Source: Apostichopus japonicus (Eukaryota > Echinodermata > Holothuroidea > Aspidochirotida > Stichopodidae). Taken from it: a DNA stretch of 64,000 bases. The notes below the pieces were generated by a model that worked only from the letters and a program-made list of their open reading frames with translations, had not been told where the DNA came from and made no database searches. Position 1 is the first letter of the stretch. Every line of letters starts with the position of its first letter. The stretch is from contig NC_092564.1 of assembly GCF_037975245.1 (NCBI RefSeq), positions 3,499,984 through 3,563,983 on the forward strand, in the 5' to 3' direction. Below, piece by piece: positions 1 to 64,000 of the stretch. Both the position numbers and the translations under genes were made by a program.

Positions 1-997
1 AGAAAGAGAGAGAAAGGAGAGAAACTTTGAACAATGATTATGAAGATCAGTTTATGTTACATTAGTGTATAAGAATGTCTACCCAGCCAATCCACACTCT
101 TCTCAATAAATTTGGGTCTCGTCAAGAAAATCGGGGTTTGCTCCCCTTCTTTCTTTCCTCCTTTGATACTATAATGGTTTTTTAAGGTAGTAAGTACGCC
201 CTTGCAAATGGTATTCACTTTTCTGACAACAATCTTGCTCAGCCTATTGCTGTATTAAGTGAGTTTGAATTCTTCAGTCATCTCGGATTAGGATATAACC
301 CTATAACAGTTGCTCAGGGTAATTGCAATCGCACCCATTTGTAGCGTTATTGTGCTATTGTGTCAGTATTTTTTATGTGATTTTGCATATATTACATTTT
401 TAACATCTTACTGATCATTCAAAGAAATATTGTTGATCCTTTCATGGATTCTGTTATTACATTTCAAAAGGCGAATTATCATCCTTTCTAGAAGCTCAAC
501 CTCGCAGCTCGTCATGTATAGGACAATCCCCGACACGTGCTATTATCGGCGTACACCCTTGCCGTATAAACTTTCAAAAAACAATAAAATCTGCCTTTTT
601 TGTTACTCTTTTTTCTCTCCTGGGAGTGTTATACTTTGTTACACCAAGATGTTTCTTTGATCACTTCCTTTCACAACTAATGAAACGAATGAAACGAATG
701 AAACGAATGAAACGAATGGAACGAATGAGATGGAATGAGATGGAATGAGGTGGAATGAGATGGAATGAGATGGGATGGAATGAAATGGGATAAAATGGGA
801 TGAGATGGAATGAGATGGGATGAGGTGAATGAGGTGGATGTGCTGGGTGAGGTGGATGAGATGGCATGAGATGGAATGATATGGAATGAGATGGAATGAG
901 ATGGGATGAGGTGGATGCCATGGATGAGGTGAATTAGGTGAATGTGGTGGATGAGGTGGATGAGATGGATGAGATGAATGAAAGGTTATGGCTTTAC
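1..997. other. 3' intron of gene A, paralogous to 20977-23129
   Basis: Position 1 aligns with 20977, only about 4 nt beyond the acceptor of the next exon in gene B. The next exon of gene A therefore starts just off the left edge. Identity to the B copy is high through about 660, where the satellite starts. B carries an insertion of roughly 45 nt relative to A near 21137. Confidence 0.8.
661..985. repeat. TGAGATGGAA satellite, gene A copy
   Basis: A tandem array of about 10-bp units, variants of TGAGATGGAA (plus strand), inside the 3' intron. It is about 0.33 kb here and 1.43 kb in the paralogous intron. The minus strand is open in several frames (HSISFHLIPSHP-like peptides), which is a consequence of the repeat. 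Confidence 0.95.
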
Positions 998-2619
998 CTG
1001 TAGTCGCTGATCACAGGGACACTTCATTGGCATGTACCTGGCATGCAGTGTTAGGAACAAAACGGATACACAGATGGTCGGAGGAACTGTCCGATCGTCC
1101 CATCCATAAATGGTCAACAAAATGGTCTGTGTACACTTCCGTATCAGCTCTAGGATTTCCCAAAACCAGAATTGACTTTTGTAGTTTTCACAAAGAAAAT
1201 TGAGCCAAGTCGGGATAACAGGCGGGACATCACTGTAATCAACAACAAGCGGTATGTCATCTTCAGAAGTTGAATTTTCTCCATTTAAATTGTTATCATC
1301 AGTTGGTCGACGATAAGTAGACCAACGCGAACAATGTTTCCACAAGAAGCAAAAGAGTGTTGCTGGAAACGCGATGACGTATAAAAGTGTAAAACAATAC
1401 GCTGCTATATTGTACGAATGAAACGCTGATGTTTTACAGTCTATCCCATAGTCAGATCGTAGAAGACGCCTAGTTTCATTCTCTGTGGCATTGTCATGCA
1501 ATGGAAATTCCTGGCATGCACTTGGATACATGTTGAAAATAACGGTGGATATACCCGGATACATGCAAAAGAAGAGTACAGTAACATACGTAAGAAGACG
1601 GTCCTTTAACTTCCTCAGTTTGGTAGACACCAATTGCGTTTCAGAAGGAAGATAGTTATACTTCAGGTAAGCTCGCTTAGCTTGATAGAAAAGAGATGCG
1701 GAGCAAATGATAAATATTGGCATAATTATACCAATAACGAATCGACCTTCAGGGTTTAATTCCTTATTTTCTAATAAGCACCTGGCGCCTGAAACGTCAC
1801 GTATAATGTTCAGTTCCATCAAAGATATCACAGTTCCCATGGGTACGAGTGGGTCGGCCCAGCTGACGTCATGTAATGATTCTAGTAACTTTCCAACGAT
1901 TTGATAGAATCCTAACAGGATTTTAGTCCTAGATATCAACACATTTATCACAGAACGCTTTTTGGTTGTGTTTTTTCGTTCCTTTTCAAATTGCCATGAC
2001 AACAGCAAGAGCAGAGAAACACAAAGGAACACAAATACACTGGTCATAGCAACTAACATGATTTTCTTCGGGCAAGGTACGCAGAGATTGAGCGCACCAT
2101 AGTAATTATTCTGACATTTAGCACATAACCAGCCTTTATACCCTTTTTCACATCTGGTCGTTACATTCCGTAAGCCGTCGTTGATGCAACTTCTCTTTCT
2201 CAGACAAGGAAAAGCTTTCGGTATTATCCCATCATAACTATTGCTTGTCCCCTTGAACGAATGATCCAGCTTCTTCATATTGATCACGAAATGTCTGTAG
2301 TTACTACTGCTAGCGTTGGCAAATTCCCAACTCCAGAAATAGCCAGGTAGAGGAAGTTTCACATCATTGGAGCAATTATATATGTTGTTGTCACAAGGTA
2401 AACATTTCCCAAATCGATGTGTTCTTGTATGGTTAACTTTACAAAAGCAAGCCCTGTAGCTGGCTGGGCGGCTTTTGTCGGTACCCTCTGGACATACTTC
2501 ACACTGATCACTAGATACTCCTTTACCATTGCTCACCCATGTACCACTGTTACATACTTTGCAAGCAATTTCACCGGGATTTCGAGCCGATACTCCAAAG
2601 TCATCCTGATAAAAGCCAC
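998..2619 (-). CDS. Gene A exon 13: GCC/EGF-like stalk and membrane domain
   Basis: 1622 nt, phase 1 in and phase 0 out. It opens with GGFYQDDFGVSARNP, which completes the GCC2/GCC3 repeat. More Cys pairs follow, including an EGF-like GYKGWLCAKCQNNYYG, then hydrophobic segments beginning at IMLVAMTSVFVFLCVSLLLL. A conserved KILLGFYQIVGKLLESL stretch and a C-terminal HARYMPMKCPCDQRLQ follow. At 998 the sequence is CAG/GTAAAG. Reading through would add VKP and a stop, but gene B shows that this is a donor. Near-identical to gene B exon 18. Confidence 0.92.
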
Positions 2620-3461
2620 CTATAATAAAAGAAATGTGAAGTTATCAGATGTTACGCACGCAAATGCTGAGTTTAATTTCAAAGAAAAGATCATAATTGT
2701 ACTTCACTGATACTTTTGTCCGTTAAGGTAATCAAATATGCCACAAAGTCAAAGAATAGTCACTATATATACCACAACTTCAACAAGCGTTCACTGCCAA
2801 CCCTCCAAATTATTTCTCCTAAGTGGGATATCGAACTGTCTATTTTAACTTAATCGCAATGTCTTGAAATCATTTGAACATTTAGAATCACCAGTGAAGA
2901 ATCTTTCATACCTGATAACAATTTTTAGCTGGCCGAAAGTTGGGGCCAATACTAGCTGATAGCTTGAAACATATAGAATGAAATTCCAACCACTGATCGC
3001 AATTGCCTAAAATGTTAAAATATATGTTTAAGATACCCCGTAATGCAAAAACATTAAAACACGTATGGGCTTTTTTTATCCATCTTTAATTAGCTTTCAT
3101 GTTACACATGTTCGCAGAACGTATTTCCTTTGGGTAAAGCTTTTTTTTCTATAACTTTGACTAACCCATTTTCAAATGTTTATACAATTTAGAGAATCTT
3201 CGCGGGCATTTGCAAATATTTTTCATATTCCGTTGATAACTATTAATGTGTTCTCATCGAGCAAAATATAGTTCAGAGAGAAATGTTGTTTTTGACATGT
3301 CAAAAAGAGCATAGTTTATGAAATTTGCATTGAATTTCTACTTGCCGTTGAATTGTACACGTTTATACTGTGGATTGTATGACACTTAGAGTAATAACAA
3401 TTAATATAAAACCAACATATATCTTCTAAGTTTGAAATAATATACGGATCTGCATGCATTA

Positions 3462-3529
<68 letters not shown>

Positions 3530-6500
3530 ATCACGTGTGGAACTTCCATTTCTTCCTGACTCTGTCATTCTACATGCATAAGCGTTCTCGGCATTCTGCA
3601 CCACCACCGAGTTACACATGCAACAATGTGCGACAATTGTAAAATGATGCGGCCCCATATCAAAAAAGAGCAGACAAAATTACAGGTTTTACCAGTTCAT
3701 TATCGAAGAGAAATGTTTGATGCCGTCGTCTATCTTTCCCTTGATAGAGGGCGTGCGTGTTTAAAGATAGGCAATCCTACTTATCATCATTTAATGTGAG
3801 CCCATGTGTGACTTTGTAACATCATACTTTATCTTATAAAAGTTCAAGCGTAATCAAATAGTGCTGTGAATATTTGATAGTTGGCCTATTTAAAGTGGAT
3901 GTAACCTTTTACCTGCTGGACATTTCTGGCATCCCTGTTTACCTACAACCTATTACTTGCTGGACAATTTTGGCATCCCTGTATACCTATAACCTATTAC
4001 CTATATAACTTATTACCTGCTGGACATTTCTGGCATCCCTGTATACCTTTAACCTATTACCTATAACCTATTACCTGCTGGACAATTCTGGCATCCCTGT
4101 TTACCTATAACCTATTACCTGCTGGACAATTCTGGCATCTCTGCATACCTATAACGTATTACCTATAACCTATTACCTGCTGGACATTTCTGGCATCCCT
4201 GTATACCTTTAACCTATTACCTATAACCTATTACTTGCTGGACATTTCTGGCATCCCTGTATACCTTTAGCCTATTACCTATAACCTATTACCTGCTGGG
4301 CAATTCTGGCATCCCTGTTTACCTATAACTTATTACCTGCTGGACAATTCTGGCATCCCTGTATACCTTTAACCTATTACCTATAACCTATTACCTGCTG
4401 GACATTTCTGGCATCCCTGTATACCTTTAACCTATTACCTATAACCTATTACTTGCTGGACATTTCTGGCATCTCTGCATACCTATAACGTATTACCTAT
4501 AACCTATTACCTGCTGGACAATTCTGGCATCCTTTTTTACCGTCGGCATAGAATCCTTTGTTGCATGTTGTACAACTACTGTTGCTGCAATTGAAACCTT
4601 CCTTTTTCAAAATATCGAGTATGTATGTCTCTTTTAAAGTATTATATGAACGGAGGTCCGGTGCTTCCAGTTTAATGGTTGGAAGAAGCTGACTGGAACA
4701 TATGCTAGATGGAGTAAACAAAGGAAATAACCATACTCTATAAATTAATATCAAATATTTACTTCATCGTCAGTGTCCAAGATTTGAGCATTGTTAGTTG
4801 GCAGGAATTCAAAGCTGTACACAATTGGCTGATATCCATCATTCCGTCATGCGCCCCACCTCATTAAAAAATAAAATAAAAAAGCCCTAACCTCTTGGTA
4901 CACTAGCATCCACTTAACTCGTATTCACAAATCACAACTAAACCCAGATTTCATTCAAAAGAGTTCTCAACGTATAGGCTGTGACCGAGAATGACCATAG
5001 TCAACGATATGCATCTCCAAAACTGTATGGTACCTATACTAATGATGCAATCAACGATAGTATAACCCTTCGTACTATGTTTGCCTTCCGTAACTCTTAT
5101 ACGAACTAATTACCATTTCAATCTATTACTTACACACTGACCAAGTGGTTGCTCGAATCCTCTCACATGTATTCTTTTAGAATCTGCGGGAAGCACAATC
5201 CAGGCTTCACCTGTCAACTGACATTCCAGTATATACAGGCACGCCCAAATCGACACAGGCGCATGACCACTGTCGAAAATCCTATCCACTATGGAGCGGT
5301 GCTGGGGGAGGAGGAGGGAGTGGGTAGACAATAGAGGGAAAACTGTAAACTTACATGTGTATTTTTTTGTTATCTATTAGAGGAAGAGTTTCCAAAAAGT
5401 CGCAGTTTAGAACACTGTGGAAATGAAATGAAGAAAGACGTTTAGTTATAATTATTAGTTATGCAACAATCAATAAAGATATATCACAACTGATACGCGA
5501 TAGAAGGGAAGGCAAGGTATAGGGGATGTTTTCCTTTTCGAATTGGTTATTTTATCGTCAGTAAATTTCATTTCATATCCCCCAGTCCGCCGATTGATAC
5601 AATACAGATTTTATATTGGTGAAAGGTTTGTATTCTTATCTGATTTAAAACCCTTTGCGAGCACATTCTTTGCTCTGGCAAACTTCTTTATAATTTTCAT
5701 CCAGTTTTTTCTCTTAATGAGTTTCTTTTCTATATATATTTGCCTTTGAGTAATGGTTTTACAATGTTTAATATGTATTGCTAGATGAATGAACTAACCA
5801 ATATGAGTGGGTTTAAAATAGCAAACATTATGTGCGTATCCTAATTGACAACATATAACGAATAAATTAAACGAAACAAATGTTACATATGGGCTAATGA
5901 AATAAACTTAAGAATTTAACAATAAGAAAGCTTGTATTTACATTTCTGCTTGCGATAAACCGTCAAATATTGTGTCACTTAAATTCTTTATCTTGTTGTC
6001 ATGGAGATATCTGAAATGAAAATCAATATACACATTTCATACATATAATTCAGATCAACCACATAAAGCTAAAGTAAGCTTGCAGGAGTTGTAGAAAGTT
6101 TTCAAAAGTATAACGTTTTTTTTCACAATGTCTATTTTCAGAGACTATTCAGAGACTAAGTGACAAGTAACAGCAATATATTTTGAATGAAATTATCACA
6201 TCCAACAAATGTATAGAATATGGGGCAAATTAGCTATGTGTCCGTAGGGAGTACTTTAAAGAGACATTCCAGACATATTGCAAATCGCGAAGGCAAATTA
6301 TCTTCCAAGCTGAGTTATATGAACACATATCAAGGCTGTAATTATTACTGTAGCTATCCTCCAACACAACGACTTACAATTCTCTAGCGGATTTTGGAAA
6401 CGGTGAACCATTCAGATGAGTAAGATTGTTGCCAAAAAGGAATCTGCGAAAGCACAATTCAGAAATAATATGAATACATTTGCCGGGCTGAACTGTCGAT

Positions 6501-9500
6501 CCACTTTTATATTTAAATGTCGTTCGAAAGATATATTCCATATCGACATTTATTATTTAAAAAACTGAACGTACTTAAGATGGAAATGTCCCAACAGCAT
6601 ATCTATGCAAAATTTGCTTTATAATTAATAGTTCTGGGAGCACGTTGTAAAATGGTGTCACAGATATTTAACAAACACGTTCTTTGATGTTCTTTAAAGC
6701 ACATTTATGGAACCGATATGTTGTGGCCAACTCAACACAAGGTGTGGCTTAACTCCATTACCGAGACAAGAAAATCTTTGCATTAGTGAATAATATTTCA
6801 ACAACTTCATAGATGCAAACGTTTTCATGGAATTAAGCCTTCCGTGCGCAATGAGGGTATGCCTATAACCCTATTAATAAGGAAAGAAAAGCTAAATAAT
6901 GTTAGGACAAGCGAATTAAAGAACGGAACAAACAGAGTAATAAAACGAGAAAAAAGGCAAGAGAGTTAAAGTTTACGATGTCAAGTAAACAATATCAAGA
7001 TCGACAGAAGAATAAATGTTATTTTGGTAAAATTCCTTACATGCTGATATTGTTCAATCCATAAAAAGCGAAGTTCTGTAGAGTACTTATGCGATTGTTG
7101 AACAAACATCTGTGAATTATATAATCATAGCTCATTAGTTAGTTGATTAGTGAAAGTAACTTTTAATATTTAAGTCCCTGAACATTTACAGAATGACGTG
7201 TAATATATAACACTAAAGTTGAAATGTTGCAGCACACTACTGACTTTGGAGTTAAGTCCTGATATGGAAATATTTTCACTTTGGGAACGTTATTAACACT
7301 TCCTTAAAAACGATCATGATGAAATGTTAATCATACCTACTTCCTGGATGTTTATAAGTCTACAAAATACACATACGATTAATATAGACGAGATTTTATG
7401 CCTGACTCACAAGTATCTAAGATTCGGAAGATAATCAAACGTGTTGTTATAAATAACAGTGAGGCTATTTCTCTGTAGAAGTAATATCTTTAATTTGTGT
7501 TGAAGACATCCATTTCCAAATGTTCGCTGATAAATGTTGCTGATATTGTTTCGCGATAAATCCCTGCGAAAAGAATAAATGAAACATTGAGAGGAGTATT
7601 CCAAATATGTAAACTGTGTCTAAGTTTCATGATTGAAGAAGACGTACATTACATTGCGGTACCGTCTAAGTAGACTGATTGCAATTTAAAATTGAAAACA
7701 ACACATGGCTAATTGGAAAATGTTATTTTCTAAACTTGAAGTTTGTTTCAATGAGCATTTTCACCTTGATTCTCATTGTATCATTTGGCAGGTATTGAAA
7801 TCTGTGATAACGCTTGCATAATGATATTGTATTGAATATAAAGTGAGAATTTGAATATGAAATACACCGAATAAATGTGAACTGCATTATTATTCTATAG
7901 TTTGCTTTCTACATCACTCAAGACTGGTACGAATAGATTTATCACAATTGACCGTATATTTATTTCAAGTCGTATTTCACTCGGAATTTTAAGATGTTTA
8001 GTCACTTTTTTCATATCTGTTATCCGTTAACTTGGCATGATATTCAATATTTTTGTCCAGACGGAGATATTTCGTTAGTTTATAGAACATATACGTGATA
8101 TGTAAACAAAAAAATAATACATATCCTTGTTCTAAAGTGGCTGTTGTCAGTAATTCATGTATTCTCTGTTACTCAGAACGTTCACACGGTGTTATGCTAC
8201 AATAAAGATACTTACAGGGCGTAGTCTATTTGCAAGTTGCTGAATAAGTCTGGTTGAAGCTCAGTAATGTTATTTTGGGAGAGCAATCTGAACGAGAAAA
8301 TGCATTAAGCTCTCAAGGTAAGCTCAAAAGGTGACGTAAATTTAAAAAGAATACATTGAATAACGTGAATCGTATTAAATCAAATTTTAATAGTTTAAAT
8401 ATTAGAAAGTGTCACATTTTGTCGCATTTAACTACGACTTTTGAAGCTGTTATGAATACGATACATTCGGAAAGATTAATTTAACGAAATACGATTTGTT
8501 TATTAGTACTGTATACTCACAGGTAACGAACAACCTTCAAACTTCCAAAAGAGGCTGGGTTGATTGATGTCAATCCAGTTTTGGAAAGACCCCTGAAGTG
8601 TAAGACAGATATCGTTACTTTCCATTAAAATACAAAACTGGGTATTCATTGTGGATGACCAACTTGTATTTATCCGAATCCACCATATTGTTTTGTTTTG
8701 CTCATAAATGTAAGCAAACGTCAACATAAACAAACACACATGTGGATCTAAATGTATGCAAATTTCTAGTTCGTTACTTACTCAACCTATAACTTTAGGT
8801 AAAATCGGCAGCATAGTTAATTGGGCGGAATTATTCCAACAACAAATCAGTCTTAGTAAGTAATGGATATAAAATGAAACGTCGTTAAATTAAAAGTGTA
8901 CTTACAGAAGTGTTAAGTTTGGCAATACATGACTCAATGTATTTAATAACAACAGGTTCTTGTTGAAGCTGAACATTCTGTCCAAAAGATTCAAAGGAGC
9001 AACATTGAAAACTTATTTCGCTCGATTAAATTATCTAGTAGTTAAAGTAAAGCCCTTTCTACAATTATCAACGTGAGATAATGGAATGTACAGATTGTGA
9101 TAGGCCTACGTTTAACGACAAAGTAAGGCACTGAATGTGTGACAAGGCACCCAAGCCGAAAAGGTGTGAGCTTATATTTGTTCTTAACGTGTAGCATATT
9201 ATGCATTTATATGCCAGGGTGTTATAACACACTAACACGTGTTATGTTTTGGGAGCATGCGAGAGCTAGATATGTTAAAGATACAATACAGTAAATCGTC
9301 TTATATATATATATATATTTTTTTTTTATATATTTTTTTATATTTTTATATAATATAAAATATTTTTATATTTTATATTTTTTATATTTTTTATATTTTT
9401 TATATTTTTTATATTTTTTATATTTTTTATATTTTTTATATTTTTTATATTTTTTATATTTTTTATATTTTTTATATTTTTTATATTTTTATATATTAAC

Positions 9501-10560
9501 ACAGGCCGCAATAAAATGTGCCCCTAGCATAACACGTGTTATCATGTTATAACACAGATGCATATAAATGCGCAATATATTCAAGTCGAAAACGCTATTA
9601 TAAGCAACTGTACAATTCGGTTCGGGTGCACATGGAGAAGAGGGTAATCCTTCTTGGACACAGATGATGAGACGAGAGGACGATGGTCGTCACGGTCGTT
9701 TTTTATGATAAAATATACTTTACTATTCTTTCCAAGAATTGTGTTCTTTGGGATACAATAACTCAACTAGAAAGGGATTTAAAAGTGAACAAAATAAACA
9801 GCAACATACATTTTATCATAACATAGTGCTTAATCTTTACCTAATTTTGATGCAAATTTTTAGAATGTTACTGGTATGGTTCTGTGTATAGCTAAACCAC
9901 CAATTATATGACACAAAGGTGAATCTATTTCTGTGGAATGATCTTGGTGCGAAAAGGTATTTCGTACTACACCTAAATATATGTTGAAATGTGAAGATTC
10001 CAGTTGGTTATCTAAAGGGGAATATTCTTTTATAAAACAACGTGAAGACATCCTACTGGGACTGTGAAACTGACGGTATCTTTTATTTGACCATTTTTAT
10101 TATATTTCTTCTTGTGGTAGCTGGACTTTCCTGCGTGTACACTTATAGGCCATAAAAAAGAACTCTAGTGTTATATTAATAATAAAAGATTATTATTATT
10201 ATTTTATAAAAGATTATTATTATTATTTTATATACGTAACGTAACTGCTCTCTAAATATGGTGTCAAGAAACCTAACGGCCAATCAAACAAATCAAAACA
10301 ATTCTCATTACAATGTACTTACAACGTTGTGAGCTGAGGTTTATTGAAGACCAAGTCGCATGGAAGACACGTTATTTCATTGTGGGAAAGGTCTCTACAT
10401 AGTTAATGATAAAAATTACCGGGAAAGTGTAAGTATGAAAACAATTTATCTATATCTATATTAAAACTAAACGATTTAAATCTATTAGATCCACTCCTGA
10501 AGCTATATAGACTACGCCATAAAGGTCTACATTATATTGCATTTACACTAATGCTAATTA

Positions 10561-10624
<64 letters not shown>

Positions 10625-12898
10625 TTATGGATTTTTAAGCTGAATATCAAATGTTGAAATCACGTACTCCGATCTACCTAATTTGTATTCTTCAAACCAG
10701 ATAAAACTCTCTCTCTAATTTAATCTTATTATGAAACTTTTAATGATCCGATGGAATATTAAATACAGAAGCAATTCAGCGATATACTTACAGTGTTCTG
10801 AGCCGATTCTTTCCGAAGAATAAGAGGCTAGGAATACTACTTATGTTATTGTGGGAAAGGTCCCTGCACGGAAAATGATGGAAGGAACGTAAATGAATAA
10901 TTATAAAACATTTCAATTTATATCTTTATTAAAACTACATGGTAACAAGATGAATAGAAATTACCTAAGGACTTGGCAGAATAAAAATGTTACCACAAAT
11001 TATGTTTCCATATATGATATGGTTACGATCTTTAGCCTTCTATTTTCGTAAACGTGAAAACTTGTTATCCAAATTTAAACTGAAAACAAATGACCTTTTT
11101 ATACAAACAATCAGTATCTACAATAAGTCCAGTGTATATGTCGCGTATCAAAGAACTCGCACTGAATGGTTGGTACATCAACTACTGTTCATGTCCCATA
11201 ACCGTGCATCAGTAAGTACTACTTTGTGTTCCTAACATGAGAAACATGTGTTACAGGACATGAACAGTACTTAATGTTCGAGCCATGAGTATTGGGTAGT
11301 TTACAAATTATAGGCTAGACCCGGACGCAAAAGGGAAACGAGTCACAAAACTACAACTTTCCCATTCCCATTTTGAACGAGCTATCATCACTTCGCGAGT
11401 TATACCATCGTTCTAACATTGTGCGGCACGTAAACATATAAGCCGGCCAAAAAAGTCACCTTCGCAAAAGAGTAGAATACATCAGAAGTCACATGATCAA
11501 AGGAGTTCAAGGTTAACTTGGCCAACCGATGTACGTAATAAAATGACCTAAATACTTGGTCAACTTGTATCAAGTTTCACGCCAAGGATATTCCGTTAAC
11601 CAAAGTTAATTGATTAACATTAAGTAACAATTAGTACAAACAAATTGTTCTTTTGGGTCTTTTCATGATAAAGATAGCTGAAACTGTTTTACCCACGATG
11701 AAGTACAAAGAAGATGAATTAAACAAGTGAATATCTTGCAATGGATACTTACAATGAAGTCATATTGGATATATTAGGCAGGAAGGAGGGACATTCCTGC
11801 AAGTTCCGATATGAACAATTCACCATAATGTTGCTTCCCTCGTATGTATAATGACATATGTTGAGATCATCTAGTGAGAAAAACAACATGTTCAATGATA
11901 TTAAACTGATGAAATACAGTAAACAAATGGTTACGGTATAAATCGTACTGATAAATAAAAGGAAAGGACCGTTATATTAAGTAATATCCGAGCAATCCCT
12001 TCAAAATCCCGCCAGTTTTCCCTCCCTCGTATAAACGTTATTATCAGGAGTGTTAGCTCAGTTAACGCCGGTACCTTTCAATCAAAAGGTCCCGAGTTCG
12101 AGTCACTTCAAGATTAATGTATGTCGTCCAGTTACAAGAGTTGTCGACAATTGACAATTCATAGTCATGGACGTTAAATATAAATCTAAGAGACTGACTT
12201 AGGTCTGCTTGCGGCTTTGATTAGCCAATGATGGCTTCTTCGCGAGTTCCTGTTAGCAGGGGGATCTAAAATACAATATACAAATACATATCAGAATCCA
12301 TCTTTTGGGGTGGATCGAACGAGAACTACATAGATTTTCAGACTTAAAATTGTGTCAGAATTACGCACTATATGTATTCGATACCCTACCAAAATATCGA
12401 CAATGTACCAAAACATATTGAACATCTAAAGACACAATCTACTGATATAATTACTACGCTTTAACTTTGAACATGTCAAGTACAATATCCTGAGAGAAAG
12501 TACCTTGTAATGTGTAAAATGTACAAATTCATTGGCGGCTACAAAGTATAACCATTACATAAACGGTGATCACAGAGACGATGAAATACCAACAGTAACA
12601 ACACTTACAATGTCAGAAGCAAATGTTATTCATACACAATATAAAATAGTGACATTTCTAAAAATAATTAATACCCAATAAACTTGCAATGTCCACAAAA
12701 TCTGCAAATCGTTAACCGATATAGAACTCATCATGGTCGTATATGGGTCAATAGCTTTGCCTTATAATTGAAATGATACATATTTGATTTGCTCATTAAT
12801 GAATCAACTATATCGTTTTAATTACCTTCCTTGTATCCTGAGAAAGCTGCTGCTGCTGAAATTAGTAACGAAATCGCTAAGAACACCAAAAGACGCAT
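998..12898 (-). CDS. Gene A: LRR / cysteine-rich GCC / polytopic membrane protein, 3' end off window
   Basis: Thirteen exons join in frame to 905 codons: 12826-12898, 11753-11870, 10792-10863, 10323-10394, 8906-8968, 8521-8592, 8216-8287, 7411-7563, 7041-7109, 6378-6443, 5942-6010, 4511-4704 and 998-2619. In order they encode a signal peptide (MRLLVFLAISLLISAAAA), an LRRNT cap (about 25-64), about ten LRRs (64-300), a Cys-rich GCC2/GCC3 and EGF-like stalk, and a membrane domain starting with a long hydrophobic segment near the middle of the last exon. Every junction has a GT donor and AG acceptor and phases are consistent. By comparison with gene B, two further exons (a membrane pair and a basic tail) should follow just left of position 1. 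The architecture suggests ligand recognition by LRRs coupled to a multi-pass membrane domain in the plasma membrane; function is inferred. Gene A has five fewer LRRs than gene B. Confidence 0.86.
3464..3531. repeat. (AT)n microsatellite
   Basis: About 68 nt of almost pure AT dinucleotide in intron 12 of gene A. Confidence 0.97.
3905..4510. repeat. Minisatellite made of copies of an exon end plus splice donor
   Basis: About eleven copies of a 44- or 59-bp unit. On the minus strand each copy reads GGATGCCAGAAATGTCCAGC, then AG/GTAATAGG. This is the last 22-27 nt of exon 12 followed by its donor. Many copies are also preceded by TACAG, an acceptor-like motif. The array ends exactly in the real exon 12 boundary at 4511. 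Confidence 0.93.
4511..4704 (-). CDS. Gene A exon 12: linker and start of Cys-rich GCC stalk
   Basis: 194 nt, phase 2 in and phase 1 out. It reads ICSSQLLPTIKLEAP early and ends with GFYADGKKGCQNCPAG, the start of a GCC2/GCC3 module completed by the next exon. The last 27 nt of this exon and its donor are the template of a minisatellite that fills the adjoining intron (3905-4510). Confidence 0.9.
4705..5941. other. Gene A intron 11
   Basis: AT-rich intronic sequence. No exon, transposon end or ordered repeat was recognised. Confidence 0.6.
5942..6010 (-). CDS. Gene A exon 11: last LRR
   Basis: 69 nt, beginning YLHDNKIKNLSDTIFDGL. The counterpart is gene B exon 16 (YLHDNKINNISQTVFENV). The donor is GTAAAT. 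Confidence 0.88.
6378..6443 (-). CDS. Gene A exon 10: LRR
   Basis: 66 nt, one short LRR beginning FLFGNNLTHLNGSPFP. The counterpart is gene B exon 15 (FLFGNKFRNLTESPFP). Confidence 0.86.
7041..7109 (-). CDS. Gene A exon 9: LRR
   Basis: 69 nt, one LRR beginning CLFNNRISTLQNFAFYGL. The counterpart in gene B is exon 14 (CLFNNKLVRLENNAFEGL). Confidence 0.88.
7411..7563 (-). CDS. Gene A exon 8: double LRR
   Basis: 153 nt encoding two consecutive repeats, DLSRNNISNIYQRTFGNG and then LKILLLQRNSLTVIYNNTF. Phase 2 in and out, GTGAGT donor. It is the counterpart of gene B exon 13, the only other double-repeat exon. Confidence 0.9.
8216..8287 (-). CDS. Gene A exon 7: LRR
   Basis: 72 nt, one LRR beginning LLSQNNITELQPDLFSNL, with a GTAAGT donor. 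It is the counterpart of gene B exon 12. Confidence 0.87.
8521..8592 (-). CDS. Gene A exon 6: LRR
   Basis: 72 nt, one LRR beginning GLSKTGLTSINPASFGSL, with a GTGAGT donor. It is the counterpart of gene B exon 11 (SLSKNRLTTINQTSFG). Confidence 0.87.
8906..8968 (-). CDS. Gene A exon 5: shortened LRR
   Basis: 63 nt, phase 2 in and out. It reads FNKNLLLLNTLSHVLPNLTL, a degenerate and shortened repeat (about 21 residues). The phases fit its neighbours, but the LRR consensus is weak, so this is the least certain LRR exon of gene A. Confidence 0.6.
9201..9573. mobile_element. Fold-back/MITE-like element in gene A intron 4
   Basis: Inverted repeats of about 55 bp face each other. The left arm (9201-9252) contains GCATTTATATGC, GTGTTATAACA and AACACGTGTTATG; the right arm (9520-9573) contains the same blocks reversed. 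Between them lies a pure (TATATTTTTT)n array (about 9356-9490). No coding sequence is present. Confidence 0.75.
9300..9496. repeat. (TATATTTTTT)n array
   Basis: A 10-bp unit repeated more than a dozen times, after a short (TA)n. It sits between the arms of the fold-back element. Confidence 0.95.
10323..10394 (-). CDS. Gene A exon 4: LRR
   Basis: 72 nt, phase 2 to phase 2, one LRR beginning DLSHNEITCLPCDLVF. It has two extra Cys inside the repeat. The donor is GTAAGT. Confidence 0.85.
10563..10620. repeat. (AT)n microsatellite
   Basis: About 58 nt of AT dinucleotide in the intron between gene A exons 3 and 4. Confidence 0.97.
10792..10863 (-). CDS. Gene A exon 3: LRR
   Basis: Exactly 72 nt, phase 2 to phase 2, one 24-residue LRR beginning DLSHNNISSIPSLLF. 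The donor is GTAAGT. Confidence 0.85.
11753..11870 (-). CDS. Gene A exon 2: LRRNT cap
   Basis: Phase 1 in, phase 2 out. The reading contains a Cys near its start (NICHYTYEG), then VNCSYRNLQECPSFLPNIS, which is the LRRNT pattern of clustered Cys followed by L-x-x-x-P-x-x-L-P. It aligns with gene B exon 2. An internal CAG could be mistaken for the acceptor, but only the upstream acceptor (after CTCACTAG) gives an open, phase-matched LRRNT. Confidence 0.78.
12046..12290 (+). mobile_element. tRNA-derived SINE, copy 1
   Basis: Has a tRNA-like head with an A-box-like TTAGCTCAGTTAACGCCGG and a B-box-like GAGTTCGAGTC. The body is shared with 37851-38096 (GTCGTC, CATGGACGTTAAAT, GACTTAGGTCTGCTTGCG, ATGGCTTCTTCGCGAGTTCC, GCAGG). 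It lies in intron 1 of gene A. It is not a functional tRNA: the acceptor ends do not pair. Confidence 0.82.
12826..12898 (-). CDS. Gene A exon 1: signal peptide
   Basis: Encodes MRLLVFLAISLLISAAAAF and a short linker: a basic n-region, a hydrophobic core and small residues near the expected cleavage site. It ends in phase 1 at a GTAATT donor. It pairs with the LRRNT exon in the same phase as in gene B. The start is chosen because it begins the signal peptide. An AT-rich TATA-like stretch lies about 100 nt upstream (12993-13007). Confidence 0.8.
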
Positions 12899-15800
12899 CT
12901 TAAGCTTCACAAAAACAAGAAGAGAAGGATAAAAATTACTCATGTTCCGAACCACGCAGCAGACATGAGTATTCATATCATAAAAGATAAAAAATTATAT
13001 ATATAAATATGAACTATTCATTTGCTTTATCCTATTTCCCACTTTCTATACCTTTGCTGGTAAAGTGCAATAAGTGATATACCATGGTTTGATTGCCACA
13101 ACTGCCAAATATTAACAAGCCCTTAGAATCGAACGTGGACTGAATGATTCGATTCGTATATGCATTAAACAACATAAACGTTTTAATCTTTTTTCATCCT
13201 AGCCTCAAATGCCTCCTTTATTTGTGATGTTATTCACGATCAGTGAACTTTGATCATATTTCTATAGTATCAACATAACCTTCCTGAAGTATATCGACAG
13301 CAAATTTATATCAGTACTACTGCAGGAAAGTTAAAAGTGATTGCACTTGGCTATGATCCAAATATTTGTATAATACAAGTCATTCCTATGCGTCACATCG
13401 AATTCTATAATGCATTATAGTTTTTTTTTCGAGTAAACAATCTTTGGTTTGGAGTTATGATTATTATTAAATTCGGCATTATAGGCAAAGCGAAATTTGG
13501 CTCACATCATGACGGTGTGAAAATTACGGCACCTATATCACATTTCCTGACCATTCGTGTCAACTCTATATCGACAAACCTGTCAATCAGTACTTTATAT
13601 CTTTTGGTCAGTACTTTTTTATGATAATGGAAGTCCTGGAAAGTCCAGTATGCTCCCCCTGCTTTATAATATTTGATATTATAATTGCTTAGATGAGTTA
13701 TTGTCACCAATAGATGTGACTATGATAAGAAAGCATAAACTAAAAATGACTTATATGATTATCTTTTTCAAATGTGTAAATGCAGTCTTCTAATCATGCT
13801 ACTCATTCAATAAAGTTCAATTGAATACTAATATCGACTTAGTCAGTCTTAATCTTAACCTATTATTAGGTTCTGTTTATAACATCAAAAGTGGCCACGC
13901 AGCATATTAAGTGCTATATATTTATAATTATCACATTCATATAGTTGTCTATTTAATGATTACGACAGCTTTAACAATTAATTTATTAAACAATCCTCGA
14001 TGAACTTTCGGTTAGAGACAATAAACTTACAGTTGTATCGAGGTCATTTTTAACTCAAATACTGTACATTGAACCTGCATGACGAATTGACATTTTTCAT
14101 AGTGAACTGATGTAACCAAATGCGATGAAATTGTAGCTTACTAATAATTATTCTGAAATAATGATTCGTAGCATAAAAGCAAAATACTAACTTAAAGCTT
14201 TAACGAATTAATAGAACCCAATGAATGCTGCTTTACTATTTTATATACACAAATGGCCTGATGTTTCCTGGTAGGATGATCCTGGTAGGATCTTGTTTAA
14301 GGCTTGAATCATTGAACAATTAATCGAAACGGAAAGGAATTAGAGGAAAGGAAGGAGGGAGGGGATAAACTTTGCAGAGGGTTCTGACAACGAGAGTTAA
14401 TTATTAATAGAGGTAATAAAGTGGTTGGGGAGGGGGGGGGGGGGTTGGTGAGGAAGACAGGCATACAACATGCAAGTATACACGGACATGGTATAAGGAG
14501 GATAGCTGGTGTGAAAGGATATGGTTGGGCAGGGGAAGGGAGTGTGGGGAAGGGGGTTATACATTTCTTTCTTACGTGTTGAGACCATAGTTTTGAATTG
14601 TTCGATGTGGCTGCACCCACAATCGTTCCCTACTAAGGAAAACTGTACCAGGGCAATAACCTAAAACTTCAACGACTTGTAGAACAATGTTTAATATAGT
14701 GCGGTTTGGAAGGTGGCATACAATATGGTTTCTAAACAGATTTGTTTTCTCTCCATCGTTTATCTTTTGTTTGGCTTCATAATTATGAAAACCATTAACT
14801 AACGACGTAACTTTCCTTAAAAAATGGAAATAAGTTTGTGGCTCTTCATTTATGCATGACTTTACATAAGGGCCGGCCATCATATTTGCATGTGCAGCGT
14901 ACATGGCCCTCTTAACAATACTGCAAGTAATATTAATAACTCGTTAAGTAAAACTGCGACCTATAATGATTATTGAAAGTTCCATTCTGAGAATCCGTTT
15001 GAAATCTATTAAACTAATTTCCGCCAAATAATCTTGCATGTAATGCTGGTTTCTATAGTCGAATTTGGTACATATCATGCGCTAAATCAATTTAGAAGTA
15101 CGTGCAAAATAATAGCTTCCAGTTTGATAAATTTATTCCGAAGTTATTATATTCATTGAAACGGTGACCGAGAATCGGCTATCAAGACATGGAAATGATG
15201 ATTGCTAAATCATCTTATTGATAACATTTAGTGCTCGAGGATGAGAAGGAATGAGAGCACTTGCTCTCCATTGTAGTAACCTTTCACTTCTTTTGCTGCA
15301 AATGTATGTCTTTTCAATAATTAATCTCCAGATACATGTACATACTCAATTACTTGTTAAAAATAACTTATTGCTACCGAAGTTTTCATTACGCACGAGG
15401 CCTACAGTTAGAAAGAATAAAGCCGTAGCAACGCTTTAATCATTGTACAAAGAAGATTAATTTTAAGCACATTAAGCCTTAACTAGTTATGTTCAGACAC
15501 GGACACACTTTTTAAAAGGAAACGAACACAGTTTCTTTGTGTTGTCGATATATGATGATAACATGCAACAGTGAAATGACTACATTAGTAAGAGGCAATA
15601 TTTATATACGTTTTCAGCGGAAGAAGTTGTGACGTGTTCTCTGTGACCGATGGAGGTTCTTGGTTTCACAAGATCTTATGTGTGCTGGGACTTTGGAATG
15701 AGAGAGTTCGTTATACATAAAAGTCGTCTTTATATACATGTGCAAAGGCTGCAAGGTTAGGTAAAGTGGTATGACAGAAAGTCATACAACTAATTAGAAG

Positions 15801-16341
15801 ATATTAGAAAGAGAATACATCCAAATAATTCTTTAAGCCTACCTCCTTTTGTGATCCGTTGTAAGTATCCAATTATACCAGTCGCCTTTTGGTCATAAAT
15901 GATGGAATTTCTCTCTTTCCTCAAAGGTTGTGCTCATTTCCTATATAACCCATGAATAAGTATATAGGACGTATCGTCTATGATCTCACACTATAGTGTA
16001 ATTGCTCCTGAAATGATTACGGTTTATATTTCCGTCTATTTTACACTAGAAATGGGTCATCAGTAAACGAAACTAAAAGCTGCTTTCAAAGGAGAGCAAA
16101 TGCAGCAGCTCTATTTATTTAAAACTAATTGCCACGACTAATTGCCACGATTAAGTGCACCCTGAAATCACAAAAGACTAGAATCACGTTTCCGTTAACA
16201 TATATTGCCGTATCCAGGAACTCGTTTCTTAGTTGCTTTTTACAGACATATTGTGCGTAAAATAATATAACAATTGACAAGATGAAAATATCTCACTGTG
16301 TTAATAGAAAAACTCATATCATGTGTTCTTAACTTAACTGT

Positions 16342-16615
16342 TCAAGTTTGACTGAGTAACCAATCGCTTCTTCTGCGGAGTGGATCATAACAGATGACCT
16401 GTGGTATCGTCAATTTTGACTGAGTAACCCGTCGCTTCTTCTGTGGGCGAATCAAAATAAATGACATATGATATCATCAATTTTGACTGACTAATCCGTC
16501 GCTTCTTCTGCGAAGTAGATCATAATAGATGACCTGTGATATCATCAATTTTGACTGACTAATCCGTCGATTCTTCTGCGGAGTGAGTCATAATTGATGA
16601 CCTGTGATATCCTCA
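16342..16615. repeat. 68-bp tandem repeat, four copies
   Basis: The unit contains TTTTGACTGAGTAACC, TCGCTTCTTCTGCGGAG and GATGACCTGTGATATC. Copies begin near 16350, 16418, 16485 and 16553, a spacing of 67-68 bp, with about 10% divergence by eye. Confidence 0.92.
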
Positions 16616-19600
16616 CGGTACAACGTGACCAACTTTATTTTCTAGTTGATGTATTCTTGACAACATCGGATACATTTGGTATATTTACTTAGCTAAAATG
16701 GCTCTGCATGCATTAAGTTTAACTCGCTTAATAGTAGACCGGGCAGTTTCCCCGATTTGAGAGTGGTCGGATTTAGACAATAAATTTGATTTACGTACCG
16801 ACGCCTCAGATATTTGAATCGGAGTCGAGTTGATGCAAGGAGACAATACCATAAAGTATCCTCTCTGTTATGGAAGTAGAAACTTAATTGTCAAGAGAAG
16901 TCAACATTTTTAAAGGGCAGTAGAAAAGTTAAATCTTAACTTGAGACTGATCATCACCCACCTGGTTTATATCACAAAAAGCGGAATGAAGAACAATAAG
17001 AATTATGCGTTGGGCCTTCTGTCTTCCATATATAAAGGTTTGTAGTTAAGGCCATAAAAGGGTTCAGAAAATGATGGCGCTGACTTTTGGAGCCGCTGCT
17101 CGTAGTAAAGTTTTAAATAACATATGATTTTGTTTGTAAAAGTTAAAAGAATATGGGTATCTTCTGAAGAAAGGGATTGTCACATTTAAGCGTTGAAAAG
17201 AATACGTGAAAAGAATTTACGAATCCCATGTAACTACATATAGACCCGGTAAATCGTCCCTACGACGAACTGCGACGAAAAATCAATCTAGTTTTACGCC
17301 AAAGTACGAACTACAACGGCTATGGAGACCAAGTTACCTCCAGGGTAAGCGATGGAGCGATTGCAACGCCTATTTCCTCCAGCAAATATACTTAATATTA
17401 TAGTGACCCGGTTACCTGACCTCACATACTATTCAGAACAACACTTGCCTGCTCAACATAACTTTACGCAGCTCAGTTTTTCGTGCATGGTTACTGGACA
17501 GTCGTGCTTTGTTTCGTTAAACATATTCAAATAGTAAGCATGCATATTTATTTGCAGTTAAGTTCGGCGTAAAATTGTTCACGTATTATTTATAAGAAGT
17601 TAAATGTTACAAATATTATGAAGTCATTTGGAAGATTCTTGTCTTCGCCATTCAAAGTGCACTGAGGGAGGGATTTTGACCTAACGAATCAGGAAATAAA
17701 CACTAAGTTTTGTCAGGCAACGAACTTCAGTGACAGGAATATCCATTCAATTAATATTTTACTATTTTACAACCTCTATCAATCCGCTAGTTTCATTTTT
17801 GGGTCTGCTTGGGCCAACATGGTGTCATGTGACACTTTATTTTTTTGCACTAACAAGGTATAGATTTCATATTTCGTATGCGCAAATCCCTTCAACACTC
17901 TTGTTGGGTGTAAACTAAGCCGGTGATGCCACGCAACATGGTTCAGTTTCAATTTCAAAGACACTGGCAAAAGATAGGAGCACGATGCTTTAAATTGAAA
18001 GTCAACACACCTTTCCTATAGGCTATGCTGACATTGCGTATTAACATAATAATCCAAATGGATATTACATGCTTTCAATTTAATTTTGTGCCAGTCTATT
18101 GATAGTCATACCGAAAGCAGATTGCAGCACTTACTGAATAATGCAAGGCCACATTTCATTGAAAGAATAAATTGTCTCGTGGCTACCTGTATTGGTGAAT
18201 TGGTCACTTAGGCCTACCTGGTTGGGAAGGCCGGAAATCAAACAATATCATTGAGTATTTGACCAGCGAGGCAGCAGCTCAGTGGGGGGGGGGGGGTGGG
18301 GCTCAAATATAATTGCTGGTTTCTCCTTTCCCCCTAAGATATATCTTGTACCTAGCACTAAAACAATTACACACGAATAACAAATTAACACGGATGTTCC
18401 ATTGCCAATATTTATCTTGAACTACAGATGTATAGTATAATATCTTTTTCATACATCGATGTTCAATAATCACTAAAATTGGCATCAATGTAATTCGTAC
18501 TAGCTACCAATGGCATGCGATGTTTCTAATTAAGAAGTCTCAATTAATATACACATTTCCTAAATTACTAGCTTAGACTAGGTTCCCATTTTGCGTTCTG
18601 GTCCACATTTATAACGCTGAAGAGCGTTGACACTATGCCGATATACGTATGAGTCGGAATTAAAATCGGCGGGCTCGATAAAGCAACCTCTATTGGGTAT
18701 ACACTGAGCCAATGTGGATAGATATAATACATGTGAATATGTATTGTGTTAGTAACATTAAAAAATAATACCAAAAACCAAATATTACTATGATGTACCT
18801 TCCTAGTAACGCTTTCAAATGGTTATTACATGGGTTATAAATCCGTTACTGAGGATATGCAATAAATGCTAAATGTTTTTGTAAGGTTTGAAATAAAATA
18901 CACTACATATTGGAGAAAAGTCCAATGAGGAAATATTAAAATATTTACATATTTACATATGACACTGAACAATTGCAATTTTGTTCATGTAGCTCAGTTA
19001 ATGATAATATTTACACTCTTAAAAAAAAAACGTTGCAATATATACAGGATGAAAGTAAAATACAAAAAAAGAATAGAAAAGGAAGATGCCATTGATCACA
19101 GAAAATATTTGCATATTCTAAGTCAAAAAGAAAATATTTACAACAATATCGTTGAGTATTATGGCTTAAAATCATTTTAAGCAAGTTTCTAGTTGAGGTT
19201 TATGTATAGGTTTGTAACTGACATGTAGAAATGCGCATCATTTATCAACTTTCAATTAATACAAATCGCCAAATTTCCACAGTACTTATATAGAGTATAC
19301 TACAGTCTAAAATAATTTTTCGTACTTAGCACTTTTATCGCTAACTATTGCATCGTGTAACATTAAATTTTTTCAGGCATAATTGAAACATTAGGAATTG
19401 TAAAAACATCATACCTTCAGCTCTAATTGAGCCGTTGTCCATTCTTTTTGTCTAAATAGTAGCTTATATCACGTAAATTAACGTTTGCTACGACTTTACA
19501 ATGGTGATATTTAAAACGTTTGAAGAAAAAAAAACTAGTTTGCATAAAAAGTTGAGAATGATCCCCTTCTATTGAAAAAAAGAATAATAAATATGATTAT

Positions 19601-19869
19601 GTCTAACTGGAACTTTTTTGTCGTCTCATCCCTCTTCATGTAACACTTGTTCGAAATTGCCAACGACTGGCTGCTTAGAGTGTACAGTCCTTCGGTTTGT
19701 TATGTTTACTGACCTGCTGTCTTGCATGACAGCATTTGCTACTTGCCTAGTAAAGTATTTATAACTTCCAGCTTTCTCGAAGGAGAGAAATATTTTTACC
19801 TTACATAAGACTCTAGAAATAGACCAAGTTCTTTGATGGTGGAATACAAGTTCTGATCGTAAAAGTACA

Positions 19870-19875
19870 TTTATT
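19870..19875 (-). terminator. Likely poly(A) signal of gene B
   Basis: AATAAA on the minus strand, about 235 nt downstream of the gene B stop codon. Placement fits a 3' UTR end, but no cleavage site is proven. Confidence 0.45.
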
Positions 19876-20109
19876 CTTAAGATATTAAGAACATGTTTCT
19901 GAAATCAAGTTATTTAACAATTTCCTCCTCAAAGTGTTGTTGTTGTTATAGTCGCAGGTACCATTTTCTTCTATGACCTCTGTTTCATTATCACAGTTGA
20001 TGTCATCTTTGTAACTCTTGCTATTGTAAATGTCATTGTTCAGTCTCCGATACCTCTTCATAGGGTAAATTGAAACGTATGAGAACAGCATTGATATATT
20101 GTACAAGAT

Positions 20110-20237
20110 TTACACGATGCGTTCTCCATTCCTTGATTGTCGATCAAAAAGGTAATGCCATCCAGCAGAAAAGAACAGAACCACTTTCTTGGGGAATCTT
20201 TTCTTGATGTAGACAATGGTTCTGAGTAATACTTCAC
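20110..20237 (-). CDS. Gene B exon 20: basic C-terminal tail and stop
   Basis: 128 nt, phase 1 in. It starts GEVLLRTIVYIKKRFPKK and ends ERIV then TAA. The tail is basic and reads as cytoplasmic. After the stop the same frame stays open for about 75 more codons (to 19885). Confidence 0.83.
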
Positions 20238-23200
20238 CTAAGAACGAAAAATTGGTAAACAGGTATCGATGGTTTTATTTGTTTATTTATTTATTAATGA
20301 CTAAATTAATTCATAACTATGTATGTATAAAGCACCGTAATTTATTTGAAGTTGTTAATGTTGGGGGGGGGGGGAGGATGTTAGTAGATGGTTGGTCTGT
20401 TACACATGGAAAATATGTGCTGTGTGCATCTGTAAAATTGTATATAAATTTAAGTTTTACAATAGTTTGTGACTCTTAGTTTTGAACTAAGGTCATATGT
20501 AGAGTATTTTTCATTTGGAGACTTTTGATATTATTATATCAGTTTAACATATATATCGATCGTGACATTAATGTGACTCACACACCGTCATTAGTGTAAA
20601 GGGACTGGTACTGAGTCATTGAAAGTGGCATTCATTTTCTCAAGGTTAACATTGGTTTTCGTGTCCTGGTTCTTAAATTGATGACTCTCCTCACAATTTT
20701 GTTAAATATTTCAGGTTACTGAGAACAGACAAAGCAAGTTAAACCATTGCGATTGTTGCCAATTGTCAAAGATATGAAAATAAATATGAAAGTATCTACG
20801 TGTAGCTTTATAGCTATGAAACAAGGTAATCGGTTAACTTGCCTGCAATCAAGAATAAGACGGCTATATTTAACACGATGATGAAAATTGCCGTAGGGTG
20901 TTTTGTTCCCCGAATATCTGCCTTGGCTGAAGCTATCACAACATTGATGAAAATCGCAGCAAGTGAAAAGAGCTGAAGAAAGAGAGAGAAAGGAGAGAAA
21001 CTTTGAACAATGATGATGAAGATCAGTTTATGTTACATTAGTGTATAAGAATGTCTACCCAGCCAATTCACACTCTTTTCAATAAAATTTGGTCTCGTCA
21101 AGAAAATCGGGGTTTGCTCCCCTTCTTTCTTTCCCCTGTAATACAAACAATGAATCACCCTTACATTGAAACTGTGATACTATAATGGTTTTTAACGTAG
21201 TAAGTACGCCCTTGCAAATGGTATTCACTTTTCTGACAACAAGCTTGCTCAGCCTATTGCTGTATTAAGTGAGTTTGAGTTCTTTAGTCATATCGGTTTA
21301 GAATATAACCCTATAACAGTTGCTCAGGGTAATTGCAATCGCACCCATTTGTAGCGTTATTGTGCTAATGAGTCAGTATTTTTGATGTGAGTTTGCATGT
21401 ATTACATTTTTTACATCTTACTGATCATTCAAAGAAATATTGTTGATCCTTTCATAGATTCTGTAATTACATTAAGGCGAATCATCATCCTTCTCAGAAG
21501 CTCAACCTCGCAGCTCGTCATGTATAGGACAATCCCCGACACGTGCTATGACCGGCGTACACCCTTGCCGTATAAACTTTCAAAAAACAATAAAATCTGC
21601 CTTTTTTGTTACTCTTATTTCTCTCCTGGGAGTGTTATACTTTGTTACACCAAAATGCTTCTTAGATCACTTCCTTTCACAACTAATGAAACGAATGGAA
21701 CGAATGGAACGAATGATATGGAATGATATGGAATGAGATGGAATGAGATGGAATGAGATGGAATGAGATGAAATGGAATGAAATGGAATGGAATGAGATG
21801 GAATGAGATGGGATGAAATGGGATGAGATGGGATGAGATGGGATGAGATGGAATGAAATGGAATGAGATGGGATGAGATGGAATGAGATGGAATGAGATG
21901 GAGTGAAATGTAATGAGCTGGAATGAGGTGTATGAGATGGATGAGGTGGATGTGGTGAATGAGGTGGATGTGTTGGGTGAGGTGGATGAGATGGCATGAG
22001 ATGGAATGAGATGGAATGAGATGGAATGCGATGGAATGAGATGGGATGAGATGGAATGAGATGGGATGAAATGGAATGAGATGGGATGAGATGGAATGAA
22101 ATGGAATGAGATGGAGTGAAATGTAATGAGCTGGAATGAGGTGTATGAGATGGATGAGGTGGATGTGGTGAATGAGGTGGATGTGTTGGGTGAGGTGGAT
22201 GAGATGGCATGAGATGGAATGAGATGGAATGAGATGGAATGCGATGGAATGAGATGGGATGAGATGGAATGAGATGGGATGAGATGGAATGAAATGGAAT
22301 GAGGTGGGATGAGATGGGATGAAATGGGATGAGATGGGATGAGATGGAATGAGATGGGATGAGATGGAATGAAATGGAATGAAATGGAATGAGATGGACT
22401 GAGATGGAATGAAATGGAATGAGGTGGGATGAGATGGGATGAGATGGAATGAGATGGAATGAGATGGGATGAGATGGGATGAGATGGAATGAAATGGAAT
22501 GAGATGGGATGAGATGGGATGGGATGAAATGAAATGAGATGGGATGAGATGGGATGAGATGGGATGAGATGGGATGAGATGGAATGAGATGGAATGAGAT
22601 GAGATGAGATGGGATGAGATGGAATGAAATGGAATGAGATGGGATGAGATGGAATGAAATGGAATGAGATGGAATGAAATGGAATGAGCTGGAATGAGGT
22701 GTATGAGATGGATGGGGTGGATGAGGTGGATGTGGTGAATGAGGTGGATGTATTGGGTGAGGTGGATGAGATGGCATGAGATGGAATGAGATGGAATGAG
22801 ATGGGATAAAATTGGATAAAATGGTATGAGATGGAATGAGATGGGATAAAATTGGATAAAATGGTATGAGATGGAATGAGATGGAATGAGCTTGAATGAG
22901 GTGGAATGAGATGGAATGACATGGGATAAAATGGGATGGGATGAGATGGAATGAGATGGAATGAGGTTGATGAGGTGAATGAGGTGGATGTGTTGGGTGA
23001 GGTGGATGAGATGGCATGAGATGGAATGATATGGAATGAGATGGATTGAGATGGGATGAGGTGGATGTGATGGATGAGGTGAATTAGGTGGAGGAGATGG
23101 ATGAAATGAATGAAAGGTTATGACTTTACCTGTAGTCGCTGATCATAGGGACACTTCATTGGCATGTACCTAGCATGCAGGGTTAGGAACAAAACGGATA

Positions 23201-26200
23201 CACAGATGGTCAGAGGAACTGTCCGATCGTCCCATCCATAAATGGTCAACAAAATGGTCTGTGTACACTTCCGTATCAGCTCTAGGATTTCCCAAAACCA
23301 GAATTGACTTTTATAGTTTTCACAAAGAAAATTGAGCCAGGTCGGGATAACAGGTGGGACATCACTGTAATCAACAACAAGCGGCATGTCCTCTTCAGAA
23401 GTTGAATTTTCTCCTTTAAAATTGTTATCATCAGTTGGTCGAGTAGACCAACGCGAACAATGTTTCCACAAGAAGCAAAAGAGTGTTGCTGGAAATGCGA
23501 TGATATACAAAAGTGTAAAACAATACGCTGCTATATTGTACGAATGAAACGCTGATGTTTTACAGTCTATCCCATAGTCAGATCGTAGAAGACGCCTAGT
23601 TTCATTCTCTGTGGCTTTGTCATGCAATGGAAATTCCTGGCATGCACTTGGATACATGTTGAAAATAACGGTGGATATGCCCGGATACATGCAAAAGAAG
23701 AGTACAGTTACATACGTAAAAAGACGGTCCTTTAACTTCTTCAGTTTGGTAGATAGCAATTGCGTTTCAGAAGGAAGATATTTATACTTCAGGTAAGCTT
23801 GCTTAGCTTGATAGATAAGAGATGCGGAGCAAATGATAAAAATTGGCATAATTATACCAATAACGAATCGACGTTCAGGGCTAAATTCCAGATTTTCGAC
23901 TAAGCACGCTGCGCCTGAAACGTCACGTATAATGTTCAGTTCCATCAAAGATATCACAGCTCCCAAGGGTACGAGTGGGTCGGCCCAAGTGACGTCATGT
24001 AGTGATTCCAGCAACTTTCCAACGATTTGATAGAATCCTAACAGGATTTTAGTCCTAGATATCATAACATTTATCACAGAACGCTTTTTATTTGGATGTT
24101 TTCGCTCCCTATCAAATTGCCATGACAATAACAAAAGCAAAGACACAGCAAGACACACAAACACAAAGGTAGTAACTATTAACAGTACTTTCTTTGGGCA
24201 AGGTACGCAGAGATTGAGCGCACGGTAGAACCCATTCTGACATTTAGCGCATAACCAGCCTTGATACCCCTCATCGCAACTGGTATTTACATCCAGCAAG
24301 CCGTTGTTGATGCAGCTCTCTTTTCTCAGGCAAGGAAAGGCTTTCGGTATTACCCCACTATAATAATTGCTTGACTCCTTGAACGAATGATTCAGCGTTT
24401 TAATATTCTCAACGAAATTGCTGTAGTTACTACTGCTAGCGTTGGCAAAGTCCCAACTCCAGAAATAGCCAGGAAGAGGAAGTTTCACATCATGGGAGCA
24501 ATTATATATGTTGTTGTCACAAGGTAAACATTTCCCAAATCGATGTGTTCTTGTATGGTTAACTTTACAAAAGCAAGCCCTGTAGCTGGCTGGACGGTTT
24601 TGGTTGGTACCCTCTGGACATACTTCGCACTTATCAATAGATACTCCTGTACCAGCTTCCTTAACCCAGGTGCCATTGTTACAACGTTGACATGCTTGTT
24701 CACTGGGATATCGGGCTGTTACTCCAATGTCATCCTGAAAAAAGCCGCCTAAGAAGACAAAAGAAAAGGTTAACAATAAGAAAAATTAGGCACAGAAGAA
24801 AGCACATTGTAAGTAACTTGAGATAAACTTTACTCATTGATCTTTAGTTACTTTTACCCATACATCCAGCTTAACTTAATCTATACAATACATCCAGCTT
24901 TACTTTTTGAAATTGAATAGTATTACTCTTAATCGTTTTGAGACTGAGGAGTGTAGGTGAACTCACTTACAAGTGGGAGACTGAATTGGGAGATGACAAG
25001 GCCTTCGACACTCGTGGTAATATTATAGTTCATTTCTTTTTTGATTTACAACCTGCTCGATGTGATTAAGCAATATCTCTTGTGATTGTTTTACCTGGCT
25101 ATTTTGGATTCTGATGAAAGTACCATCAACTGAATAGAATGAAGAACCAACGATATTCGATTCAATGAGAAAGGTGAGATAAAAGTTAGACTTGGTGACT
25201 TTGAAGTTTAACGCCACATATGTAGTTTTGGAATGGTCACATACATTGATGGGGAGGGTTTGGGATCTTTGTAAGGACGGAGATTGCCGTCATTATTTCT
25301 GCAATGGTTGGTTAACAGAATTCAGCAATGGAACATCACATGTATAGAGGTTTCATTGGAGAATGGACATCTCGTGGGCACAATCTCCTTTTTGAGGGAG
25401 AGGGTTCCATACCTCTTGCGGTATATCTAACACTGACTATGATGAACTGGTACACATATGTTGTTGTTTCTTAAGTTAAATCGATGGAAACCTACATCCC
25501 ACTACTGTTCTGTAAACATATTGAACGAATAGTACTATGTGTACGTAGGCATTTGTTTACTCGAAGATTGAAACAAATAATAACATATTACCTGCAGGAC
25601 AATTGATGCATCCATGTTTACCATCTCCATAGGTTCCTTTCTTGCACGGGGTGCAAACATTTCTACTGCAAGTGAAACCTTCCTTCTTCAAAATTTCAAT
25701 TACATCCGTATTTTCTGCAGTTTGTAATATTACGGGTTGAATATCCCCCTTCTTGAGAGATTTCGTATTGCAAAGATCCATCTTAATTGGTGGAACATAT
25801 TGGTTCGAACATTGTCTGGATGTATTAATTAAAGATAAATAAACAAATAAATAAATAAAACAGAAACGGATTATGATTACGGTATTCTCTGACAGAATGA
25901 ATTTGAATTTGATTTGGGAAAAAACTGGAGAAAGACAGGAGAATGGCATTATTTAGGAAAAATCATTTTTGGAGTAAAAATAATGAAAGATGTAACTTAC
26001 ATATCCACATGATGTCCATAGCGAGGAAGCGCTTCCAATGGTTCACAATTGAGAAAACTATGGAATTAAAGTGCAAAATTAGATACTTTATCAAAACAAT
26101 AGTTGAATATTTGCTTAACATGTTACTTTAACCATTGTCAAGGTTTGGGTGAGGTGAATTTACGGAAACATTCTCATGTACTTCGTTTTTGTCCTGTTAG

Positions 26201-29200
26201 TCCTCTTGGTAATAATTTGATCATTATTCTTCTTCATCCCTGCAATTCGATAATTAACATGGTACTGACGTTCATTCACACTTCAATATGTACGGCCATC
26301 GTTTTGTTTAAAGTTAATGGATTTGATGCATTATTTTAATTTTACCTAAACACTTCTGAAATATTTCAGCCGCGCATTATCATGTTCACAAGATCAGCTT
26401 TTATATTATGCAATGACTTTGATAGCTGACATCACAATTTGCAATAAGTTACCTTCATGCGAAGTAAGATTAAAATCAATTGCAAAATCAACAACACAAG
26501 TCTTTAATCATCTACGGAATACATACAGTATTTAATATCCAAATATAAAACACATTCAGTTAGCTACAGTAATCTTAACTTTGGAACATGTGTTTACTCA
26601 ATGATTTCTTACAATATGTTTTTATTGAATTGTACTTACATTTTAGCACGTTCTACGTTTTCAAATACTGTTTGGCTTATATTGTTTATCTTATTGTCAT
26701 GAAGATATCTGAAAGCACCAAAAAGAAAATATATACTAAGCAATAGTATACCTGTCCAAATTCATGAAGATGTTGAGAAAGTTGGATAAGCAGCTCTATA
26801 TGTCTAACGTTAACGTCTTTTTGGTCCTGTTAAGCAGTTTTAAAATAAATTACTACTGTCATTACTTACCTGAGAAGTACCTGAGAAGTTAGTATTTTCA
26901 AAAATGTAACAATCTAAGGTTGTCAAATGTTTACAGATTTACGGTCGATCACCTTAGTATATTATATGGTCGCACGTGAAATGCTGAACTAACATTTTGC
27001 ATAACTGTCGAAAAAAAAAAATGTCAATTTGGTGTACTGCTCGTGATCTCATACAAAATGAAATAGTTGTTCGAATACTTAAATTTCGGCAGTTGACATG
27101 TAATTTTAACGTTCTTGACGTCACTGCTGCTATGTTATTGCAATGTCATGTTGGTTAACTTACATTTCTGAGACGGAACAAGGAAAGGGCGATTCGGTCA
27201 AGTTCCGAAACTTGTTACCAAAGAGAAATCTGCATAAAATTCAAAATGAAGAAACGGAAGGAATTTGCAGTGCTACATTGTTTAGTTCAGTCAATGTTAC
27301 ATTGAGAAACATGGACTTACGGGTCAACGTTTCTCTTTGATGAGCGGGATCGTTTATAAGTACTAGATCACCGCAGACTAATCAAAATCGTATACGAGCA
27401 CGATCATCATATCTTACACATACTTTTGTCTTAGTTTAAATCGACATTCAACTGTTTCGAGTATTAGATTTATGGTAAAGAATATGATACCATGTAAAAT
27501 CTAACCGGGGAGAGAAAGCCTACAACGTTCCGATGGTGTTCGTGCCTTCCTACCTTAAACCTTAAGTTTGTACGACAATTCAAAGATATTTTGGTTGCTT
27601 TAACCTCCCTTTAGACGCTTTATAATGTACCAACTTGTAATCATGAAGTCTGGTGTTGCTAATACTTGATACCAAATAATATACAGTTATCAACAGGAAT
27701 GGTGCAAAAGCGTGAATAAAGGATATAACATGTGGCATACGTCCTGTGCAAACAAGCTGTCATGTTTATATAAGAGGAAGAACGAAGAAATATTATTACG
27801 TTTTATGTTTAGTTAAAACGTTGAATTACAATTTGCACGTCGTCGTGATAGATGATAGCTTGACCGTCATTTGACATTAGACTATAAGTACGTAAATGTT
27901 GCTTAGTATCAAAAAGGTGACAGTAAATATGCCTGTTGCATATTGAGTAAATTCAGATTTACAACTCAATAATTCCACTTGTTTTTACTTGTAAGAAGCC
28001 TAAGAAGGAAGCGTTTCTCATGATAACGTTTGTGTGGTTGTCCAGAGGGGGGGGAGGGGGCGTCTCGACCTGGCGGTAGATGAGGGGCTTCAGATTTAGT
28101 AATGCTACGGTACTTACATGTTCACATTGCCCAGTCCTTCGAATGCGTTATTCTCCAGTCGGACGAGCTTGTTGTTAAATAGACATCTGCAATAACATCA
28201 ACATTACAATGTATAAGAATGACTTCAATTCTGATCAATATCATATCGCTAGAAATTGGAAGAGAAATTAGTTCCATCGTTGTCTTATTATCCTTTACTA
28301 GCATAACATGCATCATTAAACCGTATGATTATCTGTATATATCTATCTAAAGATGTATATAACTACATATATACCTAAATATACAAAAATATATATAAAA
28401 AGTTAATATATACATATTAATATACATATATCTACATATATATATTATATATAAGTAAATGCACTTTTAAGTATGACCATCTCAAATGACACCAGCAAAG
28501 TCGATCTACATGATGTCAACCTGTATTCTGTTCTAGTAGTAGAACGATGAACAAAGCAACACACGTTCTGCAAATAACTGATGACTTTTAAAAATAATGA
28601 AAAAAAATAATCACGAATACTTACAAGTACACAAGATGTGTAAGAAGATGGAATGTCTCTTTATAGATAACTTTAAGATGATTTCTATGCAGCAGTAATA
28701 TTTTTAGTTGATGAGGAACTATCTGTCCGAATGCGTCTGCAGATATGATTTTAATTTCGTTCCGCGATAAATCCCTTAAGAAAGGAAAGGAAAGAAAATA
28801 GAAAAAAGAAAGAAGAAAGAAAGATAATAAACCATTCTGTCTGAGTGTTTCTGTTTGATATTGCTCTTACGAAGTCTATGTAAGGAAAACGTCAGTTTAC
28901 TTATACATTGCTTAGATGTTTAGGTGATTGCGGAAGTTGGGTTGAGCGGATTGCCACTACTATATCCCCTTTTGAAAGAGTGAATATATATTAACTTGAA
29001 TATAAGCTTACGATATCTTTTCCTACTGGATATTTGTTGCTTTTGAGGCCCGTACTTGTAAATGGTAAACTCCATGGTAGAGTATAAAATACAGCCATTG
29101 TTGGTTTTCCGAAGTTTAAACGGTAAAGTCTCGAAAAATGAAAGTAGAACCATTTGTAACCGAAAAGACAGAATTGGGATAACATTCTGCTTTTGATGCT

Positions 29201-29634
29201 CTACATAACATTAACTTCACTAATCTACCCATATTTTTATACAAAACAATATTCTTATTTAAAAATCCACGATTTTGTGATATTTGTTCTTTGTATTTCA
29301 TACTTACAAGGCATATGATAATCGAACTTTGCTGAAAACGTTCGGTACAAGTTCCGTAAGTCTGTTTCGGCTCAGGACACTGTCATGACAAAAGCTTTGA
29401 AATTTAGCCATGTGACCAATCTAATCAAATATATGTACCATTATATAGAATGTAACATTTAATGCGCCATGTGTTTTAAATTTATATACTGAACTCAGGT
29501 AAGAAATAACATGTACGTACTGACAAAATGATGTTTGTTTATTCCAACGCAAAGTGCAAACACTACTTTGAAAGTATCACAGGTTTTCCTCCCGTAATTT
29601 TATTGACTGAACAATTGATCTAATCAAATTTCTT

Positions 29635-29685
<51 letters not shown>

Positions 29686-32600
29686 ACACTATTATTCAAT
29701 CATTTAAATAAACTGATTTTTATGACATATATAGAAACAATAAAAATGATATTGCACATATATAAGGTAGAAAGTATTGGCATTTTTGAAATGAGATGCA
29801 ATATAATCTTTCATCTTTTGTACAACAAATTGTGATTTGGAAACTTAATGCCTTACCTATTAGCAATTATGCAGTGTCTTACTAGACTAATGAAATCACA
29901 TACATTGCTTTTCGTGTTTTATCGTTTGGTACTTCGTAAGACTATATTAGCTTTGCAGTTTAAATTTGATGGTATCATTAAATCATTCCGTAGTACATAT
30001 CTTTTGGACTAAACTATAAATAATAAATGGGCATTGGTCAATATGTTGATCAAGGCCGGATCAAGGGGGGATGGGGCCGAAGGGGCCATGGCCCCAAGAG
30101 GGGCTTCCCACCACTGATGTTTTTTTAGTGCCATAACATCGCTACGATGCGCACATTGCGGACACCAGTACCGTAACTCAGTGTGACATAAAAGTTAGTA
30201 AAACCATGTATCTAAAGTTCTAAACTGGGGGGAGGGCAGCACTTTTGGGTCTGCAAGCCTGTTTGCCTATGCTCTATAGCCACACTGCATACACCTAAAT
30301 CTAGGCCACTGTCTCACGTATGCAGACCACAGTAGCGCAGATGCATGTTGCAGCATGTATATATCATATATGGTGTACACAGTGCCACTCGGAATGGAAG
30401 TCTGGGAGCACTACAAAGCTTACACGTGTGCTTTTTATACGGACTGGTTATGAGTTGCAAGATCTAAGGATTCTTGAAGTCTGGTGAATCTAGCTAATTG
30501 AAGCTTAATTTAGATCTAAACAGACTATCCCAATAACAGTAGAATGTGATGGTGTGGCCTAGTCTCACCTAGATTATAAAACTGTTGAAACTTTATAGAT
30601 TGACCCTTGTGTATGACTGACCCTTAAACTTTGATTTTTGTCAATTTTAGTGCCATAACATCGTTACGATGCGCATAATGTCGGACACCAGTACCGTCAC
30701 TCAGGAGTTGAAAAATTGATAGAGGGGGCCCCCACCACCAAGCCGGCCCAGGCCTCCCACAAGCTTAATCCGACCCTGATGTTTATACATAATTACGAAT
30801 GAGTTAGTTGTTTATTTTCATTTGGAGTGTTTGGTAATGTTGTAATGACGGCATACTCACAGGTTCACAATAGATAATGCTTTTCCAAAAGAGGTTTGGT
30901 TAATAGTCGTCAACCTGTTTTTGGACAAACTCCTAGAATTTAAGAAGACACATTAAATTTAAAGTCACTCTACTGTATCCATGTCCATCATGTCGATAAA
31001 GCTTATTTTTTACATATAAGTTGACTTATCTTATCACGATAAAGAAGATAATGTACTTACAATTCATCTAAATTCTTTGAAAAGGGGCTTGCAGAAATTG
31101 TCCTTGGTAGTTCCGATATGTCATTGTAGCTGCATTTCCTGCAGTTAAAAGGAAAATACGCTTCAAATTTGAGAAAATTCTTGTCAAATGTGTTCACAAT
31201 TGTGATTCTATAAATACTTTTTGCATTGAAAAAAAACTACTGTTATTTGATTTCTTTAATCAGGCATGCTTGTCATGGTAAGATCCGTGCGAACAGAAAT
31301 CCATGCACCCTTTGTCCCACTTTGGCTTGCATGCTAGTACATATGTCCTTATCTGTCTCATTAAAGGAACAAGTTCACACAAGTCTCAAAAGGTCACTAT
31401 ATGTATTCAAATTACAGCGATGCTTTTAAATTTTTATTCTTGTTAAGACATTAGATTTTAAACATGGGTGATATTGCTAATAAGGATTTTCAGGGCAATG
31501 AGTTGTTAGGGTATATATTACTCTATGTCCAGGGCAAGACGTCTGGAAAACACGTCGGTTAAATATATAGCATATTCAGTCACCATATCTTTATTTAGGA
31601 GTATTTAAAGCCTCACAAGTCAGGAAATTATCTTTTTAAAGAACCAGAATTTGTTATAACCGTAGAAACAACTATATATAACATGGATGATATGAGATAT
31701 AATCATGTCCATTAACGTTTTCATTGTCATTACAATTATTTGAAAATTTATCATCATGAATATGATTTGAACTCACAACTTCACACTATACGACGAGTTT
31801 AATAGATTTTCTGGTAACTTCGTCAGCTTATTGTGGTTTAAGTATCTGGAAATACAAGCAAAGAGAGACTCAGAGAAGTAATGAAACGAAAGGAAAGAGG
31901 AGAGAGATGAGGGGAACAAAAAAAAAAGCAGGGAGAGGGATAATGAAAGGGAGAGAGGAAAAGGAAATGAAAGAAAAGAAAAGGGTGGCGAGGAAAGGTG
32001 GGGGTGAGAAAGGGAAGGAGTAACTGATTTTCATTGTAAATGAAGTCAATACAATGACAACCTTTGTCAGTTCAAATGATAAACTAATATATTACTAATT
32101 AAACCACTTGAATTGTATAAACTAACAAACTGTTCAGCCTTAATGTTTGTTTGGTTAATCCCTTTCTAATTATCACGATACACTTTTACAACTGTTTCTT
32201 TTCCGGTCCGAAAGTTTTCTTCGGTTTGCAGCAATATTGTTTCAATCATCGAAAAAAGTTTCGATTGACTATACTTCCTGGAAGAACTTTCACAAAAAGA
32301 TTACTCACTTTTGAGTACGAAACCAAATTCGCATTGCAGTGGCATACATCTACGATCACATCTTTATTCAAAAAAGGAACTGCTTTCCTAACCGGCACTC
32401 CTCATTGCAAGATAAAATTACATTCAACAAATGGTACATACCAGGGTTATAGCTAGGAGATTGTGAGTGCTGGTTAAATAAATTTGCGAAGCGTAGCGAG
32501 CGAAGCTCTCGCATCTCACGGCCGGGGGTCCAGGGGCCCGCTTAAGGGCCCCTGGTGGGGTCCAGGGAAAAAGGTGACGTTATTATCATGTTTTAAAGCA

Positions 32601-35600
32601 AGGGAAAGATAAATTTGTTACTTTTGTTGTATTTCACAAGCATTTTACTATTTTTTGTGCCGGCCAGTGGACTGTTTATTCACTTACAACCGGCCGCCGC
32701 CGGCCGGCGTGGCTATAGCCTATAACCCTGGTACATACGTTTTGACCATCGTTTTGCTTTTCTCTTTTTATTGTGTAATTTCGCCCGATTTTTAATTTAA
32801 ATGTAGTATTAAGAATTTTTTATCTCGCAAGTGAAAATTGGGGACTTGGGGACAAGAAATCCTGAAAAGTGTCTTTTTTTTAGCGATCCTACTTTGGAAC
32901 GCTTTCCACTGCACTATACCCTTGCGTACCCTCTTGCGCTGCGCTGAAATTGATCAACATTACCTCAGAAAGTGAAATGATGGAAATCATTAGCTATTTA
33001 GCACTCCATTATCTTGGGCTGATGCTGATGCCTATAGGCTATGCTATGATATGCTATACTATATGATGCAATTCCACGCTATAGAAGAAACATGAACTCT
33101 TAGTTAGCTCTTTTTATGGTTATCTAACAGGAATAGTTTACACGCACTGTTTTCTGTACAGCCATAATAAAATAAAATAAAATAAAATATTGTTACAATT
33201 GCTTCAGCTTTAGTGTGAACTTGAACGATCCGTCTTCGATAGACGTCAGTCGATTATAAGAAAGATCTCTTCAGAAGCAAAAGATAGGTGGAAATGAAAA
33301 AGAAAAATGTTAAGTGAAGTGCGAAGTTGCAAACTAAATATAATATGTTTTCAAGATCTTTTGACTCATAAAGTAACCACAACGATCAATTTCATAGATT
33401 AATCTAGTCAAATGATTGAAGGATAAATTCCCGTGTATAGGCTTTAATACGATAAATATTAAAATTGCTGAGTTATTTGAAATATACTAACATCTTTTGG
33501 GGATAATCGACATCTATTATACATTCTACAAATAATAGTCATAGGCCTATCATCATCGTCTTCATTTATTTATTTCTGTTTTTGCACCTACATTCACTAC
33601 GCCTTTTTAGGTTGATATTTCGTTATGGTGTGTTTACATGGAGGTACTGAAACAACAAATGTTATACTTACAAAGTTAGGACATTGTGAAGATTGCCAAA
33701 TAGAGTGTTCGGTATCTCCGTTAACATATTGTGTGACAAATCCCTGAAATTGATCAAAACATTGAAAACAGATTTTAAGTTTACCAGCTATATAGACCAC
33801 GCAATGTAACTTGGTATGCTCTTCGTTAAATAGTTGTATGAAGAATGGTTTATATTTCCACAGATAGACACGTTCTTATGTGCTATTATTAGAAGAGAAA
33901 CTGCAACATGTTGTCACTCAATTCAATACAACACACGGGGACAAATACATTAACTGTTTCATTACCATACAACATTAACAAATTCACACATTTTTATTGA
34001 AAAGGTTCAAACAATCATTATTCAAATATGTCTGATTCTGATGTATAATACCTTACGTAAGAAGAGAATTTTCGTACTGTTGTAAACTCTCTATCCTAAA
34101 TTATCTAATTGATGCAAAACATAAAAGAGCAATAGCGACATTCGTATGCGAGCAAAGAGGTTCCGAATCATATATATATATAAAATTTATTAAAAGTATA
34201 TATATAAAAGGAATCGTGTAGGAAAAGATACTCAACATGGTGAAATACTTACAACATCTCTAGTTGTTTTACTTGTGAAAACAAGTATGGTGGAATGCTG
34301 GTCAGGTGATTATGCGAAAGATTTCTAAAACGTTACGATAGTAAAAAAAAATTGAAAGAAAGTGAGATTTTCTTTTTGAAAAACATTAACAATTAATAAA
34401 GATGTATCATAAATTCATAATAAATATATTCTAGCGAATGACCGAAATATTCTTCCATGATTCCAATCATTCCTTTAAATTAAATTAAAGTAATTATCTA
34501 TCATAACAATTAGTTATGTAAAAATTTAAGAAGGAGCAAACGGTAAACAAAAAAGCTCAACCGTTCTTTAAGGTAATTTTTCATGGCTCTTTTACTTAAA
34601 AGCTACCGTACTTCTATACTCAACATTACTAAAATTTAACAGCATTGAAAAAACAAAAATTCTTACAATTGCATCAAACGATTCGTGTTGTTGAACGATC
34701 CCTCTTCGATGTTTGTCAAACTATTATGTGAAACATCCCTGCAACACAATGTGTATTAAATTAATGTGGTGATAGCCGTAGAGGAATTAAAGAAAACAAT
34801 CATATCTTTTTCATTTTTTTGCAAACAAATATTGAGAACAATTTCATGCAGAATGTGTGTAAAGGGAAGAGTGATACTCATGTCGGTGGAATCAACAGTA
34901 CAACAAATTACCGAAATCCTTGCAAAATATTAGCAAAATATTTTAATATTTAGTTATTTAACTTATACAGTAGCATAACCCCTTCGTCACCGACCTATTA
35001 AAAAAAGGAAATAAAAGTCAAAACTTGTAACAACATAAAACAAATGGTGTTTTACTCACAAAATTAACAAGTTGGACGTCTCATTTAGCACATCGCTTGT
35101 GAAATTTTGCAACCGATTGAAGGATAAGTTCCTGAAATATAGTAAAGAACCAATATGTAAAATACGAATATGTATAAATGTAAGCCGTAATCTATGGCGC
35201 GCCTTTATAACAATTAATTATGCTCTTTAGTCTCATAAATGTCATTGTTGTGTTTGTCGGACAAAAGAGAAGATTCTTTTCCTTGACTCAATTTAAATTT
35301 TGGTGTGAACCGCCAAAATTTTAAAATACTCACAGACATGTAACATGTGTAAAGTTATTAAAGTAACCACTGGGTAACATGGTTAATTCGTTGTCCGACA
35401 AATCTCTGAAAATGTAAACAAAACAGTTAACTCACAGGTTTATTATGGATATGTCCTTTACTGTGATATATGCATTACGGTGTATTAGACGAGCATAAGG
35501 TTATCTCTAACACTATGAACAATTGTCGTGTAAGTCTTTTTGCGAGTGTGGGTATATATAACGGCATGACGAGTAATGATGAAAAATGTCCGACTTGTCA

Positions 35601-36805
35601 TTTTTATTCACATTAGTCATAATTATTCACATAAGTTATTATTATTATTCACGTTAGTCATTATTATTGACATTAGAAATACAGCTCTAAGATATAAACG
35701 TACACGTTCCCTAGAGAAACTTCTACGATGATTTAAACATACCTACATCAAGGTTTCTTTTTTGTGATGTAATTTATATATATTAGATAATAATGGTTAA
35801 ACTAGTATTTTCAGTAAAAATATGGGTTTCAAGTTTATTTTTCCACTAAAAAGCATCGACCTTCTCAAATTTGTCTTTATTCGTATTTACCTTTGAGACA
35901 ATAAATATAAAACTGTTACTCGCCGAGACAAGGTTCATTCTTAAAGTTAGTCCCATAGCCATTACCTTAATACAAACGTGGCGTGTTTGCCTACGCTTCT
36001 TATTATAGTGTCGTTGTTTGTATGTCGTGTTACTTGTTGTACCCGTTAAAGTAAAATGGTGTCTAAAACTGTGCACATTGATATATCATATTGTGCACGA
36101 TAGAGCTATATGCAGACTATACTTATCCTGCGGTTGACTATTTCTTACACGCACAAAAATGATTAAATAATGTTTGTCAGAGTACATGTTTTATATATAT
36201 TTTTGTCCTTTCATATCCAGACCTTCATTCTTTTCTTTTGAATCAAGCTGTACCGCTATAGTGATAACTTGACCCATCATGGATTAATCAAAACAATCTA
36301 AATACTTACAGCCTATAAACCGTTTTCGGAAGGTTTTCAGGAATCTCTTTTAACTTTCGATGTGCACATTCAATGTTGTAATTATCTTCTACTGATATGC
36401 ACTTGCAAATGCGAGGATCATCACATGGATCTTGAGGAATTAAATACAAAATTTAATAAAACTTATATCTAAATAAAAACTAACTAAATAAAGGCTACAT
36501 GATACATCCACTAAAAATCGCTACAATTCGCAGACAAGCCTAAGAGATAAATATCTATGTAAACACCAGTCATGTGTAGCTAAGAGTTGTCCTTTCAATA
36601 CAGCAAACATTAAACAAACACTTACGGCAAATTTATGTCACATAACTAAATATAGTTATGGAATTAAATGTATTGGTAAATGTTTTGCTTTGTTAGAAAC
36701 CATTCACTTACTCTTAGGTTTGTGTTTCTTTTTTGCAGTTTCTGACGACGAAACTGCTCCCAACACCAGTACAGAGAACAATAAGACTCGCACCAGAGAC
36801 CGCAT
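20110..36805 (-). CDS. Gene B: complete LRR / cysteine-rich GCC / polytopic membrane protein
   Basis: Twenty exons sum to 3393 nt: 1130 codons plus a stop, every phase consistent. Order: signal peptide (1-23), LRRNT with four Cys (32-72), about 15 LRRs (72-431), Cys-rich GCC2/GCC3 and EGF-like stalk (about 470-690), then hydrophobic segments near 693-715, 800-818, 849-869, 910-932, 993-1010, 1015-1032, 1046-1062 and 1071-1090, and a short basic tail. The KILLGFYQIVGKLLESL block followed by W, LNII, C and a GIIMPI helix resembles a family of Cys-rich multi-pass proteins I recall from protists and invertebrates; this comparison is from memory. I know no gene name. Likely a plasma-membrane recognition protein, but ligand and signalling are unknown. 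It lies about 7.2 kb upstream of gene A in the same orientation. Confidence 0.9.
20843..20972 (-). CDS. Gene B exon 19: last two membrane segments
   Basis: 130 nt, phase 0 in and phase 1 out. It reads LFSLAAIFINVVIASAK, a short loop, then a second hydrophobic stretch (AIFIIVLNIAVLFLIA). The acceptor is TTCTTCAG. The donor is a non-canonical GC: GCAG/GCAAGT, the usual strong context for GC-AG introns. Confidence 0.88.
20977..23129. other. 3' intron of gene B, paralogue of 1-997
   Basis: Near-identical to the left edge of the window over about 0.65 kb (20977-21670), followed by an expanded satellite. Intron boundaries are the exon 18 donor at 23129 and the exon 19 acceptor at 20973. Confidence 0.85.
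21690..23117. repeat. TGAGATGGAA satellite, gene B copy, with higher-order structure
   Basis: About 1.43 kb of 10-bp units (TGAGATGGAA, GGGATGAGAT, TGAAATGGAA variants). A block containing GAGCTGGAATGAGG, GTATGAGATGGATG, TGTGTTGGGTGAGG and GAGATGGCATGAG recurs near 21910, 22125, 22685 and partly 22965. It therefore has higher-order repeats of 215 to 560 bp. Two minus-strand frames stay open for more than 420 codons because the unit contains no stop. Confidence 0.95.
23130..24748 (-). CDS. Gene B exon 18: GCC/EGF-like stalk and membrane domain
   Basis: 1619 nt, phase 1 in and phase 0 out. It opens GGFFQDDIGVTARYPSEQAC, completing the GCC2/GCC3 module. The Cys-rich region ends at CVPCPKK just before VLLIVTTFVFVCLAVSLLLL. 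Compared with gene A the 3' two thirds are almost identical, with a two-residue indel (YR) in the loop after WST. The donor is CAG/GTAAAG. Confidence 0.95.
24749..25591. other. Gene B intron 17
   Basis: 843 nt of AT-rich intron, much shorter than its gene A counterpart. No exon-derived repeats. Confidence 0.65.
25592..25815 (-). CDS. Gene B exon 17: linker and start of Cys-rich stalk
   Basis: 224 nt, phase 2 in and phase 1 out. It starts QCSNQYVPPIKMDLCN and ends GTYGDGKHGCINCPAG. The shared core ILKKEGF-(T/N)C is found in gene A exon 12, but B has about 10 extra residues in the linker and lacks the minisatellite in the next intron. Confidence 0.93.
26640..26708 (-). CDS. Gene B exon 16: last LRR
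   Basis: 69 nt, beginning YLHDNKINNISQTVFENV; donor GTAAGT. Confidence 0.93.
27164..27229 (-). CDS. Gene B exon 15: LRR
   Basis: 66 nt, one short repeat beginning FLFGNKFRNLTESPFPCS; donor GTAAGT. Confidence 0.9.
28118..28186 (-). CDS. Gene B exon 14: LRR
   Basis: 69 nt, one repeat beginning CLFNNKLVRLENNAFEGL; donor GTAAGT. Confidence 0.93.
28625..28774 (-). CDS. Gene B exon 13: double LRR
   Basis: 150 nt with two repeats, DLSRNEIKIISADAFGQ and LKILLLHRNHLKVIYKETF. Phase 2 in and out. Counterpart of gene A exon 8. Confidence 0.93.
29308..29379 (-). CDS. Gene B exon 12: LRR
   Basis: 72 nt, one repeat beginning VLSRNRLTELVPNVFSKV; donor GTAAGT. Counterpart of gene A exon 7. Confidence 0.92.
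29637..29680. repeat. (TA)n microsatellite
   Basis: About 44 nt of TA dinucleotide in an intron of gene B. Confidence 0.96.
30051..30778. mobile_element. Non-autonomous hAT-like element in gene B intron
   Basis: Left end CAAGGCCGGATCAAG and right end CTTAATCCGACCCTG are imperfect inverted repeats. The flanks ATGTTGAT (30043-30050) and ATGTTTAT (30779-30786) form a 7/8 target duplication. Inside, a block of about 55 bp (TTAGTGCCATAACATCG and GGACACCAGTACCGT) occurs near 30126 and 30648. No transposase ORF. Confidence 0.72.
30861..30932 (-). CDS. Gene B exon 11: LRR
   Basis: 72 nt, one repeat beginning SLSKNRLTTINQTSFGKA; donor GTGAGT. Counterpart of gene A exon 6. Confidence 0.92.
31061..31138 (-). 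CDS. Gene B exon 10: LRR (78 nt)
   Basis: A slightly long repeat beginning KCSYNDISELPRTISASPF, phase 2 in and out; donor GTAAGT. Confidence 0.88.
31777..31845 (-). CDS. Gene B exon 9: LRR
   Basis: 69 nt, one repeat beginning YLNHNKLTKLPENLLNSS; donor GTGAGT. Confidence 0.92.
32441..32731. mobile_element. MITE-like element in gene B intron 8
   Basis: Ends CCAGGGTTATAGCTA and TAGCCTATAACCCTGG are inverted repeats. TACATA flanks both ends (32435-32440 and 32732-32737). The interior is GC-rich (GGCCGGGGGTCCAGGGGCCC), unlike the surrounding intron. Non-coding. Confidence 0.75.
33197..33268 (-). CDS. Gene B exon 8: LRR
   Basis: 72 nt, one repeat beginning DLSYNRLTSIEDGSFKFT; donor GTAACA, weaker than its neighbours. 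Confidence 0.9.
33672..33743 (-). CDS. Gene B exon 7: LRR
   Basis: 72 nt, one repeat beginning DLSHNMLTEIPNTLFGNL; donor GTAAGT. Confidence 0.93.
34253..34324 (-). CDS. Gene B exon 6: LRR
   Basis: 72 nt, one repeat beginning NLSHNHLTSIPPYLFSQV; donor GTAAGT. Confidence 0.92.
34667..34738 (-). CDS. Gene B exon 5: LRR
   Basis: 72 nt, one repeat beginning DVSHNSLTNIEEGSFNNT; donor GTAAGA. It closely resembles exon 8 (DLSYNRLTSIEDGSF), suggesting exon duplication. Confidence 0.92.
35060..35131 (-). CDS. Gene B exon 4: LRR
   Basis: 72 nt, one repeat beginning NLSFNRLQNFTSDVLNET; donor GTGAGT. Confidence 0.92.
35334..35405 (-). CDS. Gene B exon 3: LRR
   Basis: 72 nt, one repeat beginning DLSDNELTMLPSGYFNNF; donor GTGAGT. 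Confidence 0.92.
36310..36430 (-). CDS. Gene B exon 2: LRRNT cap
   Basis: 121 nt, phase 1 in and phase 2 out. The cap reads PCDDPRICKCISVEDNYNIE, then CAHRKLKEIPENLPKTV. Its four Cys and the L-x-x-I-P-x-x-L-P end are typical of LRRNT. Confidence 0.92.
36712..36805 (-). CDS. Gene B exon 1: signal peptide
   Basis: Reads MRSLVRVLLFSVLVLGAVSS followed by a lysine-rich linker (ETAKKKHKPK). Phase 1 out at A/GTAAGTG. The start is the only Met that opens the hydrophobic core. Confidence 0.85.
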
Positions 36806-37850
36806 CGTCAGCTTTAGAAAAGACAAAGAAATTGGAAAATAAAAAGGCATCTCACTCTAGAATCATACGCCATTATGGCACCACGCCCATAAGGAAAAGT
36901 TGCAAAAAATGTAAAGTTGAATCCTTAGCCAAATTGCTGGAAACTTTCTGCAAGCTTATATCAAAACCATATCCTATAGCGTATTGTATGGCCAACTTGA
37001 CAGGAATTTGTCAAATGTTGTGATAACTTTATGATGTCATAATTGCCATTGAGTTGAAATGTGTTTTTATTTTCCTATTCATAATCTCGCAATCATGTGT
37101 ACATGCGCAAAGGAAAATAATATCTCTACAAAAAAGTATCATTGGGTGAAGTTGTAAAATAAAAAGAGAATTGACAGATTAGAAAACATTCACATTTAAA
37201 CACACTCATCGATAAATCAACAAGACGATTATTATAGGAAAATAAGCTTTGGAAAACTATCTGCGATGAAGACATCACAAATAATAATTAGTAATATTTA
37301 GATAGCGCATAATCAGCAAAGGTGCTCAAAGTGCTTTACAAATGTAAAACCTACAAACAAATAGTAACAAAATCCTAAGTATTAAATATATAGAACCAAT
37401 ACGGCATAAAAAGTAAAAGCCTAAAGCAACAATATAAAAAACACCCGTACTAAACGATAATAAAAAATATTTAAGAAAAGCCCAAAACGCATATAGTCCA
37501 AAAAATTCAGAAGTATGTAAATAGTAAATTAGATTAAATCATATTCAATGTTTAAATATAAATAAGTACCCGTAGGAGAAACTATAGTACAGTAAGACAA
37601 TTATTGTAAAAGCCTAAAACAGATCCCTAAACGTAGTAAAAAATATAAAAAATAAAGAAAAATAAATAAAGAAAAATGTTAGGAATTAAGTGAATAGTTC
37701 CAAACGTAGTATCTACGCTTATTGTTATCCATTTTCTGGATAAATGGAGAATTTTAGCAATTCAACATAGTTGACATGCAATCAATCATATCTCAAATTA
37801 GAGTCAAAATGTTAAATTGGGTTTTCAACTGATAGTATATTGAACATAGG

Positions 37851-38096
37851 CGGAGTGTATAGCCTAGTGGTTAACGCCGGCGTCTCCCAGTCATGAGATC
37901 CCCGGTTCGATTCCCCGCCGACAGCAATGTGTGTCGTCTGGCAAGGGTGTTGTTCAATAACAACTTCCTGACATGGACGTTAAATGAATGTGTGCCGAGA
38001 GATTGGCTTCGGTCAGCTTGCGAGTCTATAAGCCTCCATGGCTTCTTTCGCGAGTTCCTGCTTGCAGGAAGATCACATATACATACATACATACAA
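37851..38096 (+). mobile_element. tRNA-derived SINE, copy 2
   Basis: A-box-like TATAGCCTAGTGGTTAACGC and B-box-like GGTTCGATTCC form a tRNA-like head. The shared body (GTCGTC, CATGGACGTTAAAT, GATTGGCTTCGGTCAGCTTG, CGCGAGTTCCTG, GCAGGAAGATC) ends in an (ACAT)n tail. Better preserved than copy 1. Confidence 0.87.
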
Positions 38097-41000
38097 TATT
38101 GTTGTCTTTAAGATTATTGTTACATCAATACCGCAATATTTAAATAATACATCAATGCTTATGAAGTTGTAATATGTAAGAAAGAGTGAGAAGTTTCTTG
38201 GAGCTGGTATAACCATATAGTACGGTACGATTCGTTCAATCATAACGACTCTCTAACAATATTGCGTTTATGGTGTCGAGACTAATGCGTAAGTACCGAT
38301 AGTATCTCTCACTCGAGTAGTTGTCATGTTTCAATTTGCGGAGTACTACTCCCTTATTCCCAGCCCACCGCGCTTCCAAAGTCCCACGACAGCGCACCTT
38401 AACATCATGATGAAGAAGAAAAAGGGGGGGGGGGGGTCACCTTGCAAATATATATATGTGTACATTAGGGATGTAGACAAATTGAACTTGACTGTCCATC
38501 ACTAATAAGTAACATATTGGGAGGACCTTTCACAATCATGGATTTTCGATCGAACGCAACTGAGGTTTTACTGTCCTTTTTGATTGTTTGAAAGTAAAAT
38601 GTTGTACCTCAATCATGTTAATTCACATTATTCGATGTTTCTTTAGCAAGAATTAACCACTTTCATATCATTTTGAATGCGATAAGTGCAGCTTCCAAAG
38701 AACATACCATTTTAAATTGTTCAGTCATACTAAATTACATCACATGCACTATGCAGCTATTAAATTAGCTATACCTCTGTTGCATCAATGTCACAAAAGA
38801 TGTGTTAGAAAGGAAGTTGAAAATTTTCCTGGATTTTTTTGAAACAAACATCAACACATCCTACCGTCCACTAGAATGTATATGAAGTGGAAAGAACATG
38901 TTTTGGTTGACAACTTGTTAGAATTTAGAAAAAATCAAGAATAAGAAGAAGAATGGATTAACATTAAAACTCATGAGCCTGGCACTGAGGAGAGGATGTC
39001 ATCATCGATGAAGACTTTAAGGAGCATTCAGAGATATAACATTTCACAACCGGAATAGCTTATGCATGAAAAAATAACTTGCAATTATTTATTCCAAAGC
39101 TATGACATGTCAAAACTAAATATATGCCTAAGTTATCCTGAAAACAACTGAAAGTAGTTGGGGGAAATGTTGCAAAATTTGTTATTCAAATTAGATGTAT
39201 ATGTATCAAATGCTGATATTTCATCACGGAATTCGCTATATGAAAATGGGAGTTTGAAGATCTTTTGTACGCTCTAGTTTGGTGTTATTTTGTTTCTTTG
39301 ATATTTTATTTATTTCAGAGTTAGTCAAAACAGTCGTGCAAATCCGTGTGTGGGATTCTTCTGGTCAATTCAAAACTCCCTTTGAATTTTGATGTATGGC
39401 TTTATTCCAATTACGATTTGTTCTGACTTTCATGCCGATTAAGTTCAAACACCAACGTAAGACGGTTCAGGATGGGCTAGGGTGGCGCGCGCAAGGAGGG
39501 GAGGAGGGGTGGGGCGTTGGGAGGCATTGCCCACACCAGTCGGGGAAAGTGTTCAGTCGGGGATTTGTTTTACATTCGGCCGGGGAAGTTTTCGACCACT
39601 GCTACAGGTGAACACCCAATTTCCAACATCACACAGCAATTATTTATCACCACAACCTTGTGCTTAGAGCTAACTGTAGATCTAATTTATGACTTTATTG
39701 TATACCTCCAAATGCACCATTTGACGTCTAGGCCTATATTTTCCGTGGAAGGACCCCCTGACCAGCCTACATGGGAGTCGACTTCAGCGATCAGAGAGCC
39801 CAATCCCTCCTTTATCGAATCCTTCAATTGCCACTGTCCTTCCATTAAAGTAAGTTCAGCCGCTATAATGTGTTCTTTGGGTGGAGGATCGAGGGAAGGG
39901 GGTTTGGAGCTCATCCCTCCCCTTTGACCTATAATGACATCCAGTGTACGTCACTGATATGCCTACAGTAATTTCAGTATACATAATATGTATCTTTATG
40001 TAATGTTGGGGGATCTTGTAGAGCTTATGTTGTAATCTTTGTAATAGCACGTACATTTTACAGATTTTACAGGTTTGTAAAGAGTAACATAATTTGAGAC
40101 ACTTTTCAACACTTTTTTGTTGTTGTTATTTCATTATGGGTGCAAATCGAATCTAGTTCGTGCTGTTTAATAATGTTAACAAAATACTTAAATTGTGAGC
40201 GCAAATTTACAAATGATACAAAGGAACACTGCAACTTTTTGGAAAGCAGCATAAAGACGTTTAGTTGGGAAAATGGTAACTTTTCTTCAGTTTCTAATTG
40301 CATGTTATATATACTGTATGTTGCCCTTTAAAGATATTTTCAATTATACAAGCCAGTTTGCGTGGTTCCTTTTTGAAGATTTTCGATAACATATATAAAC
40401 CTCATTCATGTTCATGTATCTCAACATTTTCTCATATATGATGTCATACTATATTACCACGACTGATAAATATTATACATAACCATATTAAAAAAGTATA
40501 AATACGTTCATCCTACTTATACAGATGCACGGCAGTCGGAACAGTAAGGTGTCGTTATTAAAACATTCGTAGCCGAAATGAAAAAATAATTTAAGTTTAA
40601 CATTTGCTTGCAATTATTATTAACTTTGCCACGTAATATTTATTGAAATGGATTGCCGAGCCCACTTAAAAATCCATTTAAGATCACAGTTGTACTTTCT
40701 TATAAGAAGCTGAAGGAAAGGTCATGTAATGAATTAAGAAAAAAGTATATTGAAACATTCACATACAATTTGCATATCAATGACTTGGCTGCTACGTTAG
40801 ATAGGATATAACAAAGTTCATCTTGTCAATCAAATTAATGGATTTAATTTTCAACAAGTTAATGCTTTCATTTTGTATAACGTAAACAAAATGGAAAGGG
40901 GGGGGGGGTCGCAATAAATAGTCTTGCTTTCTACCGAAACAATTGCAATTTATCGCCAAACCTACCACCCCCCCCATCCCACCATATGCCATTTGTCACT

Positions 41001-41507
41001 GAGCTGTTACCGTACTTTTTTTCCTGCAAACTTTATTCTTGATCTGACAAAGGAAAAGAAAAGTTATATCATCAGTGTTGAAGAGATATGGATTATTTTC
41101 CATTAATGATGATCCAGGCTATGGACAGGAAAAAGAATTATGCTTACCTTGATCCTCCTTGTAGTATTTTTATTTTATTTAAAACGCAAATAACGTCCTC
41201 TGATAATAAACAACGACACGTTGTTAACGCTCAAAGTTGATTTTATATATGATATCCAAATGAGTGTTGACTATGTACATGAACATATCTAGTGATTGCA
41301 ATTGATTTCGCTACTTCCTGCAAATGTCCTCATTACAGTGTGCGGGGTTATTGTACTCATCTCCAACTCAGTTTCATTATGATAAGAGATCCGTTTAAAC
41401 AAATCCTCTTTCGGTTCTAAACTAATTGATTGGTGATGGAATACTTGAGATGGAAATCATAATAGAGCCAAATAATGTTTCGATGAGATTGTTATCTAAA
41501 GGAAATT

Positions 41508-42180
41508 CGTTTGTTTCCATGCGTATAGTTCATAAAACTGTTGTTTTGTTCAAGTTTAATTAATATTGTTTATAAGTACGTAATATAGAGATCTCAAGAA
41601 TATATATTGCATATTCATGCTTACATAGGCTATATTTAAGCATGCAGTACCACGCACGGGGACGTTTGACTCGCTCTAATACATTTGTTATCTTATAATA
41701 TTTTTTTAAACACACTGTCGCTGTAACCTGTTGCATCTACATGTTGTAACAAGCTGTAAATGGGCGTTTTGGTGGCGTAGGAGTGTATTTGGAGATATAT
41801 GTCAAGAAAAGGAAGTATTATTGGCTATAATAAACCGATCGTTTGTTTCCATGCGTGCATGTAATTCATAAAACTGTTGTTTTGTTCAAGTTTTAATTAA
41901 TATTGTTTATAAGTACCGTACGCAACGTAGAACTCTCAAGAATATATATTGCATATTCATGCTTACAGGCTATATTTAAGCATGCAGTACCACGTACGGG
42001 GACGTTTGACTCGCTCTAATACATTTGTTATCTTATAATATTTTTTTAAACACACTGTCGCTATAACCTGTTGCATCTACATGTTGTAACCAGCTGTAAA
42101 TGGGCGTTTTGGTGACGTAGGAGTGTATTTGAAGATATATGTCAATAAGAGGAAGTAGATTATTGGCTATAATGAACCGA
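41508..42180. repeat. 332-bp tandem duplication
   Basis: Copies begin at 41508 and 41840 (CGTTTGTTTCCATGCGT). Both carry TATATTTAAGCATGCAG, GGGGACGTTTGACTCGC and GGGCGTTTTGGTG in order. A few percent divergence plus small indels. Confidence 0.95.
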
Positions 42181-43989
42181 CTTCTTTATAGATTCGAGTT
42201 AAGTCCGAGTCCAAGAAAATATGAAACCAATTGCCGACTGAATCACATGCGGGATATCCCCTCAGTGATTTTTAAAAGTCCGTTCATGGGATATGAAGCT
42301 TTTGCAAACATCACATGATCTATTATCAATCTGATCTATAATAATTATTTGGGGGTGGGGTTCAAGTAAAGCATATTTCTTCTCAATTTGCTGAAATTCT
42401 GACTGAAAAGAATGAGGTGTATTTCGCATAAATAGGACTACCGCGTTGATCAAATTCCCGGAGAAAGGAAGTCTTAGGGTGTATCTGATAATAATAGTTA
42501 ATATTCAACTTACAGCAAACAATCATATCTAGAGTATAGGAGGAACAAGATATTGTAGAATAGTTTTTACTCACAAATCAAATGACATATTGTCTGTCAC
42601 CTGCGGAAGCTCTCTTCGTTAAGATAAATCTGTTTTAATACGTTTTCTTCTTTATAGTCTTTAAATTAAAGTATTGATGATGATTAGTGGCAAATAAACT
42701 GGTCTCACGCATGCTCAGACCTAATCTTGAGTATGGTTCTCAAATCCCGATGACAAAGATGTTCTGGAGAAATAGGTTGTACCGGTACGTAGACCTATTA
42801 CTCTGTTAGTTAATTCCCTTTGCGAAGGATGTTATAGGCTACATACCAGTGGAAGAGGAAGGGGTAATAATACTTCCAGTTTCCCCCACTGAATTATATA
42901 GGAGTGAACCTTTAAAGACTGGCTATATTCGGACCAAAAAAAATGACGAGATTAACTGTGGGGTCGTTGAATGCGACCCTTATGTAGGGAGTCTGTGATT
43001 GTTCCCTCAGAAAAAAAAAAAGAAAAAAAAAGTTTAGATGTCAAATTGTATTTTCTGCGGAATATATGGTATCTATATAACGGCAATATTTGTCTTTGCA
43101 AACCAACATTGCTGATTTATGAAAAAATATCCCCCACTGAACCCCGCCCCACTTCTGATTGACGATCGATTTGGGGGCTAACCATTCCCCCCTTTTAAGC
43201 ACGCCAATATGCACCATGCTATAAAAAAGCAAGTATATCCAGTACTACGGCTGTTAATATCGTTTCATTTGCCATTTTTGGACATCCCCGTTTGTTTCCC
43301 GGAAATTTCTGTGTGTGTGTGGGGGGGGGAGGTAAGGAATCTGTCCCCCACCCTCATTTGGGTACGTCACTTTAGTGTCCCCTAGCGTCTGGATTTAGAC
43401 CCTTTTTACTGGCTCACGTTGACGACAGGGCGGGCTTATATATTTTGATTATAATAGCAGGATTTATCATATATTTCTTTAACCAAGTCTACCAAAATGT
43501 GACTAAGTTGGCCGTAGAAAATTGCTATTTTAGAAAACATGATACATGGCTGTAATGCTGGCATCCCATGTTAGTATTATTGACGGTGTTGGTCCACATG
43601 TCTGTATATTAAACCTGTATACCTGTACGTAGGCCACTGCATACGTATGGCAGCATGTATAGTGACAGACACAGTTCCGTGTCTAAGGCGTCTCAATGCA
43701 TAAGAACACCTTTCTTGTTATTTCACTCGAGCTAGAGTTTTCGTGATAACTAGATTTACCCCCTGTTAGGGCGTTCAGAACTTTTAATTGCCAACAATAT
43801 CTACAAATGGCATTTAATAAAATTATGTTTCTTGTGCAACTAAATTAAATATGAATAGTTGCTGGGATATATTTTTCTTGCATAAAAAAGTAATTAAATT
43901 TGGATTTTTGTATGTAGACACCCTTCAAAATATTTTTTCTTCAAAGGGGAGGAGGAAAACCCGCCCTTTATGTCTGCTGTATATACCCC

Positions 43990-44306
43990 AACTATAGCAA
44001 GCTACCATGGAAAAGTTTCTTGAGATTACGTAATCGACCTGCCTTGGTCGTAAAATGACCTCTTTTTACCAATTAGTCTGCATCACCTGCCACATATTTT
44101 TTCTTCAATTGTATGAGGGTCTTTGTGTGAACGCTGTATGATTAAATTCACTGTAGACATTGAACATATTTCCACACAGTGTTTACACACAGAGCCTAAT
44201 GGTGTTAAAGCTATGCAGGCTATTTGTGGAGCCTGAGGTCGATTTACGACCGTGGCAGGTCGATTACGTAATCACAAAACTTTCCTAGCTAAAGCGTGCT
44301 ATAATT
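43990..44306. mobile_element. MITE with about 70-bp terminal inverted repeats
   Basis: The left arm includes CTATAGCAAGCT, GATTACGTAATCGACCTGCC, TGGTCGTAAA and TGACCTC. The right arm is its reverse complement (GAGGTCGA, TTTACGACC, GGCAGGTCGATTACGTAATC, AGCGTGCTATAAT). About 317 bp in total. No ORF of note. The target duplication is not clear. Confidence 0.82.
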
Positions 44307-44579
44307 AGAGTCAATAAAGCAGATCTTTAAACCCCTTCTCCAAGACAGCCTTCATTACAAACGAAATATGATAACCATACCTATAATCAAGTTTATTCTT
44401 GTATCATTTTACCATCGTATAATGAACAAGCGTAGACCAATAAAAAGAAGAACAATGAATAATAGTAAATATTATAAAAGAGAATTATACAAAGATGAAA
44501 AATATTTAAGTTCTACGGTATGGTATATAACAAACCGCATGCTATATTTCTGTTTCTGTTTCTGTTAGGTACTCGATAA

Positions 44580-46650
44580 AAAACCCTCTCGGGTATCACA
44601 AAGAGGATGTTGGTACGCAGCGTAGCAGTGCTAGTAACAATTAAGCGTGGGCAATCTTGTCTTAAACACCTCAAGAGCGCTCTCTTTAACGGCCAAGGAT
44701 TGCGTATTCCTGTCTTTTATAGTCCTAGGTTAGGAACTATACTGAAAAGCACGATGGTTATGTGGAATTTGTGCATATCGGCCACGCCTTCCTGGTTTGA
44801 AGAAGGGTTTAGTCTCGTTGATGTAAAGCATGACTCTGGCCCTTTTCCTTCTTTCTATGAGGGGTTCCCATTTCAAAGTCTTCAAGATCTCAGTGACGCT
44901 GGATTGCATACGGAAATCATTAATTACGAAACGTGCTGCCTTCCTTTCAATTTGTTTCTATTTTATCTTGGTCTGAGACCTTATAAGGGTCCCAAATCTG
45001 AGCTGCATATTCAAGAGTAGAACGACACATAGGCATATAGGCCAATTCACGTAATTATGGTGGGCAAGAGCGCAAATTCCTTTTCAGGAAGCCAAGGGTT
45101 CTGCTGGTCCTAGAGCAAATCTTATCAATATGTGTAGAGAAAGATAAATTATCACTAAACCTTATACCAAGATAAGGTTGCGCAGTGACACACTCCGATA
45201 TTTGATTGTATATGGAGTTAAAAACCACAGATTTTGTCCCGCTACGCTTTATAGACATCATGAAGCATTTAGAGGGATTGAATTTCATGTCCGAAAGCGT
45301 AGCCCATTATTCAAGAGCCTTCAGATCTTTCTGGAGGATGGGATGATCGTCAAATGAGTGCTGATAGGCCTATAGTACTATATAGCAAAGCATCATCAGC
45401 AAATAAACGAAGTTGCGATTTAATGTGATAAGTATAATGTCGTTTATATCATAAGAACAGAACTGGGCCAAGACAGGTGCCTTGTGGAACACCCGAGAGA
45501 ACAGGAGCGGATGTTTGATGATATTCCATCGATAACCACACTTTGGGTTATGTGTGACAAGAAACTATTGATCCAACAGGAGAGATCTCCCCGAATTACA
45601 TAATGGCCGATCTTGGCCAGCAGTTTACGATGAGAAACTACATCAAATGCCTTAGAAAAATCAAGAATATTTATATCAACCTGGGTATTCTTATCATGAT
45701 AGGATCTAAATCTTAAATAGTCATGAGAAGCTGAGAAGTGCACGAACGACTTCTTCTAAAACCATGTTGTAGGTCAGTTAAAATGGCATGATTGTCCATG
45801 CAGATGATCCATTATGTTTTTCACCACTATATATTCTAACAACTTCGTACAGACACACGTTAGAGTGACTGGACGGTAATTGGATACAAGATGTTTATCA
45901 TCCTTCTTAAAAATTGGAGCTATATTAGCATTATTAGATTCAGATGGTACAGCACCATCAGACAATGACTGGTTAAACAATGAAGCAAGAATTGGAGCAA
46001 GTTCAATAGCTAGCTCTTTTAAATAGACTGTTAGGAATATTGTCTGGCCCGGAAGCCTTAGACTCAACAATATTTAACAGCACTGTTTTTGGACACCTGG
46101 TTCAGTGACAAGTAATGGTTGAATATCAGGGTATGGTAGCCCGTGCATATAGGGGATGTTGTCCATGGTACCACGGGTACACACAAAGCTAAACTGTCTA
46201 CTCAAAATTTCCGCTTTATCCCTGTTAGAACTGTAGAGAGTCACAGAAACCTTGAGAGGTTCTTCCCACCCGCATTCTTTCTTTGCTGTTTAATATTATT
46301 CCAGAAGGGGCGGTTATTACCTTCATTAAAAACATCAGTCATGGTATGTTCAATGTAATCGTGATGAGCTTTCTTAATTGCTTGTTGGGTAGATTTTTAA
46401 TGTCCTTATATTTCAACCAATTTTCAGCCCTTTCCCCGGCCCATTTCACTGAGTAGTTCTCCTAGCCAGGTTGTAAAGTCGATGCTTACGCAGATGGAAT
46501 GAGTTAAGATGCACTAACCGATTAGGATTCCCTTTCTGGTCAGCAGATATGGTAACTTTATGCTATGAATGATCAAAGTTAGAGTCGATCAAGCCCTTGT
46601 TTGGTTCCGTTATTTGACCAGCTGACAGTTCTTCTATCATGTGACAATAA
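44580..46650 (-). pseudogene. CR1/Jockey-like non-LTR retrotransposon, 5'-truncated and broken
   Basis: Minus-strand reverse transcriptase pieces in order: ASGPDNIPN, ELAIELAPILASLFNQSL, PIFKKDDKHLVSNYRPVTLT, VDINILDFSKAFDVVSHRKL, the active-site box LRLFADDALLYS (about 45380-45425), KFNPSKCFMM, YLGIRFSDNLSF, then the C-terminal RSTLEYAAQIWDPYK and VTEILKTLKWEPL. Frameshifts and stops separate the pieces and the endonuclease part is missing. The clade is from memory of the motif style. Confidence 0.88.
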
Positions 46651-49600
46651 TCTCCAGACGTTTTGCATTTTATAGGTGAGGTCAGGTATTACACGATTAC
46701 CAAACATACATTGTTTCTAGCACGATTTGTAATTATTACAAAGTCTTCGTCATCGTGTGAAGAAATGATGATTTTGCAGCCTAATGTTAAGTTGTGTGCG
46801 AATCTAGCTTGCAGTAGGCTTGGTAGGCTAGCTAACAGTGTAGTTGGTACATGACACTGTAAACGTAGTACTAGTAGTTGGCTAGGCCTATTACAATGTA
46901 GGTTATACCATGAAGTATAGCGGTGGGGCTTGCTCAGACTATCAAGATTTCCCTCAAGAAAGGCCCACTGATAAGCTTGTTACATATGAGAACCTACAGT
47001 ATTTTTAATTTTTTTTTTAAAACTACCTGCCATGTGGTGAGCTAGACTACTATGTTCGGTGCCACACATAATTCAATTGCAACCCATAATGCTAAGTTTA
47101 AGCCTCTTGTTAACTTCTTTCCAACTTATCCTAGACATTAACAGTAATGTTTGCACAGGGTATATGGGTACCCACCCGACACGATACTTCCCGGTTCCTA
47201 TTTTATTACCCGAATCCTACGCAAAGTGTGATTTTTTTTTTTTTTTGCAAACCGATGGTTAGCCAAGATTTTCTCATTGACTTAGTGTGGTGTAAGGCTA
47301 CCATGTTGTCGAAGAAAACAGCAATTCTGAAAGTATTCCATGGATATCTTATAACTGCATCACAATTTCAGCGAATAAATGCAGGGTTAGGCTAGATTTG
47401 CCCATTGACTTAGTGTGGTGTTAGGCTACCATGTGGTCGAAGATAACAGCAATAATGAAAGTATTCCACTGAAAAGCTTAACTTCTGTACCATACAAAAT
47501 TTAAACTTCATCTCTTACAAGAAAGTGTGGAAAGACTGATGCTGCTGAGTTGGCTACAAAAGGAACCTGTTTTCTGTAACAACATTTCATAACTAATAGC
47601 TAGATGTGGGCAAGAAACCTCACTGTAACTCTAAGCTGCAGCTGCCTAATTTTTCTTAGCCCCTTTTTTGTTGCTGTCCTGATTGCAAAATAGTGCACAA
47701 AAATGCTCTATTACCATAGCCAAGCTAGATAAATGTGATCATTTAGGCATGGAAATGTAAGGCTGAAAAAGCATACAGTATATATGTCGCCTAAGCTTGC
47801 ATGGTTTCGTGAAAACTTACAACCGGTTTTTCTCTAGCAAAAAACTGAATCTGGCTCAAAAACCGTTTTTTTTCCCCCCTCCCGAATTGCATTGAAAACA
47901 TCCAAATCTCGATCGCTAAGATGCGTATTTTTGAAGCTTTACCAACAGCGGGTTCAAGTCTGTTTGTTCGCAGTGAAAGGTTAAAAAATAAGGAGAATAA
48001 ATTCAAGAAATGTTACTGCCTTCATGACTCTCATTTTATTACCCACGTTAACTAAACTGAAGTAAATATGTCGAAAAGAAATGTGTTAGTGAAATTTTTT
48101 CTTAAAGTTTTAACATCACGTACACGTATCGTTTGTCTTGTGTAGTTACTGTACTTCACGAAGTTCAAATTCGTGTTCACAAAAAAATATCACGGTCATG
48201 TTATATTATATGTTATATTTTCGGAGATGAGGGCCGAGCGTAAACCCCATTATGACCAATTGGAGATTGAAAAAAAATTTGTTTTACAATATGATTGGTC
48301 CAATATATTCAGTAGTGGCTGACAAAGTGTTCGAAGGTACCAAATTGCACGAGGCTCTAGCCATGTTCGCGGGTGGTATCTTGGCGGTAAAATAAATTTT
48401 CTCTTCAAGGAGTGAAGAGAATTTACCATCTACACTTTCAAGTACAAGTTGAAAAATATCGCTGGCAAAAGCGGGGATAAGGGCGGCAAAGAATATAAAT
48501 TGTTAACGTAAAAGTTGGAAACATGTGTTCATCAACGTAAACGAAAAACCAACTGAGAGACGCCTTGTCTGATAACTGATAAGAAGAAATGTTGAAAGGA
48601 AACTTACAAAGAAAATAAAATCTATTAGCATACAAAGAAGAATTGTCCCAACAGCAACATCTGTAATTTCCAGCCATGTACCCTTGTATGCAACATTTTA
48701 CTCCTTTAATATTCCTTGATTCAAGCCTGACGCCAGGTGTATCTTGTGAATAATGGACTGTGATTGTTCTAATGTTACTTGTTGCATCTTAGTTGTTAAA
48801 CTCACAGAGCCCCCCCCCCCCCCGCGACTGTACATGTCGTATAGTATTGTGGATTGCGCAATGTACCTTTCAAGTTTTAACATTCATTTTTTGAACACGA
48901 ACTGTGATCAATGTGTTTGAAAAGATTTTCTCCATATCCTCTACTATTAAATTGAAGTTAAATAAAAAGAACAACACAAAGAGGACAAACACGTTGGATA
49001 TAACAATCTATTTTGAACTGCATCTCATCATTTGAGTGTGTAATCCTCACAACTACTAACGTTGGCCACCAAGTCAGTTCAATACTACAAGGTCACCTAA
49101 CTGATGCACCCATATAAGGGCTGCATAGCCTAATGTTAGGCCTAGCTATCCACCCTCAAGCACTGGTAATGGCGTGTGCCGATCGTAGCTGACAATGTCG
49201 TCTATCAGAAAAGCTTTCTTTTGTTGCAATTTACTTTCATATTGCAAAAAGAACAGTAAATAGGAGAAACCAAAGTCAGCAAATGATGGATGGAAGCTTT
49301 AACTTTGTTTTTTCCAGTATTTGCAATTCAAATTTCGGTTTTTCCGTTTTTTTCGGTTTTCTTAAAATAAAAAATAATACCCAAATTCGGTCGGGAAAAA
49401 CCGGTTTCGGTACTAAAACCGGTTTACCGTGCAAGCCTAATGTCGCCTACGCACTGAAAAGTGCCAATGATTTGCAACCTTCCATGTACAATTTAAGTGT
49501 TAAATGTAAGAGCATTCATGGGAAAGCTAAGGTTCATACTAAATAAACAGGTTGGGCTGGTGGAGTTAGCTCAAGTCATGTCAAACAAACAGAATCCACA

Positions 49601-49901
49601 TACTTTTGAGGCCTCAATAAGACATCATTGCACTGTCAAGTTATTTGTGTCCCATATTCCCTTTGTATGAAGAGAGTAGTAACATCTTTTTCAAATGATT
49701 TCCTGCAAGTCTTTGCAGACGGTATGTACAATTGTTTCTAACCATATTCAGACATAATGTTCAACAGTAGTTTTGTGTCATCATGTTCAGTTATAACTTT
49801 TTATCACCTTTTTCAATACTTTTAATTTATAGCTTCTTAGGTGGGATGCTTCAATATTGCTTATACAGTAATATTTAATATTTAAGTTTTCAATCATACA
49901 G
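46651..49901. other. Intergenic stretch upstream of USP8
   Basis: No host gene recognised. Contains a short direct duplication (about 47268-47342 and 47400-47470, sharing CATTGACTTAGTGTGGTGT) and a hAT-like element (47792-49439). USP8 must have a non-coding first exon and promoter somewhere here or within a longer 5' region, but I cannot place it. Confidence 0.5.
47792..49439. mobile_element. hAT-like DNA transposon remnant with perfect 8-bp target duplication
   Basis: ATGTCGCC flanks both ends exactly (47784-47791 and 49440-49447). Ends TAAGCTTGCATGGT and ACCGTGCAAGCCTA are inverted repeats with two mismatches, and AACCGGTTTT-type motifs lie next to both. 1648 bp. No intact transposase was recognised, so it is probably non-autonomous. 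It ends about 0.46 kb before the USP8 5' UTR exon. Confidence 0.85.
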
Positions 49902-49964
49902 AGATACTACCATGTGACATCAAGACATTCACTGCTATTGAGAACCCAAGAAATTTGAACCAGG
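49902..49964 (+). other. USP8 5' UTR part of the first coding exon
   Basis: An acceptor-like TTTCAATCATACAG ends at 49901, implying an upstream non-coding exon. The leader contains ACCATGTGA (49912-49917), a start codon followed immediately by a stop. An in-frame TGA (49956-49958) precedes the USP8 start. Confidence 0.6.
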
Positions 49965-50062
49965 ATGCCAGCTGCAGACAAAAAACAATTATACCTCGGA
50001 AAATCCTTGGCTGATTTGAACAAGCAAGTTGAAAAAACTGTTAACAAGAAGGACCCACAAAA
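49965..50062 (+). CDS. USP8: USP8 exon 1: N-terminal helix
   Basis: Starts MPAADKKQLYLGKSLADLNK, matching the USP8 N-terminus (LYL-x-x-SL-x-DLNK). An in-frame stop 9 nt upstream fixes the start. Phase 2 out. Confidence 0.95.
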
Positions 50063-53000
50063 GTAAGATTCTGACTTTTTGGGCTTTTATGTATGATTGA
50101 TTGCATGCCCACATTGCTTCATGCTTGTTTCCCAAACGTTTGTTTTGTAGACGGTAAAGAGCAGCAGGGCGATGAATTGTTGATTTTTATGTAAGTCAGT
50201 TACTGCACTCATTCAAAAAAACATTGTAAAATGGCTATTTGATGAATGTTATCGACTACTTTGGCTTGCATATATTTTCTATGTATGTGGCCCTTTCTAT
50301 AAGGGGGGTTGGGAAGGAGGTGGGGGTGAGGCAATAGGAGATTCATTTCAATTTAGAGAAAACATTCCTTATTTAAGGCATCTTTTAAAAGTGGCTCAGT
50401 CTAACATACGTTCCTATATAAATAAATCCGAATGAATGGTTTCTATACTTAATAAACCACAATGCTTTGCTGGTATGGCTTGAGAAGTTGGCAACTCTTG
50501 ATTCCATGGAATTGTACACATAAGCAGGAGGTAAAGATCCACATTCTGTTCATCTCTCTTCCCAGGCTTGCAAAGACAGCTGATAAAGTTCTGGGTGCTG
50601 CAGATAGTGCCTACAAGACCTTAGATGAGGAGAGAGGTTATATTTTGTACATGAGATATGTCTTTTGCTGGAAGATAATACGACAGTCATCTGAGTACAA
50701 GAAGGACCCAGTATGTATTGAAAAATCTTAGTTCTAAACTTTTAAATAATAACCCATTTAGAGGTTTATTCTTCACATAGCTGCATATTTTGTTATTTGG
50801 AATTTATAAGTTTTAACTTTTGTTAAGTTTTAGCTTTTGTTCCTAAACTTTCCAGATAACATTGGTTTGTTAATTTTCTATGTTTGAATCTGTGGTAATA
50901 TTATTCATGTAATTTATTGGAGTGACTCAGTGAAGTAAAAGAATGAAGTTAACCCACAACCAGTGCTTCAGTTGCTATAACTGGGCAACCGATTCCAAAA
51001 TTCCATCAAATTATCTTCTTCATTTGTACTTGAGACATCCATTCTTGTTCTAAGTGTTAAACTTAGTGTCTGCAGAGGTGTGAGAAATGTTTATTGTATT
51101 AGAAAACAAATCTATTATTTAAAGAAGACTAAAATGCTGTACGTAGGACAGAAAAAAAAATGTTTGCTATATATATTAGCAGAAGTGTGTTAAAAGTTTG
51201 ATATTTTGAATTTGTCTTTTGCAGAAATATTACAACAATTTCTTTGGGAACAAGAACATTAAAAGGGCATTAGAACATGCTGATGAACTGTCAGGCTCAT
51301 TAGAAAGCAGGTAATGTTGAGGGCTCCATTAATAGTATGTATATTATATTTATGGAATATCAAACATGTTCATTGATAAGGGGAGTGTATTAGGCTCTAC
51401 GGACAAGGTAAGTAAGTAGAGGTTACTAGTGATTTGATGCTGTTGTCATGGCAGCAAACTATTAAACCAAAAGTGCTATGTTAATAGGAAGTCCTAATTG
51501 CTAATTAAAAATAATTATGGTGTTGCAGAGTATCTTCAATACAGAAGGGTATAGTAGTGTACAGATCAGCGCAGCACAGTACAGTCAGTATTTAGTATAA
51601 TATAGTACACTCCAGCCCACTACAGTACTCTCCAGCCCACTACAGTACACTCCAGCCCACTACAGTACACTCCAGCCCACTACAGTACACTCCGGCCCAC
51701 TATAACACTCCAACCCACTACAGTACACTCCAGCCCACTATAACACTCCATCCCACTACAGTACACTCCAGCCCACTACAGTACACTCCGGCCCACTATA
51801 ACACACTCCAACCCACTACAGTATACTCCAGCCCACTACAGTATAACACTCCAACCCACTATAACACTACAGTACACTGAAGCCCACTACAGTATACTCC
51901 AGTCCACTACAGTACACTCCAGCCCATTACAGGACACTCCAGCCCACTACAGAACACTATAGCATACTACAGTTTACTCCAGCCCACTACAGTATACTCC
52001 AGCCCATTACAGTACACTGAAGCCCACTACAGTATACTCCAGCACATTACAGTAAACTCCAGCCCACTACAGTACACTCCAGTCCACCGCAGTACACTAA
52101 AGCCCACTACAGCCTACTCCAGCCCAATGCAGTACACTCCAGCCCATTACAGGACACTCCAGCCCACTGCAGTACACTATAGCCCAAGACAGTATACTCC
52201 AGCCCACTACAGTTTACTCCAGCCTATTACAGTACACTACCTGTGCAACTCCCTTAGTGTAGTAGTGTACAAAACACTGCCGTACGCAAGTCAGATAAGT
52301 TGTTTGCCTTTATTAGATAACAACTGCTTTATGATGAAACATAATATTACCTGACTGTATGGGACTACACTTGCTGCAAACTCTAAAGTTAAGTGAAGAA
52401 TTGTCAAAGCAGTTCTTCTTGTAAGTGGTGTTAGAATTGATCTGGTTAAGCATGGTTTAACTCTTCTCTCAGGTATCAAGATAAAAAGGAGGAGGAAGAA
52501 CTAAAAGACAAGTTATCCAAAGGAGTAGAGCAAGAAGCAGTGAATGGTGATGTAGCTGGAGCTCAGCAGAATGGAGTTGAGGATTTACCAGAGGAGAAAA
52601 CTCTAGGTAACAATGGAAGCCATTTTCTTGATAGCACCATTATTTTACTATTAAACTTTAATTAAGATCATCTGCTGTAGAGATAGACTGGTTGATATTT
52701 TTTTCATTTTTATTCATGATCTCTCTATCTACTTGTTTGACTATTTGATTTGATTTTAAGGAACGGACGGTTGCTTGAGAGCGAAAGATCTCTATGATGC
52801 TATCAGAGGCAAGGATTTCTCTGTCTTAGTGATGGATGTCAGGAGTTCAAGTCAGTACTCTGAATCACAGATTAAAGATATCCCTTCCATTAACGTACCC
52901 ATGGAAATCATAAAAGCAGGGTAAGAGATGACTGCTCACCTCCTTAAAGATTGTTTGAAATTATTACTATGATAATTATTATGATTATTTTTATGATGAT

Positions 53001-56000
53001 GATGATTATTGTTATTATCATGATGATTATGATTGATCTAAAGTGTGTACTTACTGAAAGTAAAACATTTTGGATCCTAGAAGCACTCTATGGCATGATA
53101 GATTTTCAAATGATAGCTCCCAGACAAGATTTTTAAGTTACAGTAGGATGTCTCCCAAACAGATTAAACATTTTCTTAGCAGTTTGGGGAAGTTTCTCAA
53201 ATGTCTCTGTCATATTTAAGGATAAAGATGATGGTTGGGTTGATGTCCCCTTTAGTGTTTGGGTATCTAAACCGTAAATACTACTGATTTGACCTTGGCT
53301 GGTATGGCTGGCTGATACTACCATGTAATCTCTTAATTACAATACCAAGACAACCAGTGCCACCAAATAAGTCTGTTTAATCATTTCCAACTCGTGTGGT
53401 GGTGTCAACCATCTTGTTGTTTTCTTTGGTATTTTGAAAGTCAATAATGCCAAAACATTATGTATGCATCTCAGCATTGAACTTGCTTATGATGACCATA
53501 TATCTTCCCATGAAAATGTCTCTGTACATTTTTACGATGATTCTTTACGTTTACTTGGTCTGAAGCGACTGTCGTACGAAGCGTTAGATCTCCCAACTGC
53601 TTTTTCTAAATTGCAACTTTGAAGTTCTTCTAATTTAGACTTGTTTGATATTCCAGTTTAGAGTTTGCCAGCTTGCCAAGCAATGCATAGATGAATGTGA
53701 CATTTGTCATTGCATGATCACAAGTAGTAGATATCTTCTAAAAGCAAAACACTATTTGATATTTTCTGAAAGCCGGAAGAATCACAGCCATCAACGTTGC
53801 AGGCAATACGTTTGCTGTTAAGCATTTAAAGTGTTTAAAAGTAAGTTGGCCTGACGTTTCGATCCTAGCAGGATCTTCTTCAAGGGTTAAATGACAAGTA
53901 ACAGTAACAGAAGGTACAAAAACATGCACAGAATACAGACAGGTTAATGAACATGGTGAACCCAAAAAGATAGATGTAAGGGGACTAGTAGACAAGGGAT
54001 GGAGAGAAGAAAGCAACAGGGGAAGAGTAGAGGTAGGAGATAAACAGTGGAGGGACAAAGAGAGGATAAAGGGAAGGGTGTAGGGAATAAACTGGAGAAG
54101 GACAAAGACAGAAAGGTGTGGAGAAAAAAAAGGGTGGAAGAGAGCTGTGAGAAGAGGAGTGATGGGGGGGGGGGGGAGGAACAAGGGGAAGATGGAGGGG
54201 TGAGGAACAGATAGCATTTAAAGTGTAGCATTATGCACTGGAACTTGTGAAATAACTACCAGCTTCTTGTGGTGAAGACATAACAAGTCATTCTAATGCT
54301 CCAGACACCAATCATGTTCCATGTTTCTATGAAGCGATCAGAGCTTGTGTTCTGAATTTAGATGTTTGATTTCGGGCAACATTTTTGATCTTTCAGAAGG
54401 ATTTGTTCGGCAGTTTTCAGACTAGAGAGACTGTCAAGGGATTTTTTTAAAGTGAGGTGGTCAAGGTTTTTCTGAATTAATTCTTTTACAGAGCAACAGT
54501 GGTGGCCATTGAGAAAGGATTATCGGCAGATTATCGGAAGGAATGGAACCAGAGAGGTCATTTTGATTACATTGTTTTGATGGACTGGGATTCAACTGTG
54601 GGTGGTTTAAGACATGGTTCAACTCTTGCTAGCTTAAAGGATGCCCTCTATAAGGTATGTAGTTATTGAGGTGTGTTTCTGACCATTGAGCTTTTACTCA
54701 ATGGTTAGACAAACTGTGGAGCCATCAACCTTATTGCTGATGGCTCCTGAGGTCTTTAGCATAGGAAATGCTGTCACAACAGAGTATAAATGTATCTGGT
54801 TCACCATGCTAGACTGCTGGAATATTGTTCACATTGCTTAATAATGTTTACTATATGTGACAAAAATCTCTGTGAGCCTTCAGATTGCTGTGCAAAAGTC
54901 AAACTTTTATTTTTTCCACAACCGTTTTGAAAAGATTTCAATCATGTGGGTAATATCAAGTTGCAAATCAAATTATTGCTTAGCAACTTCCATCATTATA
55001 AAGTCATCCATTGTACAGTGTCAGTCTACAAGGACTGAAACATTGAACAATGGTTACTGCTACAATGTTGAGAACTTTTCAGTGAAATAGACGGACTTGT
55101 TACAATTATGACTCCATTCAGGTTAATTGAATGACCTGTTACAAGTCTGGCAACCACCAAATGAAATGGACTGACTTGTTACAATTATGACTCTGTTCAA
55201 GATAATTGAATAACCTGTTTCAAGTCTGGCAACTATCGAATGAAGTGGACTGACTTGTTACAATTATGACTCCATTCAAGATAATTGAATGACCTGTTAC
55301 AAGTCTGGCATTAACCATCAATGAAATGGACTGACTTGTTACAATTATGACTCTATTCAAGATAATTGAATGACCTGTTACAAGTCTGGCAACCATCAAA
55401 TTGAATGGACTGACTTGTTACAATTATGACTTCATTCAATATAATTGAATGACCTGTTACAAGTCTGGCAACTATCGAATTAAATGGACTGACTTGTTAT
55501 AATTATGACTCCATTCAAGATAAATGAATGACCTGTTACAAGTCTGGCAACCATCGAATGAAATAGACTGACTTGTTACAATTATGACTCTATTCAAGAT
55601 AATTGAATGACCTGTAACAAGTCTGGCAACCATCGAATGAAATGGACTGACCTGTTGTAAATCTGGCTCTTTTCAAGAAGGTGTTAATACCTTGCCGAAC
55701 CAGTCATTTTATTCATTTATTCAAAATATCTCTACAGTGGGACTCTTTTAAAACTTTGAAGCATGAGCCCCTCATCTTGGAAGGAGGCTACCTGGACTGG
55801 ATCCTGAGATACCCAATGTTTTCCACCAATTCTCGTGTCACCAAACCCCCAAGTTATGAGAGCTTGATGAAGCCCAAGAGCTCTTGTAAGTACATTTGTC
55901 ATGACTTAAAGTCATGATATGCTTTTTGTTGTTAGTAATTATTATTTTACGGATATTGTAATGTAAATCTATCATTGTTTTTATTGATTGACAGTCTTTG

Positions 56001-59000
56001 ATGATTCTTTGGTTCAGTTCATTGCATAACTGTAAGACTACTGTGACAGTAGTGAAGAATGTGTGGTATAGTGTACAGTACTGATTTCGCTTAACTCCCG
56101 TTGAAAAAAAAATCAACGATCGATAACAAAAGTTGAAAATCGTTGAAAATCGATTAAAAACGAATAATTTCGTTGACAAGATTTAGACTACTGCGGGCAC
56201 GGTTGTCAACAAAGTTTCAACGAAATTTCCACGAAAGTTATCGCGATCAAAAACCGCCAAGGCAATTCTAGACATATCAAGGTTGTGACTTGCGTTGAAT
56301 CCTTAGTGTAACTACAGCCGTTTTCAGACTATACCAGAAGTTGCCGAGGAATATTACAAACGTTGCAAAAGTTTGATTGTATATAAGACAGAGTTAGTTC
56401 TGTACTAGGTGTTTGAAAAAATGATTTGGCTAGGATAATAAAAACTAGTCTTGGTCGATCGTAACAAGCACATTCTACGACTGTTATAGGCTAGTATTTA
56501 ACTAGGATAAGTTTAAGTTAACTCACCAAGGAACGCAGTGTCAGAAAAACAAGGAAAGAAATATCAACAATGAAACAGTACTTTCGTAGCTGGATATCAA
56601 AGAGATCTTTATTCCCAATAAATTCCTGTGTTACTTGACGTACTACAGTACCGTTTACTACAGAACCGCACTCTCAAACTTTTCTGCATTCCGACCAAAA
56701 AACCTCCCCCGGCTTCAATGCACGCAAAAAAAAACAAAAAAAAAACCTGTTATTTTCCCCCTAACCCGTTACTGTAAATTGCCCGCGAATGCAGATGGAC
56801 TGCCCTGGTAATTAAGGTCGCAGCCTGGGTCTGGGCCACCTATAGTATGCTGCTTACATGTGCATTCCCTACCCTGGATATCCCCACCACCAAACTTTCT
56901 TGAGAGGCTTAGTCCAATCATAAACCTGGCTTTGTCAAATTCACGCCTACCATATGTTAATTAGCATAGTATTTTATCTTCGTGGGGGTTTAGCACTGCA
57001 GAACCTTTGGCTGGCTGCCTCTAGAAGCAAACATTATTTTACCCCCCTACTGTTCGTAATGGAATGGATGTTACCTGTTACTAAGTTAATTGAAACCCAA
57101 ATATTCATTCATATATATAAGTAGAACAATCCAGCAGGGATAGAAAGTTTATCTTGAATGAACCAATCAGAAGTCGTGCTATTAATAAAACTTGAAAACA
57201 CCTGGCCAGCAAGAGAGTTGCAAACAATTGTTTCCATGACTACTAAGAAAATAAAGCAGTGACTTGGGGCCCACGTTGGGTAGATTTCTGTGGAAAATGA
57301 ATATATTTTCATTGCTTATTTGAGTATTGTATATTGAGAAGAGTTGATCAAACATTAGTAGGGAGGGCTTTGAACTAGCCTGACGGCTTTCAACTGGCCT
57401 GACACCATGTAAATTTAATTTAATGAGAAGGGGGAGTTTTTATGAGTCTCATCCCGGTATGCGTCACATGAGAAGTAAATGTTTTGTTTTTCGGTTTTAT
57501 CATCGTTTTTCAAGTGGAACAACTCATAAAATCATATCAAATGAAAATAATATATATTTGAATATCCTTCTCTAGTTTTACTAATCAGGAATGTTTGATA
57601 AGGCATGCAATGCATCGTTCGAAAATGTAATTTTAAAGTAGAATTGAAAATGAACGACATAAAACAATATCTGTGAAGCGTGTGGAGCACAACTTTGAAT
57701 ATTCGTTGTGAAAGAAAACATAATGAACGATGTTTACTGCGTAAATAAATTTCGCGGAACTGGTATAGAGAAATTACGTACTGCAGCTTACGTCAGAGAA
57801 GCTCATAAATGACACAGGTGGATAGAGCGCATCAAAATTCGGTTTAGGAAATCCCTATACAGCCGACAAAAGTCGATGTCTCCTTCCGTTTTCGAGTTAT
57901 AAGCGATTTTGTGTTTTTGCGATATGGCTTTCAGTATATTTTCATTGAATAAGGTCGTTTTTTTTGTGTGTGTTTAAATAAGGGTGTGACCTAACAGATA
58001 TTTCGCTAACCGTTTCACCGTATCGCTTGCCGGTCGGTTAAACGTTTAAACGCCGTTTCCCGATCGCGGCTTTTTCGACTCGACTCGACCTCGACCGTCA
58101 CTCGACTTTTAATCAAAATAGGACGTTATGAGTACAATAATTAAGGTTTTCTTTTCCAGCAGGTAGCAATTCAGGCAGCAAGACAACGATCAGTGTATGT
58201 TAATTACTAATTAGGCCCAATAATATTGCGAACCTTTCGTGTAATAATAATTGTCTAACACACATGATCAGTATTCATGGTCTTCAGAAGTTCAGATCAC
58301 TGAATTTATATAACTCCGCCTTCGGCAACATCGTAACTTTTGAAGAAAAAAAAACAATATATTTGTCTATCACAAGATTTTAAACAAAAACTCGCCTAAA
58401 TTAGCAAACTTACCCACCTTTCCTACTTACTCATTAAAAGTCATGTTAAGGAAACAAATTACGCACGCACGTGTTCTGCGATGGGTTGTAAAAATCAAGT
58501 TCAAACTGGTTTTAGCAGCCTCTGATTTCATTTTCTTTCTCTTGTGTCACATACATGATACAGTACCTTACATTTGATATGAAAGTAACTTCAACAACAG
58601 CTTCCCAAAATTTGTGTCGCAATATGTTAAGATTTAACCACGCTGCGCAGTACCATTCATAATTTGCCTATTACACTAAAATTTACACTCGGCGTCCAGA
58701 TGGCGGGAGAATTTAACATCATGTTCAATGTGTTGTGTCGTTCCCATGGTGCGATGAACTTGGGCAAGTTGCCAAGTTCGAATGTCAATGACCTACTTAT
58801 GTTCTGTGACCAATGTCAGTGGGAATTATGTGTGTAAAAACTTGGGTTTTTCAATGTGTTATATATATAGAAGTTTTAACGTAAGCGGAGCGAATTTTAG
58901 GGCGGCTCGTTGATTGTGAGGAAGCACTTATCTAAGCATCAATATTTGTGAAGAATATCGTAAGTTTTTCGTATTCATTCATTTCCATTTATGTTTGCCG

Positions 59001-62000
59001 CAATCCCGCCCGCAATGCATGCACAGCATAATACCATGTGTGAAAAAAATGGCTGTACACGTGCGGACCTGAGAGAGCAAACTGGCCATGTGTTGTTAAT
59101 GTTATAACGGTACTTTCTGGAACGACCATTTGCGTCTTTTGGGGTTAATATATTTTCACACGGGATTTCACCATGCCATTGATCGATGTACACGGGTGAT
59201 ATGTCGCAAATATAAACTGAGAAAACGAATTGACGACAGTCATGAGCTCATGACTATTGACCTACTACTTTAGTTATATTGAACACATTATTCATGCCTA
59301 AAACATCGTTTTTCTGTTTTTTATAGATAGTTTGCAGTACATTACTAAGTTCTTTACATATTTTTGAATAATTTTCATGTTTAAAATGTAAACAAAATAG
59401 AAAAAAATAAAAAGAGAAAACGCCTTTTTGAAAAATGGAAGCGTCCTCGCAGAATGGGCGGGGCATCTTTATTTTGCTTCAAGTAACATGTTTTCGCTCG
59501 GAAACAAAGTTTCATACTTCAACTCTCATAAAAACCAAATTTACATCTCTTAAAAATAACTATTTTTAGTAATCTGCAAGTAAACCAAGTTTATATGTCC
59601 ATTCATTGTTATTTAAATGGTTAAACAGAACTTCAACTTATCTGGAAGGGTGCCTCGTGGTACATAGCTTGTACTGCAGCCCTCTATTAGACCTGGCCAA
59701 GTTAAGACTTATGTCACTGTGTTTGGGGTTCACAGTAAGGAAACGTCCCCCGCCAGTTTAGCTACATGAATTTATGTGCATTACTACTCATACAAGCCTG
59801 AGAATGCTCTTGTAAATATTCCCTCTTTCAAACGACTGTACCAAAGTCTAATTGATACTGATAAACGAAGTTACGCATTTTCCGACGATTCGCGTAACCA
59901 CATATTGACCTTCTATTTCGTTTACAAAAGAATTTCAACGCATCGTTGAAAATTCCACGAAGGAAATGACTGAGATAACCAATCGTTAAAATTCGGGGAA
60001 TTTCGATAAAAATCGGGGAATTTCGATTAAAAAAACGTAGAAATCCGATTATTTTTCTTTCAACGAATTTTAACGGGAGTTAAGCGAAATCAGTACTGTA
60101 CTCAATCTGTTTCTGTATGAAGTATACAGATGTAGACCACTATCGCTGCAAATAGCAATTTGATCAATAATTCATAATGTCATTAAAAGTGAGTCAAATT
60201 GATAAGTCTTTGCTCTTTTGTAACAGAACACATGACTCAAACTGAACGTTGAAGTATTGTGCCCCTCCGACACCCCCGCCCCTCCCCCATATAGGATGTA
60301 AGCTACCCACAGCAAGTACTAAGACTCAACACAGCCTAAACTAATGCTAATGATGACCATACCCACTTGAGAGAATGTATTTTTGCACATTTTTCTTTGA
60401 GCTAGTACGTTTACTTGGTCTGAAGCGTTCTGTTATTCAAGATTGTCGGTCAATTTTTTTTTTTTTTTGGAAAAGAAATTGAATATTTATTCATTCATTT
60501 ATCTAATTAGAAAAAACAAATGTTGCTTTATGATCTCATTCCATACTTTAATGCACTGTTTTGCAATTGGTTACTACTTTCTGGCCAATCGATCAACTTA
60601 ACAAAATTTCAATTAAAATGAAATTGAAATTTGAACAATCTAGCAATTGAACAAGCTTTCTCACCAGTTAGGCTGACTCTATTTATTATTAGTTTTTTAA
60701 AAAAAATTTTTCTTAATTTATTTTTTAATGTTATCATCCAGACATCTAATTTCATACTCGTAATAAACATATGAAGAAGGCAAACTGGTAATCTATCAAT
60801 TTACCTCTTGGATTATTGAAGGTACTGAATACCACTTTTACAGGACTTTTTTTATCGCATTGTATTAAGAATGAAGAGAAGTCAATATAAACAGGTAAAG
60901 AAGTGTTTGTAGTGATCTTTTCTGTGTTTTTTTGTTTTCAGTGGACTTTGATTATCCAGAGATAGATGAGAAACCCCCAGCACCGACACCTACCCAGGAA
61001 GACTCAACGGTTACCCCAGCAACTTCATCTGGGCAGATTCCCCCAAAATCTACTCCATCAGTAAATAGGACTCTGAAACCTCTAGTCAGTAGTGGTAATC
61101 CATCTCCAGTTAATGGCCTGACAACCCCAGTTGTTTCAAAAAATGGTGAAAATGCTCAGGAGAAGGGTCAAAACCCAAATCAGACTGCAGTGGATGGTCA
61201 ACCTGGACAGCCTAAGCTGGTTTCTCCCTCGACTCCTGTGAACCAATGGAACGGAGACATTCATCCGGACCAACGAAAACCTCAGATACCTGCCGTGGAC
61301 AGAGCGTCAAAGCCGCCGCAGAAGGTCAAAGGAAGCATGGCCAATGGTTTAGATTCCAAAAACGAACCGGAAGAGAAAAAGGTGGTGAATGGCAACGCCG
61401 AGGAGAAACTAGAAAGAGAGAGACAGGAACAATCAGATGCGGCAGAGAGACAGGAGTTAGAAAGATTGAGGCAGAAGGAGGAGGAGGTTAGAGGACAATT
61501 GGAGAAGATGAGGATGGAGAAGACAAGGATAGAGAATAGCGAGCTAAAGAAAGAGAACCAGGCGTTGGAGGAGAAGATCCGGCAATATCAGGAGGAAATG
61601 ACCAGTCTGACCTCTGAGATGGAGACTCATAAAGCTAGACTGAATGCGAAACCTCAAACTGAAAAAGGTAACAGCATCTTACTATTACTCCTTGTCTTAA
61701 TATCTCTGTAGTTTGTGACAGATGTCAAAAGAAATGGGCAGATGAATTTATTATAGATACCGGAACATTAAGCAAGGAGTTAAAGGGTTGCAAAAGGGTC
61801 TTTCTCACTGAGAATACAGTACTTTTTTTAAGACTGACAGTTGTTGAGAATAGTTGTCGGCTTATCTCTCACAACTGTTTATCCGTAGAATTTTTCACGA
61901 TTTTTGTAAACATTTTCTTGTACACTTGTAATGGACCGTGAGTAGAAAATATGGTTTTAGAAAATGCCTGGATCAATTTCTACTATAATGTTCTTGACGG

Positions 62001-63627
62001 ATACAGCCAAAACTGCATTGTATTTTTCAATCGCAATGTACTTTTAAGAATATGGGCAGATATTCTGATTTTCAAGGAAGCTTTGCAATGTGGTTTCAAC
62101 TTCACCTCCATATTCTGTCAGATAAATGGGATGTACCATACTAAGTAATGGGCATTGAACGTTACAGAATTATCTCCCTCTTCTTCCCCATTGTTGGCAT
62201 CGATAATGCAGTAGTAGTAAATATTCCTCCTGTCTTTTTGATCAGCTGCTGCCAAGAGAAGTAGTAGCACATCACCAGTAAAGGCGACCACCACCTCCAA
62301 CGACAACGGTGGAAAAGTAAACAATGTTCAACCTTCGTCGTCGAATCAACCAGATGCAACTCATTCTGAAGGTAAATCAAAGACTGCCCATGTAGCACCA
62401 CCAGCAGCTAACAAAGCCACAAATCTACCAGCTGGCTGGGAAATGAAATGGAATGAAAAGAACCAGAGATATTTTTACGTTGACCATAGCACAAAAACAT
62501 CCCATTGGGAGCTACCAGCCAAGGCAGCGTCTCTACCAGCTGCCGTGGAAAAGACTTCAAAACCAGCAGCTGCTGCAAAAGAGCAAACAAAACCAGGTGA
62601 AGTAAATGTAATTGTAGCGATTAACTAAATCTTTAGAAACATTTTTCCTGGGTTTTGGTTTGGATCATCATTACACAAACCAACATTCAGGCATCCTTTC
62701 CTCTTGTAGCTGTTATTTACTTGTACCTGGTTAAGGGTTGGAATAGTTACACAGCTTTTTGTTTTCAGCAAGGGAATCATTGATTCTTGATGACCTGTTG
62801 TTTTAAGCACGATCTGTTTTTAATGTAATTTTCATTGTGGCTTTCTTTTCTGTTGTAGATTCAAAGTTTATTTTGTTCAGTTTTGATAAATATGTTTATA
62901 ATACAGTTTCACTAGTCTGATGGTAGCCAATTCAAAGTAAAATACAGCTTCTCAGTTTGCTGTTGTGTCTAGGTACAATGGTTTTACCTTCTGAGATATT
63001 TTTTGTAACTCTAAAATGGTCATAGATAACAAGCAAACTGTCTATTAAGAGCTGATGATGACCATAAATACTTGAGAAAATTGCACTGATACATTTTTCA
63101 ATGAACCAGTACGTTTACTTGGTCTGAAGCATTTTAAACGAGTGATATCTTTGATGGATGGGTATCAGTGTGATGAGGGTGGGGGGGAGGGAGGGAGGGG
63201 GATATATTTCAGTATTGGTATGTTGATTAATACCCCAAGTTGTTACTCAACGTCCTCCATTAATCTAGCCAGGTGCAGTATTATTTGCAGGACTGATTTT
63301 GACCATAAATGTCTTTGATACATTTAATTTAGTGACAAATAATAGTTTTGTGACTCATAAGGTTGTAAAACTGTTTCATTCATGTTCATTCTCTTTTCTG
63401 TTTGGAATAGATTCTCTAAAGCTAGCTAAGCCTGCTCCATCCTCATCACCAGAGAGACAACCACAGGGTACAACTAGAGTCCCCTTGAAGTCGGAATCGA
63501 CAGAATCTCCTGTACAGACCACTCTGAAACGGTCCTTCTCCTCACCAAACATTGCTAAGATGGTGGTCGATGAAGAACAGTCTCGAAAAATACCACCTTT
63601 CGACAGAAACAAGAAGCCTGCCAATAG
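49965..63627 (+). CDS. USP8: USP8/UBPY ubiquitin carboxyl-terminal hydrolase, 5' part (10 coding exons, continues off window)
   Basis: Exons: 49965-50062, 50566-50710, 51225-51310, 52473-52606, 52761-52920, 54492-54654, 55738-55885, 60942-61667, 62246-62596 and 63411-63627. All junctions are GT-AG with matching phases, giving 742 complete codons. Domains: N-terminal USP8 dimerisation/MIT helices (about 1-110), rhodanese (about 155-290) with LILEGGYLDW in place of a catalytic-Cys loop, SH3-binding motifs PSVNRTLKP (350-358) and PAVDRASKP (428-436), a charged coiled coil (about 455-545), a WW domain (614-645), a 14-3-3 motif RSFSSP (711-716) and PPFDRNKKP (732-740). In animals USP8 deubiquitinates endocytosed receptors and ESCRT-0 on endosomes through STAM binding. 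The catalytic USP domain is missing only because the window ends. Confidence 0.96.
50566..50710 (+). CDS. USP8: USP8 exon 2: MIT/dimerisation helices
   Basis: 145 nt. Reads LAKTADKVLGAADSAYKTLD, then EERGYILYMRYVFCWKII, the conserved EER-x-Y-x-LYM-x-Y core. Confidence 0.95.
51225..51310 (+). CDS. USP8: USP8 exon 3: end of dimerisation domain
   Basis: 86 nt. Reads KYYNNFFGNKNIKRALEHAD then ELSGSLES, matching the NIKKA-x-E-x-A-x-x-L-x-x-SL pattern of the family. Confidence 0.93.
51575..52235. repeat. USP8: About 20-bp tandem repeat in USP8 intron 3
   Basis: A unit like CACTACAGTACACTCCAGCC is repeated about 30 times with point changes and an occasional CACTATAACACTC variant. Confidence 0.95.
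52473..52606 (+). CDS. USP8: USP8 exon 4: charged linker
   Basis: 134 nt. RYQDKKEEEELKDKLSKG and an acidic, Gln-rich linker. Phase 1 out. Confidence 0.92.
52761..52920 (+). CDS. USP8: USP8 exon 5: rhodanese domain, first half
   Basis: 160 nt. LRAKDLYDAIRGKDFSVLVM then DVRSSSQYSESQI, the rhodanese strand with the D-x-R motif. Confidence 0.95.
53491..53575. repeat. Dispersed repeat, copy 1 (USP8 intron 5)
   Basis: Starts GATGACCATA and ends ACGTTTACTTGGTCTGAAGC. The same strand and order recur at 60352-60427 and 63057-63131. Confidence 0.8.
53740..54230. repeat. GA-rich stretch with retroelement-like leader
   Basis: 53853-53890 carries ACGTTTCGATCCTAGCAGG, then ATCTTCTTCAAGGG, followed by low-complexity GA-rich DNA and a G-run (54166-54177). 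The minus-strand ORF here (159 codons) is a low-complexity Pro/Leu/Ser product of this composition. Confidence 0.6.
54492..54654 (+). CDS. USP8: USP8 exon 6: rhodanese domain, middle
   Basis: 163 nt. KEWNQRGHFDYIVLMDW then LASLKDALYK, the conserved W-x-x-RG and YIVL-x-DW blocks. Confidence 0.95.
55085..55680. repeat. USP8: 79-bp tandem repeat in USP8 intron 6
   Basis: About 7.5 copies of a unit with GACTTGTTACAATTATGACT and GAATGACCTGTTACAAGTC. Starts near 55094, 55173, 55252 and 55331 give a spacing of 79 bp. Confidence 0.95.
55738..55885 (+). CDS. USP8: USP8 exon 7: rhodanese domain, end
   Basis: 148 nt. HEPLILEGGYLDWILRYP. In active rhodaneses this loop carries a Cys; here it does not, as in other USP8 proteins. 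Confidence 0.95.
56073..60101. mobile_element. 4-kb element with terminal inverted repeats (Tc1/mariner- or pogo-like ends)
   Basis: Left end GTACAGTACTGATTTCGC then TTAACTCCCGTT is repeated exactly, inverted, at 60072-60101 (about 30 bp). Weaker inverted similarity continues inward (CGTTGAAA and ATCGATTAAAA motifs). Counting CAGTACTG as the end, the flank is TA on both sides. No transposase recognised. Confidence 0.72.
60352..60427. repeat. Dispersed repeat, copy 2 (USP8 intron 7)
   Basis: GATGACCATA, CTTGAGAGAATG, ACATTTTTC and ACGTTTACTTGGTCTGAAGC in order. Closest to copy 3. Confidence 0.82.
60942..61667 (+). CDS. USP8: USP8 exon 8: proline-rich region and coiled coil
   Basis: 726 nt, phase 1 in and out. 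Starts LDFDYPEIDEKPPAP. Carries two P-x-V-(D/N)-R-x-x-K-P motifs (PSVNRTLKP and PAVDRASKP), then a Glu/Lys/Arg-rich heptad region. Failure to splice at 61667 would add about 14 hydrophobic residues and stop. Confidence 0.95.
62246..62596 (+). CDS. USP8: USP8 exon 9: WW domain
   Basis: 351 nt. The WW domain reads LPAGWEMKWNEKNQRYFYV then DHSTKTSHWELP, with both signature Trp (618 and 641), the aromatic YFY cluster, His634 and the final Pro644. Confidence 0.95.
63057..63131. repeat. Dispersed repeat, copy 3 (USP8 intron 9)
   Basis: GATGACCATA, CTTGAGAAAAT, ACATTTTTCAATGAACCAGT and ACGTTTACTTGGTCTGAAGC. Confidence 0.82.
63411..63627 (+). CDS. USP8: USP8 exon 10: 14-3-3 motif and third SH3-binding motif
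   Basis: 217 nt, phase 2 out at AG/GTAAGT. LKRSFSSPNIAKM matches the mode-I 14-3-3 motif R-S-x-pS-x-P at Ser714. PPFDRNKKP is a variant of the STAM-type SH3 ligand with Phe in place of Val/Ile. Confidence 0.94.
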
Positions 63628-64000
63628 GTAAGTTTGAAGAAATGTGGGAATGATGTGTGCTGTAAAGGGTTTTGGCACAGACATCATGAACAATGAAACA
63701 AAATTAAAAAAAGGCAGATCTCTTTATCCTTTTAGCAGATGCTGTATGCCAACTCACTTACTGTTTGCTTCAAAATGATTGACGCATGAGTTATATAATG
63801 TACTTTGTAATAAGTGTGAGCAAAGTGTGTACAGGTTTTGACTAATAGTAATATAGTGAATACATTAAAAGTCAATACAAATCTTTTAGGTTGGTAAAGC
63901 TCTCCATGATCAATTCATAGCATAGAATCTTTGTCCATTCAATCTATGGCATAAAAGGATTGTTATAATAAGAACTTTTAAATTGCACTACTGTACAGTG

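Follow-up and report, generated by a model that had tools for sequence, protein, structure and literature searches.

A minisatellite built from the end of an exon and its own splice donor in two tandem genes of Apostichopus japonicus

In 2007 Zhuo et al. reportedly traced alternatively spliced introns in humans to tandem arrays, a likeness to the present locus by title only. Genes in human segmental duplications contain internal tandem repeats whose units average about 30 bp, and excerpts of that study place some of them at exon-intron boundaries (PMC2812944). In potato, the available portion of a report on an RdRp gene describes the gain of an intron by a tandem duplication that crosses a boundary, and cites the Rogers AGGT model (PMC4974935). 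Arrays of dual-specific AGGT splice sites are described for human UBC and VCX3A in the part of that article used here (PMC10809524). A minisatellite in an intron of a fish gene is also on record, with no described link to a splice site in the accessible section of the paper (PMC3045353). As far as these extracts go, both boundary repeats (PMC2812944, PMC4974935) and AG/GT arrays (PMC10809524) are already in print; a slash marks the splice border here and below. Our literature searches were not aimed at this animal, and they returned no publication that we recognised as dealing with the gene or array described here.

We analysed a window of 64,000 nucleotides of A. japonicus, by which we mean the whole stretch at positions 3499984-3563983 of contig NC_092564.1 (C4:3499984-3563983), and we searched the genome of the same animal (671.6 Mb, 35 contigs). 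On the minus strand of the window, 13 predicted exons of a gene that we call A together form a single open reading frame of 903 codons. The splice junctions of this gene and of its relatives B and C were placed by eye and by reading frame; the start of the first listed exon of A may be off by one base, and further exons may lie upstream. The product has leucine-rich repeats, then a cysteine-rich part, and it ends in a long last exon in which apparent membrane stretches can be read from the sequence. In Pfam the upstream exons match leucine-rich repeats, and a TNFR-like match falls below its cut-off; exon 13 of A and of B gave no match reaching the curated cut-offs, only sub-threshold ones. A screen of the window for tRNAs and Rfam families found neither. 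Besides the array described below, the window contains minisatellites at 16342-16615, 51604-52238 and 55083-55656, with units of 68, 20 and 79 nt.

Table 1. Coordinates of the array, its source exon and the related exons (window positions unless prefixed C4)
Feature	Position	Strand	Remarks
Exon 12, gene A, 194 nt	4511..4704	-	Native donor CAG/GTAATAGG after 4511; open frame with adjoining exons; homologous exon in B and C
E0, exon-side edge copy, 30 nt coding, source of the E modules	4511..4540	-	
Array in intron 12, gene A: 11 E and 19 D modules, diverged D-like stretch at end	3905..4510	-	
Remainder of intron 12, gene A, array-free	2620..3904	-	97.8% identity to gene C (3912-2620 compared, 1219 bases aligned)
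Exon 13, gene A, acceptor TTATAG/GTGG	998..2619	-	
Homologous exon, paralogue B	25592..25815	-	Donor CAG/GTAATATG; array-free downstream
Exon 12, gene C	C4:3483872-3483679		Followed by array, 10 intronic copies

Beyond the native end of exon 12 at 4511, the exon end with its donor recurs in eleven intronic copies, head to tail, from 4473 to 3909, which bears out the minisatellite of exon end and donor recognised in the earlier note. Tandem Repeats Finder assigns the array region a score of 1048 and a higher-order period of 218 nt with a 93% match, and its units are spaced by 58, 44 or 60 nt. The basic unit of 44 nt spans the end of a coding exon and the start of an intron, since it consists of the 30 nt that close exon 12 (module E) and the 14 nt that open intron 12 (module D). 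With patterns composed after inspection of the sequence, the stretch 4540-3913 parses fully into E and D modules, with no base left. Eighteen of the D modules have 14 nt and one has 16 nt; D is itself made of two 7-mers, GTAATAG GTTATAG, which are recognisable in the intron start of B, GTAATATGTTATTA. Short units (D+E, 44 nt) account for three of the eleven copies and long units (D+D+E, 58 or 60 nt) for the other eight. E begins with GTAAAC in all three short units and with GTAT in all eight long ones, and every module parsed in gene A begins with GTA.

The sequence after every copy is GTAA, and in ten of the eleven it is the full GTAAT that the earlier note had given to all of them; together with the native site, these are the dozen or so donor-like 5' splice sites that it had counted. 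From -3 to +6, seven copies carry the native nonamer CAG/GTAATA, three have A at -1, and the last copy reads CAG/GTAAAA. The junction of E and D reads AGGT in eight copies. The exon 12/13 junction of gene A is in phase 1. A further candidate donor, ACG/GTAAAA, lies inside exon 12 at 4541, 30 nt before the native one; its use would remove 10 codons in frame.

The exon-derived part had been put at 22 nt in the earlier note and is actually 30 nt long. Directly before these 22 nt, TACAG stands in six of the eleven copies ("many" in that note), AACAG in three and TGCAG in two, with CAG in all. The GTAAACAG of the copies matches exon B and exon C in register at seven of eight bases each, a match unequalled among 217 positions of exon B and 187 of exon C. 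The commoner variant in A, GTATACAG, matches at six of eight bases in B, six in C and five in A. Genes A and C together have 21 intronic copies, and each of these has C at position 6 of E, as do exons B and C; exon A has A there. Because exons B and C read GTAAACA at this place, the supposed acceptor TACAG is exon sequence, and exon A has since changed. The array thus preserves an earlier form of the exon end and so records changes in a coding exon, and the acceptor-like motif arises incidentally from coding sequence.

A second array is located about 20 kb away, outside the window (about C4:3483135-3483678), within gene C (L009). Gene C is a tandem copy of gene A, with 94% identity over an 11.6-kb alignment; exons 1-6 of the two are identical, and their introns, excluding the array, are 91-100% identical. 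Ten intronic copies are obtained for C by parsing, whereas a scan for exon ends at six or fewer mismatches gives nine (the native one and eight others) and misses two. A and C have an identical 44-nt distal edge copy, and the interior of the array is rearranged: the variant TCAAG is absent from the eleven copies of A and present in six of the ten in C, while intron 12 outside the array is 97.8% identical between the two genes. Half of the copies in C (5/10) keep the native donor nonamer. GTAT occurs in C solely after long spacers, yet GTAA stands in three of the six long units, a looser rule than in A. The link of GTAT to long units therefore only half holds in C, which is a point against the explanation favoured below.

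In a search of the genome that skipped very common words, array DNA matched nowhere but in A and C. Paralogue B has a single exon end, and a search of the sequence after its donor at 25592 found no array, in agreement with the earlier note. We used an exon-12 search to estimate the size of the family and obtained 16 exon-12-like loci at E values up to 1. Two of them (A and C) carry the array and 14, including B, show a single exon end. GT stands at the expected donor place in 12 of these 14 and is absent from two; nine of the 14 match exon 12 only at E values of at least 0.1, which leaves the homology of some of them doubtful. The position of intron 12 is common to A, B and C, whose flanking exons join there in frame, and the number of intronic copies is 11, 10 and 0 in A, C and B.

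As the array is shared by A and C, it probably predates their duplication, unless gene conversion passed it from one to the other, which the identity of exons 1-6 makes possible. Relative to B, the array would be either a later gain or a feature lost in B, and loss stays in consideration because A and B yielded no alignment across the central part of the intron. An origin after the A/B duplication, as the earlier note had it, is an incomplete account, given the array in gene C and the possible loss in B.

A comparison of A with C (window 4511-5414 with C4:3483679-3484578) shows more divergence in exons 11 and 12 (11.7% and 7.7%) than in introns 11 and 12 (4.7% and 2.2%). Across exons 1-12, 23 codon differences change the amino acid and eight are silent, and in exons 7-12 dN is 0.055 and dS 0.089. 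Across the border from exon 13 into intron 13 (900-1420), A is nearer to B (23030-23550) than to C (C4:3480110-3480630): A against B gives 0.957-0.967 in the last exon windows and then 0.763, and A against C gives 0.887-0.92 and then 0.466. Gene A looks chimeric from these comparisons, the rest of it being nearer to C. A 10-nt minisatellite, GAATGAGATG, lies shortly after the exon-13 donor in A (723-981) and in B (21711-23113, about 145 copies); in C the search up to about 2 kb from the corresponding place revealed none.

The explanation that we favour, with a probability of about three in four, is a minisatellite that lies across an exon-intron border, is removed with the intron and is largely silent. 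The 44-bp segment would have been duplicated in tandem, probably in the common ancestor of A and C. The first duplication may have been anchored on GGTA, which is present at the donor and again 30 nt before it in the exon, and which forms the start of most modules. Slippage or unequal exchange would later have amplified and reshuffled the units. The true splice site would be the exon-side edge copy, the native donor being used by virtue of its nearness to the exon and the array being excised along with the rest of the intron; a distal donor, when occasionally used, would yield an early-stop transcript open to nonsense-mediated decay. We infer this order of steps, the choice of donor and the near-neutrality of the array. 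If so, the locus provides a natural test in which one 5' splice site is kept despite identical nonamers 116 to about 490 nt downstream, with built-in controls in the rearranged array of sister gene C and in the array-free B.

Sequence conservation among the copies bears on this reading. Over the 21 intronic copies of A and C, counted with an inserted base dropped in two copies of C, the donor window has nine departures in nine sites, or 1.0 per site, against 1.63 elsewhere. Seven of its nine sites are invariant, compared with 17 of 35 elsewhere and 24 of 44 overall, and GT is kept in every copy. When the 36 nine-site windows of these copies are compared by their departures, 13 of them, counting the donor window itself, do not exceed its value, and exceptional conservation of the donor was not clearly found. 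The pattern suggests a mild lean towards constraint, which we count against a silent array. We read it as a sign of youth rather than constraint, and the non-independence of the copies makes this a weak test.

The distal copies may instead compete with the native donor, being chosen at a rate that reduces output or yields a truncated leucine-rich ectodomain lacking the membrane part; we consider this unlikely. Local sequence forbids the use of no copy, given the seven identical nonamers in A and a U1 duplex calculation in which eight of the eleven copies equal or exceed the native site. In a donor table drawn from human frequencies, which, like the U1 5' end used for pairing, are approximate human values, ten array sites score at or above the native 2.9 (the seven identical nonamers, one CAG/GTAAAA and two TAG/GTATGC). 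The predicted products speak against such competition in A. We tested 30 distal GTA sites in an array stretch that has 60 GT, leaving out the GTT and GTC types, one of which is located at 4504, before the stop. All 30 lead to the same premature stop after PAGNRL, with exon junctions further downstream, and so does retention of intron 12, because a TAG at intron bases 12-14 closes the native frame. A distal donor would thus lengthen the transcript, as proposed in the earlier note, but in A each tested extension ends at that stop. Gene C may gain 7 or 22 codons, since two of its 40 alternative sites (C4:3483658 and C4:3483613, +21 and +66 nt) remain open in frame and the other 38 stop; both of these candidate distal donors have T at +3 and are weak. 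The native site is moreover the nearest to the exon, and the donor window lacks exceptional conservation.

A wider proposal would treat each AG/GT array, built from the gene's own donor, as an interchangeable bank of splice sites in two neighbouring receptor genes, acting through distal donors or silent recursive steps, so that the state of each array sets the amount of truncated or altered ectodomain. We regard it as decidedly improbable. In its recursive form alone, the native donor would join an array AG/GT, recreate the same donor and leave the final mRNA unchanged. AGGT is indeed repeated within the units: the A array has 42 in 602 nt and the C array 34 in 548 nt, compared with two in 1291 nt and three in 1299 nt in the rest of the respective introns. 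AGGT sites of like kind are used in human tandem repeats according to the accessible text of PMC10809524. The eight E/D sites with CAG/GT nevertheless have only 7-8 pyrimidines in the 20 nt upstream and another AG 1 nt away, which makes recursive splicing very doubtful. Equally doubtful is an enhancer role, in which the array would recruit U1 downstream and so aid a native donor that has no G at +5: numerous U1-pairing sites do lie close downstream, but B has the same GTAATA donor yet no array, and the native donor pairs on a par with other native sites (-8.1). The 22-nt microexons suggested in the earlier note, whose length is indeed no multiple of three, we reject almost outright, since the CAG before each of them is exon-derived, the 20 nt upstream contain 6-8 pyrimidines instead of the 10-20 seen for 23 native acceptors in genes A and B and thus offer no pyrimidine tract and, judged by context, no usable 3' splice site, the nearest other AG is 6 nt upstream (at least 13 nt at native acceptors), and all eleven predicted microexons lead to a premature stop 13 codons past the shared Pro-Ala.

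A largely silent border minisatellite resembles the described systems in different respects. Like the human repeats, as far as the consulted extract describes them, it lies at an exon-intron boundary and differs between recent paralogues; the repeats there can form novel introns, whereas the array here sits in an intron common to B and C (PMC2812944). In the potato gene, too, tandem duplication over an intron-exon boundary repeats splice signals, but the part of the report available describes one duplication, across intron 1 and exon 2, and a new intron, where we find the donor side, many copies and a longer intron (PMC4974935). The Rogers model calls for a new intron bounded by the duplicated AG and GT, and intron 12 instead occupies a position shared with B and C. 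The UBC and VCX3A arrays likewise carry AG/GT inside tandem units; the UBC repeats are described in the accessible text as coding and as splicing in both roles, in contrast to the intronic copies with poor acceptor context found here (PMC10809524). What distinguishes the present array is the clean record that it keeps and the controls built into it by genes B and C.
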